The position numbers and the translations under genes are program-made. Shown in pieces: positions 1-64,000 of a stretch of 64,000 nucleotides of DNA; position 1 is the stretch's first letter, and each line of letters opens with the position of its first letter. This DNA comes from Longitalea luteola (GTDB lineage: Bacteria > Bacteroidota > Bacteroidia > Chitinophagales > Chitinophagaceae), in contig NZ_JAFIQX010000002.1 in the NCBI RefSeq assembly GCF_017356035.1, positions 744,001-808,000 on the forward strand. Direction: 5' to 3'. The notes under the pieces were generated by a model that was given only the letters and a program-made list of their open reading frames with translations, searched no databases and was not told the origin of the DNA.

Positions 1-939
1 GGCAGGATTCTTTATGTTGGAAAAAGCGCCATAAACGACTGATGTGTTCTGAAGGTGCTCAGTAAACCGGTACTGGTGGGTAAAACCCGCCAGAAATGTT
101 TTTTGGTAAATGGCTGCGTTGGCATCCCGGGCGCTTGGAAAAGCGCCTGCAGCAGGCCGTGCTGATTTCGGATTCTCCCTGAATTGAGCGGCTGTTAATC
201 CGCCCGGTGTTTGGTAATACAGATCGCCATATAATACGGAAGCTGCCAGTTCTTGTTTCGCGCTGACCTTATACCGCGTTTCCCAGGTAGCCACATCGCG
301 CCGCATGCGCGTTTGATCGCGGTACCCATCACTGGATAAGCGGGCATAACCAAATGTGTTAGTATGATCGCTGTCACCCAGTGTGACCTGGGCATTGATG
401 TTTTGTAAATTATAGCTGCCTGTTGAATAATGCAGGTTTATGCCAGCCGGTTCGTTGTTTGCCTGGCTGTTGATCAGCACCGCTCCACCGGTACCTGCAC
501 CATATAAACTACTGGCCGGTCCCTTGAGCACTTCTATGGAATTTACGTTGAAATAACTGAGCTGGTTCAGGTAGGTGTTGCCGCCCGGATCGGTGAAGGG
601 GATACCGTTCCAGTATACTTTTACATTCCGAACGCCAAAGGGCGACCGCAGGGTACTGCCGCGTATATTTAACCGGTAGCTTCCGGGTGATCTTTCTTCC
701 ATATGCACGCCTGGCGTGGCATTGAGGGCAGGTAAGAAACTGGTATTGTTATATCGCCCCAGCTGGGCTGTATTGATAACATTAACGGCGGCTGATACTT
801 CTTTTAACTGGCGGTTTTGTTCATAGGCCTTCACCACCACCTCCTGCAAGGTGCGGACGGTGTCTTGTGGCTGATCATGCTGCGCTCGCAGCGATACACT
901 TGCTAAAGCTGCTAAAAAGATAAGGAGCGAAGTTTTCAT
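1..939 (-). CDS. TonB-dependent outer-membrane receptor, N-terminal part (cut by window start)
   Basis: The frame is open from an ATG at 939 down to base 1, giving 313 residues with no stop, so the C-terminal part of the barrel is outside the window. Residues 1-20 form a signal peptide (MKTSLLIFLAALA, ending near RAQ). A TonB-box-like LQEVVVKA follows, then a plug domain with the typical stretches LNIRGSTLRSPFG, VYWNGIPFTDPGG and LKGPASSLYGAGTGGA, then the first barrel strands. There is no carboxypeptidase-like domain before the plug. Such receptors import iron chelates, vitamins or other large ligands using TonB energy; the ligand cannot be read here. It is divergent from the permease gene, with 55 bases between the two starts. 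Confidence 0.93.
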   Translation of the reverse strand, partial: MKTSLLIFLAALASVSLRAQHDQPQDTVRTLQEVVVKAYEQNRQLKEVSAAVNVINTAQLGRYNNTSFLPALNATPGVHMEERSPGSYRLNIRGSTLRSPFGVRNVKVYWNGIPFTDPGGNTYLNQLSYFNVNSIEVLKGPASSLYGAGTGGAVLINSQANNEPAGINLHYSTGSYNLQNINAQVTLGDSDHTNTFGYARLSSDGYRDQTRMRRDVATWETRYKVSAKQELAASVLYGDLYYQTPGGLTAAQFRENPKSARPAAGAFPSARDANAAIYQKTFLAGFTHQYRFTEHLQNTSVVYGAFSNIKNPA

Positions 940-994
940 TCTCTATGCGTGAATTAACCCTAAAGGTAAATGCAAATATTATTAACTTTCATTA

Positions 995-2329
995 ATGAAG
1001 TCGTCCCGGTTAAATTTATTCGATCTCACCATGATCGTCGTCAGCCTGGTAATAGGCATGGGCATATTTCGTACCCCGGTAAATGTAGCCCGTCAGGCGG
1101 GCTCGGCAGACATGTTCTTTATTGCCTGGATCACCGGCGGGCTGGTAGCTTTATGCGGAGCATTGACCTATGCTGAAATTGGTTCCAGGTACCCGGTCAC
1201 AGGGGGCTATTACAAGATCTTTTCCTATTGCTATCACCCTTCCATTGCTTTTGCCATTAATTGCATCATCCTTGTATCGAATGCCGCTTCCCTGGCCGGG
1301 GTGGCTTTGATAGGGTCAGAGTACCTGGCCAATGTATTGTTTAAAGGAAGTACCAATATCAATTCCATCAAGCTCCTTATTTCCACCATAGCAGTGATCC
1401 TTTTTTACAGCGTGAACCTGATGGGCCTTAAAATGAGCGCCCGTACCCAGAATGTGCTTACGGTCATCAAGATCGGGGTGGTTGTTTTTCTCATCAGTGC
1501 CTTGTTTACCGGCGATTATGCAACTGCGGTTACCCCAGCCAGTTTGGAAGCGCCCGGCCTCATGAACACCCTGAAAGCCTTCGGCGCCTGCCTGGTAGCC
1601 GTGAGTTTTACGTATGGCGGCTACCAACAAACGATAAATTTTGGCGGAGAAGTTCAAAATCCGTCAAAAATTTTGCCAAAAGGGATATTTTTTGGCATTG
1701 CTATAATAATGTTGCTGTATATTACAATTAATTACACCTATTATAAGGTAATAGGCTTCGGGAATTTGAAAGAAGCACAATCTATTGCTGCTATTCTTGC
1801 CGGTAAATTGTTTGGCGATAAAGGTTTCACCATTCTATCGGTACTGTTGTTCCTGTCTGTGCTGGCCTATGTAAATGTATTGTTGATGAGTAACCCGCGT
1901 GTTATGTATGCAATGAGCGATGAGGGCGTACTACCGGCAATCTTTAAGAAAGTGAGCGCAAGAAGAAATGTCATTGTCGTGTCACTCAGTGCATTTACGA
2001 CGTTGTGCCTCATCACCCTGTTTTATGGTAAAACATTTGATGAGATCCTCGATCACACTATATTTTTAGATTCCATTGGTATGGCCACCTCAGCCGGCAC
2101 CATTTTTATTTTGCGTAAAAGGGCCGTCGGGGAGGATATAAAAGATAGTTATCGCATGAAGTTGTACCCGTTGCTGCCTCTGATCTTTATAGCATCGTAC
2201 CTGTTTGTAGGCACCAGTATTGCGATCAATACACCAAAGGCGGCGTGGGTAAGCGCTTTGGTATTCGCTGTATTCTTTGTACTCTATTTTGTATTACGCA
2301 TATTCAAGAAATCTCCTCAACCAAACTGA
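995..2329 (+). CDS. APC-family amino-acid permease
   Basis: A 444-residue inner-membrane protein with about 12 hydrophobic segments. The first helix carries the broken-helix motif of the amino acid-polyamine-cation family (VIGMGIFRTPVNVARQAGS, residues 17-35). Family members exchange or co-transport amino acids. The stop is four bases before the start of a Cys/Met-type PLP enzyme, so the two are surely co-transcribed and the substrate is probably a sulfur amino acid or a related compound; that link is inference. ATG at 995 is preferred because it starts just before the first helix. Length is normal for the family. Confidence 0.9.
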   Translation: MKSSRLNLFDLTMIVVSLVIGMGIFRTPVNVARQAGSADMFFIAWITGGLVALCGALTYAEIGSRYPVTGGYYKIFSYCYHPSIAFAINCIILVSNAASLAGVALIGSEYLANVLFKGSTNINSIKLLISTIAVILFYSVNLMGLKMSARTQNVLTVIKIGVVVFLISALFTGDYATAVTPASLEAPGLMNTLKAFGACLVAVSFTYGGYQQTINFGGEVQNPSKILPKGIFFGIAIIMLLYITINYTYYKVIGFGNLKEAQSIAAILAGKLFGDKGFTILSVLLFLSVLAYVNVLLMSNPRVMYAMSDEGVLPAIFKKVSARRNVIVVSLSAFTTLCLITLFYGKTFDEILDHTIFLDSIGMATSAGTIFILRKRAVGEDIKDSYRMKLYPLLPLIFIASYLFVGTSIAINTPKAAWVSALVFAVFFVLYFVLRIFKKSPQPN

Positions 2330-2333
2330 TCAA

Positions 2334-3500
2334 ATGAACGATCTTTCGTACATATTAAATGAATTAGGTGAAGACCGGGAGCAGTATTTCCGCGCTATCT
2401 CTCCGCCCATTATGCAAACCAGCAATTTTGCCTTTAAGAAGGTGGAAGATCTGCGTAAGGTGTTCGAGGACGAGTTCAGTACCTATCTGTATAGCCGCGG
2501 TTTAAATCCAACCGTTGATATCCTGCGCCAGAAGCTGGCTGCTTTGGATGAAGCCGAAGACTGCTTGGTATTCAACAGCGGCGCCTCCGCTATTTTCGCT
2601 TCTGTATTTTCGAATGTGCAATCAGGTGACCATATTGTATCGGTGCGCAATCCATATACCTGGGCACAAAGAATGTTCGATAATATCCTGCCCCGGTTTG
2701 GCATTTCCACTACGTATGTAGATGGTACCCACATTGAAAATTTCGAAAGGGCCATCCTTCCCAATACCAGGATCATTTACCTCGAATCGCCCAATAGCTG
2801 GGATTTCGCCTTGCAGGATCTGCGGGCTGTTGCCGACCTGGCCCGGGCTGAAGATATTATAACAATTTGTGATAACAGCTATTGCACACCCCTGTACCAA
2901 AAGCCGGTGGTCATGGGTATTGATATGGTATTGCAATCGGCCACCAAATATATAGGCGGGCATAGCGATGTGGTAGCAGGCGTATTAACCGGCACCCGCC
3001 AGATGATGAAAAAGATCTTCGACAATGAGCTGTTAAATATGGGAAATGGCATTACTCCTTTTAATGCCTGGCTGCTGATCCGCGGTCTGCGTACGCTGCC
3101 CGTTCGGCTCGAACGCATTTCCGGCACTACGGCTAAAGTGGTTGACTACCTGAAAAAACACCCCCAGGTAGAAGAAGTGATCTTCCCTTTTGATCCCTCA
3201 TTTCCCCAATATGAGCTGGCCCGTGAACAAATGGCCGGCGCCTGTGGCCTGTTCACCATCGTAATGAAGGCAGAAAAAATGCAACAGATTGTAACCTTCT
3301 GCGAATCTTTGCGACACATACTTATGGCTGTAAGCTGGGGTGGTCATGAAAGCCTGGCCATTCCGCGATGCGCTTCCATAAAACCGGAGCATTTCGATGC
3401 CGGTAACCGGGTGCATAAGATGATCCGGTTTTATGTCGGACTGGAAGACCCGGATTACCTGATCGCCGATTTTGAGCAGGCTTTTGCCAAAAGCCGGTAG
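2334..3500 (+). CDS. PLP-dependent enzyme of the Cys/Met metabolism (gamma) family
   Basis: 388 residues from ATG 2334; the frame is open further upstream but that would overlap the permease. The fold-type I signature is clear: the PLP lysine is K205 in SATKYIGGHSD and the pyridine-nitrogen aspartate is D180 in CDNSY. Relatives include cystathionine gamma-synthase, cystathionine lyases, methionine gamma-lyase and O-acetylhomoserine sulfhydrylase. The usual ESPxNP segment reads ESPNSWDF here (residues 151-158), so the substrate end of the active site differs from the textbook enzymes and a specific name is not safe. It is coupled to the permease gene, which suggests uptake plus conversion or breakdown of one amino acid. 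Confidence 0.88.
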   Translation: MNDLSYILNELGEDREQYFRAISPPIMQTSNFAFKKVEDLRKVFEDEFSTYLYSRGLNPTVDILRQKLAALDEAEDCLVFNSGASAIFASVFSNVQSGDHIVSVRNPYTWAQRMFDNILPRFGISTTYVDGTHIENFERAILPNTRIIYLESPNSWDFALQDLRAVADLARAEDIITICDNSYCTPLYQKPVVMGIDMVLQSATKYIGGHSDVVAGVLTGTRQMMKKIFDNELLNMGNGITPFNAWLLIRGLRTLPVRLERISGTTAKVVDYLKKHPQVEEVIFPFDPSFPQYELAREQMAGACGLFTIVMKAEKMQQIVTFCESLRHILMAVSWGGHESLAIPRCASIKPEHFDAGNRVHKMIRFYVGLEDPDYLIADFEQAFAKSR

Positions 3501-3792
3501 CATAAAAGTGAATAATGACATGGGAGCCCGCATATCTATAAAAAGATATGGCGTTAAAACCGTATGCTGACGATCAATTCCTCAGCATCCGGTAATTGCT
3601 GTTTTTCCCTTTTTGTAACATGTGTTTATTCATTATTTTAACTGACCGTTTATCAAAAACAAGCTTATTCGCCTGTCATTACAATTACTTTTGGAAGATA
3701 AAACACCTGTCCCGCGATCGGGATGGTAGTGCCGTCTGATCCGGGCTGTGTCGGGTGCCGGCATCTGGCTAAAGAACAAATAATATTTTCAG
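3501..3792. other. Intergenic region before the efflux pair
   Basis: No gene is visible. A 7-bp hairpin (3564-3570 with 3582-3588) followed by T-rich sequence may end the permease/PLP transcript. The tolC-like promoter element lies at 3686-3693. A small palindrome at 3710-3723 sits in the expected leader. Confidence 0.4.
3686..3693 (+). promoter_or_regulatory. Bacteroidota -7 element for the tolC-like gene
   Basis: TACTTTTG matches the TAnnTTTG consensus of the primary sigma factor of Bacteroidota. The start codon is about 100 bases downstream, so the leader would be about 90 bases long. No good -33 TTG is seen at the right distance. Confidence 0.45.
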
Positions 3793-5253
3793 ATGAAAAA
3801 TAGTAAGGTCTTATTATTAATTCCTCTTTTCACAGGCTGCCTTTCATTGGGTGTATTGGCGCAGGATGACTGGGATCTGCGGCGTTGTGTTGAATATGCA
3901 CTGGCCAACAACATCTCGGTTCAGCAAACAATGGTTCAGGCCGAAGTGGCTGAAATAGGGGAAAAGCAATCCCGCTGGTCGAAATACCCCAGCGCCGATT
4001 TCAGCACCAATACCGGCTTGCAATGGGGCCGGTCAATTGACCCTACCACTAACCAGTTTACCAGTAACCAGTTATTATACCAGGGATATAATTTAAGCGC
4101 AGGTGTCACTGTATTTAACTGGCATCGCATCAAGAATAATATCATCTCTGCCAGTTTGAATACCGATGCAGCCAGAATGGATGTGGAGAAGATCAAAAAT
4201 GATGTAGCCCTGAACGTTGCTACTTACTATTTACAGGTATTGCTGGCGCGGCAACAAATTAAGATCTCCAGCGTGCAAATGCAGCAAACCAAGGAACAAC
4301 TGGAGGTAGCACGTAAAAGAGTAGCTGCCGGTGCTTCACCGGAACTCGATGCGCTTACACTTGAGGGACAGTATGCTACCGACAGTGCCAATTATATCTC
4401 GGCAAGGGCTACGGCCGATCAAAACCTGCTGCAGTTAAAACAGGTGCTGAATATAGATGCCGGTAAATTATTCGACATTGCTACACCTCCGGTTGAAGAG
4501 ATACCCGTAGAGCCTATTTTACAATTGCAACCTGAAACGGTTTTCCAGATCGCCATGCAGAACCAGCCTGCGCAAAAGGCCATTCAATTACGATTGCGAT
4601 CGCTGGAAGCTGCCTTGCGGGCCAGCCGTGCCGCCATGTACCCCACTATTTCAGTGGGCGGATCACTCGGTACCAACTTTTCTAGCGCTGATAGAAAAGT
4701 AACCGGCTTTAACTTAAAAGGCTTTACACCCAATGGCGATGTGGTGCGTTTATCAGGAGCAGAGTATCCCGTGCTTACTCCCGATATTCAGGTAACCCAG
4801 GGTAAAAAAACATTTGGTGAACGCTGGGATGGCTGGGGCGTTCAAATGAATAACAACTTCCGCCAAAGCCTGGGGCTTAGTATTTCAGTGCCCATCATAA
4901 GCGGTGGAGCTGCCCGCTTTAATTATCAACGGTCGAAACTCGATATTAAAAATGCAGAGCTCACCAGGTCACTGGCCGACCAAACCTTAAAGAACGATAT
5001 TTATAAAGCCTATTATAGCGCGACCGCTGCACTGGAAAAATTCAATGCAACCAAACTGACCCTGGATGTTACCCAAAGATCATACGATGTAGCAAAAAAA
5101 AGGAACGAGCTGGGCTTACTCAGTACATTTGATCTTATTATCAGTCAGGCCAATTTAACCCGTGCTAAATTTGATATGGCTTCCGCCCAGTTTGATTATG
5201 TTTTCAAAATGAAGGTGCTGGAGTTTTATAAAGGGCAGGGCATTAAATTATAA
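3793..5253 (+). CDS. TolC-family outer-membrane efflux protein
   Basis: 486 residues. An N-terminal signal peptide (SKVLLLIPLFTGCLSLGVLAQ) is followed by the two repeated outer-membrane efflux (OEP) domains: long helices such as LQVLLARQQIKISSVQMQQT, and a second copy ending in KRNELGLLSTFDLIISQAN. The protein should form a trimeric outer-membrane channel and periplasmic tunnel that docks to the adaptor encoded next (5361). The opening after the signal (DDWDLRRCVEYALANNISVQQ) is the standard start of Bacteroidota TolC homologues. No inner-membrane pump is encoded in this cluster. A hairpin separates it from the adaptor gene. Confidence 0.93.
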   Translation: MKNSKVLLLIPLFTGCLSLGVLAQDDWDLRRCVEYALANNISVQQTMVQAEVAEIGEKQSRWSKYPSADFSTNTGLQWGRSIDPTTNQFTSNQLLYQGYNLSAGVTVFNWHRIKNNIISASLNTDAARMDVEKIKNDVALNVATYYLQVLLARQQIKISSVQMQQTKEQLEVARKRVAAGASPELDALTLEGQYATDSANYISARATADQNLLQLKQVLNIDAGKLFDIATPPVEEIPVEPILQLQPETVFQIAMQNQPAQKAIQLRLRSLEAALRASRAAMYPTISVGGSLGTNFSSADRKVTGFNLKGFTPNGDVVRLSGAEYPVLTPDIQVTQGKKTFGERWDGWGVQMNNNFRQSLGLSISVPIISGGAARFNYQRSKLDIKNAELTRSLADQTLKNDIYKAYYSATAALEKFNATKLTLDVTQRSYDVAKKRNELGLLSTFDLIISQANLTRAKFDMASAQFDYVFKMKVLEFYKGQGIKL

Positions 5254-5268
5254 CATTCTCGTCAGGGT

Positions 5269-5319
5269 AAGGTGTGCCGCACTTATCGCTGGCATTGTAA
5301 ACTAAGTGTGGCACACTTT
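5269..5319 (+). terminator. 17-bp hairpin between tolC-like and adaptor genes
   Basis: AAGGTGTGCCGCACTTA (5269-5285) pairs with 5303-5319, 15 of 17 pairs being Watson-Crick. There is no T-run behind it, so it is more likely an attenuator or mRNA-stability element within the operon than a full terminator. Confidence 0.5.
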
Positions 5320-5360
5320 ATAATAGTTCATGAGATTCTAAACCGCGACAACCATTCATT

Positions 5361-6740
5361 ATGAAGAAGAAAAAATTATTGTGGGTCATTCTTGGGCTTG
5401 GGGCATTGGTGATCATGCTGGTGGGCCTTAAGAGCGCCGGTGTAATAGGGAAGGAGGAAGGTTTGAAAGTGGCCACAGAAAAGGTGCAGCTCCGCAATAT
5501 AACCGAAACCGTAAATGCCAGTGGCAAAGTGTATCCTGAAATAGAAGTTAAGGTCAGTCCTGATATTTCAGGTGAAATTGTAGACCTGCAGGTAAAGGAA
5601 GGGGATAGTGTTCGCAGGGGACAGGTCCTGGCAAAGATCTATGCAGATATTTATTCTACCCAGCGTAACCAGGCTGCGGCGGAAGTAAGCCGTCAGCAGG
5701 CGTTGGTTGATAACAGCAAAGCACAGCTGGAAAGTCTTGAGTCTGCGCTGCAACTGGCAAAAAGAACTTTTGAACGGCAAAAGCAGTTGAAGGCTGATAA
5801 GATAATTTCCGATGCAGAATTTGAACAGGCGCAAAACGCTTTACAAACGGCACAGGCCAATTATAACGCGGCTTTGCAGAGCATTCGAAGCGGCGAAGCC
5901 GGCATCGCCAGTTCCAGGGCCAGTCTCGAAAGAGCGAACAAAGACCTTAGCCGAACGGCCGTGTTATCACCTATGAGTGGAGTGGTGTCTTTATTGAATG
6001 TTAAAGCCGGTGAAAGGGTAGTGGGTAACTCCATGATGGCGGGTACCGAAATGATGCGTATTGCCGATATGAGCATTATTGAAGTACAGGTAGAAGTGGG
6101 CGAGAATGATATTCCAAAAGTAAAAATGGGCGATTCTGCCCTGGTAGAAGTAGATGCCTATAATAACCGGAAATTTAAAGGCATTGTTACCCAGATCGCC
6201 AGCAGTAATACCACGGCCAGCAGCGCAGCGGCTGCTTCCACATCAAACGATGTAACAAATTATAAAGTGCATATCAGGTTGCTGCGCGATTCTTATAAAG
6301 ATCTCATCGATCCTGAACGGCCCAGGCGTTTCCCTTTCCGCCCCGGGATGAATGCCAGTGCCGATATTCAAACCAGAACAAAAGCAAATGTTCTGGCTGC
6401 GGCTATCAATGCTGTTAGCACCCGGGAAAAAGGAACTGATAATGTTGTCGGTGAAAATAAAGACAAGGATAAAAACAACGGCAACAATACGGAGGATGAG
6501 AGCAAATCAACTGCTACTGATCTCGATGAAGTAGTATTCGTTTTGAAACCAGACGGCACCGTAAAAAAAGCAGTTGTGAAAACCGGTATCCAGGACATCA
6601 ACTACATTGAAATTACCGAAGGGCTGAAGGCAGGCGATGAAATTGTAGTAGCGCCCTATAATATTATCAGCAAAACATTAAAAGAAGGTACAAAAGTAAA
6701 AGTAGTGCCGAAGGATAAGTTATTCGAAGTTAAAAAGTAA
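5361..6740 (+). CDS. Periplasmic adaptor (HlyD/MFP family) of an efflux pump
   Basis: 459 residues. A membrane anchor lies at about residues 6-24 (LWVILGLGALVIMLVGL), then a lipoyl/barrel-sandwich half (VKVSPDISGEIVDLQVKEGD), a long alanine- and glutamine-rich coiled-coil hairpin (about 95-190), the second sandwich half (AVLSPMSGVVSLLNVKAGE) and beta-barrel domains with a low-complexity Lys/Asp/Asn insert around 365-385. It should link the TolC-type channel upstream to an inner-membrane ABC or RND pump. In related genomes such adaptors are usually followed by MacB-type permease and ATPase genes; here the next gene is gpsA, so the pump must be encoded elsewhere. Confidence 0.92.
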   Translation: MKKKKLLWVILGLGALVIMLVGLKSAGVIGKEEGLKVATEKVQLRNITETVNASGKVYPEIEVKVSPDISGEIVDLQVKEGDSVRRGQVLAKIYADIYSTQRNQAAAEVSRQQALVDNSKAQLESLESALQLAKRTFERQKQLKADKIISDAEFEQAQNALQTAQANYNAALQSIRSGEAGIASSRASLERANKDLSRTAVLSPMSGVVSLLNVKAGERVVGNSMMAGTEMMRIADMSIIEVQVEVGENDIPKVKMGDSALVEVDAYNNRKFKGIVTQIASSNTTASSAAAASTSNDVTNYKVHIRLLRDSYKDLIDPERPRRFPFRPGMNASADIQTRTKANVLAAAINAVSTREKGTDNVVGENKDKDKNNGNNTEDESKSTATDLDEVVFVLKPDGTVKKAVVKTGIQDINYIEITEGLKAGDEIVVAPYNIISKTLKEGTKVKVVPKDKLFEVKK

Positions 6741-6792
6741 TTCAGGCATTTTCCTGCTTCATACTTTTTTTATGCCTCTTTGCCTTTATTCC

Positions 6793-6800
6793 TATTTTTG
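6793..6800 (+). promoter_or_regulatory. -7 element for gpsA
   Basis: TATTTTTG fits TAnnTTTG exactly and lies 17 bases before the gpsA ATG, predicting a leader of only about 10 bases. The -33 side has no clear TTG. Confidence 0.5.
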
Positions 6801-6817
6801 GGCAAACAAAGAATTAC

Positions 6818-7855
6818 ATGCAACTGGGAATTATTGGTAGTGGCAGCTGGGCTACGGCATTGGCAAAAATCTGTACAGACAATAAAAGAACCATAAACTG
6901 GTGTGTACGATCTGAAGAAATTGTAAATCACCTGCAACACCGGCATCATAATCCCGGCTATTTAAGTTCGGTTTATTTTGATACCAATCTGTTGAACCTG
7001 TTTACCGATATTGCTGCCACCATTGCAGCGAGTGACTGCATCCTCATCGCGGTTCCATCGGCCTATGTAACTGCTTCACTGAAAGGCCTGCCTGCAAATG
7101 CATTTGAAGGCAAAAAAGTGATCTCTGCTGTAAAAGGTATTTTGCCCGACAACAACTTATTGCTGAACGATTACCTGAAAGAAAAATTCAGCCTGCCTTT
7201 ATCCGATTATTTTACTGTAATGGGACCCTGCCACGCCGAGGAAGTGGCTTCCGAAAAATTATCTTACCTCACATTTTCGGGCATAGATGTAGTAATGGCA
7301 GAGAAAATTGCTGCCTGCTTCAGTACCGAATACCTCAATACCATCGTTAACAGTGATGTGTATGGCGTGCAGTATGCGGCTGTGTTGAAGAACATTTACG
7401 CGTTGGGCGCGGGTATAGCGCATGGCCTCGAATACGGTGATAATTTCCTCAGTGTGCTGATCGCCAATTGCGCCGATGAAATGGCCGGCTTTTTGAAAAA
7501 GATCGGCATTAAACATATTGAAGTGGGAGTACATGAAGGCGAAGACCCCATAACACACCGCCAAACGCAAAACTATGCTGCGTCCGTTTACCTGGGCGAT
7601 CTGCTGGTAACCTGTTATTCATTGCATAGCCGTAACCGTACGTTTGGAAACATGATCGGTAAAGGCTATTCGGTAAAAGCTACGCAGTTGGAAATGAACA
7701 TGGTGGCTGAGGGCTATAATGCCAGTAAATGTATTTACCTGGTTAATAAACAAATCGGGGCAGAAATGCCGATAGCCGAAACCATTTACCGCATTCTTTG
7801 GGAAAATGTTAAACCCCGCAAAGGCTTTAATCTTGTAGAGCAAACATTGGTCTAA
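6818..7855 (+). CDS. gpsA: Glycerol-3-phosphate dehydrogenase [NAD(P)+]
   Basis: 345 residues, normal for the family. Residues 4-14 carry the Rossmann loop (GIIGSGSWATA). The active-site block GPCHAEEVASE replaces the more common GPSHAEEV, and the catalytic-lysine region reads AAVLKNIYALGAGIAHGLEYGDN-like. The enzyme reduces dihydroxyacetone phosphate to sn-glycerol 3-phosphate for phospholipid synthesis in the cytoplasm. It has its own likely promoter and is not obviously part of the efflux operon upstream. Confidence 0.95.
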   Translation: MQLGIIGSGSWATALAKICTDNKRTINWCVRSEEIVNHLQHRHHNPGYLSSVYFDTNLLNLFTDIAATIAASDCILIAVPSAYVTASLKGLPANAFEGKKVISAVKGILPDNNLLLNDYLKEKFSLPLSDYFTVMGPCHAEEVASEKLSYLTFSGIDVVMAEKIAACFSTEYLNTIVNSDVYGVQYAAVLKNIYALGAGIAHGLEYGDNFLSVLIANCADEMAGFLKKIGIKHIEVGVHEGEDPITHRQTQNYAASVYLGDLLVTCYSLHSRNRTFGNMIGKGYSVKATQLEMNMVAEGYNASKCIYLVNKQIGAEMPIAETIYRILWENVKPRKGFNLVEQTLV

Positions 7856-7977
7856 TAAATAACTGGAGCCAGTTGTAATAATTTTCGGTTTTTTACGACG
7901 AATAAGATCATGTTATTGGAATACGGTTGTTTTCCATTATCAAATCATTACATTATCAAATCATCACATTTGCTTTT

Positions 7978-8088
7978 ATGCCTTTCTCATTAGGAATATA
8001 TGGAGTTACTGCCCTGTTGGTATTAGGAGGCATTGTGGCCATCAATGAGGTGATCAAATACCTGAAGAAAGACCATCATTCGGTTTAA
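7978..8088 (+). CDS. Small single-helix membrane protein (36 residues)
   Basis: A short frame from ATG 7978 to TAA 8086-8088. The protein begins MPFSLGIYGVTALL, has one strongly hydrophobic segment (about residues 5-22), then a charged tail with KKDHH. A terminator follows 28 bases later, which supports a real transcribed unit after gpsA. Function unknown. A chance open frame cannot be excluded, but the helix-plus-charged-tail design is typical of bacterial microproteins. Confidence 0.55.
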   Translation: MPFSLGIYGVTALLVLGGIVAINEVIKYLKKDHHSV

Positions 8089-8116
8089 AAATCTTTATAA
8101 AGCATTGATTATCACT

Positions 8117-8143
8117 AATGCGTTCCGTTGGAGCGCATTTTTT
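8117..8143 (+). terminator. Rho-independent terminator after gpsA and the small protein gene
   Basis: AATGCGTTCC pairs with GGAGCGCATT (one G-T wobble) around a GTT loop, and four T follow. It closes the plus-strand unit before the convergent hemW gene. Confidence 0.7.
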
Positions 8144-8216
8144 ATGCCTATGACTTCGCAAAAAGAAGACCCGGAGCAATCATTGACGACTGTCACCGTT
8201 GGGCGGTCATTGCGGA

Positions 8217-9350
8217 TCAGGGGGCGTTAAACAGCCAGGCCGCAATGCCATCTGCAAACAGTTTCCCTTCTTTGGTAAGTTGGAAATAGTTATTATTCAA
8301 TTGCATTTTACCCGAATCAAGGAACTGCCTGGCTTCCTGTTTTAATTTACCGGCAGCTGTTTCGCCAAACCGGTTGGTGACGTACTCAAGGTTCAACCCT
8401 TCCACGGTGCGCAGGGAGGTCATAATATATTCGTTTAACCGTTGGGTATCGGTAAGCATTTCCACTTCAAATGGCACTTTATCTTCTTTAATAGATTTGA
8501 TATACAAGGCATTGTTGGCGATGTTCCATTGCCGGGATTCGCCATTGAATGAATGGGCGGATGGGCCTAATCCCAGGTAGGCAGCACCCTGCCAGTAGGA
8601 ACTGTTATGACGGCTGCGCTGGCCGGGCAGGGCAAAGTTCGAGATCTCATAATGTTCATAGCCGGCCGCCTGCATCCAATCCATCAGGAGCAGAAATTGC
8701 CGCGCCTGGTCCTCGGTACTTACATCTGCTATCTTACGTTTGGTGATCATGGAGTCCAGGGCGGTTCCGGGTTCTACAGTAAGCGCATAACAGGAAATAT
8801 GGGGAATGCCCAGGGCAATGGCCTGTTGCACATTGCTATGCCATTTGTCATCGGGCAGGGTGGGCGTGCCGTAAATGAGGTCAATCGTAATATTATCAAA
8901 GTATTTCTTTGCCAATTGCAAATTGTCTGTTGCCTGTTGCGCAGTATGCGCCCGGTTCATCCATTGCAGGTCCTCTTCAAAGAAGGATTGTACGCCTATA
9001 CTTAACCGGTTAATGCCGGTCTGTTTCCAGTCAACAAGCTTTTGTTCGGAAAGATCATCGGGATTGGCTTCCAGGGTGATCTCGGCATCGGCGGCAATTT
9101 GAAAATGCTGCCGCAGGCTTTGCAGAATGCTCGTAAGTTCTTCAATCGTAAGCAGGGAAGGGGTTCCGCCGCCAAAATAGATGGTGTTCACGGGCCCGGA
9201 GCCGGCGGGCAGATAATTGCGCTGCAGGCTGATCTCTTTCAATAAAGCCTCTACAAATTCGTTCTTTAACCGCAATGAGGTGGAGAAGTGAAAATTACAG
9301 TAATGACAGGCCTGCCTGCAAAAAGGGATATGTAAATAAATGCCTGCCAT
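8217..9350 (-). CDS. hemW: HemW-like radical SAM protein (coproporphyrinogen oxidase homologue)
   Basis: 377 residues. The radical SAM cluster motif is C11-x3-C15-x2-C18 (CRQACHYC), preceded by the family hallmark IYLHIPF. Further marks are YFGGGTPSLL, the ANPDDL block and RLSIGVQSF. The length and opening fit HemW (once called HemN-like), thought to be a heme chaperone for respiratory enzymes, rather than the longer true HemN oxidase. It is a single gene between convergent and divergent neighbours. The hemD-like gene is 3 kb away, so no tight heme operon is present. Confidence 0.88.
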   Translation of the reverse strand: MAGIYLHIPFCRQACHYCNFHFSTSLRLKNEFVEALLKEISLQRNYLPAGSGPVNTIYFGGGTPSLLTIEELTSILQSLRQHFQIAADAEITLEANPDDLSEQKLVDWKQTGINRLSIGVQSFFEEDLQWMNRAHTAQQATDNLQLAKKYFDNITIDLIYGTPTLPDDKWHSNVQQAIALGIPHISCYALTVEPGTALDSMITKRKIADVSTEDQARQFLLLMDWMQAAGYEHYEISNFALPGQRSRHNSSYWQGAAYLGLGPSAHSFNGESRQWNIANNALYIKSIKEDKVPFEVEMLTDTQRLNEYIMTSLRTVEGLNLEYVTNRFGETAAGKLKQEARQFLDSGKMQLNNNYFQLTKEGKLFADGIAAWLFNAP

Positions 9351-9507
9351 CGTATTCCGTATTTTTTATCGAATATTACAGTTTAATTAATTGTATGGGG
9401 TCAGTATGGCAAAGATAGTGTCATGTTACAAGTATTTTGACGCTTCTCCGTGTTGCAGCCGGTTTGCATTGCTTATTGAGGTGTGCGGGCTTCGACGCTG
9501 GCGGAAA

Positions 9508-11307
9508 ATGCGGCGCAGCCTGCCTGTCGTCTCTGGCCTATTGACCCTTACATGGCTGATCTGCCCTTTTTTGCTGCAGGCGCAATATCGCCTGCAAATA
9601 AACGGGATTGATAAAGATTCTATTTTCCTGTATGCTACGCTGCGTTTACAGGCCGATTTCAGGAATAAAGGGCTGGCGGAGGAGTATGTCAGCAAACTGC
9701 CTTCCCTGCTGCAAACAAAAGGGTATCCGGCCGCTTCGGTAGACTCGGTATATTATGATTCTGTGAACGCCAGCTGTTACTTATATGTGGGCGAGCCGTT
9801 TCAATTTGCGAAATTGCAGGTCGATTCAGCCGGCAGAAAATTACTCGATGCCATCAACTGGCATCCGGGCGGAAAGAATAACCAGGCCATAAGTTTTGAC
9901 CAGGTGCAGTCCGCCCAGCAGAAACTGCTCGATTACCTGGAGAACAATGGTTATCCGTTTGCCAGGATCAACATCGACAGTATTACCATGATTAACCAGC
10001 AGCTGGAAGCCCGCCTTCGCATCGACAAAGGCCCGCTGTATAAGATAGACAGCATCCGTAATATGGGAACGGCCAGGATCTCCACCAGCTTTCTGCAACG
10101 CTACCTGGGCATCATGAACGGCAGCTTTTATAAGAAGGAACGATTGCAGACCGTGAGCAAAAAGCTCAACGATCTGGCTTATGTGCAGGAGTTGCAGCCC
10201 TGGGATGTAACCCTGCTGGGAACAGGCTCCATCCTGAACGTTTACCTGGCGCCCAAACGCAGCAGCCAGATCAATGTACTGGTTGGCCTGTTGCCGCAAA
10301 GCACCCAGACTGAAAACAATAAACTGCAGGTAACGGGGGAGGCGAATATCAATCTGCGTAACTCCCTTGGGAATGGAGAAAGCATTGGTATTAACTGGCA
10401 ACAGATCCAGGTAAAATCACCCCGGCTCGATCTGTCCTTCCAGCAGCCTTATCTGTTCGGTTCGCCCTTTGGCGTGAATGCCAGTTTCAACTTATTCAAA
10501 AAGGATTCGTCGTTCGTTAACATAAATATGATGGCGGGAGCGCAGTATTCCATTTCATCGAGCCAGGGCGGCAGTGTGTTCATTCAAAGTTTTCAAACCA
10601 ACGTATTAACGGTAGACACCCTGTTTATAAAGAGTTCCCACACCCTGCCTGAACAGGCAGACATCCGTTCGGTGAACCTGGGTGTGAATTATGAGTGGTT
10701 CAATACCGATTACCGTTTCAACCCGCGTACCGGCAACGAATGGCAGCTGACCATAACCGCTGGTTCTAAAAAGATCAAAAAGAATACGGTCATTGTGGGA
10801 TTAAAAGACGAAAGGGACCCTGATTTCGATTTCAACAGCCTGTACGATACGGTGCAATTGAACAGCTATCAGTTCCGGCTGAAAGGTTCGCTGGCACATT
10901 ATTTCAAATTAACGCGGGTTTCCACCCTGAAAACGGCCGTCAACGGAGGCTGGTTTCAAAGTCCGGCCATATTCCGGAACGAATTATTTCAAATTGGTGG
11001 ATATAAATTATTGCGTGGTTTTGATGAAGAAAGCATTTTTGCATCTCAATACGCAATAGGCACGCTGGAGTACCGCTACCTGGTGGGGCGTAATTCATAT
11101 TTGTCTTATTTTATCGATGGCGGCTGGTCGAAAAACGCTTCCGTTTATGCGCGGTCGAGTAATTATTACTGGGGTACGGGGTTTGGAATGGCGTTCGAGA
11201 CGAAGGCCGGTATTTTTAATTTGTCGTATGCGGTGGGAAAGCGGGATGATGCCAAATTCAATATGCGGCAATCAAAGATCCATATCGGGTACGTTAATTA
11301 TTTTTAA
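9508..11307 (+). CDS. Omp85-superfamily outer-membrane protein (BamA/TamA-like)
   Basis: 599 residues from ATG 9508; the frame runs up to 9391, but only the 9508 start places a signal peptide at the N-terminus (MRRSLPVVSGLLTL, cleavage near LQA-QYR). Residues of about 30-270 look like POTRA domains (for example ARLRIDKGPLYKIDSI), and the rest is a 16-strand-type barrel ending in aromatic strands; the last residues HIGYVNYF fit a beta-signal. Near the end is GYKLLRGFDEESIFASQY, the typical Omp85 loop containing the RGF motif. Members insert or translocate outer-membrane proteins. It is shorter than the housekeeping BamA (about 850), so a TamA-type or accessory role is more likely. Confidence 0.85.
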   Translation: MRRSLPVVSGLLTLTWLICPFLLQAQYRLQINGIDKDSIFLYATLRLQADFRNKGLAEEYVSKLPSLLQTKGYPAASVDSVYYDSVNASCYLYVGEPFQFAKLQVDSAGRKLLDAINWHPGGKNNQAISFDQVQSAQQKLLDYLENNGYPFARINIDSITMINQQLEARLRIDKGPLYKIDSIRNMGTARISTSFLQRYLGIMNGSFYKKERLQTVSKKLNDLAYVQELQPWDVTLLGTGSILNVYLAPKRSSQINVLVGLLPQSTQTENNKLQVTGEANINLRNSLGNGESIGINWQQIQVKSPRLDLSFQQPYLFGSPFGVNASFNLFKKDSSFVNINMMAGAQYSISSSQGGSVFIQSFQTNVLTVDTLFIKSSHTLPEQADIRSVNLGVNYEWFNTDYRFNPRTGNEWQLTITAGSKKIKKNTVIVGLKDERDPDFDFNSLYDTVQLNSYQFRLKGSLAHYFKLTRVSTLKTAVNGGWFQSPAIFRNELFQIGGYKLLRGFDEESIFASQYAIGTLEYRYLVGRNSYLSYFIDGGWSKNASVYARSSNYYWGTGFGMAFETKAGIFNLSYAVGKRDDAKFNMRQSKIHIGYVNYF

Positions 11308-11361
11308 GCCATTAAATTCTTTTCAGTCAATGCCGGCACTACAATATTTTTGCAAACCCAA

Positions 11362-12429
11362 ATGTTCCCTGTGAAGAAACTGATACTACTCCTTTTTTGC
11401 TGTTGCTTACTGATAGTGTCATCGCTTGCGCAAGGCGGAAAGGATACTATTCCTCATGTTCGGGAACATCGTGATACGGTTATCAAAAAGCGCGACACGC
11501 CCGGCATTAAAAAAGATACTGCCGCCAAAATCGTAACCGATACGACAATTGCGGTTGCACCGAAACCCGATTCCATCGATAGCGCCAGGCCGGTAAGACA
11601 ACCCGTTCAATCGCGACCCGATTCGGTTATACCCGTTGCTTCCGTTTTGAAAGGACCGCCGCTGCCCGAGCCGAAGCCCACACTGGAAGGATTTCAAAAC
11701 GCTTTACGCAACCATCCTTATTTCAATTTTTACGGCCGTGCGGTAAAGATCACGGAACAGTTGAAAAAAGAAAGTCATGACGAAAGTATGTTTTACTTTC
11801 TGTGCGCCTTGTTGTTCTACTTTGGCTTTATTCGAATTGCCTTCATGAAGTACCTCGATAACCTGAATACCTTATTTTTCAGGGTTACCATGCGGCAGCA
11901 ACAGATCCGCGACCAGGTGCTTCAATCGCCGCTGCCATCACTTTTACTTAATATATTATTCATTATTTCTGCTGGGCTGTTCCTGAGTTTTGTGGCGGAC
12001 TATTATAATATAGTGCCCGGTATGAACCGGTGGTTATTGCTGTTCTATTGCTGTTTGCTGCTTACGGCAATCTATATGGGCAAGTTCATCATCCTGAAGA
12101 TGATCGGCTGGATGTTCAATATCAGGCTGGCCACCGATACGTATATCTTTATTGTTTTCCTTGTAAACAAGATGATGGGCATCTATTTATTGCCTGCGCT
12201 GCTGTTTATGGCCTTCGCCAAGGGCGCTTTTTTAACGGTTCTAATTACTTTAACTTACTGCTTTATCGTGATATTATTTATTTATCGGTTTATAATAGCG
12301 TATAGGCCAGTAAGAAATGAGATTAAACTCTCAAGATTCCATTTTTTTATTTACCTTTGCGCCTTCGAAATAGCACCCCTTTTATTGATTTACAAGGTGT
12401 TATTGATTTTTGTGGAAAGAAGTTATTAA
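11362..12429 (+). CDS. Membrane protein, DUF4271-like
   Basis: 355 residues from ATG 11362 (an in-frame ATG at 11350 is possible). A signal-like hydrophobic N-terminus (LILLLFCCCLLIVSSLAQ) is followed by a long periplasmic linker rich in Thr, Asp, Pro and Lys (about 25-105), then about seven membrane helices from residue 140 on. From memory of Bacteroidota genomes, proteins with this layout (DUF4271) lie just upstream of a uroporphyrinogen-III synthase gene, as here; the biochemical role is unknown. The downstream hemD-like promoter overlaps its stop codon. Confidence 0.75.
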   Translation: MFPVKKLILLLFCCCLLIVSSLAQGGKDTIPHVREHRDTVIKKRDTPGIKKDTAAKIVTDTTIAVAPKPDSIDSARPVRQPVQSRPDSVIPVASVLKGPPLPEPKPTLEGFQNALRNHPYFNFYGRAVKITEQLKKESHDESMFYFLCALLFYFGFIRIAFMKYLDNLNTLFFRVTMRQQQIRDQVLQSPLPSLLLNILFIISAGLFLSFVADYYNIVPGMNRWLLLFYCCLLLTAIYMGKFIILKMIGWMFNIRLATDTYIFIVFLVNKMMGIYLLPALLFMAFAKGAFLTVLITLTYCFIVILFIYRFIIAYRPVRNEIKLSRFHFFIYLCAFEIAPLLLIYKVLLIFVERSY

Positions 12430-12434
12430 CTTTG
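12403..12434 (+). promoter_or_regulatory. Promoter for the hemD-like gene
   Basis: TAACTTTG (12427-12434) fits TAnnTTTG and a TTG at 12403-12405 lies 21 bases upstream, the expected -33 spacing. It sits inside the last codons of the DUF4271-like gene and would start transcription near 12441, which supports a start at 12455 or 12488 rather than further upstream. Confidence 0.5.
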
Positions 12435-12454
12435 CAAATCCATACGTAGCTATT

Positions 12455-13258
12455 ATGGTTAAAAACGGGGCTAAAAATGTAGCAGCAATGGCTACTCAAA
12501 CCATTAAAAAAATCCTGATTACTCAACCCAGGCCGGAAACCGATAAATCACCGTACTTTGAACTTGCCAGAAAGTACAGTGTTGAATTGGATTTCCATCC
12601 ATTCATACGCCTGGAGGGTATTCCCGCCAAAGAATTCCGCAAGCAAAAGATAGAAATAGCAAATTACACAGCCGTTGTTTTTACCAGCCGCAACGCTATT
12701 GACCATTTCTTCCGCATTTGCGAGGAAATGAAGATCAGCATTTCGCAGGACACGAAGTACTTCTGTATTACGGAAGCCGTTGCCCTGTACCTGCAAAAAT
12801 TTATCCTGTATCGCAAACGCAAGGTTTTTTATGGCGCCGATGGCACCAACAAGAGCATGTTTGATGTGATCAACAAACACAAGGAGAACGAAAAGTTCCT
12901 GTATCCATGTTCTGAGAACCAGCAGGATAATGAGATCGTAAGCTGGCTCAAGGCCAATAATTGCGAATTTGCAACTCCTTTTATGTACCGGACCATCAGC
13001 AATGATGTAAAGGACCTGCTCACAAAGACCGAATACGATATTATTTGCTTTTTCACCCCCAGCGGTGTGAAAAGCCTGTTCGACAATCTTCCTTCTTATC
13101 AACAGAACGGCACCCGCATCGGCGCTTTCGGAAGCAATACTTCCCGCGCGGTGGAGGAGGCTGGTTTAACCCTCGACATTAAAGCGCCGCAACCACAGGC
13201 GCCATCTATGGTGGCAGCCCTGGAACAGTACCTGGCAGCTTATACCAAGAAAAAGTAA
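12455..13258 (+). CDS. hemD: Uroporphyrinogen-III synthase family protein (HemD-like)
   Basis: 267 residues from ATG 12455; ATG 12488 is an alternative that begins right at the conserved core (KKILITQPRPETDKSPY). The bilobed HemD fold is suggested by the opening strand ILITQP, YTAVVFTSRNAIDHFF in the first lobe and IICFFTPSGVKSLFD in the second, ending with RIGAFGSNTSRAVEEAGL. The enzyme closes hydroxymethylbilane to uroporphyrinogen III in heme synthesis. Sequence similarity within this family is low everywhere, so the call rests on these positional motifs and on the gene upstream. Confidence 0.8.
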   Translation: MVKNGAKNVAAMATQTIKKILITQPRPETDKSPYFELARKYSVELDFHPFIRLEGIPAKEFRKQKIEIANYTAVVFTSRNAIDHFFRICEEMKISISQDTKYFCITEAVALYLQKFILYRKRKVFYGADGTNKSMFDVINKHKENEKFLYPCSENQQDNEIVSWLKANNCEFATPFMYRTISNDVKDLLTKTEYDIICFFTPSGVKSLFDNLPSYQQNGTRIGAFGSNTSRAVEEAGLTLDIKAPQPQAPSMVAALEQYLAAYTKKK

Positions 13259-13299
13259 AGTTTATACCAGATTTGGCTGATTTGCTTTCTTGGATGGCC

Positions 13300-13660
13300 C
13301 GGTTTGTCGTGAGTCGGCAATCCGCAATCGGCAATCCGCAAACCGCTACGCGGCAGTGAGCAATCGTGAGTCGTCAATCGTCAATCGGCAATCGGCTACG
13401 CGTAGCGAGCTATCGTGAGTCGTCAATCGGCAGACCACGAGGCGGCAGTCCGCGTTCGGCAATCAGCAGTCAGCAGGGGGCAAAGCCCATGCGCGGCAAA
13501 TCTTTGCCTTTGTGCCTCTTTGCCTTGTTACCTTTTTGTCTCATTGCCTTTCCACGCGGCTTATTATTTGCATTTATTCCCCGCCCTACAACTGAGCTGA
13601 CGGCAAGCGTTCAGAATTAAGCGTTAAGCGTTTTGCATTAAGCGTTCGGCGTAAAGTGAA
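13300..13660. repeat. Intergenic word repeats (GTGAGTCG/CAATCGGC and GCGTTAAGCGTT families)
   Basis: About 360 bases after hemD are built from reiterated words: GTGAGTCGGCAATC, CAATCGGCAATCGGC, GCTACGCG and, near the end, TTAAGCGTT. Short open frames across it have no protein-like character. The last 20 bases before the next gene include TACCTTTA, a near match to a -7 element. Confidence 0.75.
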
Positions 13661-13678
13661 ACCTTCTACCTTTATAAC

Positions 13679-15787
13679 ATGGCAAAACATACCAATAAGC
13701 TGGCGCAGGAAACAAGTCCCTACCTGTTACAGCATGCGCATAACCCGGTCGACTGGTTCCCCTGGGGCGATGAAGCGATCAATAAAGCCAAAACAGAGGA
13801 CAAACCTTTGCTGGTAAGCATTGGCTATGCAGCCTGCCACTGGTGCCATGTCATGGAAAAAGAGAGTTTTGAAGATGAGGAAACAGCTGCCCTCATGAAC
13901 GAGCATTTTGTGAATATCAAGATCGACCGGGAAGAGCGGCCCGATCTTGACCATATATATATGGACGCCGTACAGGCCATGACCGGCAGCGGCGGCTGGC
14001 CACTGAACATTTTTCTCACGCCCGACGGCCGTCCCTTCTACGGCGGTACTTATTTCCCACCCCGGGCCATCTACAACCGGCCTTCCTGGAAAGATGTGCT
14101 GTTAGGCGTTGCCGGCGCCTGGACCGAGAAACGGAACGAGATCGATGCCCAGGCCACCAATTTAACCGGCTATATCAATCAGAGCAATGCGTTCGGGCAG
14201 CAGGCGGTGGAAGGTGATCTTGATCCGGCCAGCCTGTTTTCGAGGGAGAAAGCCGATACCATGTTCAACAACATCATGAGCACGGCCGATAAACAGGAGG
14301 GAGGATTCGGTAATGCCCCTAAATTTCCACAAACTTTCACAATTGGGTACCTGCTGTGCTACTATCACCTCACTAAAAACGAGCAGGCGTTACAACAGGC
14401 CTGCCTGAGCCTCGATAAAATGATACAGGGTGGGTTATACGATCACCTGGGCGGTGGCTTTGCCCGGTATTCAACCGACCGGGAATGGCTGGTGCCGCAC
14501 TTTGAAAAAATGTTATATGATAATGCCCTCCTGGTTTCTGTGCTCTGTGATGCATGGCAGTTGACCCAAAAGCCGTTGTACAAACAGGCGATGGAGCAAA
14601 CGCTGGCTTTTGTACAAAGGGAATTATACGCTAAAAACTCCGCCTTCAACGGAGAGCCTGTCCCCACTGGTGGAAAGGGGCGGGGGGAGGCCGGGTTTTA
14701 TTCAGCCCTCGATGCCGACAGTGAGGGGGTAGAAGGCAGGTTCTATGTTTGGTCAAAAGCCGAAGTGGAAGAGGTCTTGCAGCAGGATGCCGCGCTTTTC
14801 TGTTCATTTTACGATGTAACGGAGGACGGCAACTGGGAGCATACGAATATTCTGAACATCCGTAAACCGCTGGATGCGTTCGCCAGGGATCAGAATATAG
14901 ACGAAGAGCAGCTGCAGGAGTTGCTGCAGCGCTGCCGCGAAAAGCTGTTGCAGCGCCGCGCGGGCCGCGTGCGGCCCCTGCTGGATGATAAGATCCTGCT
15001 GGGATGGAATGCGCTCATGAACACCGCCTTCAGCAAAGCGTACAGCGCCTTTGGCGACCCGCAATATCTACAGGTAGCGCGGGAGAATATGGATTTTTTA
15101 TGGGACAGGTTTTCCCGGAATGGGCTGGATTTTTTTCACACATATAAAAAAGAAATTGCAAGATACCCAGCCTTTTTAGACGATTATGCGTACCTAATTC
15201 AGGCGCTGATCCATTTGCAGGAAATTACGGGGAACACAGACTATCTGTATAAGGCAAAATCACTAACAGAATGGGTAATAGAGCAGTTCAGCGAGGATGA
15301 TACCGGCTTTTTCTTCTATACAAACAAGGCTCAGCAGGATGTAATTGTGCGTAAAAAAGAAGTGTACGATGGCGCAATTCCCTCCGGAAATGCAATAATG
15401 GCTTTTAATTTGCAGTATATAGGCGTTGTATTTGACATAACCGTTTGGAAAGAAAGGGCCATAAAAATGTGTGCAGGGCTGCAACAGGCTGTACACCGCT
15501 ATCCGGGTTCATTTGGCGTATGGGCGACCATGATACTTTCTAATGTAGGGGGAATTGCAGAAATAGCCATTGTTGGAAAAGAAGTAGAAGCCGTAAGACG
15601 CGCGCTTTTGCGGAATTTTATCCCGTTCCGAGTGGTTCAGTCTGCCCCGGCCGCAAATGATGATTTCCCCTTACTAACGAATAAACCAGCATCCCCTGAT
15701 ACGCAGATTTACTTATGTAAAAACTACCAGTGTAGCGCGCCTGTAAATAATGTGAATGACCTGATCCGTCTTCTGGGAAATGTGTAA
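13679..15787 (+). CDS. Thioredoxin-fold protein of the YyaL/SSP411 (DUF255) family
   Basis: 702 residues, the usual length of this family. The N-terminal thioredoxin-like domain (about 1-170) has [18 protein letters not shown] with cysteines C53 and C56 in a CHWC arrangement, then [12 protein letters not shown] and [16 protein letters not shown]. The remainder resembles an alpha/alpha-barrel of six-hairpin glycosidase type, with [17 protein letters not shown] and [14 protein letters not shown]. Homologues occur from bacteria to man (spermatogenesis-associated protein 20); the activity is not established. It is cytoplasmic, with no signal peptide. Neighbours do not suggest a pathway. Confidence 0.93.
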
Positions 15788-15885
15788 AAATTTAAGAATT
15801 TGGCGATACAATAATCCAATTTCCGGTATCGTTTACATGAAAGCTTATATCACGTAATTGCAGTTTTAAAAAATAAATTCTATTC

Positions 15886-15916
15886 TTGTGATGAAGTCGG
15901 TAAAACATTATTTTTG
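15886..15916 (+). promoter_or_regulatory. Promoter of the gldKLMN operon
   Basis: TTG at 15886-15888 and TATTTTTG at 15909-15916 are separated by 20 bases, the standard -33/-7 layout of Bacteroidota. Transcription would begin near 15922, which excludes the GTG at 15888 as gldK start and favours ATG 15936. Confidence 0.65.
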
Positions 15917-15935
15917 CCCAATACCCTTTAATATT

Positions 15936-17216
15936 ATGAAAATGAAGAACCTATCCGCCTTAACAGCACTGGTGGCCATGATCGCTACCGGTTGTGGCAA
16001 AATAGGCAAATCCTCGAAAGGCGTGCCCAATGATGGCCAGTTACATGGCGTGTCAGCGGCGGCTAAATACAGCATGACCAGGCCTCCGGGCATGGTGTAC
16101 GTTCCACCAGGCACCTTCCACATGGGGCCCAGTGATGAGGATGTAAACTATGCTTATACTGCCCGTAACAAGCAAATATCCATTAATGGCTTCTGGATGG
16201 ACGCTACCGAGATCACAAACAACGAGTATCGTCAGTTTGTGAATTGGGTACGCGACTCTATCGGCGCCACACTGCTTCAATATGGTAAAGAAGTAGATGG
16301 CACTTTCCAGATTGACTGGAAAAAGGCCAAAACCATTAAATGGGACGATAAGTCAACTATCGAGAAGATCGACCAGTTGATCCTGTCGCCTGAGAACCGC
16401 GTTTTCGGCAAAAAAGAGATCGATCCTTCCAAGTTAATATACCATTCAGAAATATTTGAGCTGAAAGAAGCTTCCAAAAGAGAAAATGCTGGCCGGCCCC
16501 GCTCTCAGTTCATCGTAAAGAAGAATGTGCCTATTTATCCTGATACCCTGGTTTGGATCCGTGACTTCAGTTATTCTTATAACGAGCCCATGACCAAACG
16601 GTATTTCGTTCACCCGGCCTTCGGCAACTACCCAGTAGTAGGTGTGAACTGGAAACAGGCCAGTGCCTTCTGCGAATGGAGAACTCACTACCTGAATTCT
16701 TTCCTGGAATCAAAAAAGAAACCTACCGAGTCAGATTTCCGTTTACCAACAGAAGCTGAGTGGGAATATGCAGCCCGTGGCGGCCGTTCTCAATCAATGT
16801 TCCCCTGGGGTAACTATTATCTGAGAAACAGAAAAGGTTGTTTACTGGCCAACTTCAAACCTGGCCGTGGTAACTACCCTGAAGATGGCGCTTTCTATAC
16901 TGCCCGCGCCGATGCTTACTGGCCAAACGATTTTGGTTTGTATTGCATGTCGGGTAACGTATCAGAGTGGACCTCTTCTCTGTTCTACGAAGGTTCTTAC
17001 AACTTCCAACACGATATGAACCCTGACATTCGTTTCGATGCCCATGATGATGCACCTCCCCGTATGAAACGTAAGGTGATCCGTGGTGGCAGCTGGAAAG
17101 ATGTAGGCTTCTTCCTTCAAACGAGCACCCGTAGTTATGAATACATGGATACGGCTAAGTCTTACATCGGCTTCCGCTGTGTAATTGATTTACCGGCTAT
17201 GCAGAAGAAACGTTAA
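15936..17216 (+). CDS. gldK: Gliding-motility / T9SS lipoprotein GldK
   Basis: 426 residues from ATG 15936. A lipoprotein signal peptide ends at the lipobox IATGC, making the lipidated cysteine C20. The body is a formylglycine-generating-enzyme-like (sulfatase-modifying) domain: PPGMVYVPPGTFHMGPSDED, FWMDATEITNNEYRQFV, RLPTEAEWEYAARGG, GNVSEWTSS and RGGSWKD. GldK (PorK) forms the outer-membrane-bound ring of the type IX secretion system together with GldN. It is first in gldKLMN, 134 bases before gldL. Enzymatic activity of this domain is not expected in GldK. Confidence 0.96.
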   Translation: MKMKNLSALTALVAMIATGCGKIGKSSKGVPNDGQLHGVSAAAKYSMTRPPGMVYVPPGTFHMGPSDEDVNYAYTARNKQISINGFWMDATEITNNEYRQFVNWVRDSIGATLLQYGKEVDGTFQIDWKKAKTIKWDDKSTIEKIDQLILSPENRVFGKKEIDPSKLIYHSEIFELKEASKRENAGRPRSQFIVKKNVPIYPDTLVWIRDFSYSYNEPMTKRYFVHPAFGNYPVVGVNWKQASAFCEWRTHYLNSFLESKKKPTESDFRLPTEAEWEYAARGGRSQSMFPWGNYYLRNRKGCLLANFKPGRGNYPEDGAFYTARADAYWPNDFGLYCMSGNVSEWTSSLFYEGSYNFQHDMNPDIRFDAHDDAPPRMKRKVIRGGSWKDVGFFLQTSTRSYEYMDTAKSYIGFRCVIDLPAMQKKR

Positions 17217-17350
17217 AAATTATTTAAGCGTAAAATTTTTTAACGGCTAATCCGTTTTATTGGAGATTGATTTGACAACAAAATCAAACTGGTATTTTAT
17301 TCTCTCAACCCTATTGAAAACCCGTTTTCTAAAAATTAAAAATTAAAGTT

Positions 17351-18121
17351 ATGGCTGGAGTTTCTAAATCTACTGAAAGACTGGTAAACGTAATCGTATG
17401 TATGGGTGCTGCTGTCGTGATCTTCGGTGCCTGGCAAAAAATTACGCACCAGCCCCTCGCTGATTTCTTCTTAACGGCAGGTCTTATTACGGAAGCAGTA
17501 ATTTTCGTTGTATATGCATTCTTACCCCCTCCCGGATCTGAAATGCATGCTATCGCTGAAGCATTACCAAAATTAGCCGGTGGCGCCTCCTCCTCAGGCA
17601 ATCCCGCTGTTGCTAAAATGGATGAAATGTTCCAGGAAGCTGACATTACACCTGCTAACCTGAGCCGTTTGAGCGAAGGATTCAAAAAATTAGGTTCTAC
17701 TGTTAATAATATAGCTGATGTTTCTGATGTAGTTAAAACTACCAGCGACTATACTGCAAAAACTAAAGAAGTTACACAGGCTTTGGATCAAATGAAAAAC
17801 GTTTACCAGGGCGCTGCTTCTACAGTTTCCAGCTTTAATTCAGCTGCTGACAGCACTAAACAGTTCCACGAGCAAGTACAGGTTCTGACCAAAAACTTAG
17901 GTTCTCTGAACGCTATTTACGAACTGGAATTACAGGATACAAACAACCACCTGAAAGCGATGAACAGCTTCTACGGCAACCTGGTGCAGGCTTCTCAAAC
18001 CATGCAAGGTAGCGTAGACGATGCTAAGAAAGCGCACGAACAGATCTCTAAACTGGCAGGTAACCTGAGCCACCTGAATACCATCTATGGTAACATGCTC
18101 ACTGCCATGCAGGGTCGTTAA
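17351..18121 (+). CDS. gldL: T9SS motor protein GldL
   Basis: 256 residues. Two membrane helices lie near residues 10-28 and 38-57. The second holds a buried glutamate, E48 (AGLITEAVIF), at the place of the glutamate known to be needed in GldL (E49 in Flavobacterium johnsoniae), and K30 lies at the end of the first. The long C-terminal part (70-256) is helical and cytoplasmic with a coiled-coil character (SKLAGNLSHLNTIYGNML). GldL with GldM forms the proton-driven rotary motor that powers secretion and gliding. Confidence 0.95.
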   Translation: MAGVSKSTERLVNVIVCMGAAVVIFGAWQKITHQPLADFFLTAGLITEAVIFVVYAFLPPPGSEMHAIAEALPKLAGGASSSGNPAVAKMDEMFQEADITPANLSRLSEGFKKLGSTVNNIADVSDVVKTTSDYTAKTKEVTQALDQMKNVYQGAASTVSSFNSAADSTKQFHEQVQVLTKNLGSLNAIYELELQDTNNHLKAMNSFYGNLVQASQTMQGSVDDAKKAHEQISKLAGNLSHLNTIYGNMLTAMQGR

Positions 18122-18204
18122 TCAGGCGGTAGTCCATATCCTGTTACCCGTGAATACAATCAGAATTAGTGAAACAAATTGTTTAAACTAGAAAAACCTA
18201 ACCC

Positions 18205-19749
18205 ATGGCTTTACCTAAAGAGCCTAGGCAGAAGATGATCAATATGATGTACTTGGTGCTGACAGCCCTGCTGGCACTGAACGTATCATCAGAGATCCTC
18301 AACGCCTTCGTAACTGTAAATAGTAGTATTGCAAAATCGAACGATTTAATTAGTGATAAGAACAAACTGACTTACGAGTCGTTTGCCGCTAAATTAAAAG
18401 ATCCTCAAACCGCTGCACAGGCTGAAGCCTGGGCGCCTAAGGCCGAGGAAGCAAAAAAATTATCTGCCGACCTGTACAATTATATTGAACAGCTGAAAGC
18501 AGAAATGGAAAAAGAAGCCGGTACCCATGAAAGCCATGGCGTAAAGGAGATCAATGCTGATAACCTGGACGCTGCTACCCGCCTCATGGACCAAAAAGGT
18601 AAAGGCAAGGAATTATATGGCAAACTGGCTGATTACAAAAAACAACTGATCGGCCTGTTAGGTAATGATGAAAAGGTTTCTTTCTATCAGAAGTCACTGC
18701 CGATCGATCTGAATGTGCCCAAGTCTAAGACTGGTAATAAATACGGCAATGATGTAAATGGCTGGACGCAAAGCTATTTCCACATGACGCCTGCTATTGC
18801 CGCTTTAACGATCCTGAGCAAGTTCCAGAACGACGTTAAGAACTCTGAAGCCCAGATCGTTGACTATTTACACTCAAAAATCGGTGAAGTAAAAATAGTT
18901 TACAACAAATTCCAGGCTATTGCCCAAGCTAACACATCATACGCGATGCCTGGCGATAACATCGAGATCACTGCCGGTGTTGGCGCCTTCAGCGAAGCTG
19001 CTAAACCACGGATCTCTATCAATGGCCAGTCAATGCCATTAACGGCAGAAGGAACTGCTTTGTATAAGACAACTGCCAGCGGAACCGGTGAGCATTCAGT
19101 AAATGTTGCTATCGAGTTCAACAAACCCGATGGTACCGTTGAAAAAGTAAACAAAGTAGTTAAATATACCGTAGGTGTTCCTTCAGGAGCTTCTGTGTTC
19201 CTCGAGAAAATGAACGTACTGTATATTGGTGTTGATAACCCGCTGACCATCTCTGGTGGTAGCGTAGGTGCCGAAAAAACAAGGGTAAGTTTTGCCGATG
19301 GTTCTATCTCTAAAGTTGGTGGCGACCGCTACATTGCAAAGCCCAGCAGACCCGGCATGTCGAAAATTGTAGTAAATGCAAATGGTAAGAACTTCGAGTT
19401 CCCCATGCGCTTAAAATACCTGCCTCCGCCAACTGGTTTCGTTGGTTCTAAAAAAGGCGGAAGTATTTCTTCAGCTGAATTTAAAGCAATTGGCGCTGTA
19501 ATTGCTAAACTGGAAGACAGTGATTTCGAAGCACCATTTAAAGTAGTAAGCTACAGATTAGGTGCTGTAGGTGGTCCTGTTCAATTGTACACAGAAGCCG
19601 TAAACGAAGGCAACCGCTGGAGTGGTCAGGCTGCCAGCCTGGTTCAAAGGTCTGGTCCTGGTACAAGGATTTTCATCGACGCCCTCACGGTTGTAGGACC
19701 TGATGGCCGTAAACGCGAGATCCCGGGCATGCAATTCAGCCTTAAGTAA
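18205..19749 (+). CDS. gldM: T9SS motor protein GldM
   Basis: 514 residues. One N-terminal membrane helix (about 13-35, MMYLVLTALLALNVSSEIL) follows the conserved start ALPKEPRQKMIN. The long periplasmic part has a helical first domain and then immunoglobulin-like domains, ending in RKREIPGMQFSLK. GldM dimers cross the periplasm from the GldL pentamer to the GldK/GldN ring and transmit the motor's movement. It lies 83 bases after gldL and 24 bases before gldN, in the order found in all T9SS organisms. Confidence 0.95.
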   Translation: MALPKEPRQKMINMMYLVLTALLALNVSSEILNAFVTVNSSIAKSNDLISDKNKLTYESFAAKLKDPQTAAQAEAWAPKAEEAKKLSADLYNYIEQLKAEMEKEAGTHESHGVKEINADNLDAATRLMDQKGKGKELYGKLADYKKQLIGLLGNDEKVSFYQKSLPIDLNVPKSKTGNKYGNDVNGWTQSYFHMTPAIAALTILSKFQNDVKNSEAQIVDYLHSKIGEVKIVYNKFQAIAQANTSYAMPGDNIEITAGVGAFSEAAKPRISINGQSMPLTAEGTALYKTTASGTGEHSVNVAIEFNKPDGTVEKVNKVVKYTVGVPSGASVFLEKMNVLYIGVDNPLTISGGSVGAEKTRVSFADGSISKVGGDRYIAKPSRPGMSKIVVNANGKNFEFPMRLKYLPPPTGFVGSKKGGSISSAEFKAIGAVIAKLEDSDFEAPFKVVSYRLGAVGGPVQLYTEAVNEGNRWSGQAASLVQRSGPGTRIFIDALTVVGPDGRKREIPGMQFSLK

Positions 19750-19773
19750 AAACATTATAAAAACAGGGAACAA

Positions 19774-20811
19774 ATGAAGAACCGTATCATAAAATTGTGT
19801 TTGTTGCTGGTTGCGCTGACCTTTACTGCAGAAGCAGTGGATGCTCAGGCTAAGAAACCTGTCCGGAAAGCCACAAAGCGGACTACCGCCAAGAAAAGTA
19901 CTGCCAATCGCAGCAGGAACCAACCTACTGCCGCAGTTGCTCCTCCGCCGGTAGATACCGTAAAACCTACGCCCGTTGAGGCCAAGTTGGACATTCCGCC
20001 GATCAAAAAATCGCTGCGTAATGACAACGCCATCGAGCGTAACCTGGTGAAAGACCGGATTCCTTTAGCATACGAACACATACGGGAAGATGATGCCGTG
20101 TATATGCAACGTGTATGGCGTGAAATAGATGTACATGAAAAAATGAACCTGCCTTTCGTTTATAAAGCTGAAGGCGACCTGGGTAACCAACGGTTCATTT
20201 ACATTCTGCTGAACGCTATTAAAAACGATAGCATCACTGCTTTCTCTCCTGAAGATGACCGGTTTACCACTCCTTTGCCTTTCAGCGAGATCGTTAAAGG
20301 CCTGGTAGGTGTTCCCAAAGTGATCTCTGTTCCTGACTTAAGGAACGACCCCGACGGTTCTAAAGGTTTGATGCGTGATACCACCATCGTGGATGAATTC
20401 AATCCTGATAAAATAGAAAGATTCTGGATCAAGGAAGACTGGGTATTCGATAAAGAATCTTCGCGTATGCAGGTGCGTATTCTTGGAATCGCCCCGCTTA
20501 AGACCATTATGAATGAAAGTGATGGCTCTTTCCGCGATGTAACGCCTATCTTCTGGGTATACTATCCCGATCTGAGACCGATCTTTGCTAAACACGAGGT
20601 GTACAATGGTAAAAACTTTGGCGCCCGTATGAGTTGGGAAGAATTGTTCGAAAGCCGCATGTTTGCGAGCCGTATTATCAAATCTACGGTTAACAACCCC
20701 AACGATGAATTCATCAAATCGTACGTGAAAGATCCTATCCTCGCCCTGTTAGAAGGCGAAAACATGAAAGAGCGGATCTTCAACTACGAGCAGGACCTTT
20801 GGTCATACTAG
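19774..20811 (+). CDS. gldN: T9SS periplasmic ring protein GldN
   Basis: 345 residues. A signal peptide (LCLLLVALTFTAEAVDAQ) is followed by a basic, low-complexity stretch of Lys/Arg/Thr (about 27-48), a proline-rich linker, and the conserved GldN domain with RIPLAYEHIREDDAVYMQRV, VWREIDVHEKMNLPF, FSEIVKGL and SWEELFESRMFASRIIK. With GldK it builds the outer-membrane-associated ring. It is last in the operon and followed by a strong terminator. Confidence 0.95.
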   Translation: MKNRIIKLCLLLVALTFTAEAVDAQAKKPVRKATKRTTAKKSTANRSRNQPTAAVAPPPVDTVKPTPVEAKLDIPPIKKSLRNDNAIERNLVKDRIPLAYEHIREDDAVYMQRVWREIDVHEKMNLPFVYKAEGDLGNQRFIYILLNAIKNDSITAFSPEDDRFTTPLPFSEIVKGLVGVPKVISVPDLRNDPDGSKGLMRDTTIVDEFNPDKIERFWIKEDWVFDKESSRMQVRILGIAPLKTIMNESDGSFRDVTPIFWVYYPDLRPIFAKHEVYNGKNFGARMSWEELFESRMFASRIIKSTVNNPNDEFIKSYVKDPILALLEGENMKERIFNYEQDLWSY

Positions 20812-20833
20812 AAAATAGTATATAACTATAACG

Positions 20834-20867
20834 AAAAGGGTATCGTATTTTTACGATACCCTTTTTA
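20834..20867 (+). terminator. Terminator of gldKLMN
   Basis: A 14-bp perfect stem, AAAAGGGTATCGTA with TACGATACCCTTTT, around a four-T loop. It lies 23 bases after the gldN stop. Confidence 0.85.
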
Positions 20868-21028
20868 GTTTCTTGTTTTAAACGGCTGTAATACACTTTT
20901 AAAAAGAAGTCGCTGTATAAACATTATATCAATAATTTTTTTAAAAATACCCACATGTAGGTATTGTTTTGTGACGACGATTCACTATTTTTACAATGGT
21001 TTTTCATAGGATATTGGATTTTAAAAAC

Positions 21029-21062
21029 GGGGCTGGATGTCTATCCGGGCCCCTTTTTCTTT
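21029..21062 (+). terminator. Second terminator-like hairpin, possibly of a small RNA
   Basis: GGGGC-GGAT pairs with ATCC-GCCCC with a small bulge and is followed by TTTTTC. It lies 160 bases after a complete terminator, so it should end a separate transcript. TATTTTTA at about 20987 resembles a -7 element and would give an RNA of about 65 bases. Confidence 0.55.
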
Positions 21063-21306
21063 TTATACCTGCTTGCCAGGGCGTATAACCGAAGCTACCC
21101 ACTCACCATGATCATTCACCTGTAATATTTTCGTAAGAAACGGTTGCACAAGCCGTTGAACCATCCCCAACGCAGCTAAAGGCGCAAGGCTAAAGGCCAA
21201 AGGCCAAAGGCGCAGGGCTTTGCGAGAGCATTAAACTGTTAACTGAGAATTATAAACTTTGAGCTGTGAACTGTAAACTTTGAACTGTATTTGCGTTAAG
21301 CGTTCG

Positions 21307-21480
21307 GCGTTAAGCCTTCAGCATTAAACTATGAACTGAAAACTTTAAACTTTGAACTGTATTTGCGTTAAGCCTTCAGCATTAAACTATGAACTGAGAA
21401 CTTTAAACTTTGAACTGTATTTGCGTTAAGCCTTCAGCATTAAACTGTGAACTGAGAACTGTAAACTTTAAACTGTATTT
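21307..21480. repeat. Three tandem 58-bp units between convergent gldN and uvrC
   Basis: Units start at 21307, 21365 and 21423, each with GCGTTAAGCCTTCAGCATTA first and a GAACTGTATTT end; they differ by only a few bases. A degenerate lead-in (21180-21306) uses the same words, and a partial fourth copy contains the uvrC stop. There are no spacers, so this is not a CRISPR array. Confidence 0.9.
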
Positions 21481-21483
21481 GCG

Positions 21484-23295
21484 TTAAGCGTTCTGCGTAT
21501 TGAAGTAATTCTTTATCAATGTAGCTTTAGCGGTGCCAACAGCGGCCGATAATTCTTCGAGACTTAGCTCCTTTACCCGTTTTACCGACTTGAACTCCTT
21601 CAGCAGTTGTTCAGCGGTATTCTTGCCGATGCCCTTGATCTGTTCCAGCTCATTTTTAAAAGTGCCCTGGCTGCGTTTTTTGCGGTGAAAAGTAATACCA
21701 AACCGGTGCACCTCATCGCGAATAGAACGGATCAGTTTCAGGCTATCGCTGTTGTACGGCAGCTTTACCGATTCTTTGTCGCCGGGGAAAAAGATTTCCT
21801 CTTCATTCTTTGCAAGACCAACAACCGTCATTTGTCCCTGTAACCCAAGTTCGTTTATGCCTTCCAGTGCGGCGCCGAGCTGTCCTTTACCACCATCGAT
21901 GATCACCAGTTGGGGAAAAGGCTGCTGCTCCAGTTGCAACCGTTTATAACGCCGGGTAACCACTTCTTTCATGGTAGCAAAATCATTGATGCCCTCCACG
22001 GTTTTTACATTGAAGTGCCGGTAATCTTTTTTGCTGGGCACACCTTCCTTAAAGCAGACCATGGCCGATACCGGGTAGCTGCCCTGGAAGTTGGAGTTAT
22101 CGAAACATTCAATATGCAGCGGAACAGCCGGCAGCTGCAGATCGCGCTGCAATTGCTCCAGCACTTTATGTTTTATTGAATCATCCTTGCCATCGAGCTT
22201 CAGCATTTTCCGTTGCCGGATCTCTTCCTTGAAATAATTCACGTTCATGGCTGCCATATCGAGCAGCTTCTTTTTATCACCGGCCTTAGGTACGGTGACT
22301 ATGATCTCCGGTTCATCATATTCAATATCAAAAGGAACAATGATCTCGGGCGACAGGCTGTTGAATGTCGTACGCAATTGCGCAATCGCGAATGACAATA
22401 TTTCTTCAATGGGCTCATCCAGGTGGGTTTCCCATTGTGAAGTATGGGTTTGAACGATGGTGCCATTCTGCATCATCAGGTAAGTGACATAGGCGGTATC
22501 GCCATCGCGCAGAATGGAAAACACATCGGCATTGCCAAGATGCCTGCTTACGATCACCGACCGGGCCTGGTATTGTTCCAGGTGTTCGATCTTTTTGCGC
22601 AGTATCTCCGCTTTTTCAAAAGCCAGGTTCTCGGCGGCCTCGCGCATTTCTTTTTTAAAATGTTGTATAACCGGACCCAGGTTGCCTTTCAGGATATTGC
22701 GCAATTGCTGCAATCCCTCGGCATAGTTCTCTTCGGTTTGCAGGCTTTCACAGGGGCCTTTGCAATTGCCCAGGTGATATTCAAGGCACACTTTGAATTT
22801 GCCTTTGGCAATATTGCCGGGCGTAAGGTTCAGCTTGCAGGTACGCAGCTGAATATTGGCCTTCACAAAATCGAGCAGCTCACGCACTTTGGCTACCGAG
22901 GTAAAAGGGCCCAGGTATTCGGAGCCGTCGTTGATCTTGCGGCGGGTGAGGAATACGCGGGGGAAATTCTCTTTCTTGATAACAATATAGGGATAGGTTT
23001 TATCATCTTTCAGATTGATGTTAAAACGCGGCTGAAACTGTTTTATAAGCGAATTCTCCAGCAAAAAGGCATCTTGTTCACTTGGCACAATAGTGAACTC
23101 TATACGCTTTATACGCTGAACCAGCTCATGTGTCTTGTAAGAGGTGAACGTTTTGGTAAAGTACGAGCTCACCCGCTTGCGGAGGTTCTTCGCCTTGCCT
23201 ACGTACAGCAGCGTGTCCCCCGAATCGAAATATTTGTAGATACCGGGCTCAACCGGTAAAGTAGGTGCAATAAGTTGAAATTCCTGTGATGTCAT
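21484..23295 (-). CDS. uvrC: Excinuclease ABC subunit C
   Basis: 603 residues, full length. The N-terminal GIY-YIG nuclease has GIY at 18-20 and YVG at 31-33. A cysteine-containing region (CLEYHLGNCKGPC) and a UVR motif (AFEKAEILRKKIEHLEQYQ) follow, then the RNase-H-like second nuclease (LHIECFDNSNFQG, LVIIDGGKGQL) and a helix-hairpin-helix end (IKGIGKNTAEQLLKEF). UvrC makes both incisions in nucleotide-excision repair with UvrA and UvrB. The last codons and the stop are formed by the GCGTTAAGCGTT word of the adjacent repeat. It may be co-transcribed with the lipoprotein gene upstream, 106 bases away. Confidence 0.96.
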   Translation of the reverse strand: MTSQEFQLIAPTLPVEPGIYKYFDSGDTLLYVGKAKNLRKRVSSYFTKTFTSYKTHELVQRIKRIEFTIVPSEQDAFLLENSLIKQFQPRFNINLKDDKTYPYIVIKKENFPRVFLTRRKINDGSEYLGPFTSVAKVRELLDFVKANIQLRTCKLNLTPGNIAKGKFKVCLEYHLGNCKGPCESLQTEENYAEGLQQLRNILKGNLGPVIQHFKKEMREAAENLAFEKAEILRKKIEHLEQYQARSVIVSRHLGNADVFSILRDGDTAYVTYLMMQNGTIVQTHTSQWETHLDEPIEEILSFAIAQLRTTFNSLSPEIIVPFDIEYDEPEIIVTVPKAGDKKKLLDMAAMNVNYFKEEIRQRKMLKLDGKDDSIKHKVLEQLQRDLQLPAVPLHIECFDNSNFQGSYPVSAMVCFKEGVPSKKDYRHFNVKTVEGINDFATMKEVVTRRYKRLQLEQQPFPQLVIIDGGKGQLGAALEGINELGLQGQMTVVGLAKNEEEIFFPGDKESVKLPYNSDSLKLIRSIRDEVHRFGITFHRKKRSQGTFKNELEQIKGIGKNTAEQLLKEFKSVKRVKELSLEELSAAVGTAKATLIKNYFNTQNA

Positions 23296-23401
23296 AAAGT
23301 CTACTACTGTTCTGGCAACCTCATTAGCTGTTACATACCACCATTCAAGTTAGCAGTTTCCGGTTAGCTGTTCGACCCGCCAATTGCCAACTGCTCACTG
23401 C

Positions 23402-24007
23402 CTACTCCCCAAAGTACTGCGGATCCCAGATCACTTTTTCCATAGAAGTAACAGCCGGCCCGTCCTTTGGTTGCCGGATGGTCACAATATAGTAGTATGC
23501 CTGCATTTTCCAGGTCAGTTTTTGAGAAATGGCCGTATCGCCGCTGTTAAATTCCCTTTCCATATAAATGCGGTTCACTTTGTCGGTGGTCAGGCTGGGC
23601 TTCAGGTACACCATTACATTCTGTAAACTGCCGGCAGGCTGTTTGGGCGAATAGATGAAATTCAGCATCTGGGTGGTTTCATCCATCAGGGAATGTTCTT
23701 TGAAATGTTCCTGGAACGAAGCGGAATCCAGTTCCGGGATCAGGAACTGGCTGGCCAGCTTATGAAATTCCGGTAACCGGATATAGGTTGAATCTTTTTT
23801 ACCCCCGATACTCACTTTACGCAAAATACCCCCTGAAAAAGAATCTACCCGGGCAATATCCATCTGAATGAAATCGGCCACCGGTAAGTACTGGCTGTTG
23901 GCCAGGGTGTCCTCCATCAATTGCTCGGTGCCTTCGGCTGGTTTGGGGCTTTGTTTACAGGCTACGGCCAGCATAAAAAGGGCCGGAAACATTAAATATA
24001 GCTTCAT
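23402..24007 (-). CDS. Lipoprotein of unknown function
   Basis: 201 residues from ATG 24007. The signal peptide ends at the lipobox LAVAC (C17), followed by KQSPKPAEG. The remainder is soluble, beta-rich by appearance, with no motif I recognise; it is likely on the periplasmic face of a membrane or at the cell surface. The upstream half of the gap to uvrC is filled with short CAATTG/CAACTG words starting right after its stop. Confidence 0.75.
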   Translation of the reverse strand: MKLYLMFPALFMLAVACKQSPKPAEGTEQLMEDTLANSQYLPVADFIQMDIARVDSFSGGILRKVSIGGKKDSTYIRLPEFHKLASQFLIPELDSASFQEHFKEHSLMDETTQMLNFIYSPKQPAGSLQNVMVYLKPSLTTDKVNRIYMEREFNSGDTAISQKLTWKMQAYYYIVTIRQPKDGPAVTSMEKVIWDPQYFGE

Positions 24008-24065
24008 CAAGTAAAATTATTGAATTCCGATATTGTGGGCGAATGATAGCGAAAAGTACGATTCC

Positions 24066-24215
24066 CGATTTCTGATTTCTGATTTCGAGATTTTGAGATT
24101 TTGAGATTTTGAGATTTTGAGATTTTCTTATGTTCAGCCGCCCAATAGATTGCCAAATGTCTGAATTTTTAAATCTCGAAATCTCAAAATCTTGCGATCT
24201 CAAAATGGCAAAATG
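24066..24215. repeat. GAGATTTT tandem words with an inverted partner
   Basis: GATTTTGAGATTTTGAGATT repeats about five times (24075-24126), and the complement (AAATCTCGAAATCTCAAAATC) follows at 24170-24206. The two blocks can pair as a long A/T-rich hairpin. The open frame running through it on the minus strand consists of ISRFKNS-type repeats and is not a gene. Confidence 0.8.
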
Positions 24216-24238
24216 AGAGATCCTAAAGTTGAAGAATG

Positions 24239-24272
24239 CAAAGTGGGTCACCTTTGACAGCGACCCACTTTG
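24239..24272 (-). terminator. Hairpin 3' of the barrel-like gene
   Basis: CAAAGTGGGTC (24239-24249) pairs perfectly with GACCCACTTTG (24262-24272) around a 12-base loop. It lies just after the minus-strand stop at 24295. No T-run follows, so efficiency is unclear. Confidence 0.6.
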
Positions 24273-24294
24273 TTGAAGTAATACACTTCGAAGC

Positions 24295-25749
24295 CTAGCG
24301 GATAGTTTTGGTTACGCCTATCTTGATACCGTATTCAAACAGGTGCTCGCGGATAGGGTATTCCTTGATATAACTCGATAATAATTGGTATCGTACTTGC
24401 GGACCTACCTGCCATTTCAGGTCGCCGGTCTTATAAGAGATGAATGCTTCGGTGCTGGTATTTATGTTCCATCTTCTTACCAGGCTTGGTTCGGTGGCGT
24501 ATTTGTAATCGGCGGTTATGAGATAGGTGTTCCGGTTCAGCAAATAAGTAGGCTGAATGGTTCCGCCAATGCCCACCTGAATCTTATCATTCCCCAGCAG
24601 GTTTACTTCAAGCCCTATTGGAGCCGACAACTGGAAGTACTGGTTGTGCAAATTCTCCACGGCATCTCCCCCAAAATTGCGGTAGCGGGTGTAGGACGTC
24701 AGTTGCCCGGTAACAATGCCATAATTAGAGTTGAGGGCAAACGTAGCCGGTTCATATGCATAAGAGCTATACGCCTGAATATCGTAACGGATGTAGTTGA
24801 ACTGCAATCCTGCCTTCAGCGTAAAGGTCTTGTTCACGGTATACAGTATGTTTGAACCCACTTCAAAGCCAAGGGCTGGTTTATGGTTCACCAGTTTTTC
24901 GGGATCACCGGTTATGATGGGAGCGAGTGGCAGCGTTTTAACATCAGAAGGATAGTTACGTCCTTTTAATGTACGGTAGTTCATAGTGGGTGAAAAGGTC
25001 AGCTGCCAGCTATGCCGCCTTGTTTTAGGTACGGCCAGTTCATAAACGGCATTATGTGCCAGCCAGTTTACGCGCTTGTTATCTTCCCGGGCGTCCTGTG
25101 TATTGGCTTCCAGCTTCGATGCATCAATAGCGCTGGCGCCCGCTAAAGAGGCAGGGGCAGGCACCTGGGCAGCGGACGGCGCAACGGTTGGCTCCTGGCT
25201 GCCTTCGTATTGTTCAGCAGTGGCTTCGGGTTCCGATAATTTTTTAGCCTGCCAGTCATGCAGGTTGTAGACCATTGCCTGGTTATTGTAGGCAACGGGA
25301 TGATGACTGGCCACATCCGGGGCAGCGGTAACAGCGGCGATCTCCGGCCGTTCCATATTGATCACTGCGGCCTCGCTGCGATCAGGGTTGAGCACAAAGT
25401 TCCGTTGATTCGTATTGTTGTTGTCTGTAGCGCTCTGTTTCGGATTGCCAAATGGTACGATAACAGCTTTCGGTGTTGATTCAGCTGTTTCAGTTGTTGC
25501 ATTCGCAGGAGTGGAAGCGTTGTTGCCAGTAATAGCCCGGTCGGCTGTTGATGGTGTGATAAATTCAATGAAGGTATAATAGCCAACGGCAGACAGGAAA
25601 AGAATTAAACTAAACCAATACCACTTTCTGTTGGGGTGCAGCGAACGGTGTATACCTTTCCACACCTTGTCAGAAGGATACATTTTATACTGGTCAGCTT
25701 TTTCTTTCAGCAGTTCTTCAATATCCTCGTTGTAAAAACCTCGCTCCAT
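24295..25749 (-). CDS. Membrane-anchored protein with barrel-like C-terminal half, partner of an ECF sigma factor
   Basis: 484 residues. Residues 1-42 are charged and cytoplasmic, with the block MYPSDKVWKGIHRSLHP; one membrane helix follows (about 44-62, WYWFSLILFLSAVGYYTF); then a Thr/Ala/Pro/Asn-rich linker to about 240; and a C-terminal half (about 245-484) that reads like alternating strands of an outer-membrane beta-barrel. It follows the sigma-factor gene by 68 bases on the same strand, so an anti-sigma or sensor role is plausible: N-terminus for the sigma factor, C-terminus outside. An inner-membrane helix joined to a barrel-like domain is odd. Function is not established. Confidence 0.8.
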   Translation of the reverse strand: MERGFYNEDIEELLKEKADQYKMYPSDKVWKGIHRSLHPNRKWYWFSLILFLSAVGYYTFIEFITPSTADRAITGNNASTPANATTETAESTPKAVIVPFGNPKQSATDNNNTNQRNFVLNPDRSEAAVINMERPEIAAVTAAPDVASHHPVAYNNQAMVYNLHDWQAKKLSEPEATAEQYEGSQEPTVAPSAAQVPAPASLAGASAIDASKLEANTQDAREDNKRVNWLAHNAVYELAVPKTRRHSWQLTFSPTMNYRTLKGRNYPSDVKTLPLAPIITGDPEKLVNHKPALGFEVGSNILYTVNKTFTLKAGLQFNYIRYDIQAYSSYAYEPATFALNSNYGIVTGQLTSYTRYRNFGGDAVENLHNQYFQLSAPIGLEVNLLGNDKIQVGIGGTIQPTYLLNRNTYLITADYKYATEPSLVRRWNINTSTEAFISYKTGDLKWQVGPQVRYQLLSSYIKEYPIREHLFEYGIKIGVTKTIR

Positions 25750-25817
25750 ATCATTTGTGTTTGTACGGGATGTTTTTCATAGGGTTGTATAGTATCAGTT
25801 CGGTATGATGTTTTGGT

Positions 25818-26399
25818 TTATCTCCCTGCTGCTACACCTAACCAATTGATCTTTTCTTTGGGCCGCATGATAATTTTCTTCTTCACCAGTATGTCTTCAA
25901 GCATTTGTTTGGCCCGGGTATATTGCGAACGGCTGGTACTTTCTTCGATATCCAGCATTTCGGCAATTTCCTTATGCGAATAACCTTCGATAGCATACAG
26001 GTTAAGTACGGTACGGTACCCTATTGGCAGGATGCGAATGCATTCTACCACCTGTTTTGCCTGCACTATCGACGGCACTGATTCTTCGCGCACCTGGATG
26101 CTGGTTGCATGAATGATATCGACGCTTTCGTTGAACTTCTTGTTCTTTTTGAGATGGTTGATACAGGTATGAACTATGATCCGCCGTATCCAACCCTCAA
26201 ATGCTCCTTTGTTCTGGAAGGTGTGTATCTGCGAAAACACCTTGATAAATCCTTCCTGTAACATATCTTCAGCATCTTCCCGGTGGTGGGCGAACCTGTA
26301 ACAAACAGACAACATCTTGGGACTATACCGGTGGTACAGTTCCCGCTGGGCAGTTGTGTCGTTACGTAAACAGCCTTGTAAAATGGCGTCGTCGGTCAT
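25818..26399 (-). CDS. RNA polymerase ECF-type sigma factor
   Basis: 193 residues from ATG 26399; an upstream TTG extension is less likely. Region 2 contains LYHRYSPKMLSVCYRFAHH and the DAEDMLQEGFIKVF core-binding stretch, followed by GWIRRIIVHTCINHL; region 4 has LPIGYRTVLNLYAIEGYSHK and a helix-turn-helix with EIAEMLDIEESTSRSQYTRA. It probably directs transcription of its own operon. The next gene encodes a membrane protein likely to control it. Confidence 0.93.
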   Translation of the reverse strand: MTDDAILQGCLRNDTTAQRELYHRYSPKMLSVCYRFAHHREDAEDMLQEGFIKVFSQIHTFQNKGAFEGWIRRIIVHTCINHLKKNKKFNESVDIIHATSIQVREESVPSIVQAKQVVECIRILPIGYRTVLNLYAIEGYSHKEIAEMLDIEESTSRSQYTRAKQMLEDILVKKKIIMRPKEKINWLGVAAGR

Positions 26400-26878
26400 A
26401 TTAACCGTTTGGTTGCCCTGTAATTTAGACAAAATTTTGATGTAATTGCTGCGCTATTTATAAAAAATTACTGCCTTTCGATAAGAACTTTAACCTCCCC
26501 AATGCCCGCCGGAACGCACTTTTACATTGTTTACCGCCTGATTCGTTATGAATTTCATTCGATTATACATAAAGCGGGTCTGCCGGTCCTTTTCCGGCCA
26601 CAGGGCATAACCCGACACTTAACTTAAGTCAGCCTATACGGGAGCTTCGGTTTGAACACAGGAGTGCTTCCCGTATTTGATAATAAAGTTGAAACCATCG
26701 TTAGTTTGATTCGGTTGTTTGTTTGAGTTATAGTTCAGTGGCGTAAGTTTTGCTGCTTACCAGATACCGGTTTTACTAATCGTGCCACATACATCTGGAA
26801 ACTGGTTTTTCCCTCAAGAATATAAGATTTCACGGTAGCTCTTTTCGAGAAAAATATTCTACTAAATAAACTTGAATT
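26400..26878. other. Long intergenic region upstream of ctaD
   Basis: No gene is seen. A hairpin is formed by ATACGGGAGC (26636-26645) and GCTTCCCGTAT (26666-26676); a smaller one (GCCGG/CCGGC) lies near 26582-26598. The region should contain the divergent promoters of the sigma-factor and ctaD genes, but no exact TAnnTTTG was found; TAAACTTG just before ctaD is the nearest. Confidence 0.4.
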
Positions 26879-28720
26879 ATGGCACATGAGGTAGAGCGGC
26901 ATACAGGCGAGGCCGCATTGATAGACGTTCACAATGGACACGGGCACGCTGAGCATGCACAATCGTTCTGGACTAAATACATTTTCAGCCAGGACCATAA
27001 AATGATAGCACGGCAATTTTTGATCACTGGCATGATATGGGCTATTATCGGGGCCGCCTTTTCGGTCCTGTTCCGGATACAGCTTGCATTTTCCGGCGAA
27101 CAATATCCTATATTAGAAACGCTGTTTGGCCACTGGGCCGCCGGTGGCACGATCAGTGCAGAGTTCTATTACGCCCTGGTAACCATGCACGGTACCATCA
27201 TGATCTTTTTTGTATTGACGGCCGGCCTGAGCGGCACCTTTGCCAACCTGCTTATTCCGCTGCAATGCGGCGCCCGCGATATGGCGTCGCCTTTATTGAA
27301 CATGCTGTCTTACTGGTTCTTTTTTGCAGCCAGCGTAGTGATGCTGAGCTCGCTGTTTTTGCAAACGGGTCCGGCCAGCGGTGGCTGGACCGCCTATCCA
27401 CCCCTGAGCGCCCTCGGCGATGCACAGCCCGGTTCACGCCAGGGAATGGACTATTGGCTTATCTCGCTCGGCTTATTTGTTGTAAGTACTTTGCTTGGCG
27501 GCATTAATTATATTTCCACTATTTTGAACCTGCGTACCAAAGGCATGACGATGATCCGCCTGCCATTAACGGTGTGGTCATTGTTCTTTACTGCTGTTTT
27601 AGGCCTGTTGGCATTCCCCGTTCTATTATCGGCTTTTATCCTCTTACTTTTCGACCGGCATATGGGCACCAGCTTTTACCTGAATGAGATCTTTATAGCC
27701 AATACCGGACAGGCTTTACCAAATGAAGGGGGCAACGCCATCTTATACCAGCACCTGTTCTGGTTCCTGGGGCATCCGGAAGTGTATATTGTGATACTAC
27801 CAGCCATGGGTATTGCATCGGAAGTGATCAGCGTCAATGCGCGGAAACCGATCTTTGGCTATTCAGCAATGGTAGGCTCCCTGTTTGCCATTGCCATATT
27901 ATCGTTCCTGGTATGGGCGCATCACATGTTCGTGTCGGGAATGAATCCTTTCCTGGGTTCTGTGTTCGTGCTGCTGACCCTGCTTATCGCTATTCCATCT
28001 GCTATAAAGGTCTTTAACTGGCTGGCTACATTATGGCGGGGAAATATTCGCTTTACCCCGGCCATGTTGTTTGCCATCGGGTTTGTAAGCATGTTTATTT
28101 CCGGTGGTCTTACCGGCATCTGGCTTGGGAATTCAACGATTGATATACATGTACATGATACCTACTTCGTTATTGCGCATTTTCACCTGGTAATGGGTGT
28201 GGCAGCCATGTTCGGCATGTTTGCCGGGATCTATCACTGGTTCCCGAAAATGTTTGGCCGGCATATGAACGCAACATTATCTTATATTCACTTTTGGATA
28301 ACACTGGTGGGCGCCTATTGCATCTTCTGGCCCATGCATTATTTAGGGCTTGCAGGTGTGCCACGGCGTTACTTCGACTATAGCCAATGGAATTCATTCA
28401 ATCATTTTGACGGCGTAAATAAGTTTATCACCATTGCATCAATAATTGTTTTTGCCATTCAGCTGCTTTTTGTATTCAACTTCTTTTATTCCATATTCAA
28501 GGGAAGAAGGGTAGGCACCATGAACCCGTGGCAGGCCAATACCCTGGAATGGACTACACCAATATTACCACCCCATGGCAACTGGGAAGGGGAGATCCCG
28601 GAAGTGCATCGCTGGGCCTATGATTATGATAAGGATGAAAGGTCTTTTATACCGCAGACGGAGCCGGTTGGGGATGCTGAGGGGGTGAAACATGAAGTAG
28701 GAAGTACGAAGGAAGTATGA
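26879..28720 (+). CDS. ctaD: Cytochrome c oxidase subunit I (heme-copper oxidase)
   Basis: 613 residues with twelve or more membrane helices. Metal ligands are visible: H104 (low-spin heme, TMHGTIMIFF), H299 and Y303 in HPEVYIVILP (Cu-B ligand and cross-linked Tyr), and H434/H436 in VIAHFHLVMG. This is the catalytic subunit that reduces oxygen and pumps protons. No subunit II, III or assembly gene adjoins it, so it stands alone here. The last residues (HEVGSTKEV) are encoded by the GAAGTAGGAAGTA word repeat that continues past the stop, so the natural C-terminus appears to have been altered by the repeat. Confidence 0.95.
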   Translation: MAHEVERHTGEAALIDVHNGHGHAEHAQSFWTKYIFSQDHKMIARQFLITGMIWAIIGAAFSVLFRIQLAFSGEQYPILETLFGHWAAGGTISAEFYYALVTMHGTIMIFFVLTAGLSGTFANLLIPLQCGARDMASPLLNMLSYWFFFAASVVMLSSLFLQTGPASGGWTAYPPLSALGDAQPGSRQGMDYWLISLGLFVVSTLLGGINYISTILNLRTKGMTMIRLPLTVWSLFFTAVLGLLAFPVLLSAFILLLFDRHMGTSFYLNEIFIANTGQALPNEGGNAILYQHLFWFLGHPEVYIVILPAMGIASEVISVNARKPIFGYSAMVGSLFAIAILSFLVWAHHMFVSGMNPFLGSVFVLLTLLIAIPSAIKVFNWLATLWRGNIRFTPAMLFAIGFVSMFISGGLTGIWLGNSTIDIHVHDTYFVIAHFHLVMGVAAMFGMFAGIYHWFPKMFGRHMNATLSYIHFWITLVGAYCIFWPMHYLGLAGVPRRYFDYSQWNSFNHFDGVNKFITIASIIVFAIQLLFVFNFFYSIFKGRRVGTMNPWQANTLEWTTPILPPHGNWEGEIPEVHRWAYDYDKDERSFIPQTEPVGDAEGVKHEVGSTKEV

Positions 28721-28856
28721 AGTAGGAAATACAATCCCGGGTGTAAGAAATAGGGAGTAAAAAGATCTGACTTTCTTCTCCCCATTTCTTGTTTAAATCA
28801 AACGTTTATAATCATTTTACAAAACATCATACTTCTTGCTTCCTGCCTCTTACTTT
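28691..28856. repeat. GAAGTAGGAAGTA words, inverted at the other end (convergent ctaD/gpmI)
   Basis: GAAGTAGGAAGTACGAAGGA-type words (28694-28731) face their approximate complement (CATACTTCTTGCTTCCTGCC, 28828-28847). The pair can form a long imperfect hairpin between the two convergent genes and probably terminates both. The first block lies inside the ctaD reading frame. Confidence 0.75.
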
Positions 28857-28915
28857 GCTTTGTTATAACCATATAAACCTGAAATTAAAGCAGGCTCGGA
28901 TAACAGCGCCTGTCT

Positions 28916-30439
28916 TTAAATCAAGACTTCGCCCGTCATTTCAGGAGGAATGGGCAGCCCCATCATGGAAAGGATGGTTGGTGCAATATCACCCAGCTTG
29001 CCGGGTTTTATGGTTCCTTTAAAGTTTTTATCTATGATGAACAATGGCACAAGGTTCATGGTATGTGCTGTATTGGGTGTACCGTCTTCATTGATGAGGT
29101 AATCAGCGTTACCATGATCGGCAGTCAGGAAGATCGTATAGCCATGTTCGAGCGCAGCAGTAACAACCCGCTCAACGCATTTGTCAACTGTTTCAACGGC
29201 TTTGATAGCAGCAGAGAAAACACCGGTATGGCCCACCATATCGGCATTGGCGAAGTTCAGGCAAATGAATTCAGCGGTTTCTTTTTCAATTTCCGGAACA
29301 ATAGCATCGGTTACTTCAACGGCGCTCATCTCTGGTTTCAGATCGTAGGTAGCTACTTTCGGGGAAGGGATCAATAAGCGGCGTTCCCCGTCAAACGGGG
29401 TTTCGCGACCCCCGCTGAAAAAGAAAGATACGTGGGGGTACTTCTCGGTTTCGGCTATACGTATTTGTTTCTTGCCATTATTGGCCAGGATCTCACCAAG
29501 CGTATTGTTCAGGTTGTCGTTCTCAAAAACCACTCCTACGTTTTTGAACGTCTTGTCGTATTCGGTCATGGTCGTATAGTTCAGCGACAATTTTTTCATG
29601 CCGAAATCGGGCATATCGGTTTGCGAAAGCACCTGGGTGATCTCGCGGCAGCGGTCGGTACGGAAATTAAAGCAAATGACTGCATCGCCCTCCTGGATGG
29701 TAGCCAGCGGTTTTTGATCGGCGCCAGAAATAATAGTTGGCTTTATAAATTCATCGGTAACGTTAGCCGCATACGATTGTTCAATAGCTTTCAGGGCATC
29801 GGTAGCTTTTTCGCCGATCCCATTCACCAATGCATCATAGGCAAGCTTTACGCGTTCCCAACGTTTATCGCGGTCCATGGCATAATAGCGGCCGCTTACA
29901 GAAGCAATTTTACCGGTGGTTTCGTTGAGGTGTCGTTGTAAGTCGGTCACATAACCCAGGCCGCTTTTGGGATCCGTATCGCGGCCATCGGTAAAAGCAT
30001 GGATGAACACATCCTGTACGCCTTCTTTGGCGCATAAAGTTACCAGTGCTTTCAGGTGATTGGTATGTGAGTGCACGCCCCCATCGCTCACCAGTCCAAT
30101 CAGGTGCAAAGGTTTTTTATTGTCTTTGCTGTAGCGGATGGCATTTAACAACACTTCATTTTTGAAGAAAGAACCATCGCGTACAGCTACATTGATCCGT
30201 TGTAATTCCTGGTACACAATGCGGCCTGCGCCCAGGTTCAGGTGGCCTACTTCGCTGTTGCCCATTTGGCCATCGGGTAGCCCTACCAATTCGCCGCAGG
30301 TAGTTAAGGTTGTGTTAGGATATTTTGCGTAAAGAGAGCTTACAAAAGGAGTATTGGCGTTTTGAATAGCATCTGAAGATTTAACCTTTCCGAGGCCCCA
30401 ACCGTCCATGATGACCAATATGGTCTTATTAGTTTGCAT
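28916..30439 (-). CDS. gpmI: 2,3-bisphosphoglycerate-independent phosphoglycerate mutase
   Basis: 507 residues from ATG 30439. D12 (MDGWGLG) and the phosphorylated serine S62 (GQMGNSEVGHLNLGAGR) match the canonical numbering of the enzyme. Other metal-site motifs are FTDGRDTDPKSG, NFRTDRCRE, NFANADMVGHTG and LTADHGNAD. It interconverts 3- and 2-phosphoglycerate in glycolysis and gluconeogenesis using two Mn2+ ions. It is a single gene with its own -7 element upstream. Confidence 0.97.
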   Translation of the reverse strand: MQTNKTILVIMDGWGLGKVKSSDAIQNANTPFVSSLYAKYPNTTLTTCGELVGLPDGQMGNSEVGHLNLGAGRIVYQELQRINVAVRDGSFFKNEVLLNAIRYSKDNKKPLHLIGLVSDGGVHSHTNHLKALVTLCAKEGVQDVFIHAFTDGRDTDPKSGLGYVTDLQRHLNETTGKIASVSGRYYAMDRDKRWERVKLAYDALVNGIGEKATDALKAIEQSYAANVTDEFIKPTIISGADQKPLATIQEGDAVICFNFRTDRCREITQVLSQTDMPDFGMKKLSLNYTTMTEYDKTFKNVGVVFENDNLNNTLGEILANNGKKQIRIAETEKYPHVSFFFSGGRETPFDGERRLLIPSPKVATYDLKPEMSAVEVTDAIVPEIEKETAEFICLNFANADMVGHTGVFSAAIKAVETVDKCVERVVTAALEHGYTIFLTADHGNADYLINEDGTPNTAHTMNLVPLFIIDKNFKGTIKPGKLGDIAPTILSMMGLPIPPEMTGEVLI

Positions 30440-30478
30440 ATAACGTAGTGATTGTGTTTGGTTTGTTACAGAAAGCTG

Positions 30479-30486
30479 CAAAGGTA
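30479..30486 (-). promoter_or_regulatory. -7 element for gpmI
   Basis: On the minus strand TACCTTTG fits TAnnTTTG. It predicts a leader of about 30 bases before ATG 30439. Confidence 0.5.
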
Positions 30487-30579
30487 ATGCAATGCTGCGG
30501 TAGTACTAATTTTTGGCAGCATTCTTACTTTGGCATATTTTTAGCGAATTTAGCGGTGAAAAGTAAAAATTGCACATTT

Positions 30580-30969
30580 ATGAAAAAGTATCTGGGATTT
30601 GCGATAGCAGCCATTTCGCTGGTCCTGGTGTCATTTTCACCCCTTTATTCTATTGACGACGTAGTAGCTGCTATGAAAACCGGCAACGCCACCCAATTAT
30701 CTAAGTATTTTGATAACCGGGTGGATCTTTCTCTGCCGGGTAAAAGCGACAATTACAGCAAAAGCCAGGCTGAAATGATCTTAAAAGACTTTTTTGCCAA
30801 CAACACTGTAAAGAACTTCGTAGTGAAACATAAAGGGGAGCAAAATGGTTCCCAGTTCTGCATCGGTTTACTGCAAACCAAAAATGGCAACTTCCGCACA
30901 AAATTCTTTATGAAGCAAAAGGGCGACCAGCAGGTTGTTCAGGAGCTCGGATTTGAGATCATGGAGTAG
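30580..30969 (+). CDS. Secreted small protein, DUF4783-like
   Basis: 129 residues from ATG 30580. A signal peptide (KYLGFAIAAISLVLVSFSP) is followed by a compact NTF2-like domain of about 105 residues: DDVVAAMKTGNATQLSKYFD, then FFANNTVKNFVVKHKGEQNG and QVVQELGFEIM. In Bacteroidota such proteins (DUF4783) are, as I recall, often found just before nadC, as here. It is likely periplasmic; its role is unknown. Confidence 0.82.
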   Translation: MKKYLGFAIAAISLVLVSFSPLYSIDDVVAAMKTGNATQLSKYFDNRVDLSLPGKSDNYSKSQAEMILKDFFANNTVKNFVVKHKGEQNGSQFCIGLLQTKNGNFRTKFFMKQKGDQQVVQELGFEIME

Positions 30970-31126
30970 GATCAACAGGCATCAGACCATTGGCAATCAG
31001 CAACAGGCCAGGGAAAAACGTCTTATGTGTGAGGTACCGGGTAAACCTGGTGCCTAAGTGATTTTTTGCCCATTGCGTATTGCCGCGCCCGAACGACTTT
31101 CAGGCGGTCGGGCATTGCCAATTGAT

Positions 31127-31134
31127 TACCTTTG
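31127..31134 (+). promoter_or_regulatory. -7 element directly at the nadC start
   Basis: TACCTTTG fits TAnnTTTG and ends four bases before the nadC ATG. Transcription from it would begin at or next to the start codon, giving a leaderless or nearly leaderless message. No TTG is seen at the normal -33 distance. Confidence 0.4.
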
Positions 31135-31138
31135 TGGT

Positions 31139-31993
31139 ATGCTTACATTCAATGAACAGCTCCATCATTTAATTGAATCTGCCTTGCAGGAAGATATCGG
31201 CGATGGCGATCATTCAACCCTGTCAGTTATTCCTGCAGATGCAAAAGGTAAAGCTGTGTTAAAGATCAAGCAGTCAGGCACCATAGCCGGTATGCAGGTG
31301 GCTGATGCTATTTTCAGATACAAGGAGCCTTCCGCCCGTTTTATCGCTTTTAAAAAAGACGGCGATTATATGGAAGCAGGTGAAAACGCTTTTGAAGTGA
31401 TCGCTTCCATTCATACCATACTGCAATGCGAACGGCTGGTGTTGAACTGTATGCAGCGGATGAGCGGTATTGCCACCCTTACCCGTTCTTATACCGACCG
31501 GCTAAAAGGATATGCCACCCGTTTGCTGGATACCCGTAAAACAACGCCCGGTTTTCGTTTACTCGAAAAAGAAGCTGTACGCATCGGCGGCGGCCATAAC
31601 CACCGCATGGGGTTGTACGATATGATCATGCTGAAAGATAACCACATCGATTATTGCGGCGGGTTGGAGAAGGCCATTGAAAGAGCTTATACCTATGTAA
31701 AGGAGGTTAAGCCCGGGCTGAAAATTGAAGTGGAAACCCGCAGCCTCGATGATGTAAAGAAAGTAGTAGCGTTTGGTAAGGTAGACCGCATTATGCTGGA
31801 TAACTTTACGCCGGAGATGCTTTCACAGGCTTTGAAAATAATAAACAATCGGTTTGAAACAGAAGCCAGCGGCGGCATTACGCTGGATAATATTACCGAT
31901 TTTGCCGCCACCGGCGTAGATTATGTAAGTGTTGGGGCGCTTATTCACCAGGCGGCGAGCTTGGATCTAAGTCTTAAGGCTGTGATTGTTTAA
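31139..31993 (+). CDS. nadC: Nicotinate-nucleotide pyrophosphorylase (carboxylating)
   Basis: 284 residues from ATG 31139, the normal length; the open frame begins further upstream but the family starts here (LIESALQEDIGDGDHSTLS). Substrate-binding motifs are RMSGIATLT, LDTRKTTPGFRLLEK, RIGGGHNHRMGLYDMIMLKD and the final ASGGITLDNI and YVSVGALIH loops. It makes nicotinate mononucleotide from quinolinate and PRPP in NAD synthesis. Tryptophan 2,3-dioxygenase, which begins the route from tryptophan to quinolinate, is encoded 7 kb downstream. Confidence 0.96.
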   Translation: MLTFNEQLHHLIESALQEDIGDGDHSTLSVIPADAKGKAVLKIKQSGTIAGMQVADAIFRYKEPSARFIAFKKDGDYMEAGENAFEVIASIHTILQCERLVLNCMQRMSGIATLTRSYTDRLKGYATRLLDTRKTTPGFRLLEKEAVRIGGGHNHRMGLYDMIMLKDNHIDYCGGLEKAIERAYTYVKEVKPGLKIEVETRSLDDVKKVVAFGKVDRIMLDNFTPEMLSQALKIINNRFETEASGGITLDNITDFAATGVDYVSVGALIHQAASLDLSLKAVIV

Positions 31994-32065
31994 TGGCAAT
32001 TGCGAAGGCGATCGATATGATAATTGTGCAGCGCCTCAGTTATTAACTTCAAATTTTGAGCTATT

Positions 32066-32126
32066 CACCATTGACCATTCACCATTCACCATTGACCATT
32101 GACCATTGACCACTGACCACTGACCA
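32066..32126. repeat. 7-bp tandem repeat (ACCATTG/ACCATTC/ACCACTG)
   Basis: About eight to nine units of a 7-base word fill the gap between nadC and the SUI1 gene. The same word family, with an inverted partner, returns at 51971-52018. Confidence 0.85.
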
Positions 32127-32147
32127 ACTCAAAAAAGTAATGAAGCG

Positions 32148-32492
32148 ATGAGCAAAAAGAATAAATCTGATAACCGGGGTTTCGTATACAGTACCGATCC
32201 GAATTTCAAATTTGAAGAAGAGCAGAACGCTGTGCAAACCCTGGCGCCCGAGCACCAGAAATTGCGGGTATGGTTAGATACCAAACAACGCGCTGGTAAA
32301 GCAGTTACATTGATCACCGGTTTTATTGGTACCACTGATGACCTGGAAGACCTGGGCAAAAAGCTGAAGAATTATTGCGGCACCGGCGGTTCGGCCAAGG
32401 ATGGGGAAATAATCATCCAGGGCGATCAGCGCGAGAAAGTAATGCAGTGGTTGTTGAAGAATGGATATAAGAATAGTAAGAAAGCGGGCTGA
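32148..32492 (+). CDS. SUI1/eIF1-family translation factor (YciH-like)
   Basis: 114 residues. The C-terminal 75 residues are a typical SUI1 domain: KAVTLITGFIGTTDDLEDLG, LKNYCGTGGSAKDGEIIIQG and REKVMQWLLKNGYKNSKKAG. The N-terminal 35 residues are a polar tail. Eukaryotic eIF1 guards start-codon choice; bacterial relatives (YciH) influence initiation but are not essential. It is a cytoplasmic, single gene. Confidence 0.92.
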   Translation: MSKKNKSDNRGFVYSTDPNFKFEEEQNAVQTLAPEHQKLRVWLDTKQRAGKAVTLITGFIGTTDDLEDLGKKLKNYCGTGGSAKDGEIIIQGDQREKVMQWLLKNGYKNSKKAG

Positions 32493-32530
32493 GTCAATAG
32501 GCAATAAGCAATGGACAATTGACAATATCG
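32493..32530. repeat. CAATAGGCAATAAGCAAT words
   Basis: A short cluster of CAAT-containing words begins at the SUI1 stop codon and runs toward the next small gene. The complementary words reappear at 32843-32906. Confidence 0.65.
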
Positions 32531-32549
32531 TAAACCCTAATCCCTACAC

Positions 32550-32771
32550 ATGTTCGAGATTTTTCTTTTTTATTTAGGCGTGATCTTCACGCTGATCATG
32601 CTTGTGTTATTCGGCTTTTTGGTAATGTATATGGTGATCTCCTTAAAATTGCTAAGAGTCAGTAATAAAGAAGATAATATAAATAAAAAGCAAAGTGCAC
32701 AAAGATCATTATTGCTCTCTGTCTCAGGTATGGTACTCCTGTTTTTTCTATGGATGATTATAATATTTTAA
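32550..32771 (+). CDS. Small two-helix membrane protein (73 residues)
   Basis: The protein has a hydrophobic segment at about 4-34, a short charged loop (RVSNKEDNINKKQSAQRS) and a second hydrophobic segment at about 53-73. It lies 57 bases after the SUI1 gene on the same strand and 30 bases before a strong hairpin. No family is recognised. The clean two-helix layout and its position before a terminator favour a real gene. Confidence 0.6.
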   Translation: MFEIFLFYLGVIFTLIMLVLFGFLVMYMVISLKLLRVSNKEDNINKKQSAQRSLLLSVSGMVLLFFLWMIIIF

Positions 32772-32800
32772 GTTAAGTTTTTTTATAGGCTTTATATAAT

Positions 32801-32841
32801 GCAAAAGGATCGCCACATTTCTAATGTCGCGATCCTTTTGC
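32801..32841. terminator. Bidirectional terminator hairpin
   Basis: GCAAAAGGATCGC (32801-32813) pairs perfectly with GCGATCCTTTTGC (32829-32841); inner bases ACAT/ATGT can extend it. It lies between the convergent small membrane protein gene and icd. Confidence 0.75.
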
Positions 32842-32842
32842 T

Positions 32843-32906
32843 TATTGTCAATTGCCTGTTGTCCTTTGTCTGTTGTGTATTGTCTATTGCCTGTTGCCTA
32901 TTGATT
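32843..32906. repeat. TTGTCTATTGCC words at the icd 3' end
   Basis: Words such as TTGTCAATTGCC, TGTTGTC and TTGTCTATTGCC are reiterated up to the icd stop codon, which itself lies inside the pattern. They complement the words at 32493-32530. Confidence 0.7.
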
Positions 32907-34356
32907 ACTGTCCGGCCGCAGAACTATACGATTTCTTATCACCCCACATGTTCAGTAATTCAAGAGAAGCGATCTTGAAGTCACCACTTAAACTAACATA
33001 CAGGCCTATTACATCCTGCTGGTTCAGCGGATAATTATCAATGCTTTCGAAACGCACATTGTATTGGTTCACCAGGTTCGTGTAAACAGATCCGGTAGGC
33101 CATACCTGGGTACCCCGGTTGCTGATGTTAATGAGGTTGAATTTCACGCCCGCATGACGCTGGCATTTTTTAGCAATAGCGTCTGGCTGCTCATTACTTT
33201 CAATGAACATATCAACACCGATGATCTTTTCATTCTCAATTTCTTTCGACTCCAGCATGGTATTCCTTTCAAGCTTCAAAGGTGTAGGCGTGCCCGGTTT
33301 ATTGGCTAATAATTCCTTGGCGTTCAGCTCAGGCGTTTTACCAAAGTTGCTGATGATGGCATCGGCAAACTGGGTGGTATTAAGGCTTGGCTTGGTTTTA
33401 TCGCCGAAATCACCGGTGTGTATGCCCTGCTCTAGCGTATACAGCAGTGCATTTTCGATCACAGCTGCATTTTCTGTAAGGCCCAGGTGACGAAGCATAG
33501 CAAAGCCACTTAATAACAATGCGGTCGGGTTGGCAATGTTTTTACCGGCGATATCTGGCGCCGTACCATGCACCGCTTCGAAAATACAAATGTGATCGCC
33601 GATGTTGGCGCTGGGCGCAAATCCCAATCCGCCTACCAGGCCCGCACAGAGGTCAGATACGATGTCGCCCTGCAGGTTGGTCAACACCACCACATCAAAG
33701 GTATCGGGGCGGGTAACCAGTTTCATACACAGGTCATCAACGATGATATCATCTGCTTTTAATTCAGGATATTCTTTCGCTACTTCATAAAAACATTCCA
33801 GGAACAGTCCATCGGTAATTTTCATGATGTTTGCCTTATGACCACAGGTTATGCGGCGGGCATTCTTCTGGCGGGCCATTTCAAATGCATACCTGATCAC
33901 CTGTAAACTACCCGGGCGGGTAATGAAGCGGCGGCTCAATGCCACGTCGTGTGTAAGCATATGTTCAATGCCACCGTATGTATCTTCAATATTTTCACGA
34001 ACTACTGTAATGTCGATGGGAATGCCTGCTTTTGAGAAAACCGTATCAACACCGTGCAGGGTTTGAAAAACGCGTTTGTTGGCGTAGGTATTCCAGGTTT
34101 TGCGGGCAGTAACGTTTACGCTTTTAACACCCTTGCCTTTAGGCGTTTCCATGGGGCCTTTGAACAATATACCGAGCCGCTCAATGGTTTGCTGGGCTTC
34201 GGGCGTCATACCATTAGAAAAACCTTTATCGAATACCCATTTGCCCATATCTACCATTTCGTATTCAAGGGGCACTTTATTGGCATCAAAAATTTTTAAA
34301 ACGGCACTCATGATCTCGGGTCCTATGCCGTCGCCTTTAGCCACTGCAATTTTCAT
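32905..34356 (-). CDS. icd: Isocitrate dehydrogenase (NADP-type, long form)
   Basis: 483 residues. The isocitrate/isopropylmalate dehydrogenase fold is marked by AVAKGDGIGPEIM, TVVRENIEDTYGGIEH, the metal-binding NLQGDIVSDLCAGLVGGLG and the cofactor region EAVHGTAPDIAGKNIANPTA. A C-terminal extension of about 140 residues after the core matches the long, Thermus-type enzymes. It oxidises isocitrate to 2-oxoglutarate in the citric acid cycle. NAD or NADP preference is not certain by eye. It is a single gene, convergent with the small membrane-protein gene. Confidence 0.92.
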   Translation of the reverse strand: MKIAVAKGDGIGPEIMSAVLKIFDANKVPLEYEMVDMGKWVFDKGFSNGMTPEAQQTIERLGILFKGPMETPKGKGVKSVNVTARKTWNTYANKRVFQTLHGVDTVFSKAGIPIDITVVRENIEDTYGGIEHMLTHDVALSRRFITRPGSLQVIRYAFEMARQKNARRITCGHKANIMKITDGLFLECFYEVAKEYPELKADDIIVDDLCMKLVTRPDTFDVVVLTNLQGDIVSDLCAGLVGGLGFAPSANIGDHICIFEAVHGTAPDIAGKNIANPTALLLSGFAMLRHLGLTENAAVIENALLYTLEQGIHTGDFGDKTKPSLNTTQFADAIISNFGKTPELNAKELLANKPGTPTPLKLERNTMLESKEIENEKIIGVDMFIESNEQPDAIAKKCQRHAGVKFNLINISNRGTQVWPTGSVYTNLVNQYNVRFESIDNYPLNQQDVIGLYVSLSGDFKIASLELLNMWGDKKSYSSAAGQ

Positions 34357-34601
34357 GTGTATTTAGTTTTTGTTTTTACAATTAAAGCCATGCTAACTGG
34401 TCGCAATAACCATGAAATTATTACATGTTAATAATGAATTGGTTATCGCAAAAGTTCCATATTATGATATTAATTTCTGGCCGATGTGAATAAATCCGGG
34501 GCAAAATTAGCTATAAACCCCACAATTCATATTAAAACGTGAATAATTGCTATGGCTGGCTTTTATTTTTGACTATCTTTAAATTCCAAACTGATAGCGT
34601 A
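34357..34601. other. Intergenic region between divergent icd and apaG
   Basis: No gene is visible. The apaG -7 element (TATTTTTG) lies at 34564-34571, with a TTG at 34547-34549 that is somewhat too close for a normal -33 box. No clear icd promoter was found. Confidence 0.4.
34564..34571 (+). promoter_or_regulatory. -7 element for apaG
   Basis: TATTTTTG matches TAnnTTTG exactly. The leader to ATG 34602 would be about 25 bases. Confidence 0.5.
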
Positions 34602-34988
34602 ATGGTTTCAAAGATTTCCGAAGGCATTGAAATAAGTGTCGAAACGTTTTACCAGCCCGATTATTCCAACCCTGTATCGGGAGAATATATGTTTGCCTAT
34701 CGGATAACTATTGAAAACCACAATAACTTTCCGGTTAAACTGCATCGCCGTCACTGGTATATCATCGACAGCAATGGCACCAACCGCGAGGTGGAAGGAG
34801 AAGGCGTGGTAGGTGTTCAACCCACGCTGCAACCTGGCGAACGTTATCAATATGTAAGTGGTTGCAACCTGCGCAGCGAAATGGGTAAAATGCATGGCAC
34901 CTACCTGATGGAGAACCTGCTGAATAAAACTTCGTTTGATGTAAATATTCCGGTATTCGAAATGATCGTTCCGTTTAAAATGAACTAG
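34602..34988 (+). CDS. apaG: ApaG-domain protein
   Basis: 128 residues from ATG 34602, the exact length of the ApaG family; the promoter position excludes the longer frame. It is a single fibronectin-like beta-sandwich: YMFAYRITIENHNNFPVKLH, HWYIIDSNG, GEGVVGVQPTLQPGERYQYV, GTYLMEN and VNIPVFEMIVPF. ApaG is linked to cobalt and magnesium tolerance in enterobacteria; its molecular role remains unclear. It is cytoplasmic and monocistronic here. Confidence 0.92.
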   Translation: MVSKISEGIEISVETFYQPDYSNPVSGEYMFAYRITIENHNNFPVKLHRRHWYIIDSNGTNREVEGEGVVGVQPTLQPGERYQYVSGCNLRSEMGKMHGTYLMENLLNKTSFDVNIPVFEMIVPFKMN

Positions 34989-35080
34989 GGCGCAATGCGC
35001 AGTTGGTGAGTTAACCAGTTGGCAATTTCAAAACTCACGCACAATGGCAAAGTCCCGATAATTAGAAATACTTACTTATA

Positions 35081-35113
35081 GAAAAGTCATCCGGATCATC
35101 CGGATGACTTTTC
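35081..35113. terminator. 15-bp perfect hairpin between convergent apaG and the peptide transporter gene
   Basis: GAAAAGTCATCCGGA pairs with TCCGGATGACTTTTC around a three-base loop. The A/T-rich ends allow function in both directions. Confidence 0.75.
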
Positions 35114-35214
35114 GTATTTATCAACTATTTAAATTTTTTAAAGTATGCGAACAGTCGCAGGCTTTTAAGCTTGTGATTCCCTTATCAACCAGTCAACTTA
35201 TCAACTAGTCAACT

Positions 35215-37029
35215 TTACCTAACCCCATGCATCATCTTCTTCAGCAACGGCGTTAACGCATATAACAGGGCGGCGGCCGCACCGCAAAGAATTACAAATA
35301 CCATGAAGAATTCATACAGGTTATGAATGGTAAACCCGGCAAAAGTAGGGTAAGTAACCGGGATCTTTTTCTCAGCCAAAAATGCCAGTTGTTCACTGGT
35401 AGGCTGAATGGTTTTATCGAGAATGCCCTGTAAATTGATGCCTTTTTCAGCAGCTGTTTCGTATTTGTCGCCAGTCGGTGGTAACAGGGCGCCCAGCGTT
35501 CCGGTCAATGCATAACCGGCCGCGTTGCCCAGGAACCAAACACCCATCAATAAAGAACCAAAACGTTTGGGCGCCAGTTTGGCAACCAGCGATAAACCAA
35601 TGGGTGATAAACACAATTCACCCCAGGTATGCAGCAGGTATAAAATGATCAGCCAGATGATGCCGATCTTGTCAGAAGTTTGTAGTCCCTTCACCTGGGT
35701 GGCGATAATAAAATAACCCAATCCGATCAGTAAAAGACCAATGGACTGTTTGACCGTAGAAATTGGTTCCAGCCCTCTGCGCTGTAGTTTCAGCCACATG
35801 ATGCTGAAAGGGATGGCGAATAACACCACAAACAAGCCGTTGAAGATTTGTACCATACTTGGCGGCATTGCCCAGCCAAAAATACGCGTGTCGGTTTGTT
35901 TGTCGGCAATGAAGGTAAGCGAGGAGCCGCTCTGTTCAAAAGCCGACCAAAAGAAGATCACAAAGAATGCAACCACGTATAGTACCAATATCCGTTGGGT
36001 TTCAACCCTGGTAAGCGATTTATCGGTTAAGATAAAGATGGCCAGACTTAACCCGGCTGCGTATATAAAAGGATATACATAAGTTTTAATAGGCGACAGG
36101 CCGAGCGCCTTGAAATAAGCGCCGATGGTTGAACCACCTTCCGTGCTCACCAGCGGATACTTTATGCTATCCCATGATAAGTATTGAATAGAAAAATAGA
36201 AGATCACCAGTAAGCCGAAAAGCAATACTACCGACGTAGTGCTGAATTTGGCCTGGGAGGCTTCACCTTCATGAACAGCGTTTTTGTCGGGTCTGGCGCC
36301 AATAGGTTCACCCGTTGGCGTAACTACGTATTTATTTTTCAGAAAGAAGAAGATGATGGTGCCCAGCATCATGGCAATACTGGCCGCCAGGAATCCCCAT
36401 TTGAAGGCAGTAAGGTCACGGATCACCTTTGCGGTGCCATCAGATTGTTTAACGGTATGCACCACGTCGCCCACCAGCGGACAAATAAACTGGCCGAGGA
36501 TCGCGCCGAGGTTGATACCCATATAAAAGATAGTGAACGCTGAATCTAGTTTGCTTTTTTCATGTTTTGGGTACAGCTGACCCACCATGGAAGAGATGTT
36601 CGGTTTAAAGAAACCGTTCCCGAAGATCTGTAAACCCAGGGAGGTCCACATGAGGGTCTTTGCTGTTTCGAGGTTCGACCCAAAGACACTGGCGCTGGCA
36701 AAAAGCACGAGCTGACCGATAGCCAGAATAGCACCACCTAATAAGATACAGTTCCGGTTGCCCAGGTATTTGTCGGAAATATAACCGCCCAGCATAGGGG
36801 TGAGGTAACAGAGGCCCAGATAGCCACCATAAATAATGGAAGCGCTTTCCTCTCCCATCAAAAGGGCCTGGGACAGAAACAGCGCCAGTACGGTTCGCAT
36901 CCCGTAGAAGTTGAACCGTTCCCACATTTCGGTGGCAAATAAAACGCCCAAGCCTTTGGGATGCCCTTTTGAAGGCACATTTACTTCGTTAGCGATTACA
37001 TCGGGGTTAATTGTAGCAGTCTGAGCCAT
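35215..37029 (-). CDS. Proton-dependent peptide transporter (POT family)
   Basis: 604 residues with about 14 membrane helices. Family marks are the first-helix motif EMWERFNFYGMRTVLALFL and the FYMGINLGAILGQFICPLVG segment (PTR2 signature); the usual ExxER motif is present as EMWER. It should import di- and tripeptides with protons across the inner membrane. A hydrophilic loop of about 40 residues in the middle is rich in Lys/Glu. Its 3' end is flanked by AGTCAACTTATCAACT words. Confidence 0.93.
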   Translation of the reverse strand: MAQTATINPDVIANEVNVPSKGHPKGLGVLFATEMWERFNFYGMRTVLALFLSQALLMGEESASIIYGGYLGLCYLTPMLGGYISDKYLGNRNCILLGGAILAIGQLVLFASASVFGSNLETAKTLMWTSLGLQIFGNGFFKPNISSMVGQLYPKHEKSKLDSAFTIFYMGINLGAILGQFICPLVGDVVHTVKQSDGTAKVIRDLTAFKWGFLAASIAMMLGTIIFFFLKNKYVVTPTGEPIGARPDKNAVHEGEASQAKFSTTSVVLLFGLLVIFYFSIQYLSWDSIKYPLVSTEGGSTIGAYFKALGLSPIKTYVYPFIYAAGLSLAIFILTDKSLTRVETQRILVLYVVAFFVIFFWSAFEQSGSSLTFIADKQTDTRIFGWAMPPSMVQIFNGLFVVLFAIPFSIMWLKLQRRGLEPISTVKQSIGLLLIGLGYFIIATQVKGLQTSDKIGIIWLIILYLLHTWGELCLSPIGLSLVAKLAPKRFGSLLMGVWFLGNAAGYALTGTLGALLPPTGDKYETAAEKGINLQGILDKTIQPTSEQLAFLAEKKIPVTYPTFAGFTIHNLYEFFMVFVILCGAAAALLYALTPLLKKMMHGVR

Positions 37030-37619
37030 ACAAACATGTAATTTTTGTTTTTAATCAAGCAATCGTGAGCAGTATTTAACGGCCCAAAATAGCGATTAAT
37101 TTTATATGGCTAAAAAGAGAATGTTCGGTGGTTTAGCCAATTTTAGCATTTTCTTAAGAGCTTTTATTGCCCAATTTCTTTGGATCTGCGCAGCTGTACT
37201 TCCGTTAGGTTGTGGTTTGGTTGTGGTTTGGTCAGGGTTTGGTTAGGTTTACCTTTCCTTTACCCCTTAGGTTACCAAAAGGAGATGAAAAGGTAAAGGC
37301 AATATTACCCTAACCAACAGGCAACCAGAACCAGGGGAGATGAAAAAGTAACCCGGAGGTAATGAAAAGGAGAAGAGGAGGTAAAGAATACCCGAAGAAT
37401 ACCTAAGACAGGGGTAAAGAAAAGGTAACCAGGAGGTAAAGCCATAATTTATGCGCTATTGCAAATCAATATATTGTGAAATGGCGAGGTAAACAAGAGG
37501 TAACCAGGAGGTAAAGCAGCCCGATACATCCGGTTTATTTTGTACGTATAGAATTAAAATTCATTAATCCCCCCTGAATACCGAAATTCGCCGCGGCAAA
37601 ACTACTTCACTTATTAATC
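37030..37619. repeat. 590-base gap with GGTAAAG/AGGTAACC words between divergent genes
   Basis: A T/G-rich block (37195-37270: GGTTGTGGTTTGG, TTTACCTTTCCTTTACCCC) is followed by a purine-rich block (37255-37520) with AGGTAAAG, GGTAACCAGGAGGTAAAG (twice, at 37425 and 37499), GAATACCCGAAGAATACC. The blocks are roughly complementary. No gene was found. This is the only such cluster that lies between two 5' ends. Confidence 0.65.
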
Positions 37620-38903
37620 ATGAATATTTTACTCTTAGGTTCTGGTGGCCGTGAACATGCTCTGGCCTGGAAGCTTGCACAAAGCAAACAATGTGATCAG
37701 CTGTTTATTGCGCCGGGTAACGCCGGAACGTCGCAGTATGGTACCAATGTAAATTTATCGATCACCGATTTTGGTGCTATCAAACAATTTGTACTGGACA
37801 AGGAAATTACCTTATTGGTGGTAGGGCCCGAGGAACCACTGGTGAAAGGCGTAACCGATTTCTTTAAGAAAGACGAACAGCTGGGCCGCAAAGTGCTGGT
37901 GATCGGTCCTTCGCAATATGGCGCCCAACTCGAAGGCAGCAAGGCCTTTGCTAAAAAATTCATGATGCGGCATGGCATTCCAACCGCCGCCTACCGCGAG
38001 TTTGATGAAAGGAACTATGAAGAAGGTATACCGTATTTGCAGCAACATGCATTACCTATTGTATTAAAGGCCGATGGTTTGGCTGCCGGCAAAGGGGTGC
38101 TCATTTGCCAGTCGCATATTGAAGCGGTTGCCGAATACGAACTGATGCTGCAACACAGCAAGTTTGGTGAAGCCAGCAGGAAAGTGGTGGTAGAGGAGTT
38201 TTTAAATGGGATCGAACTCAGTGTGTTTGTGCTTACCAATGGCAGCGATTATGTGATACTGCCCGAAGCTAAGGATTATAAACGGATCGGCATGGGCGAT
38301 ACCGGACTGAACACCGGCGGTATGGGCGCGGTAAGTCCCGTTCCGTTTGCCGATGCCGCCTTTATGCAAAAAGTAGAAGAGCGGGTAATAAAACCTACGG
38401 TTCGCGGGTTGGAGAAAGAAGGCATTGATTACACCGGGTTCATATTCTTCGGCCTTATTAAGGTGGGCGAAGAACCGTATGTTATTGAATATAATTGCCG
38501 CATGGGCGACCCGGAGACCGAAGTCGTAATGCCCCGCCTGAAAAACGACCTGGTGGAACTGTTCACTGCCGCCGGCAACGGTACACTTAAAAATAGCAAG
38601 ATCGAACAGGAAAAACGGTATGCCTGTACCGTAATGGCCGTGAGTGGCGGTTATCCCGGCAACTATGAAAAAGGATTTGTTATTGAAGGTTTGAATAAAC
38701 CACTGCCAGCCGACAGCCTGATCTTTCATGCAGGCACTGCCGAAAAAGATGGCAAGGTTGTTACCAGTGGCGGCCGCGTACTGGCGGTAACTTCTTATGG
38801 TAACACAGTTAGCTCAGCCGTGGTTAAATCAAAGGAAGTGCTGCACCAGCTGTCATTCGAGGGCATGTATTTCCGCCAGGATATCGGGTTTGAATTTGAA
38901 TAA
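37620..38903 (+). CDS. purD: Phosphoribosylamine-glycine ligase (GAR synthetase)
   Basis: 427 residues, the normal length. The N-domain begins NILLLGSGGREHALAWKL; VVGPEEPLVKGV, the glycine-rich ATP-grasp loop VLKADGLAAGKGVL, GGMGAVSPVPF and the metal-binding EYNCRMGDPETEVVMPRL are all present. It joins glycine to phosphoribosylamine, the second step of purine synthesis. It is monocistronic; the next gene follows after a word-repeat cluster that begins at the purD stop. Confidence 0.97.
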   Translation: MNILLLGSGGREHALAWKLAQSKQCDQLFIAPGNAGTSQYGTNVNLSITDFGAIKQFVLDKEITLLVVGPEEPLVKGVTDFFKKDEQLGRKVLVIGPSQYGAQLEGSKAFAKKFMMRHGIPTAAYREFDERNYEEGIPYLQQHALPIVLKADGLAAGKGVLICQSHIEAVAEYELMLQHSKFGEASRKVVVEEFLNGIELSVFVLTNGSDYVILPEAKDYKRIGMGDTGLNTGGMGAVSPVPFADAAFMQKVEERVIKPTVRGLEKEGIDYTGFIFFGLIKVGEEPYVIEYNCRMGDPETEVVMPRLKNDLVELFTAAGNGTLKNSKIEQEKRYACTVMAVSGGYPGNYEKGFVIEGLNKPLPADSLIFHAGTAEKDGKVVTSGGRVLAVTSYGNTVSSAVVKSKEVLHQLSFEGMYFRQDIGFEFE

Positions 38904-38985
38904 AACGCAGAACGCTCAACGCCGAACGCGGAACGCAAGACCCGGAAATAAGGTGTATTTAGCGTTCAGCGTTAAGCGTCAGTAG
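38904..38985. repeat. CGCAGAACGCTCAACGCCGAACGC words with inverted GCGTTCAGCGTTAAGCG
   Basis: The words start directly at the purD stop. The ACGC block (38904-38940) and the GCGTT block (38960-38980) are complementary and can form a hairpin. It is the same word family as the uvrC-adjacent repeat, on the other strand. Confidence 0.75.
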
Positions 38986-39006
38986 GAATGCCTAAAAATT
39001 GTTTTG

Positions 39007-40086
39007 ATGCAAAAACAAGTACACTACAGTGATTATCTGCAATTAGAGAAAATACTCAATGCACAAACATTAGAAAGCGATCTGCTGCAGCAACATGCCC
39101 ATGATGAAATGTTGTTCATTATCATTCATCAGGCATACGAACTGTGGTTTAAGCAATTGCTTTATGAAATTGACTCGGTGGCGGGCATCATGCAAAACCC
39201 CGTCAACGATAATTCGCCCGAACTGCAAACGGTGGTGCATCGGTTAAACCGCATGGTAACCATTTTGAAGGTAGCGGTGCATCAGATCGATATCATGGAA
39301 ACCATGACGCCTATGGATTTCCTCGATTTCAGGGATATGTTGCGCCCGGCATCGGGTTTCCAGAGCTGGCAGTTCAAACTGGTTGAAGCAAAGCTGGGCC
39401 TGAAATACCAGCATCGCCATGGCCAGGAGTATTATATATCCCAGTTGCGGCAGGAACAGATCGATGTCATCCGTAAAGTGGAAAGCGAAAAGTCATTCAT
39501 CGAACTGCTCAATGCCTGGCTTGAACGGATGCCTTTCTTTGAGGAAACAGATAACTGGCGGAATTTCAAAGCGGTTACAACCGTTCCGGCGTTGGAGGAG
39601 TGGGAAGGCGGCCGGTCACCTTTCTGGACCGATTACCGTAATATCTACTCTGGCGGACTTGCAGAAGCCGAGCAAACCAATGTGCAATACTTTGATCTGG
39701 TGTTTTCAGATGAATCCCACTCCCCCCAGGGCGGCCAGGGAGCGGCCGAGCGGCATCTATCGCCCCGGGCGAGCCGCGCAGCGCTGTTTATTATGTTATA
39801 CCGGGGATATCCTATTCTGCAGTTGCCATTTCAGCTGCTGAATGCCTTGCTGGAAATAGACGAACAATTGAGTACCTGGCGATACCGGCACATGAACATG
39901 GTACATCGTATGATAGGCACCCGTATAGGCACCGGTGGCAGCACCGGCCGCGATTATCTGAAAGGAGCCCTTGACAAACATTATATTTTCGCTGAAATAG
40001 CCCGCCTGACCAGTTTCCTGATCGAAAGAAAAAAATTGCCGGTGCTTAGTCCGGAAATGGAAAAGCGACTGGGATTTGTGGGATAG
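39007..40086 (+). CDS. kynA: Tryptophan 2,3-dioxygenase
   Basis: 359 residues from ATG 39007. The opening VHYSDYLQLEKILNAQ and the active-site block HDEMLFIIIHQAYELWFKQ (H41 at the position of the distal histidine) are diagnostic; the heme-ligand region is RHMNMVHRMIGTRIGTGGSTG-like, near residue 300. The enzyme opens the indole ring of tryptophan to N-formylkynurenine using heme iron. No other kynurenine-pathway gene adjoins, but nadC, the sink of the pathway, is encoded at 31139. It is cytoplasmic. Confidence 0.95.
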   Translation: MQKQVHYSDYLQLEKILNAQTLESDLLQQHAHDEMLFIIIHQAYELWFKQLLYEIDSVAGIMQNPVNDNSPELQTVVHRLNRMVTILKVAVHQIDIMETMTPMDFLDFRDMLRPASGFQSWQFKLVEAKLGLKYQHRHGQEYYISQLRQEQIDVIRKVESEKSFIELLNAWLERMPFFEETDNWRNFKAVTTVPALEEWEGGRSPFWTDYRNIYSGGLAEAEQTNVQYFDLVFSDESHSPQGGQGAAERHLSPRASRAALFIMLYRGYPILQLPFQLLNALLEIDEQLSTWRYRHMNMVHRMIGTRIGTGGSTGRDYLKGALDKHYIFAEIARLTSFLIERKKLPVLSPEMEKRLGFVG

Positions 40087-40096
40087 AAGCGCGTTC

Positions 40097-40154
40097 CAGG
40101 TTACAGGTTACAAGTTTCAGGGATCCTTGTAACCTGTAACTTGAAACCTGTAAC
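40097..40154. terminator. Word-repeat hairpin between convergent kynA and MFS genes
   Basis: GTTACAGGTTACAAG (40100-40114) pairs perfectly with CTTGTAACCTGTAAC (40126-40140), and a further copy TTGAAACCTGTAAC ends exactly at the MFS stop codon. An alternative pairing shifted by one word is possible. Probably a bidirectional terminator. Confidence 0.75.
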
Positions 40155-41327
40155 TCATTTCTCCCGAATCCTCCCCATAAATGATATAACAACAAGGGTT
40201 AAGAAGGCCGAAAAGAAGAACACGAACCCACTTCCAACAATACTCCATAAGGCCCCAGCCATAAAGCTGGCGAGCAGGCTGCTCACGCTTTCCATAGAAG
40301 TGTAAAACCCGATGGCGGTGGCGGTATTTTGATCATGGGCTATATTTGAGATCCATGCTTTGGCAATACCCTCAGTGGCGGCTGCATACAGGCCGTACAA
40401 TACAAACAACATATACACCATGGGTGTGGAATCAATAAATGCAAACCCGCCATACACTAAGGCAAACAGGGCGATTCCGGCCAGGAATACTTTTTTCTTA
40501 CCCAGTTTATCGGCCAGTATACCCATAGGGTAGGCGCTGGCAGCATACACTACGTTGTAGAGGATATAGGCAAAGATGGCGGTGTTGTCGTTTTTACTGA
40601 TCTCTCTGGCTTTTAAGAGCAGGAAAACATCAGAGCTGTTGGCGATCGCAAACAGGGTAAGCGCAGCCACCAATCGCTTATATCCCTGCGTGGCTATTTT
40701 CCAGTAAGAGAAATAGGAAAAGAAATGGCCGGCGGCCATGGTGCTGACGGGCTGTTTCTTTTCGCGCAATAAAAAGATGAGTAAAACCGAGATCGATCCG
40801 GGAATAAAAGCCAGGTAAAAAATGTTCGTGTAACTGCCCGGATGATAATACAGCCAGGCAAGGGCAAAAGCAGGTCCCAGTACCGCGCCGAACGTATCAA
40901 GGCCACGATGAAAGCCAAAGATCCTGGCCTTGGTTTCGCGGGTTGCTTCTTTTGATAAAAGCGCATCGCGGGCTGCTGTACGTATGCCTTTGCCCAGGCG
41001 GTCGAGGGTGCGCGCGAAAAATATCCACAATTTGATGGAGCCGATAGTTATTGGCACAGCCATCATTGGCTTGGAGAGGGCGCTGAAGAAATAACCGGTT
41101 TTCACAAACGGCAGGCGCAGGCCTTTTTCATCGCTAAGTTTCCCGAAGTAACCTTTGCTGATGCCGGCAGTAAAGCCGGCCACACCTTCCAGCAATCCGA
41201 TCCATACCACGCTGAAGCCGATCTGCTGCAAATACAGTGGTATCACGGGATACAGCATTTCACTGGCAATATCTGCGAAGCAGCTTACCAATGACAAAAT
41301 CCACACGGTTCGGGTAATAATACGCAT
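40155..41327 (-). CDS. Major-facilitator-superfamily transporter
   Basis: 390 residues with about twelve membrane helices. The opening RTVWILSLVSCFADIASEML and the loop after helix 2 (GISKGYFGKLSDEKGLRLPF) resemble the family of MFS proteins often annotated as transporters of the YbfB/Bcr type in soil bacteria; the loop RLGKGIRTAARDALLSKEA is a strong MFS-family mark. The substrate is unknown. It is convergent with kynA and divergent from mreB, with no operon partner. Confidence 0.85.
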   Translation of the reverse strand: MRIITRTVWILSLVSCFADIASEMLYPVIPLYLQQIGFSVVWIGLLEGVAGFTAGISKGYFGKLSDEKGLRLPFVKTGYFFSALSKPMMAVPITIGSIKLWIFFARTLDRLGKGIRTAARDALLSKEATRETKARIFGFHRGLDTFGAVLGPAFALAWLYYHPGSYTNIFYLAFIPGSISVLLIFLLREKKQPVSTMAAGHFFSYFSYWKIATQGYKRLVAALTLFAIANSSDVFLLLKAREISKNDNTAIFAYILYNVVYAASAYPMGILADKLGKKKVFLAGIALFALVYGGFAFIDSTPMVYMLFVLYGLYAAATEGIAKAWISNIAHDQNTATAIGFYTSMESVSSLLASFMAGALWSIVGSGFVFFFSAFLTLVVISFMGRIREK

Positions 41328-41736
41328 GGCGACAGCATGTAAATTATACGGCGGAAATAAGTAAGTTAGTAAAAAAGTGGTCGGTAACTTAAGGTGGTTT
41401 TCCGGGAAAATGATATGATCAACCAGTATGAAAAAGCAGGTTGTAAACTATTTAAAGTATAGCCAACAATTAACGTTTCGGTATAACGTTAGTTTCATAA
41501 CTTTTCCCGCGTGTTTGTGCGGTACAACGAGGTACAAAAATGCAGGATAAGATATAATTCAGAATAGCAATACACAGCCTTCCGCGCCAGAACTGTAGCG
41601 GATAATAGTAGCAACGATAAGCGAATTTTGTACCAGAAAAAAAATACTTGATCCTGTAAAGGTTGTGCTTTGTTAATTCGAATTATTTGCTTCAATTTTG
41701 CATGCATTATATTCAATCCAAAATCTGACCTTCTAA
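41328..41736. other. Intergenic region upstream of mreB
   Basis: Divergent region between the MFS gene and mreB. I find no convincing gene; a 73-codon minus-strand frame has no protein-like character. CAATTTTGC at 41692-41700 and ATTATTTG just before it are near matches to a -7 element for mreB. Confidence 0.4.
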
Positions 41737-42762
41737 ATGGGCTTATTCAACTTTTTCACCCAGGAGATTGCCATCGATCTGGGCACTGCCAATACCCTAA
41801 TCATACATAATGACGAAGTAGTGGTGAATGAACCGAGTATTGTTGCGCTGGACCGTAATAACCCCAAAACGGTTCTGGCGGTAGGGAAACGGGCTTTGAT
41901 GATGCATGAAAAGACCCATGAGAGCATCCGCACGGTGCGCCCCCTGAAGGACGGAGTGATCGCCGATTTTAACGCGGCTGAATTAATGATCCGGGAAATG
42001 ATCAAAATGATCTATCCCAAGAAGCCTTTGTTCCCCCCAAGCTGGCGGATGATGATCTGTATCCCTTCCAGCATTACAGAGGTTGAAAAAAGAGCGGTAC
42101 GCGATAGTGCCGAGCAAGCCGGCGCCAAAGAGGTTTACCTGTTGCACGAGCCCATGGCAGCAGCCCTTGGTATTGGCATCGACGTAGAAGAGCCGGTTGG
42201 TAACATGATCATTGACATCGGTGGCGGTACAACGGGAATCACCGTGATCGCCCTGGCCGGGATCGTTTGTGATCAGAGTATCCGTATCGCCGGTGATGAA
42301 TTTACCGCCGACATTATGGAAGCCCTGCGCCGCTATCATAGCTTGCTGATCGGTGAACGTACTGCCGAGCAGATAAAAATAAACATTGGTGCGGCCATGA
42401 AAGACCTGGATAACCCACCCGATGATATCCCTGTAAACGGTCGTGACCTGGTAACCGGTATCCCCAAGCAGATCATGGTTAGCTACCAGGAAATAGCCGA
42501 AGCGCTCGATAAAAGCATCTTTAAGATCGAAGAAGCGATCCTGAAAGCGCTTGAAATGACCCCGCCCGAGTTGGCTGCTGATATTTACAGGCGCGGTTTA
42601 TACCTTACCGGCGGCGGAGCCCTGCTGCGCGGACTGGATAAACGCTTAAGCCAAAAAATCAAATTACCTGTGCACGTGGCTGACGATCCGTTAAAAAGTG
42701 TTGTACGCGGTACCGGCCTGGCACTGAAGAACTATGACCGCTATCCATTTGTAATGCGGTAG
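41737..42762 (+). CDS. mreB: Rod-shape-determining protein MreB
   Basis: 341 residues. It is an actin-fold ATPase with phosphate-1 IAIDLGTANTLI, phosphate-2 NMIIDIGGGTTGITVIAL and the adenosine motif LTGGGALLRGLDKRL. MreB filaments under the inner membrane guide the elongation machinery of the cell wall. First of five genes mreB-mreC-mreD-mrdA-rodA, all on one strand, which form the complete elongasome core. Confidence 0.97.
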   Translation: MGLFNFFTQEIAIDLGTANTLIIHNDEVVVNEPSIVALDRNNPKTVLAVGKRALMMHEKTHESIRTVRPLKDGVIADFNAAELMIREMIKMIYPKKPLFPPSWRMMICIPSSITEVEKRAVRDSAEQAGAKEVYLLHEPMAAALGIGIDVEEPVGNMIIDIGGGTTGITVIALAGIVCDQSIRIAGDEFTADIMEALRRYHSLLIGERTAEQIKINIGAAMKDLDNPPDDIPVNGRDLVTGIPKQIMVSYQEIAEALDKSIFKIEEAILKALEMTPPELAADIYRRGLYLTGGGALLRGLDKRLSQKIKLPVHVADDPLKSVVRGTGLALKNYDRYPFVMR

Positions 42763-42840
42763 TTGGTTGTATTTTCTTTCTATATTGTAAAATCCTGTAT
42801 AGATAACCAGACCGGATTTTGAATTCAAAATTTTCTGCAG

Positions 42841-43698
42841 GTGCGTAATATTTTTCTCTTCATCAGGAGGTACTTCAATTTTGTATTCTTCGTGGTGCTG
42901 CAGATTGCGGCCCTGTACATCCTTTTTCACTATAACAAGTTCCATGAAGCTGTTTTTTCAGGCGTAGCCAATGAATTAACGGGCAGCATAGGTGGCAGAT
43001 ATAACAACATTACCTATTACTTTCACCTGAAAAAGACCAACGACGCCCTCGCCAAGGAAAACGAGGAATTACGTAACAGGCTGCTTACCAACTTTGAACG
43101 CCCCGATACAACGCAAAAATTAGTACAGGACACCATCCCATATGATACGCTGGGGCATTATCGCAAATACCTGTACCGCAGCGCCCGGGTGGTTAACAAC
43201 ACCGTTAGCCTGCCCAATAACACCCTTACCATCAACAGGGGCGAAAAACAGGGCATTCATCGGAATATGGGGGTCATCAGCCCATCGGGGGTAGTAGGTG
43301 TAGTGATCAATACCAGCAGCAATTATGCCGTGGTAATGAGTCTGTTACATCGCCAGTCGAAAGTTTACGCCAGTCTTAAAAAAACCGGGGAGACCGGGCA
43401 GGTGTTTTGGGATGGAAACAGTCCGTTATATGTAACCCTCAAGAACATTCCTAAAAGCGCCCAGGTGGCAAAAGGCGATTCAGTGGTTACCAGTCAATAT
43501 GCTTCTTACCGTTTTCCGCAGGGCATACTTGTTGGCACTGTAATGGATATAATTGACGATAAAACGAGCAGCTTTTATACATTACGGTTAAAACCGGCTA
43601 CCAACTTCTTTAATGTGCAGTATGTAATGGTTGTTGAAAATCTGATGAAAGACGAGCAGGCCAAGCTGGAAGAAGAAACCAATAAAATAAACCAATGA
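42841..43698 (+). CDS. mreC: Rod-shape-determining protein MreC
   Basis: 285 residues. The start is GTG at 42841; no in-frame ATG precedes the membrane helix (about 10-28, YFNFVFFVVLQIAALYIL). A coiled coil follows (about 62-85, KKTNDALAKENEELRNRL), then two beta-barrel domains with NRGEKQGIHRNMGVISPSGVVG and VVTSQYASYRFPQGILVG. MreC is bitopic and activates PBP2 in the periplasm. The last four bases overlap mreD. Confidence 0.95.
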   Translation: MRNIFLFIRRYFNFVFFVVLQIAALYILFHYNKFHEAVFSGVANELTGSIGGRYNNITYYFHLKKTNDALAKENEELRNRLLTNFERPDTTQKLVQDTIPYDTLGHYRKYLYRSARVVNNTVSLPNNTLTINRGEKQGIHRNMGVISPSGVVGVVINTSSNYAVVMSLLHRQSKVYASLKKTGETGQVFWDGNSPLYVTLKNIPKSAQVAKGDSVVTSQYASYRFPQGILVGTVMDIIDDKTSSFYTLRLKPATNFFNVQYVMVVENLMKDEQAKLEEETNKINQ

Positions 43699-44228
43699 GT
43701 GACCTGGTACGAAATATGATCCGGTATGTATTGTTTATTCTGGTACAGTATTATGTACTGTTCCAGATTCGACCCCTGCACGAGTTTGTAGTACCGTATA
43801 TTTATTACCTGTATGTACTCTGGCTGCCCTTCAGCATGGGTAGAATGAGCCTGATGCTCGTAAGCTTTTTATTTGGCCTTACCTTGGATTATTTCACCCA
43901 AACGCCCGGTTTGCATGCTGCGGCCTGCACCCTCATCGCTTACCTGCGGGCCTTTGTCGTAAATATTCTTATACCCCAGGAAGGCGCCGAGCAGAACTAT
44001 CGATCTCCATCCCCGGTAAGTATGGGATGGGCCCCTTATGCTGTATATGTGCTTGTGTTAACCCTGCTGCATCACACCTATCTCGTATTGCTTGAATGGC
44101 TGCAATTTGGATCATTCCTGTTCTTTTTAGGAAAAGTGCTGGCAACATCTGGCATCAGTTTGATGTTAATACTTATTACCGAACTGCTGTTCTTCCGGAA
44201 AGAGAAATTCCGGACGAATACAGCCTAG
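43695..44228 (+). CDS. mreD: Rod-shape-determining protein MreD
   Basis: 177 residues with about five membrane helices (YVLFILVQYYVLFQI, LWLPFSMGRMSLMLVSFLFG and others). The ATGA overlap with mreC couples their translation. It is an integral membrane partner of MreC in the elongation complex. Sequence similarity in this family is weak, so the call relies on length, topology and position between mreC and mrdA. Confidence 0.92.
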   Translation: MSDLVRNMIRYVLFILVQYYVLFQIRPLHEFVVPYIYYLYVLWLPFSMGRMSLMLVSFLFGLTLDYFTQTPGLHAAACTLIAYLRAFVVNILIPQEGAEQNYRSPSPVSMGWAPYAVYVLVLTLLHHTYLVLLEWLQFGSFLFFLGKVLATSGISLMLILITELLFFRKEKFRTNTA

Positions 44229-44290
44229 GCCTGCCGCCCCGCGGCGCAAAAAAGATTTAACTTCGTCTACAATAAATTATTCATTTTTTC

Positions 44291-44320
44291 TTTGGTAATT
44301 AGTGCTGTAATGTACTTTAA
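44291..44320 (+). promoter_or_regulatory. Possible internal promoter before mrdA
   Basis: TTTG at 44291-44294 and TACTTTAA at 44313-44320 are 18 bases apart; the last base of the -7 motif differs from consensus. It ends five bases before the mrdA ATG, so the message would be almost leaderless. Confidence 0.35.
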
Positions 44321-44325
44321 GTCCT

Positions 44326-46344
44326 ATGTCTGTATTTAATCAGTCAAGAAGTAATATAATTCGCCTGATATTCCTTGGACTCTTCCTCGTTATTATAGTT
44401 CAGTTATTCAACCTTCAGGTCATTCAGGGCAAGTACAAACAACTGGCTATGGATAACGCGGTGTTTGCCAAGGTAAAATATCCTGACCGCGGAATCATTT
44501 ATGACCGTAAGAACCGGCCCATATTAAATAATACCATCATGTATGACCTGGTGGTAGTACCCAACGAGGCGCGGAAAACGGATACATTCGGTTTATGTGA
44601 AATACTCGGTATCGACACTGCGGAATTCAAAAAACGTATTCTGGAGGCACGTATAAAGAACGGGCCTTATCGGCCTTCCATATTCGAAGACCTGTTAGAA
44701 CCGCAATTACAGGCCCGCCTGGATGAGAACATCTGGAAGTTCCCGGGTTTCGCCCTGGTGGAACGTCCGGTACGGATCTATCCTTACAATTCGGCAGCCC
44801 ATATTATGGGCTATATTGGCGAGGCTGATTCCAACATCATCAAACGCTCGGGGGGCTTTTACCATATGGGCGACTATGTTGGCCGTAACGGTCTGGAGGC
44901 TTATTATGAAAGAGTGCTGATGGGCCAGCGCGGGGTGGAGTTCCTGTTGAAAGACAACAAGAACCGCCTGGTGGGTAATTACGAAAAAGGCCGCTTCGAT
45001 ACCCCTGCTGTTCGTGGCCGTAACCTGCATACTTATATTGATATTGAACTGCAGGAGCTGGCTGAAAAACTGATCAGTGGTAAAGTAGGCTCCGTGGTAG
45101 CGCTCGACCCCAAGACCGGGGGCATTCTTGCCATGGCTTCAGGCCCCAATTTCGATCCCAACTCGTTAACGGGTCCCGATAAGCAAAAGAACTATACCAA
45201 AATGGTGCTGGATGTTTCGGCGCCGTTATTGAACCGGGCCATTAAAGGACAGTATCCGCCGGGTTCAACCTATAAACCAATAGGTGCATTGATCGCATTG
45301 GATGAAGGGGTGATCACACCGGCAAGCGGTATCGGGTGTACAGGTGCTTACTACGGCTGTGCCCGTAAAGTGGGTTGTCTTGAACATTGGTCGGGCCACT
45401 CGTCGAACCTGCGCTTATCAATAGCCCATTCATGTAACTCTTTCTTTTCCGATATTTTCAGGAAAACAGTAGATAACCCCGCATACCACAGTGCCCGCAC
45501 GGGATTAGTAAAGTGGACACAATATATGCATGCGTTTGGTATGGGGCATAAAATTGGTATCGACCTGCCCAGTGAGGATGGCGGTAACGTGCCCGATACA
45601 ACCCAATACGATAAAGAATATCGTCGCTCCTGGAACTCCTGTACGATGGTCACCCTGGGTATTGGCCAGGATAAGTTAACCGTTACTCCCTTGCAGATGG
45701 CAAACGCCATGGCTATAGTTGCCAACAGAGGGTATTACTATATTCCGCATTTTGTCAAGAATATCGAAAACGAAACAGAGAAGGATACGGTGCTGAGAAA
45801 ATACCGGCAAAAGCATGAGGTCTTAACGCATATTCCCGACGATGTTTATGACATTGTGCAACAGGGTATGCAGGACGTGGTTGACCATGGTACCGCCCGT
45901 GTGGCCAAGATACCGGGTATTAATATTTGCGCAAAAACAGGTACCGCCGAAAACAAACGGGGGCTCGACGGCAAAGTGATCCAGTTGAAAGATAACTCTA
46001 TGTTCGTGTGCTTTGCACCCCGCGAAGATCCCAAGATCTGCGTGGCAGTGGTAGTAGAGAACGCAGGGTATGGTGCTACCTGGGCAGCACCAATTGCGTC
46101 ACTGATAATGGAGAAATACCTTACCGATTCCATAAGAACGGAACGGATGGCAGAAGTGAAACGGATCTCAGAGGCCAACGTTATGCCTGACTATCTGCCA
46201 CGGGTACAATTTATAACAGATTCTACCAGGGCGTGGAAATGGTTTAACCTTACCAAGGACAGCGCTTATATCAGGAAGTATTTACCTACTCATAATGGGG
46301 TAAAAAGAACGGCTCCGTTACCTGCTGCTTCCGTTTTGAAATAG
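44326..46344 (+). CDS. mrdA: Penicillin-binding protein 2 (peptidoglycan transpeptidase)
   Basis: 672 residues. One membrane helix lies at about 12-30 (IRLIFLGLFLVIIVQLFNLQ). A PBP dimerisation domain follows, with RGIIYDRKNRPIL. The transpeptidase domain has the catalytic S314 and K317 (GSTYK), S369-C-N371 and K537-T-G (AKTGTAEN). It cross-links peptidoglycan during elongation and is paired with RodA, encoded 63 bases downstream. The tail after about 620 is polar and not conserved in the family. Confidence 0.96.
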   Translation: MSVFNQSRSNIIRLIFLGLFLVIIVQLFNLQVIQGKYKQLAMDNAVFAKVKYPDRGIIYDRKNRPILNNTIMYDLVVVPNEARKTDTFGLCEILGIDTAEFKKRILEARIKNGPYRPSIFEDLLEPQLQARLDENIWKFPGFALVERPVRIYPYNSAAHIMGYIGEADSNIIKRSGGFYHMGDYVGRNGLEAYYERVLMGQRGVEFLLKDNKNRLVGNYEKGRFDTPAVRGRNLHTYIDIELQELAEKLISGKVGSVVALDPKTGGILAMASGPNFDPNSLTGPDKQKNYTKMVLDVSAPLLNRAIKGQYPPGSTYKPIGALIALDEGVITPASGIGCTGAYYGCARKVGCLEHWSGHSSNLRLSIAHSCNSFFSDIFRKTVDNPAYHSARTGLVKWTQYMHAFGMGHKIGIDLPSEDGGNVPDTTQYDKEYRRSWNSCTMVTLGIGQDKLTVTPLQMANAMAIVANRGYYYIPHFVKNIENETEKDTVLRKYRQKHEVLTHIPDDVYDIVQQGMQDVVDHGTARVAKIPGINICAKTGTAENKRGLDGKVIQLKDNSMFVCFAPREDPKICVAVVVENAGYGATWAAPIASLIMEKYLTDSIRTERMAEVKRISEANVMPDYLPRVQFITDSTRAWKWFNLTKDSAYIRKYLPTHNGVKRTAPLPAASVLK

Positions 46345-46407
46345 GTAAGAACAGAAGATCAATTAGAATTTATATGCAAAACGATCAACGACCGATAAAA
46401 GTAATCC

Positions 46408-47745
46408 ATGAACAACCAGCGTAATCCTACCATCTCAAAAGGGGTTGATACAACCCTGATCTGGCTGTATTTGCTCCTGGTTGCGATCGGGTTGCTGAGT
46501 ATATTCTCTGTAACTTATCGCGAAGGAGATGACGTGCTGCGCAGTTTTCTGAACTTCAAAACAGATTATAGCAAGCAGTTGATCTTTTTTGCAGCATCCT
46601 TATTACTTGGTTTATTTATTCTGCTCACCGATAGTAAATTCTTTACGGCCACGGCCAATATCTGGTATGCGTTCGGTATACTGCTATTGCTGCTGGTATT
46701 TCCTTTTCATACCAATGTAAAGGGTACAGAATCCATCATCAAGTTAGGCGGTTTCAATTTGCAACCAGCCGAACTGATGAAGTTGTTTGTGTGCCTGGCG
46801 CTGGCGAAATACCTGTCGCGGGTAGAAACGGATTTTACCAAAACCAGCTCGCACCTTATGGCGGCTGGCATTCTCATGCTGCCGGCATTGATCACCGTTG
46901 CACAGAAAGAAACCGGGTTGGCCCTGGTGTTCCTGGCTTTCTTCCTGGTGATGTTCCGCGAAGGGTTACCTGCCGGGTACCTGATCGTTGGTTTTTCACT
47001 GGCCGTATTGGTGGTAGCCACTTTGTTGTTAGATAAGAACGTGCTGGCCGTTATATTAACTGCCATCGCTATTCTTACCATTTATTTTGGCTGGAGGTTC
47101 ACCAGGCAGCGCCGTGAACTGGTGATCATCGTTGCGGTGGTATGGGCATGCTGCGTAGGCGTACAGCGGTTTGCCGTGCCCTTTATATTTACAAAAGTGT
47201 TGCAGAAGCACCAGGTTGAACGCGTCTTCTCGCTGATAGGCCGCGAGAACCCGTACGCCAAACTGAATACCGTAGAAGGCGATGAGCCGGTGACTGTGAA
47301 AAAAGATACCGACTATAACGTACGGCAAAGCAAGATCGCTATTGGTAGTGGCGGCTTTGCCGGACGTGGTTTTTTGAAGGGGACACAAACCCGCTTTGAT
47401 TTTGTTCCAGAGCAGCGTACCGATTTTATTTTTTGTACCATCGGCGAAGGCTTTGGCTTTATAGGCTGCGTGGCCGTGCTGGGTATCTATATCTTTTTAC
47501 TGCTGCGGATAGTGAATATTGCGGAAAGGCAACGAAGTGTGTTCAGCAGGTGTTATGCATATGGCGTAGCCTCTGTTTTCTTTTTCCATATTGCTATCAA
47601 CATTTGTATGACCATTGGTCTGGCCCCGGTGATCGGTATTCCGTTGCCGTTCATAAGTTATGGCGGTACCTCGCTGATCTCATTCTCTACGATGCTGTTC
47701 ATTCTGGTCCGGCTGGATGCAGACAGGCAAATGGTGTTAAGATAA
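46408..47745 (+). CDS. rodA: RodA, SEDS-family peptidoglycan polymerase
   Basis: 445 residues with about ten membrane helices. SEDS marks are GTESIIKLGGFNLQPAELMK, VPEQRTDFIFCTIGEGFGF and the terminal GIPLPFISYGGTSLISF. The polymerase makes glycan strands together with PBP2. The middle holds two extra helices (LAVILTAIAILTIYFGWRF and the following), which makes it longer than the E. coli protein (370); this is common in Bacteroidota. Last gene of the mre operon. Confidence 0.95.
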   Translation: MNNQRNPTISKGVDTTLIWLYLLLVAIGLLSIFSVTYREGDDVLRSFLNFKTDYSKQLIFFAASLLLGLFILLTDSKFFTATANIWYAFGILLLLLVFPFHTNVKGTESIIKLGGFNLQPAELMKLFVCLALAKYLSRVETDFTKTSSHLMAAGILMLPALITVAQKETGLALVFLAFFLVMFREGLPAGYLIVGFSLAVLVVATLLLDKNVLAVILTAIAILTIYFGWRFTRQRRELVIIVAVVWACCVGVQRFAVPFIFTKVLQKHQVERVFSLIGRENPYAKLNTVEGDEPVTVKKDTDYNVRQSKIAIGSGGFAGRGFLKGTQTRFDFVPEQRTDFIFCTIGEGFGFIGCVAVLGIYIFLLLRIVNIAERQRSVFSRCYAYGVASVFFFHIAINICMTIGLAPVIGIPLPFISYGGTSLISFSTMLFILVRLDADRQMVLR

Positions 47746-47749
47746 TTGG

Positions 47750-47781
47750 CTAATGTGCTAATCAGCTAATGTGCTAATTGA
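47750..47781. repeat. Two copies of GCTAATGTGCTAAT after rodA
   Basis: A 14-base unit is repeated at 47752-47765 and 47768-47781, separated by two bases, and starts a few bases after the rodA stop. Each copy itself contains two GCTAAT words. Confidence 0.75.
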
Positions 47782-47821
47782 AATGGAAGCGAGCCATATA
47801 TGTTTTTAAACAAGCAAGAAC

Positions 47822-48559
47822 ATGAAAGTTATTCCCCTGAGTGAAGGCACGTTCACGATAGATAAAACGAAACAATTTGTTCCTTTCGATACAGGTACCG
47901 ATGATCTGCAGCAACGGCCGGTGGGCAGCCTGCTGGTAGAAATTCAACCCTTTGTTGTTGTTACTTCAGAAGATGTTCTGTTGCTCGATACCGGACTGGG
48001 ATTTACCAATGAACATGGCCGCTTACAATTACACCAGAATTTAATGGATAATGGCATCAATCCCGGTGAGATCACCAAAGTATTGATGACGCATTTGCAT
48101 AAAGATCATGCCGGCGGAGTGGCTATAGGATCAGGCCCAGAACGAACGCTCAGCTTTCCACAGGCCCGGTATTACATCCAGAAAAAAGAAATGGAGTACG
48201 TGTATGAGAAAGGATTTCCCTCTTATATACCCGAAGAACTGGATTGCTTAAAGAATGCCCCACAGGTAGAATGGCTCGATGGCAACGGGGTCATTGACGG
48301 GTACATTAAATATGAGGTCACGGGAGCGCACAGTAAATTTCACCAGGTGTACTGGATCGTTGACGGCGGTGAAACCGTTTTCTTTGGCGGCGATGATGCG
48401 CCACAGTTACAACAAATGCGCAGCCGCTTTATTGCCAAATATGATTATGATGGCAAGAAATGTATGGAGCTTCGGCAGGAATGGTGGGAGAAAGGCGAGC
48501 AGGAAAAATGGAAGTTCCTGTTCTATCATGATGTACAAAATCCTACGTGGGAGTTTTAA
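47822..48559 (+). CDS. Metallo-beta-lactamase-fold hydrolase
   Basis: 245 residues without a signal peptide. The metal-binding motif H91-x-H93-x-D95-H96 (THLHKDHAGG) is complete. Further metal ligands are probably in VTGAHSKFHQVY and GGDDAPQLQQM. The opening (VIPLSEGTFTIDKTKQF) and the QRPVGSLLVEIQPFVVV segment resemble lactonase- or arylsulfatase-type branches of the fold, but no substrate can be named. Monocistronic. Confidence 0.88.
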   Translation: MKVIPLSEGTFTIDKTKQFVPFDTGTDDLQQRPVGSLLVEIQPFVVVTSEDVLLLDTGLGFTNEHGRLQLHQNLMDNGINPGEITKVLMTHLHKDHAGGVAIGSGPERTLSFPQARYYIQKKEMEYVYEKGFPSYIPEELDCLKNAPQVEWLDGNGVIDGYIKYEVTGAHSKFHQVYWIVDGGETVFFGGDDAPQLQQMRSRFIAKYDYDGKKCMELRQEWWEKGEQEKWKFLFYHDVQNPTWEF

Positions 48560-48622
48560 ATAAATAAGCAATAAGCAAGTGGCAAAGGCGCTTTGCTTAA
48601 TGCCCATTGTCTATTGCCAATT

Positions 48623-48656
48623 AAAAAAAAGAGGCCTGCCCTGGAAAGAGCCGGCC
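48623..48656 (-). terminator. Terminator of the minus-strand sigma/anti-sigma operon
   Basis: On the minus strand GGCCGGC and GCAGGCC form a stem (one mismatch) and eight T follow. It lies 36 bases after the stop of the Spy-like gene. Confidence 0.6.
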
Positions 48657-48691
48657 ATTGCTAACCTATGAAAAACACCTAGTTTAATGCC

Positions 48692-49114
48692 TTAGGGCCT
48701 TAAAGCTTTCCGGTTCTCGATGCGTTGCATCCGGCGTTCCATCAGCTCCTTTTGCAACACAGTTCCGAATTCTTTTTCGGCCTTGAAAAATGTATTTACT
48801 TTTTCAGAAGACAGGGCCTTATTGAATTCCCCATTGTACTTCTTACGAATATTCAAGAGTTTTTCTTCAGTAGGAATTTCTGCTTCCTTGTTCGCACGAG
48901 CATCTATTCTTGTTTTCCTGATCTCGTTCATATACTCGTTATAGATGGGCCAGAACCGTTGCGCCTCATCCGTGCTCAGGTTTAATTTTTTAGTGAGATA
49001 CGCGATCTTCAACGCCTCGATTCGGCTCCCGTTGCCTCTCTCTTTTTCATCCTGTGCAAAGGATGAAAAAGATGCGCCTATCACTATACCTATTATGAGT
49101 AAAAATTTTTTCAT
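48692..49114 (-). CDS. Periplasmic Spy/CpxP-like small protein
   Basis: 140 residues. A signal peptide (KKFLLIIGIVIGASFSSFAQ) is followed by an all-helical, charged domain: RIEALKIAYLTKKLNLSTDE, AQRFWPIYNEYMNEIRK and ERRMQRIENRKALRP. The LxxxxAxxFxP...Y layout is common to Bacteroidota proteins related to the LTxxQ (Spy/CpxP) fold, which bind unfolded proteins or metals and damp stress signalling. It ends the operon sigma factor - anti-sigma - Spy-like, three bases after the gene before it. Confidence 0.8.
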   Translation of the reverse strand: MKKFLLIIGIVIGASFSSFAQDEKERGNGSRIEALKIAYLTKKLNLSTDEAQRFWPIYNEYMNEIRKTRIDARANKEAEIPTEEKLLNIRKKYNGEFNKALSSEKVNTFFKAEKEFGTVLQKELMERRMQRIENRKALRP

Positions 49115-49117
49115 GGT

Positions 49118-50233
49118 TTAGTTCGTTTGAATGTCTTTTACAGTGCTGTATTTTTCGAGATACTGCTGCAGGTCTTCGTCTGTTACATCGGCCAGCATGT
49201 CTTTCATATCACTCGCATCAATTTCATCTGCAGCGGTTGTAGCCGCTATTACTGTTTCTGACGGAGCAGGGGTTTGGTTCTCGAGGTACTTCTCCAGCAT
49301 TTCATCGCTGATATTATCGAGTTGGGCAGCCACAGCGGGGGCTGCTTTATCTGTTGTTTTATTACCATTGCCCAGGTACAACCAACCTGCAGTAATGATC
49401 AAACCAGCCATTACTGCGGCTGCGGCATACCGTAATACACGGCGGGTAAAGCGCATGGAAACAACTTTGGCTGGCTGCTGTGCTTTAACCGCTTTTAATA
49501 CCTGGCCAGGCAATTGTTCAAAATAACCTGCCGGTGCTTCATATACCTGTATTCTGTTTAAGCCTTTCATCAGGGGCGACAGGTTCTCCAATTCGCCGTT
49601 CACAAATTCAATGGCCTGTGCACCTGCTACTGCATTTTCTCCCAGCTCGTCGAAATAACCGGCCGGGGTGCTGAAAGGCATTTGTTTACCTATCTGACTC
49701 AACAGGGGCGATAATACTTCCAGTTCATCGCTTGCGTTATCAGCATCGGTTGTTTCAACGGGAAGAGCTGCTTCCCTTACGCGCTGCAGCATAGTGCTTG
49801 CAAACCCTTCAAAATATCCTTGCGGAACCTGGTAGGGATTGCTGTTAGCCTGTTGTAAAGCGGGTGAAAGAGCTGCTGCTTCTTCTTTTACCAGCTGCAA
49901 CATAGTGTTTGCAAACCCTGCAAAATATCCTTGCGGAACCCGGTAGGGATTGCTGTTAGCCTGTTGTAAAGCGGGTGAAAGAGCTGTTTCTTCTTCTTTT
50001 ACCAGCTGCAGCATAGTGTTTGCAAACCCTTCAAAATATCCTTGCGGAACCTGGTAAGGATTGGTTGTTTGTGGCAAAACAGGGGTACTGGCAGCCTTGG
50101 CCAGTTGCAAAAGCCTGTCAGCCAGCCCTTCAAAATACCCGGCAGGCACAACGTAGGGCGCCTGGGGGGTAATGTCAGCAACAGCCGGACTGATCTCCCT
50201 CAATTCTTTCAATATGATGTTCCTGTTTTCCAT
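49118..50233 (-). CDS. Probable anti-sigma membrane protein with six PxGYF modules
   Basis: 371 residues. Six modules of the type LSPxL...VPxGYFxGF...LLQxxK carry the PxGYF core at residues 30, 63, 100, 137, 190 and 234; the copies at 63, 100 and 137 are 37 residues apart and nearly identical. A single membrane helix (about 269-288) separates this cytoplasmic part from a periplasmic tail with two copies of a (S/T)DExLxxYLE motif. It follows the ECF sigma gene by 36 bases, so it probably holds that factor. A single PxxYF module is, from memory, usual in such Bacteroidota proteins; six is not. Confidence 0.78.
   Translation of the reverse strand: MENRNIILKELREISPAVADITPQAPYVVPAGYFEGLADRLLQLAKAASTPVLPQTTNPYQVPQGYFEGFANTMLQLVKEEETALSPALQQANSNPYRVPQGYFAGFANTMLQLVKEEAAALSPALQQANSNPYQVPQGYFEGFASTMLQRVREAALPVETTDADNASDELEVLSPLLSQIGKQMPFSTPAGYFDELGENAVAGAQAIEFVNGELENLSPLMKGLNRIQVYEAPAGYFEQLPGQVLKAVKAQQPAKVVSMRFTRRVLRYAAAAVMAGLIITAGWLYLGNGNKTTDKAAPAVAAQLDNISDEMLEKYLENQTPAPSETVIAATTAADEIDASDMKDMLADVTDEDLQQYLEKYSTVKDIQTN
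49811..50143. repeat. 111-bp direct repeats inside the anti-sigma-like gene
   Basis: Three copies begin at 49811, 49922 and 50033 (marker AAAATATCCTTGCGGAACC) and differ at only a few bases; the third is complete only in part. They encode the three central PxGYF modules, a sign of recent in-frame duplication. Confidence 0.88.
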
Positions 50234-50269
50234 TTTGCACCAACTGAGACTTAATTTGTTAATTAAAGT

Positions 50270-50821
50270 TTAATGATTCAGGATGTAATCCTCAATTTTT
50301 TTGACCGCATGGTGATAAGAGGCTTTCAGCGCTCCTTCAGAAGTTTCCAGCACCTGGCTCATTTCTTCGTAGGGCATTTCGTCATAGTACCGCAGGGTAA
50401 ACACAACGCGCTGCTTTTCAGGCAATTGTTGAATAGCCAATTGCAGTTTCCACTCGAGTTTATTCGGATCAAAATGTTTATCGGCCTTGATCTTGTTTTC
50501 GAGTCCGCTTTCCACATCACCGAGCGAAACGGAGCTCTTTTTTTTCTGTTGTTCCAGGTACGTGAGGCATTCGTTGGTAGCGATGCGGTACAGCCAGGTG
50601 TATAACTGGGAGTCTTCGCGGAAGTTTTCCAGTCCGTTCCAGACCCTTATAAAAACATTCTGTAATACATCGTTCGCATCTTCGTGTTCCACTACCATAC
50701 GGCGGATATGCCAGTATAGTCTTTCCTGGTATTTTCGGATAATAGCCGTATAGGCCTTTTCTTTAGTGGCCGGATCGCGAAATTGCGTCAGCAATTCGCT
50801 GTCTTGCATGGTCACCGCCAT
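50270..50821 (-). CDS. RNA polymerase ECF-type sigma factor
   Basis: 183 residues; ATG 50809 is an alternative start. Region 2: YQERLYWHIRRMVVEHEDAN and DVLQNVFIRVWNGLENF, then YTWLYRIATNECLTYL. Region 4: LPEKQRVVFTLRYYDEMPYE and EMSQVLETSEGALKASYHHA. First gene of a three-gene operon with a membrane anti-sigma-like protein and a Spy-like periplasmic protein, a layout that suggests response to envelope stress. Confidence 0.94.
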   Translation of the reverse strand: MAVTMQDSELLTQFRDPATKEKAYTAIIRKYQERLYWHIRRMVVEHEDANDVLQNVFIRVWNGLENFREDSQLYTWLYRIATNECLTYLEQQKKKSSVSLGDVESGLENKIKADKHFDPNKLEWKLQLAIQQLPEKQRVVFTLRYYDEMPYEEMSQVLETSEGALKASYHHAVKKIEDYILNH

Positions 50822-51067
50822 AGGTTAGCTTTTTCTGTGAATAAATATTGGAACCCGTTCAACGGTTATAGTTTAAACTTCCAACAAATATATTAGTGAT
50901 CACGTATAAATCACTGTTTTATGCGATACATTAAAACAGAATTATGTATGTGGCAGAAAACTGCAAAAAGGGCGTTAAAGCGCCCCGGCTATTTGAAATA
51001 CGGCCCTTAATTACTAGCATTGCAATGAAGAATTTATAGCTGGCTGTACCTGAAACATCCAAACCTT
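50822..51067. other. Intergenic region between divergent genes
   Basis: No gene is seen. GGGCG/CGCCC at about 50970-50985 can form a short hairpin. The ECF promoter of the sigma operon is expected here but cannot be assigned. Confidence 0.35.
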
Positions 51068-51301
51068 ATGAGTGAGAAAAAAAACAGTAGTTTTTCCCTG
51101 TTGAGGATCCTGATCCTGGGGCTTGCAGGCGCCTCGGTAATTCTTTTCGTGCTTACCGCCACACTATGTTCATTGTTTGGCTATTCGTTATGGAGCTGGA
51201 TAAATGTACTGCGTTTTATCATAGGGGGAGGTATTGCTTTTGTAGCATGCATCTACTTTTTCCTCGTCAAAAGCATGATCAGCTCCGGCTTTAAAAAATA
51301 A
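51068..51301 (+). CDS. Small two-helix membrane protein (77 residues)
   Basis: Two hydrophobic segments (about 12-37, LRILILGLAGASVILFVL, and about 45-68) with polar ends. It lies 49 bases before a second membrane-protein gene on the same strand. No family recognised; the pair probably forms an operon. Confidence 0.65.
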   Translation: MSEKKNSSFSLLRILILGLAGASVILFVLTATLCSLFGYSLWSWINVLRFIIGGGIAFVACIYFFLVKSMISSGFKK

Positions 51302-51350
51302 CCGGTATTCCGTATTCGTCGCCCAATTTCCCATCCTGAAAATTTTTATA

Positions 51351-51917
51351 ATGGAAACCCCTCGATCTGTACAAACTGTGTTTGATAATAACACTTCTTT
51401 GAACAAGGAAGCGGAAGCTGCTTACCAGCAATTTGTAAATCAGATCCTGAGTAAAGGAGGCGGCTTACAGAGCGAAAGTGAGCATGGAAAGATCTTTTCT
51501 TTTGAAACCTATTTAAAAGAAAAAGGGGTGGCTGCCGACCGTATTCAGGGCTATTGTAATCATATTAAAACGTCTGACTTTGTGCAGAGATCCAATAAAC
51601 GGGTGAATATTTATGTAAATAATATCCGTGTTCTCCTCATGTTCTTTTTGATCTCCTGGGTGCCGGGTATATTGCTGTACCTGCTTGTGGCTGCGTTTCT
51701 TTCCACTTTTGCTATTTCAATCTGGGGTTATAAACCGGTACTCTGTTTTGCTTTAACCGGTCCGGTACTGGCAGCCATCGTGCTGGTCCCTCAATATATC
51801 AGGGGAAAGAAAGGAATAAAAGCAAACACAAACAGGCCACAATATGTGATCAAATATTTTGATAATGACGAATTGAGTTTCATCAAATCGAAGAGCAGGT
51901 TGTTTGTGGAACGCTGA
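51351..51917 (+). CDS. Membrane protein of unknown function
   Basis: 188 residues. A polar N-terminal half (1-85) with AAYQQFVNQILSKGGGLQSE is followed by two membrane helices (about 91-121 and 126-146) and a basic C-terminal tail. No homologous family is evident by eye. Its 3' end adjoins a hairpin made of ATTCACCATT words. Confidence 0.7.
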   Translation: METPRSVQTVFDNNTSLNKEAEAAYQQFVNQILSKGGGLQSESEHGKIFSFETYLKEKGVAADRIQGYCNHIKTSDFVQRSNKRVNIYVNNIRVLLMFFLISWVPGILLYLLVAAFLSTFAISIWGYKPVLCFALTGPVLAAIVLVPQYIRGKKGIKANTNRPQYVIKYFDNDELSFIKSKSRLFVER

Positions 51918-51970
51918 ACGCGAAAGGCGAAAGGGTGTATTTTGGAAAATGCAAGGTAACATAAAAAAAC

Positions 51971-52018
51971 AATGGTGAATGATGAACCATATTCACCATT
52001 CACCATTGACCATTCACA
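51971..52018. repeat. ATTCACCATT word hairpin between convergent genes
   Basis: AATGGTGAAT (51971-51980) pairs perfectly with ATTCACCATT (51991-52000), and further CACCATT/GACCATT words follow up to the transketolase stop. Likely a bidirectional terminator, built from the word family seen at 32066. Confidence 0.75.
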
Positions 52019-52023
52019 ACAGA

Positions 52024-52983
52024 CTAGCCTTTTCTGGCAATTACTTTATGTGCTGCTTCTACGATGTTCTGTGTATCGAGACCATATTTTTTCAGCAACT
52101 GGGTAGGCGTGCCGCTTTCACCAAACGTATCATTGGTGCCAATGTACTCAATGGGAATGGGGAAGCTTTTGGCAGCTGTTTGTGCAATGGCATCGCCTAA
52201 TCCGCCGATGATATTATGTTCTTCCACAGTAACCGCACAGCGCGTCTTACGGATGGATCTCAGGATCGCTTCGGTATCGAGTGGTTTAATAGTGTGAATG
52301 TTCACCACTTCAACGCTCAGCCCTTTATCTTCCAGGATGCGACCGGCTTCAATCGCCTTCCATACCATGTGGCCGCAGGCGAAAATAGAAACGTCTTTTC
52401 CTTCGCTGAAGAACTGGGCTTTACCTATTTCAAATTTTTGATCGGCTGCTGTGAAAATAGGCCAGGACGGGCGGCCAAAACGCAGGTAAACGGGACCTAC
52501 ATATTCTGCTACGGCAATGGTAGCTGCTTTGGTTTGGTTGTAATCGCATGGTACGATCACTGTCATTCCGGGCAGCATTTTCATTAAGCCAATATCTTCC
52601 AGTATCTGGTGGGTAGCACCATCTTCACCCAGGGTTAAACCGGCGTGGGAAGCACAGATCTTCACATTTTTGCCAGAGTAGGCAATTGACTGACGGATCT
52701 GGTCATATACGCGGCCGGTAGAGAAGTTGGCAAAGGTGGTCGTGTAAGGAATTTTTCCTCCAATCGTTAAACCGGCTGCAATACCCATCATATTGGCCTC
52801 GGCAATACCTACCTGAACGTAACGCTCGGGAAACTCCTTCATGAACTGGTTCAGTTTCATAGAACCAGCCAGGTCGGCTGTTAGGGCTACTACATTCGGA
52901 TTCTTACGGGCTGCTTCCACAATACCATCGCCAAAACCACTGCGGGTATCTTTTTGTCCGGTTACCTGTATTTCTTTCAGCAT
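52024..52983 (-). CDS. Transketolase, C-terminal half
   Basis: 319 residues from ATG 52983. The pyrimidine-binding and C-terminal domains are present: VVALTADLAGSMKLNQF, RYVQVGIAEANMMGIAAGL, the glutamate-containing EANMM, SHAGLTLGEDGATHQILED and TVEEHNIIGGLGDAIAQ. The N-terminal (pyrophosphate-binding) half, with the GDG motif, is missing. In many bacteria transketolase is split in two adjacent genes; here the next gene upstream is galE, so the partner must lie elsewhere. The enzyme acts in the pentose phosphate pathway or in sugar precursor synthesis. Confidence 0.9.
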   Translation of the reverse strand: MLKEIQVTGQKDTRSGFGDGIVEAARKNPNVVALTADLAGSMKLNQFMKEFPERYVQVGIAEANMMGIAAGLTIGGKIPYTTTFANFSTGRVYDQIRQSIAYSGKNVKICASHAGLTLGEDGATHQILEDIGLMKMLPGMTVIVPCDYNQTKAATIAVAEYVGPVYLRFGRPSWPIFTAADQKFEIGKAQFFSEGKDVSIFACGHMVWKAIEAGRILEDKGLSVEVVNIHTIKPLDTEAILRSIRKTRCAVTVEEHNIIGGLGDAIAQTAAKSFPIPIEYIGTNDTFGESGTPTQLLKKYGLDTQNIVEAAHKVIARKG

Positions 52984-53010
52984 GTTAAAAATTTGGTGGT
53001 GCAAAGTAAG

Positions 53011-53059
53011 GTAAAAAAACGCAAATGGCTCAATGAATCACACCATCGTTCATTGAGCC
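53011..53059 (-). terminator. Terminator of galE
   Basis: GGCTCAATGAA (53027-53037) pairs perfectly with TTCATTGAGCC (53049-53059) around an 11-base loop; in the minus direction a seven-T run follows after about eight bases. Confidence 0.7.
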
Positions 53060-53076
53060 TGTATTCACCAGCCTTA

Positions 53077-54132
53077 TCAATTCAGATCAGCCGGTTTGCT
53101 TTGGTAAAAATTGGCATCTGCTTTCAGTCGCTGTTCCCATTTCCAGGCGGTGGTCATCATATCTTCCAGCGAATATTTGCAGTCCCACCCCAGGGCCTGG
53201 CGGGCATGGTCATTATTGGCATAGATGGCAATAACATCACCGGGGCGGCGCGGGCCTATGACATAGTTGAGTTTTACATTGCTCACTTTTTCAAAAGCCT
53301 TGATGGCTTCCAGCACCGATACACCATTGCCGCTACCGAGGTTAAACACTTCGCAGCGTTGGGTGCTTTTTCCTTCCTGCAGATATTTGATGGCAAGCGT
53401 ATGGGCATGGGCAATATCGCTTACGTGGATATAATCGCGAATGCAGGAGCCGTCGCGTGTGGGATAATCATTGCCATGCACCTGCATTACCGGTATTTTG
53501 CCAATGGCTGTTTGCGTAATCACAGGTACCAGGTTGGCCGGTTTGCCTATAGGCAGCTCACCGATCAGGATGGACGGATGGGCGCCTACCGGATTAAAAT
53601 AGCGCAACAGGATACATTTGGTTGGATTGGCTTTCGAAAATTCATTGATGATCTGTTCGCCCATTTGTTTGGTATACCCATATGGCGATTCCGCCGGTTT
53701 CGGCGGTGTGGCTTCTGTTACAGGTATTTTATCGGGATTGCCATACACTGTACAGGAGGAAGAGAAAACAAAATGCGGAATATTGAATTCTGCCACACAT
53801 TTCAACAGGTTGATCAGTGAAAACATGTTGTTCTCAAAATACATCAATGGCTGTTCAACCGATTCGCCTACTGCTTTATAAGCTGCAAAATGGATAATAC
53901 CTGTGATGTCGGTATTTTCCTGAAAGATCGCATAGGTATCATCAAAATCGCATAGATCTACCTTATAGTTCTTTACTTTTTTACCGGTAATTTTTTCAAT
54001 ACCTTCTAAAATGCGAGGAGTTGACCGGGAATTATCATCTACTGAAACAACTTCAAAGCCATTTTCTATCAGGTCAACTATGGTATGGGATCCAATATAA
54101 CCACATCCGCCTGTAACCAGAATTTTGCTCAT
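53077..54132 (-). CDS. galE: UDP-glucose 4-epimerase
   Basis: 351 residues. The NAD-binding motif GGCGYIGSHT (8-17) is followed by GIIHFAAYKAVGESVEQP, the catalytic SSSCTVYG and the YGYTK pair (YxxxK), and by LLRYFNPVGAHPS and GRRPGDV-like ends. It interconverts UDP-glucose and UDP-galactose for polysaccharide synthesis. It shares its strand with rfbA upstream, but a word-repeat cluster lies between them, so co-transcription is doubtful. Confidence 0.96.
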   Translation of the reverse strand: MSKILVTGGCGYIGSHTIVDLIENGFEVVSVDDNSRSTPRILEGIEKITGKKVKNYKVDLCDFDDTYAIFQENTDITGIIHFAAYKAVGESVEQPLMYFENNMFSLINLLKCVAEFNIPHFVFSSSCTVYGNPDKIPVTEATPPKPAESPYGYTKQMGEQIINEFSKANPTKCILLRYFNPVGAHPSILIGELPIGKPANLVPVITQTAIGKIPVMQVHGNDYPTRDGSCIRDYIHVSDIAHAHTLAIKYLQEGKSTQRCEVFNLGSGNGVSVLEAIKAFEKVSNVKLNYVIGPRRPGDVIAIYANNDHARQALGWDCKYSLEDMMTTAWKWEQRLKADANFYQSKPADLN

Positions 54133-54164
54133 TGTATCGTTTTATTTTAGATCGTGAACGTGTA

Positions 54165-54250
54165 AAAATCAATTGGCAATTGGCAATGGGCAATTAATTT
54201 TTTGTCTATTGATTGTTGACTGCCTGTTGTCTATTGCCTGTTGTTTATTG
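54165..54250. repeat. CAATTGGCAAT / TTGTCTATTGCC words at the rfbA 3' end
   Basis: CAATTGGCAATTGGCAATGG (54171-54190) faces its approximate complement, reiterated as TTGTCTATTG and TGTTGTCTATTGCC, up to and across the rfbA stop codon. The halves can fold on each other. Confidence 0.78.
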
Positions 54251-55111
54251 GTCTTTCAGCACATTCATAAGATATTGTCCGTATCCGCTTTTCAACAGGG
54301 GTTGAGCTATGGTGATCAGCTGTTCTTTTGTAATAAAGCCTTTCCGGTAAGCGATCTCTTCTATACAAGCTATTTTTATGCCTTGCCGTTGTTCAATTAC
54401 CTGTACGAATTGAGAGGCCTGCATCAGGGAATCGAAAGTGCCCGTATCTAACCAGGCGGTACCCCGGTCGAGAATGGAAACTTTTAATTTTCCCCTGCGA
54501 AGATATTCTTTATTTACGTCTGTAATTTCATATTCGCCGCGGGGGCTGGGTTTCAGGTCCCGGGCAATGGCTACCACGTCATTATCATAAAAATACAGTC
54601 CGGGCACAGCATAACTGCTCTTTGGATCGGCGGGTTTCTCTTCTATGGAAATAACCTTGTTGTTCTTGTCAAATTCAACTACACCATATCGTTCGGGATC
54701 GCTGACATGATAAGCATATACTATACCACCATCCGGATCATTGTTTTTGGAAAGTTGTTCGCCCAGGCCTACGCCATAGAAGATATTATCACCAAGCACA
54801 AGCGCCACACTGTCATTTCCAATGAAATCGGCGCCAATTACGAATGCCTGGGCCAGGCCATTGGGAACCGCCTGCTCGGCATAGGTAAAGCGTAAACCAA
54901 GTTGTGAACCGTCGTTCAATAATCTTTTAAACTGGGGAAGATCATGGGGAGTGGAAATAATGAGAATATCCCGGATGCCGGCAAGCATTAATGTAGACAG
55001 CGGATAATAGATCATGGGTTTGTCATAGATAGGCATGATCTGTTTACTGATAGCGTAAGTTATTGGGTGCAATCGAGTTCCGGAACCTCCGGCTAATATG
55101 ATCCCTTTCAT
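54245..55111 (-). CDS. rfbA: Glucose-1-phosphate thymidylyltransferase
   Basis: 288 residues, the normal length. [20 protein letters not shown] is the nucleotide-binding signature; further marks are [48 protein letters not shown] and [20 protein letters not shown]. It makes dTDP-glucose from dTTP and glucose 1-phosphate, the entry to dTDP-rhamnose. No rfbB, rfbC or rfbD lies nearby. The last codons are formed by repeat words. Confidence 0.96.
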
Positions 55112-55310
55112 GTCATCAATTATTTACTAAGTTTATATGGGTGCGTTAAATCATGCCAAAGTAATAAGAAACGGTTGGAATATCAAAACCAATGTAGAAA
55201 GCAGGGGCTTGAACCGGATGTTTTCGTATGGCAATCCTGTTCAGTTGGCAACAGGGAAAACAGGAGGTAAGAAGTACGAGGAACGACGGCAGCGGAAGAG
55301 GAATGTTGAT
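55112..55310. other. Gap upstream of rfbA
   Basis: No gene is visible. Words of the GAAGTAGGAAGTACGA type (AGGAGGTAAGAAGTACGAGG at 55262-55281) precede the hairpin of the next entry. A short plus-strand frame here has no protein character. Confidence 0.4.
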
Positions 55311-55368
55311 ATATGAAGCAGGAAGTATGAATTCGGGTTGTTTCTATTTCATACTTCCTGCTTCGTAT
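55311..55368 (-). terminator. 21-bp hairpin of GAAGCAGGAAGTATGAA words after pit
   Basis: ATATGAAGCAGGAAGTATGA (55311-55330 plus one A) pairs with 55348-55368 at 20 of 21 positions around a 16-base loop. It begins ten bases after the pit stop (minus strand) and belongs to the word family at the ctaD 3' end. Confidence 0.8.
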
Positions 55369-55377
55369 TTCGGTATA

Positions 55378-56451
55378 TTAATGCGCAGCAGGATTGATGA
55401 ATTTCAGAACAAAATAAACCAGGGCGGCAAATAAGCCACTAACCGGAATGGTAAGGATCCATGCCCACAGCAGGTTGATGGAGATGCCCCAGCGCACTGC
55501 AGATAAGCGTTTGGTCATACCCACACCCATAATGGAACCTGCAATCGTGTGCGTTGTACTTACCGGAATACCCAGTCCCTGTGAAACGCCATATAAGGTT
55601 ACAGCGCCGGCTGTTTCTGCGGCTACGCCTTCAAGCGGAGTTACCTTGGTGATCTTGGTACCCATGGTCTTTACGATACGCCAGCCACCCATCATGGTAC
55701 CAAGGGCAATACAAACATAGCAGGTGATGGGGATCCATTGCGGCACATGTCCATAACTGGTTTTGCCGTTCGCATCTACTTTTTCTATTATCAGTGCCCA
55801 GTCAGGTATTGGTACACCATTTTTTACACACCAGGCGCCAAATACGACCATGGATGCGGTGATAATACCGATCACTTTTTGCGAATCGCTACCCCCGTGC
55901 CCGAGGCTGAAGGCGGCAGAGGATACCAACTGCAACCGCCGGAACCATTTATCTGCATGATAAGGATTGGCCTTCCGGCAGAGGTTCACGATGAGCACCG
56001 TGATCAAAAATGCGATGAACATACCAATAAAGGGCGCCAGGACAATAAATTTGACGGTATCAAAAATTACTTTCTGGTTAATAACATCGAAGCTGCCGGC
56101 GTGTGCCACCGCAGCGCCTGCAAAACCACCAATGAGGGTATGCGATGAGCTGGAAGGAATGCCAAACCACCAGGTAAGCAGGTTCCAGGCGATAGCGGCT
56201 ATGAGGCCCGCAAAGATCACATATAAATTAATGGAGTCGCTGTGTACGGTTTTGGCAACGGTGTTGGCTACTTTAAGATCGAAGATCCAGAAGGCTGCAA
56301 AATTGAAAACGGCTGCCCATACAACCGCCTGAAAAGGGGTGAGCACTTTGGTGGAAACAACGGTAGCTATGGAGTTGGCAGCGTCATGAAAACCATTGAT
56401 CAAATCGAAAGCCAGTCCGAGTATGATGATAATAACTATTAATGTAAACAT
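55378..56451 (-). CDS. pit: Inorganic phosphate transporter (Pit family)
   Basis: 357 residues with about ten membrane helices. The duplicated Pit signature is visible: DLINGFHDAANSIATVVSTK near the N-terminus and GVSQGLGIPVSTTHTIAGSI near the C-terminus, with WWFGIPSSSSHTLIGGFAG between them. It takes up metal phosphate with protons as the low-affinity system. It lies 35 bases after a DUF47 gene on the same strand, the standard Pit partner. No phosphate-type operator is seen upstream, as expected for a constitutive Pit. Confidence 0.95.
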   Translation of the reverse strand: MFTLIVIIIILGLAFDLINGFHDAANSIATVVSTKVLTPFQAVVWAAVFNFAAFWIFDLKVANTVAKTVHSDSINLYVIFAGLIAAIAWNLLTWWFGIPSSSSHTLIGGFAGAAVAHAGSFDVINQKVIFDTVKFIVLAPFIGMFIAFLITVLIVNLCRKANPYHADKWFRRLQLVSSAAFSLGHGGSDSQKVIGIITASMVVFGAWCVKNGVPIPDWALIIEKVDANGKTSYGHVPQWIPITCYVCIALGTMMGGWRIVKTMGTKITKVTPLEGVAAETAGAVTLYGVSQGLGIPVSTTHTIAGSIMGVGMTKRLSAVRWGISINLLWAWILTIPVSGLFAALVYFVLKFINPAAH

Positions 56452-56486
56452 TGCAGCGCGGTTAGGTAATAAACAGGTCCTGTCAG

Positions 56487-57134
56487 TTACGCGTATTTAA
56501 TAATGATAGATTCGATCACATTACCGGCATCTTCGCATTTATCGGTTACTATTTCCATTACCTGATAAATTTCCCGCTTTTTGATAACCTCTTTGGCATC
56601 GGGTTCGGTTTCGAACAACCGGTCAATGCTTAGATCGAAAATATCATCTGCCTGGTTCTCAATGCTGTTTACTTTTACCAGGGCATCGGTAATCTGGCGC
56701 ATATCGCGCATATCGCGCAGCTGCAGTACGGCATTTTTAATTTGCTCGCAACCCTGATCAATGAGATCGGCCATTTTTTGAATGCCCTGATCGTTGGGAT
56801 TTACTTTGTAGAAATTGATCTTTTTGGCAGAAGCGAAAATATAGTCTGCAATATCATCCAGGGCGCTGGCCAGGTAGTGAATGTCTTCACGGTCGAAGGG
56901 TGTAATGAAATTTCTGCCGAGCTCAGTAAAGATCTTATGGGTGTAATCGTCATTTACATGCTCCAGGTCCTCAATTTGGGCAATCAAAGCAGCCCTTTTG
57001 TCGAAGTCCGGTTCTGTAACTACTTCCTTCATCACCTTACCCATTTTAGCCACAGTTTGGGCAACCTGTTCAAATAAGGAGTAGAATATCCTATCCTTCG
57101 GCATGAAAATCTTCATTATTGAGTTTAAGCCCAT
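56487..57134 (-). CDS. DUF47 (PhoU-like) protein, partner of Pit
   Basis: 215 residues, all helical and cytoplasmic, in the PhoU-like DUF47 family: DRIFYSLFEQVAQTVAKMG, EHVNDDYTHKIFTELGRNFI, TPFDREDIHYLASALDDIAD and the metal-binding-type EDAGNVIESIIIKYA end. DUF47 proteins accompany Pit transporters and modulate them. First gene of the two-gene unit with pit, with a -7 element just before the start. Confidence 0.92.
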   Translation of the reverse strand: MGLNSIMKIFMPKDRIFYSLFEQVAQTVAKMGKVMKEVVTEPDFDKRAALIAQIEDLEHVNDDYTHKIFTELGRNFITPFDREDIHYLASALDDIADYIFASAKKINFYKVNPNDQGIQKMADLIDQGCEQIKNAVLQLRDMRDMRQITDALVKVNSIENQADDIFDLSIDRLFETEPDAKEVIKKREIYQVMEIVTDKCEDAGNVIESIIIKYA

Positions 57135-57152
57135 TTACCTAAAAATTTGTCG

Positions 57153-57160
57153 CAAAAATA
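57153..57160 (-). promoter_or_regulatory. -7 element for the DUF47-pit operon
   Basis: TATTTTTG on the minus strand fits TAnnTTTG; the leader would be about 12 bases. No 11-bp half-site array faces in this direction. Confidence 0.5.
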
Positions 57161-57196
57161 GAACTAATACTATAGGATAAAAAAAAGGGCGCCTCG

Positions 57197-57223
57197 GTAA
57201 TAATTACTTAACACAAAGATAAT
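57197..57223 (+). promoter_or_regulatory. Three 11-bp-spaced half-sites (distal porin operator)
   Basis: GTAAT, TTAAC and ATAAT start at 57197, 57208 and 57219, exactly 11 bases apart, with spacers AATTAC and ACAAAG. The third half-site plus spacer (ATAATATTGG) repeats one seen before the lipoprotein gene (61855). It is on the porin strand, 235 bases before its start. Confidence 0.45.
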
Positions 57224-57405
57224 ATTGGGCGCGAAATGCTGCTCGAATTGTTTAATGGGTTGATTACCAAATGCTAAATAATCAATTGATTCCCTAATGA
57301 CTATGGCCGCTGATGTAAGTGCGCTTTATTTCTGCTTTTCTTAATAAAAATATTATACCAGTATTTGCTGATTTACCGTATGCCGGTGGCCCTGGTTTTG
57401 AAGAA

Positions 57406-57432
57406 ATAATCATAATATAATAATTGCTTAAT
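57406..57432 (+). promoter_or_regulatory. Three 11-bp-spaced half-sites before the porin gene
   Basis: ATAAT, ATAAT and TTAAT start at 57406, 57417 and 57428. The region is A/T-rich, so chance is a concern. No -7 element lies at the 10-base distance found in the other two genes. Confidence 0.4.
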
Positions 57433-57457
57433 ATTGCCTCCCCAAAAAACCGGTATA

Positions 57458-58783
57458 ATGTCTCTTCCACGTTTAAAGTTGTTTTCTGGTTTACGTAAGC
57501 TTTTCATTCTGCTTTTTTTCCTTGGAAGTTCGTGTGTGTTGCAAGCTCAGTTCTTAACCCAAATGATCGACACCACTACCAATGTGGGGAGAGGTATTTT
57601 ACAGATGTATAAGAAATTCGATAGAATATATTTTACGGGTTATCTGCAACCCCAGTTCCAGGTTGCGCAACAAAAAGGCGCCGACAGCTGGAATGGGGGC
57701 GACTTTGCGCCGAAAGCCAACAGCCGGTTCATGCTTCGGCGCGGCCGCGTGCGGTTGGATTATGTGCGAATGAATAGTAATGAAGAGATCTCACTCTATT
57801 TTGCGTTCCAGTTTGATGGTACGGAACGAGGCGTGGTTATCCGTGATTTCTGGGGGCGTGTATTTGAAAACAAGTGGCATGTGCTTAATCTTACTACCGG
57901 GATGTTTGCCCGGCCCTTTGGTTACGAAGTGAACCTGAGCTCCGGCGACCGCGAAACGCCCGAACGTGGCCGGATGTCACAGATATTAATGAGAAATGAA
58001 CGCGACCTGGGTGCCATGATCTCCTTTGAGCCCCGCCGCAAGGATCATCCGTTGCGCAACCTGAAAGTAGACGCGGGCGTTTTCAATGGCCAGGGTTTAA
58101 CGGCCACCAGTGAATATGATTCTTACAAAGATTTTATCGCCCGCGCCGCCTGGCGGCCTTACCCGCTAAGCAAAGATTTCTTTATCTCTGGCGGTCTTTC
58201 TTATTTAAATGGTGGACTGTTTCAAAATACAAAATATACGTATGAAATAGCCAATGGCCACAATGGTAAACACTTTCTTGTAGATTCATCTGATGACAAC
58301 CTTGGCCGCAAAGCTCCCCGCCAGTATTATGGGGCCGATATGCAGTTAAAGTGGAAACCTAAAGACGGACTTGCTACCGAACTGCGGCTTGAGTACTGGA
58401 GGGGTACCCAGACTGCTTCCGCCGGTACCAGTGAAACACCTACTGCTTTGTTGGATGAGCCTTATTATGTTCGTCAATTCGATGGCGCGTTTATTTATTT
58501 CCTGCAGAATTTTACCAAACAACACCAGGTTGGTATTAAATACGATTGGTACGATCCGAACATTGAAGTGAAAGGCCGGGAAATTGGTGAGAGCGGCAAT
58601 AATTTGAATGCAACCGATATTAAATATTCTACCGTAACTGTCGGCTACAATTATATAGTGAATGAAAATGTACGCCTGATGTTATGGTATGACTTTATCA
58701 CCAATGAATCCACTTCCTTAGCCGGTTATACGGGCGATAAAAAGGATAATATTTTTACGGCCAGGCTTCAATTCAAGTTTTAA
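57458..58783 (+). CDS. Phosphate-selective porin (OprO/OprP family)
   Basis: 441 residues from ATG 57458. A signal peptide (LFILLFFLGSSCVLQAQ) is followed by the 16-strand porin domain: FTGYLQPQFQVAQQKGADSW, FMLRRGRVRLDYVRMNS, DFWGRVFENKWHVLNLTTGM, RDLGAMISFEP and a final aromatic strand FTARLQFKF. The family forms anion-selective channels in the outer membrane, induced at low phosphate in Pseudomonas. It is divergent from DUF47-pit and upstream of the TonB receptor, so the whole region deals with phosphate. Confidence 0.9.
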   Translation: MSLPRLKLFSGLRKLFILLFFLGSSCVLQAQFLTQMIDTTTNVGRGILQMYKKFDRIYFTGYLQPQFQVAQQKGADSWNGGDFAPKANSRFMLRRGRVRLDYVRMNSNEEISLYFAFQFDGTERGVVIRDFWGRVFENKWHVLNLTTGMFARPFGYEVNLSSGDRETPERGRMSQILMRNERDLGAMISFEPRRKDHPLRNLKVDAGVFNGQGLTATSEYDSYKDFIARAAWRPYPLSKDFFISGGLSYLNGGLFQNTKYTYEIANGHNGKHFLVDSSDDNLGRKAPRQYYGADMQLKWKPKDGLATELRLEYWRGTQTASAGTSETPTALLDEPYYVRQFDGAFIYFLQNFTKQHQVGIKYDWYDPNIEVKGREIGESGNNLNATDIKYSTVTVGYNYIVNENVRLMLWYDFITNESTSLAGYTGDKKDNIFTARLQFKF

Positions 58784-58864
58784 GAGCCACTTAACCAGTC
58801 TCTTACAACCACATTGCCATCATTATTGTGCCAGTTTTTTTAAAGTTGGTTGAATTTCAGCGAA

Positions 58865-58913
58865 TTAATATTCGCGTAACGTTGCCGAAACATTCGCGTA
58901 ACGTTTGCTTAAC
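58865..58913 (+). promoter_or_regulatory. Five 11-bp-spaced half-sites (distal operator of the TonB receptor gene)
   Basis: TTAAT, GTAAC, GAAAC, GTAAC and TTAAC start at 58865, 58876, 58887, 58898 and 58909, all exactly 11 bases apart. The spacers are also similar (ATTCGC, GTTGCC, ATTCGC, GTTTGC), giving a visible direct repeat. The geometry is that of PhoB/OmpR-family binding sites. Confidence 0.7.
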
Positions 58914-58948
58914 ATTAAGGCCTTCAGAAGGCCCCTGATGCGGGTCAG

Positions 58949-58986
58949 TTAATAATTCCTTAACACAGGAGTAACATAGCGATAAC
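58949..58986 (+). promoter_or_regulatory. Four 11-bp-spaced half-sites (proximal operator of the TonB receptor gene)
   Basis: TTAAT, TTAAC, GTAAC and ATAAC start at 58949, 58960, 58971 and 58982. The array ends 10 bases before the -7 element, the place where a PhoB-type activator replaces a missing -33 box. Confidence 0.72.
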
Positions 58987-58996
58987 ACCTCCTGGA

Positions 58997-59004
58997 TACT
59001 TTTG
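58997..59004 (+). promoter_or_regulatory. -7 element of the TonB receptor gene
   Basis: TACTTTTG fits TAnnTTTG. There is no TTG at the -33 position, consistent with activation from the adjoining half-site array. It includes the TTG at 59002, which therefore cannot be the start codon. Confidence 0.65.
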
Positions 59005-59025
59005 CGGCAAATAAACCCACTATTT

Positions 59026-61845
59026 GTGCGTAAAATTCTTGTTCTTACAATTATTAGTCTGCTCACTGTAACATTTACGTATGCCCAAACCGGTAAGATT
59101 GCCGGTAAAGTTGTGAATGAAAAGAATGAGCCGCTTAATGGAGTATCCATTAAGATCGATAACAATGCAACCGGTGGTGTTGCAACCGATGTGGAGGGGC
59201 GTTTCTTAATAAAACTGAATCCTGGTAAATATACCCTTACATTAACTTCTGTTGGTTATAATAATAAAACGGTTACTGATGTAGCGGTTGAAGCAAATGG
59301 TTTGCAGGAGCTGAACATTGTGATGCAGGCTGCCAGTAAAGAGCTGAAAGCGGTGGTAGTTAGCGTATCGGCAAGGCGGGAATCCGATTTCGCCCTGTTG
59401 AACATGCAGAAGAACAATGCCAGCATTTCTGATGGTATTTCTGCCGAATCCATTAAAAGATCACCCGATAAAAATACCGGGGAAGTATTAAAAAGGGTAA
59501 GCGGTACATCTATCCAGGACAATAAGTTTGTGATAGTGCGTGGTTTGATCGACAGATACAATGTGGCTACTATTAATAATGCCATGCTGCCCAGCACGGA
59601 GCCTGATAGAAGAGCCTTCTCGTTCGATATCATTCCTTCGAACCTGATAGATAATATCATGATCTATAAGACTGCCAATCCCGATCTGCCAGGTGATTTT
59701 GCAGGTGGTGTTGTACAGGTATCAACAAAGGATGTTCCCAGCCGCAATTTTCTAACGCTGGGTGCAGGCGCCAGTTATAATACGATCTCTACTTTTAAAG
59801 ATTTCAACCCCGGTTATGTAGCCGCCACCGATTATCTCGGTTTTGATGACGGCAGCCGCAAATTGCCCGATAATTTTCCTTCAAGAGGAAGATTTCAGGG
59901 TTCTACTTTTGAACAACGCGCTGAGTATTCAAAATTAATGAAGAATACGTACGGCGACCGCTATAATGCCAATGCATTACCCAACCAAAGCTATCAACTG
60001 AGCTGGGGCAAACGGTTCGACCTGAAGAACTCAGGCGTACTGGGTTCAATTCTTTCGCTTACTTACCGCAATAGCCAATCGATGGTAGAAGGTTCCAGAC
60101 AGGAATTCGACAACCAGTTCTCACAAGTGAGCGGTGCTGCTTATAATTACACTGATTCTACGTATAAATTCTCTACGAGCCTGGGCGCGTTATTGAACCT
60201 TTCCTATAAAAAAGGAAACACCAAGATCGCTTTCAAGAACCTGTTCAACCGTTTATTTGAAAACTCAAATATGATCAGGAACGGTATTCAATACTACAGT
60301 GGTTTTGCATCGATCTATGCCCAGGGGGGTGAAACTGTTGTAAAAACATTATACAGCACCCAGCTGGAAGGTGAGCATTCGATGAAGAACAAATCAAAGC
60401 TTACCTGGAACCTGAACTATGCATTGACCCTGCGTGACAATCCTGATTATAAATTCGCGCCTTTTATTAAAGATTCATCCAATGCCAATAAAGCAGATGT
60501 TCCTTATGAAGTGGTGTTGAGAGATACCTATCGTTTCTTTGCCAACCTCGAAGAACATGCAACAGGCGCCAATGTTAACTATTCCACACCATTCCGTTTG
60601 TTTGGCGACGATGCAAGCACCGTTAAATTCGGCTTGTTGACACAATACAAATTCCGCGAGTTCAATGCCCGCATTTTCCGGTACAACAGAGCACCTGGAA
60701 CCAACTTCAACGAAGGTTATTTAACCATGCCGGTTAAATATATTTTCCAGGATGCCAATATGAATACTGAAGGACTTGCCCTGGAGGAAATTACCAATAC
60801 CACTGATAAATACGATGCGAACTCATTGTTGAATGCCGGTTATGTTATGTTCGATAACCGACTGAACGATAAGTTCCGCCTGGTATGGGGTGTTCGTGTT
60901 GAGAATTTTGGATTTACAGTAAATACATCTGATTTCTCAGGCATGAAAGTGAAGGCTGATAAGAACTACCTCGACATCCTGCCTTCTGCGAACCTTACCT
61001 ATTCAATAACGCCCCGCACGAACCTGCGTTTTTCGGCCAGCCGTACGGTAAGCCGTCCTGAGTTCAGGGAAATTGCCAACTTCTCATTCTATGATTTCGT
61101 ACGCAACGTACAGGTGAGAGGTAATACCAAACTCGAAAGAAGCCAGAACACCAATGTAGATCTGCGCTTTGAAACATATCCTTCGAACGGTGAAGTGATC
61201 TCGGGTTCAGTGTTTGTTAAACATTTCAACAAACCGATTGAGTTACGGGTTGACCCCGGTTCCAATCCGCTGAACCTGGTGTTTGAATACTACAATGCAA
61301 AGTATGCGTTGAACTATGGTATAGAAGCCGAGATCAAAAAGCGGTTAAGCTTTTTAGGAAAACAGGAATGGCTTGAAGACCTGTTTGTGTTTGCCAATGC
61401 TGCCATCATTAAATCAAACGTAAACGTTGATGGTCTGGATGTAGCCGTTGCTGATAAGGACAGGCCTATGCAGGGACAATCACCCTATGTGATCAATGCC
61501 GGTTTAACATATGCCGGTGCTGGACGTACTTCTGCCAGTTTGTTGGTGAACAGAATTGGTCATCGTATTGAAGCGGTAGGTAACGATCCCAAAGGCTTAC
61601 CCGATATTTATGAGAATGGCAGAACGGTTATCGATATTCAGTTGAGCCAAAAGGTGCTGCGCAACAAGGGCGAGATCAAACTGAATATAGCGGACCTGTT
61701 GAATCAGAAATCTATCTTTTACCAGAACTACAGGATTGATACCGATAAAATTTCAAAACGTTCTTACAAAGCCAGCGAAGACCGTGTATGGGCCAGCAGC
61801 CGTTTTGGTTCAAGCATTGGTGTGAGCTTTTCGTATAACTTTTAA
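59026..61845 (+). CDS. TonB-dependent receptor with carboxypeptidase-like N-terminal domain
   Basis: 939 residues from GTG 59026, chosen because the -7 element covers the earlier TTG and because the signal peptide then starts cleanly (RKILVLTIISLLTVTFTYAQ). Residues about 22-100 form a carboxypeptidase-regulatory-like domain (GKVVNEKNEPLNGVSIKIDN); then a plug with VLKRVSGTSIQDNKFVIVRG and a large barrel ending in GSSIGVSFSYNF. No SusD homologue is next to it, so glycan uptake of the Sus type is unlikely. The operators upstream and the phosphate genes beside it suggest a phosphate-containing ligand. It is followed by a lipoprotein gene with a matching operator. Confidence 0.92.
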   Translation: MRKILVLTIISLLTVTFTYAQTGKIAGKVVNEKNEPLNGVSIKIDNNATGGVATDVEGRFLIKLNPGKYTLTLTSVGYNNKTVTDVAVEANGLQELNIVMQAASKELKAVVVSVSARRESDFALLNMQKNNASISDGISAESIKRSPDKNTGEVLKRVSGTSIQDNKFVIVRGLIDRYNVATINNAMLPSTEPDRRAFSFDIIPSNLIDNIMIYKTANPDLPGDFAGGVVQVSTKDVPSRNFLTLGAGASYNTISTFKDFNPGYVAATDYLGFDDGSRKLPDNFPSRGRFQGSTFEQRAEYSKLMKNTYGDRYNANALPNQSYQLSWGKRFDLKNSGVLGSILSLTYRNSQSMVEGSRQEFDNQFSQVSGAAYNYTDSTYKFSTSLGALLNLSYKKGNTKIAFKNLFNRLFENSNMIRNGIQYYSGFASIYAQGGETVVKTLYSTQLEGEHSMKNKSKLTWNLNYALTLRDNPDYKFAPFIKDSSNANKADVPYEVVLRDTYRFFANLEEHATGANVNYSTPFRLFGDDASTVKFGLLTQYKFREFNARIFRYNRAPGTNFNEGYLTMPVKYIFQDANMNTEGLALEEITNTTDKYDANSLLNAGYVMFDNRLNDKFRLVWGVRVENFGFTVNTSDFSGMKVKADKNYLDILPSANLTYSITPRTNLRFSASRTVSRPEFREIANFSFYDFVRNVQVRGNTKLERSQNTNVDLRFETYPSNGEVISGSVFVKHFNKPIELRVDPGSNPLNLVFEYYNAKYALNYGIEAEIKKRLSFLGKQEWLEDLFVFANAAIIKSNVNVDGLDVAVADKDRPMQGQSPYVINAGLTYAGAGRTSASLLVNRIGHRIEAVGNDPKGLPDIYENGRTVIDIQLSQKVLRNKGEIKLNIADLLNQKSIFYQNYRIDTDKISKRSYKASEDRVWASSRFGSSIGVSFSYNF

Positions 61846-61854
61846 TTGCCAAAC

Positions 61855-61892
61855 ATAATATTGGCTTAACTGATAGTTAATATTCCCTTAAT
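61855..61892 (+). promoter_or_regulatory. Four 11-bp-spaced half-sites before the lipoprotein gene
   Basis: ATAAT, TTAAC, TTAAT and TTAAT start at 61855, 61866, 61877 and 61888. As at the TonB receptor gene, the array ends 10 bases before the -7 element, an identical spacing in two independent genes. Confidence 0.72.
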
Positions 61893-61902
61893 GCAGGGGG
61901 CT

Positions 61903-61910
61903 GACTTTTG
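61903..61910 (+). promoter_or_regulatory. -7 element of the lipoprotein gene
   Basis: GACTTTTG differs from TAnnTTTG at the first base only. The leader to ATG 61937 would be about 20 bases. Confidence 0.5.
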
Positions 61911-61936
61911 CACAAATTAAACACGAAATAATTTTT

Positions 61937-63274
61937 ATGATGCACAAAAAATTCCTGACCATGTTTGCAGTAGCCGCTCTTCTGGTTGCTACAGGATGCT
62001 CAAAGTCTGACGATGATGATGAAGACGGTGGAACACCTCCTCCAAACACTACGCTTCAGGGAACCCTAACCGAAAACAGAACGTTGACCGCTGACAAAAA
62101 GTGGACATTAAAAGGATATGTATATGTACCGGACGGTATTACCCTCACTATTGAGCCTGGTACTGTAATTGTAGGTGATGATTCAGTTAAAGCCGCTTTA
62201 TGCGTTGAAAGAGGTGGTAAACTGATCGCGAATGGTACTGCCGAAAAACCAATCGTATTCACTTCTGAAAAACCTGCCGGCCAACGCGCTCCTGGCGACT
62301 GGGGTGGTATTGTGCTGTTGGGTAAAGCAAAAACCAACCGTACTGCTACACCGGTAATTGAAGGAGGTCTCGACCGTCCTTACGGTGGTTCTAATGATGC
62401 CGATAATTCCGGTTCCTTAAAATATGTTAGAATTGAATTTGCCGGTATTGCTGCCTTCCCCGGTAGTGAGATCAACGGCTTAACGCTGGGTGGTGTAGGT
62501 AGCGGAACTACCCTGGAGAACATCCAGGTTTCTTATGGAAACGACGATGGTTATGAGTTCTTTGGCGGTACTGTAAACGGAAAACGCCTGATCTCTTACG
62601 CCTGCTCTGATGATGATTTTGACTTTGACTTCGGCTTTACCGGAAAGATCCAGTACGGTGTAGTGATCAAAGATCCTAATACAGTGGATAACGGCGATGA
62701 CAACAATGGTATTGAGTGCGATAACGACGGTAACAGCGGACTGCTGGAGCCTTTCACCCGTCCGAACCTGTCGAATTTCACTTTTGTTGGACCTAACAAC
62801 GCTTCTACCAACGTACGTCATAAATATGGCAACCGCTTTAGAAGAGCTACCCGTTTTTCTTTGCGTAACTCCATCATCATGGGTTATAACCAGGGCGGTT
62901 TTGTAGTAGAATCTGATGCAACCGTAACCGCTTATAAAGACAATCTTTCTGCATTTAAAAATAACCTGGTACACGCTGTTGCAAATCCTTACCTGAGCAC
63001 TTCAGCAGGTGTTATGACAAGTGCTGCCGTGCAGGCCAAAGCTGAATCAGAAGGTTCTGTTACTTATACCAACCCTGCTGATATCAAACTGAAAAGTCCG
63101 TTCACCATTGCCAATCCTGATCTAACGCCTGAAACAGGTTCACCTGCTCTTACCGGCGCAAGCTTTACCGACATGGATTCATTCTTTGAAACTGTTACAT
63201 TCAGAGGTGCTGTTGGTACAACCAACTGGTTAACCGGCTGGACAAGCTTCTCGCCCAAAACAAATAATTACTAA
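61937..63274 (+). CDS. Surface-type lipoprotein with beta-helix-like body
   Basis: 445 residues; ATG 61940 is an equal alternative. The lipobox VATGC makes C21 the lipidated residue, followed by SKSDDDDEDG, an acidic stretch of the type that sends lipoproteins to the cell surface in Bacteroidota. The body has right-handed beta-helix character: GYVYVPDGITLTIEPGTVIV, VERGGKLIANGTAEKPIVFT, DWGGIVLLGKA and NGLTLGGVGSGTTLENIQVS, with Asp/Asn-rich loops (DDDFDFDFG, DNGDDNNGIECDND) that could bind calcium. No enzyme motif is recognised. It shares its operator type with the TonB receptor gene before it, so it may be the receptor's surface partner for a phosphorus compound; this is inference. Confidence 0.82.
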   Translation: MMHKKFLTMFAVAALLVATGCSKSDDDDEDGGTPPPNTTLQGTLTENRTLTADKKWTLKGYVYVPDGITLTIEPGTVIVGDDSVKAALCVERGGKLIANGTAEKPIVFTSEKPAGQRAPGDWGGIVLLGKAKTNRTATPVIEGGLDRPYGGSNDADNSGSLKYVRIEFAGIAAFPGSEINGLTLGGVGSGTTLENIQVSYGNDDGYEFFGGTVNGKRLISYACSDDDFDFDFGFTGKIQYGVVIKDPNTVDNGDDNNGIECDNDGNSGLLEPFTRPNLSNFTFVGPNNASTNVRHKYGNRFRRATRFSLRNSIIMGYNQGGFVVESDATVTAYKDNLSAFKNNLVHAVANPYLSTSAGVMTSAAVQAKAESEGSVTYTNPADIKLKSPFTIANPDLTPETGSPALTGASFTDMDSFFETVTFRGAVGTTNWLTGWTSFSPKTNNY

Positions 63275-63296
63275 TAAAGAACTCTTTTGTTTGTAC

Positions 63297-63324
63297 AAAA
63301 ACCCGTTCAAAAGAGCGGGTTTTT
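63297..63324 (+). terminator. Terminator after the lipoprotein gene
   Basis: AAAAACCCG pairs with CGGGTTTTT around a ten-base loop, followed by GTATTTTT. The loop segment CAAAAGAG (63308-63315) is also complementary to CTCTTTTG at 63282-63289. Confidence 0.75.
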
Positions 63325-63350
63325 GTATTTTTCAACCCTAATTATTTACT

Positions 63351-63800
63351 ATGCGAAGCGCATACCTGACATTTTTTTCTGTTGTCCTGATCGCCCTGGT
63401 TGCCTGTAATGCAGGCGCTGATGGCGAAAAAAAGCCAGCTGCTGCTGATACTACGCATACTGCGCCACCCCCGCGTATTGACCTTTCCAAAACCGATAGT
63501 ATCGAACTGTTACATTTTGCAGACCCCGCCAACCTAAAGATCTATTCGCGTTCGTTGATCACCGATACACATTTTATTGAGCAGATCCGCCGTAATGTAG
63601 AAGTAATGCCCGTAACGCATGGCGTTTGTGGTAATGACTTTAAACTGTTTTTCTTCAGGAATGGAGAGGTGTATAAAACAATTTATGCGGCTACTGCAGA
63701 TACCTGCCGGTATTTTGCCTATGTTATAAATGGGGAAACATTTTTCACCAATATGAATGATTCAGCCCGGGCAATGTTAAAGGCGCAGGTAAAGCCATAA
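63351..63800 (+). CDS. Small lipoprotein of unknown function
   Basis: 149 residues. The lipobox ALVAC gives C19, then a short Ala/Pro/Thr linker (to about 42) and a soluble domain with LLHFADPANLKIYSRSLI, HGVCGNDFKLFFFRNGEVYK and DTCRYFAYVINGETFF. Two cysteines in the domain (CGND and CRYF) might form a disulfide. It lies after a terminator, so it has its own promoter; TATTTTTC at about 63327 is the nearest -7-like element. Confidence 0.75.
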   Translation: MRSAYLTFFSVVLIALVACNAGADGEKKPAAADTTHTAPPPRIDLSKTDSIELLHFADPANLKIYSRSLITDTHFIEQIRRNVEVMPVTHGVCGNDFKLFFFRNGEVYKTIYAATADTCRYFAYVINGETFFTNMNDSARAMLKAQVKP

Positions 63801-63816
63801 TGGCCAGCAGCAGCAT

Positions 63817-64000
63817 TATTTTTGCCGGGGATTGTACACGTAAGTGATCTGGTACGATTCGCGGGATAATTCAGGGAGCAGCTGTCCGATCCGGAGATCA
63901 GTTCTTTGCGGACTAGGCTCGCAGATAGAATATTTTTGCCCGTTATAGATGATCGGTTTGCCGTACGGTTTGTCGAACTGCACCGCTATTGTTACATGCT
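63817..64000 (-). CDS. 3' end of an unidentified gene (cut by window end)
   Basis: The minus-strand frame is open from base 64000 to the TAA at 63817-63819, about 61 residues. The visible C-terminus reads VAVQFDKPYGKPIIYNGQKY, then SICEPSPQRTDLRIGQLLPEL and ends ITYVYNPRQK; codon use and amino-acid mix are protein-like. It converges with the lipoprotein gene, 16 bases away. Too short to assign a family. Confidence 0.6.

Follow-up and report, generated by a model that had tools for sequence, protein, structure and literature searches.

A TonB-dependent receptor gene at the end of the 64,000-nt stretch analyzed here (the window), from the genome of the soil bacterium Longitalea luteola, is preceded by two arrays of 11-nt direct repeats. 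Together with a third array before the adjoining lipoprotein-like gene, these are very probably PHO boxes of a Bacteroidota kind, through which phosphorylated PhoB would activate both the receptor and the lipoprotein gene at low phosphate. The repeats with their spacing and promoter placement, their conservation, and the association with phosphate-type genes and phoBR are read directly from the DNA.

Array 1 (58865-58919, + strand) consists of five 11-nt direct repeats with PHO-box-like half-sites, in order TTAATATTCGC, GTAACGTTGCC, GAAACATTCGC, GTAACGTTTGC and TTAACATTAAG, and Array 2 (58949-58992, + strand), which adjoins the promoter, consists of four, TTAATAATTCC, TTAACACAGGA, GTAACATAGCG and ATAACACCTCC. 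Direct reading confirmed the nine half-sites in two arrays at exact 11-bp spacing given by the preliminary description, far above shuffled chance; the core of its half-site also holds, but the real half-site is longer than claimed, roughly (T/G)TAAC(A/G)TT. The step from the last unit of Array 1 to the first unit of Array 2 is 40 bp, no multiple of 11. The last TAAC of Array 2 occupies 58983-58986, and the -7 element TACTTTTG (TAnnTTTG; 58997-59004, + strand, by direct reading) begins ten bases after it, so that 18 bp separate the start of this TAAC, at about -28, from the TTTG. The -33 place of the receptor promoter reads AGTAACATAGC (58970-58980) without a TTG, which bears out the earlier claim of a -7 element that lacks a -33 box. 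The receptor (59026-61845, + strand), containing plug and barrel domains and a carboxypeptidase-like N-terminus, probably starts at GTG 59026, because the start of the longer open reading frame, TTG 59002, falls inside the -7 element.

Four TAAY units at 11-bp spacing occur twice in the window as exact matches, where 100 shuffles gave a mean of 0.00; with one mismatch allowed they occur four times, against 0.05. When periods 6-21 were compared on both strands at a threshold of 15 of 16 for a 4-unit TAAC score, the window yielded two matches at period 11 (58877 and 58950) and a single period-7 repeat at 40130. The second exact TAAY match is Array 3 (61855-61898, + strand; ATAATATTGGC, TTAACTGATAG, TTAATATTCCC and TTAATGCAGGG), between the receptor and the lipoprotein gene, where the start of the last TAAT lies 18 bp before the TTTG of a -7-like element, GACTTTTG (61903-61910, + strand). 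The two arrays first described thus stand, but this third one had been overlooked. With five, four and four units, the arrays have the at least two head-to-tail 11-nt direct repeats expected of a PHO box. Against a profile (R1) trained on 28 promoters of other genomes, Array 2 is the best match in the genome (E 9.5e-13), Array 1 scores E 0.006 and Array 3 matches weakly (E 0.13).

The end of the window forms a phosphate locus, comprising a Pit-type (PHO4) phosphate transporter (55378-56451, - strand; E 2.2e-87), a PhoU_div (DUF47) protein (56487-57134, - strand), a Porin_O_P-type outer-membrane porin (57434-58783, + strand; PF07396, E 1.8e-5), the receptor and the lipoprotein-like protein (61937-63274, + strand), which by its place resembles the Pi-induced FII lipoprotein of Flavobacterium johnsoniae. 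The lipoprotein-like product has no Pfam match and no PDB sequence match, and an AlphaFold model made as a beta-helix test (pLDDT 29.5, 3 sequences) was set aside. Between the divergent phoU_div-pit and porin genes lies Array 4 (57198-57228, + strand), three repeats with a weak profile match (E 0.14) that are identical here and in seven of eight genus relatives and carry one change in the eighth. The sequence of a putative -7 element of phoU_div-pit, TATTTTTG (57153-57160, - strand), is present here and in all eight relatives. Array 4 also overlaps a minus-strand TATCTTTG, and from this sequence it could repress a second pit promoter. Elsewhere in the window, a 111-bp tandem repeat (49783-50063) lies inside a 371-aa open reading frame (49118-50233, - strand), which adjoins a frame that, judged by eye, may encode a sigma factor; no Rfam family reaches its gathering threshold in the window.

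Past the window, the next 14 kb (C22:808001-822000, referred to as L090) encode a glycosyltransferase, a plcP-like phosphoesterase, a DUF5690 protein and a histidine kinase with a response regulator. This gene order is kept in all eight genus relatives sampled, with DUF5690 reduced to a fragment in one. The plcP array is present in all nine genus genomes, at scores of 14-15 of 16. The DUF5690 gene has a weaker conserved array (L090:3999-4051, + strand; 12-13 of 16) with TA(T/C)CTTAG in eight of the nine genus genomes, and this gene of unknown function may be phosphate-regulated. A search of the genome with a PstC model found none, while the same model was positive in 14 of 14 control genomes; an array at a pst gene could therefore not be expected in this genome. 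In the relative G071, the receptor and the lipoprotein are only 42% and 44% identical to those here, versus 97% for Pit and 99.6% for PhoB, and Array 2 is the same; from this comparison (window 59026-63274 against loci L066 and L246), the receptor-lipoprotein pair seems to have been swapped between close species under a retained operator.

The arrangement recurs upstream of receptor homologues. A search of 59 genomes, our own included, supplied the 30 best receptor matches. In their promoters the mean best 4-unit TAAC score is 14.0 of 16 at period 11, compared with 9.5-10.1 for the remaining periods between 6 and 17; a score of at least 14 is reached by 21 of the 30 at period 11 and by none at another period. 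In the 25 best by combined score, with distances of 16 to 21 bp allowed, the last TAAC stands 18 bp before TTTG in 23 promoters, 18 bp before TTTA in one and 16 bp before TTTG in the remaining one. The arrays thus keep the fixed place of a PHO box that takes over the -35/-33 region (18 bp in 24 of the 25 best, no TTG at -33), at promoters that are predicted. Most parsed receptor promoters carry runs of four to seven units; in several other genera these form one run of six or seven before the receptor, and the 40-bp step between Arrays 1 and 2 is found again in the genus loci where both were parsed. Spacing to TTTG is constant across genera, while the gaps vary.

A loose pattern of four TAAC units with up to two mismatches, which matched the own genome 16 times versus 11 for the reversed control, was rejected for use alone as too loose. 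The exact pattern at 11 bp is found in 24 of 147 family genomes, versus 7 of 147 for its reverse, and by sites 59 times versus 41, both of these site counts being swollen by tandem repeats in G106, G074 and G049. On contig C1 of G106, tandem arrays with this same 11-bp period are numerous, their unit resembling TAACTCTCAGA. The 28 exact-pattern loci that we read, two of G106 being left out, lie upstream of dnaB (6), receptor homologues (3), a second receptor-like family with OMP barrel and CarboxypepD_reg domains (3), SusC-like receptors (2), a homologue of the window lipoprotein (1), an L028-type protein without Pfam match (1) and other genes or no open reading frame (12). TTTG, which the pattern search had ignored, was looked for at nine of the loci that had been selected for their outer-membrane-type genes; it stands at 18 bp in six but not in the other three. 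The dnaB loci show no TTTG at the 18-bp place.

R1 contains TTTG at a fixed distance, which makes that distance in its matches not independent. Its E-values are approximate, and the filters applied when more than 40 genomes are scanned cost weak matches. In the own genome, where 150 of 2804 first-look candidates were scored, R1 gave 18 matches at E up to 10. Seven of them, strong and weak (E 9.5e-13 to 0.79), fall within about 11 kb (C22:801198-812051), at both receptor arrays, the lipoprotein gene, the pit/porin intergenic region, the promoter of a candidate small RNA (see below), DUF5690 and plcP. The second best of the 18, and the best outside the locus, precedes a PhoX-family phosphatase gene (E 2.9e-6; PF05787, E 2e-9), and the third best precedes dnaB. 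The expectation that such arrays would lead through the genome to phosphate genes therefore held for the pit/phoU_div/porin/receptor/lipoprotein/plcP/phoR-phoB neighborhood and for phoX, but not for phoB itself, the upstream region of which has a best 4-unit score of 9-12 of 16 in nine genomes, with no array and no sign of autoregulation.

Across the family, with an E-value limit of 0.001, R1 yielded 91 matches. They fall in 52 of the 60 genomes, our own included; the other eight have none, even though all 60 carry a PhoB match. When 15 rows at training promoters and Array 2 of the own genome are set aside, 75 rows remain, from 47 genomes, and two of these rows (phoX and dnaB) belong to the own genome. 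The 75 precede 21 receptor homologues (seven of them less than 34% identical), 10 members of the second receptor-like family, 9 lipoprotein homologues, 7 L028-type genes, 6 plcP, 2 phoX, 2 dnaB, 1 porin, 1 glycosyltransferase, 1 SusC-like gene, 12 other genes and 3 places with no open reading frame. Receptor genes are common in such genomes, and receptor matches alone prove little. The downstream genes were classed with 18 reference proteins, of which those for the receptor, lipoprotein, plcP, porin and glycosyltransferase come from the locus itself, while the second receptor-like, L028, SusC-like, phoX and dnaB references come partly from array matches, making those counts partly circular. 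Two of the 12 other genes match Pfam models of the alkaline-phosphatase superfamily. A "porin" label for the L028-type protein was dropped, as it has no Pfam porin match and no BLAST match to the porin of the window. Of the 91 matches, 21, spread over 14 genomes, have phoB within 40 kb, against a rough random expectation of 1 to 2.

In a phylum sample of 118 genomes, our own included, 40 have an R1 match and 78 have none, and 46 of the 56 rows fall outside the family. The 26 outside rows that were read comprise 12 receptor homologues, 3 porin homologues (one weak, E 5e-6), 1 lipoprotein homologue, 1 L028-type protein (25% identity), 4 unclassified genes and five phosphate genes, namely pstS in 3 cases (one 337 bp away), pstC in 1 and phoU in 1, each over its NCBIfam cut-off. 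R1 was trained on no pst or phoU promoter, and at the level of sequence these matches from outside the training set are the strongest evidence for PhoB. By sequence, then, the arrays mark genes of the kind that PHO boxes regulate (phoX, plcP, pstS, pstC, phoU and the receptor type). PhoB-like control of the receptor, which the preliminary description had proposed, is supported by this link to phosphate genes here, in relatives (receptor, lipoprotein, plcP) and farther out (pstS, pstC, phoU).

A candidate for the regulator sits close by, in a PhoB-PhoR-like pair located 7-9 kb past the end of the window. The regulator (L090:8144-8821) has a receiver and an OmpR-type DNA-binding domain, as expected of a PhoB, and adjoins a HisKA kinase. 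The genome holds 11 OmpR-type DNA-binding domains, and among the nine proteins run against NCBIfam, PhoB models come out on top for just this one. Its two top models, TIGR02154 and NF053854, nevertheless score below their cut-offs (235 versus 296 bits and 222 versus 270, respectively), and the adjoining kinase likewise scores under the NCBIfam cut-offs; we therefore call the regulator PhoB-like by best match and neighborhood. OmpR-family regulators commonly bind tandem repeats, and another member of this family in the genome might use the arrays, the phosphate link then being indirect. In keeping with this, the NCBIfam comparison covered nine of the 11 domain-bearing candidates, and the half-sites are unlike the E. 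coli CTGTCAT. However, array targets elsewhere include pst and phoU, clustering of the arrays with phoBR is seen in 13 genomes besides this one, and a single PhoB match with an E-value of 1e-55 or better is present in every one of the 60 family genomes, so that we regard another OmpR-type regulator as unlikely. The last count makes the co-occurrence of PhoB and arrays uninformative as a test, since all 60 genomes have a PhoB match.

Comparison with known systems places the arrays most probably among PHO boxes. In E. coli and other bacteria, PhoB/PhoP binds PHO boxes, which stand upstream of phosphate genes and consist of 11-nt direct repeats in head-to-tail order, as here, and the consensus differs between species (review PMC4415409, as available in part). 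The half-site here, about TTAAC(A/G)TT, is not the E. coli CTGTCAT, a difference that is not defining since the consensus varies (PMC4415409), and the arrays here are tied to a Bacteroidota -7 element at 18 bp. Within the phylum, the Riemerella anatipestifer PhoP motif obtained by DAP-seq has TTTAACA as its most conserved core, shared with the arrays here, and EMSA experiments with PhoP were reported for a TonB receptor promoter and for dnaG; however, the available part of that account names no 11-bp array or fixed promoter distance, calls the motif ArcA-like and does not focus on phosphate control (PMC9603813). The F. johnsoniae PhoBR operon (PUSIV) likewise groups an OprP porin, PhoR, PhoB, a TonB receptor and an FII lipoprotein; its receptor and lipoprotein beside phoBR respond to Pi depletion with FC of 8.0 and 9.9, which we interpret as log2, and its porin is not induced (PMC8115612, in the part available). 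No operator is described there, the terms "pho box" and "promoter" being absent from the main text (PMC8115612). The Bacteroides fragilis PhoB of the PhoRB pair binds the pstC promoter region in EMSA, but the paper defines no site, and "consensus" and "motif" are absent from its main text (PMC3547664, in the part available). In the open-licence literature, a scope that leaves most subscription papers outside, we found no defined PHO box for Bacteroidota, the nearest being the Riemerella PhoP motif.

Tandem 11-nt repeats, a last unit at the -33 place and the lack of a visible -33 element together make an anatomy that fits PhoB-type activation. We infer PhoB binding, activation and a low-phosphate signal as follows. 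When phosphate is short, the phoB-phoR-like pair would supply phosphorylated PhoB, of which one molecule would occupy each 11-nt repeat in head-to-tail order; the last PhoB, at about -28, would substitute for the missing -33 element in contacting RNA polymerase and thereby switch on the receptor gene, and Array 3 would act likewise for the downstream lipoprotein gene. The low-phosphate link is drawn because the F. johnsoniae receptor and lipoprotein beside phoBR respond to Pi depletion, and the pair here is equated with that pair by domains and gene order. OmpR-type regulators can also repress, and the dnaB arrays stand downstream of a presumed promoter; yet a placement at about -28 to -61 without a -33 element suits activation, and the F. 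johnsoniae counterpart is induced, which makes repressor sites on the receptor very improbable. That the repeats are a simple tandem DNA repeat with no regulatory role is hardly credible, since, even if the repeats of G106 show that such DNA arises, the units here share little past the half-site, their distance to TTTG stays constant across genera as the gaps vary, and the operator is retained where the receptor is just 42% identical.

If the arrays are PhoB sites, two further targets come into view. The dnaB array (in the own genome at C33:298511-298554; L102/L003, with the relatives' loci L205-L217) starts 22-24 bp after a conserved TATATTCG, that is, at about +13 if TATATTCG is the -7 element. 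It is found in the 13 closest genomes, i.e., all ten of genus g1 (our own included) together with G002, G008 and G009, and is absent in the next 10 loci tested. Such a placing suggests a roadblock, by which the same regulator would repress the replicative helicase gene. Riemerella PhoP is reported to bind upstream of dnaG, another replication gene (PMC9603813, as available in part).

A candidate small RNA with its array (L090:1229-1376, + strand; RNA at L090:1281-1376) lies between the receptor and phoBR and is composed of the array, TACCTTGC, a 27-nt 5' part with a conserved GATTCCATTTTTCAATACCGTTCATGT and a terminator-like hairpin. The 5' part, with up to four mismatches, is present in seven of nine genus stretches and absent from those of G148 and G152. 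Three of the sequences, folded singly, gave z-scores of -3.8 to -4.4. Covariation in an RNAalifold consensus is not supportive, with one pair changed on both sides and the terminators misaligned by indels. No Rfam family matches at threshold, two sub-threshold Rfam matches around the RNA were taken as chance, and a search by 11-mers within the sampled stretches of the genome gave no clear target. The region may hold a small open reading frame instead. At another place (L105, C40:132120-132162, + strand), 2-3 units and TACATTTG at 18 bp are followed by a short stretch, a terminator-like hairpin and a T-run, a possible second small RNA as judged from its sequence. Tentatively, and as a reading that we hold to be possible rather than probable, PhoB in the host genus and its near relatives may block dnaB through the array at about +13 to +50 and drive the small RNA of about 90 nt.

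Collectively, the half-site, the period and the 18-bp distance to TTTG make a usable definition, by which the phosphate regulon of root and soil Bacteroidota would become readable from DNA; in many relatives, too, phosphate genes are marked by arrays of this sort. Pi-induced receptors, such as that of F. johnsoniae, thereby gain a likely kind of switch. The arrays also predict targets that would hardly be looked for otherwise, such as dnaB and a small RNA, and if these predictions are true, phosphate shortage would have a direct connection with chromosome replication and with control at the RNA level.
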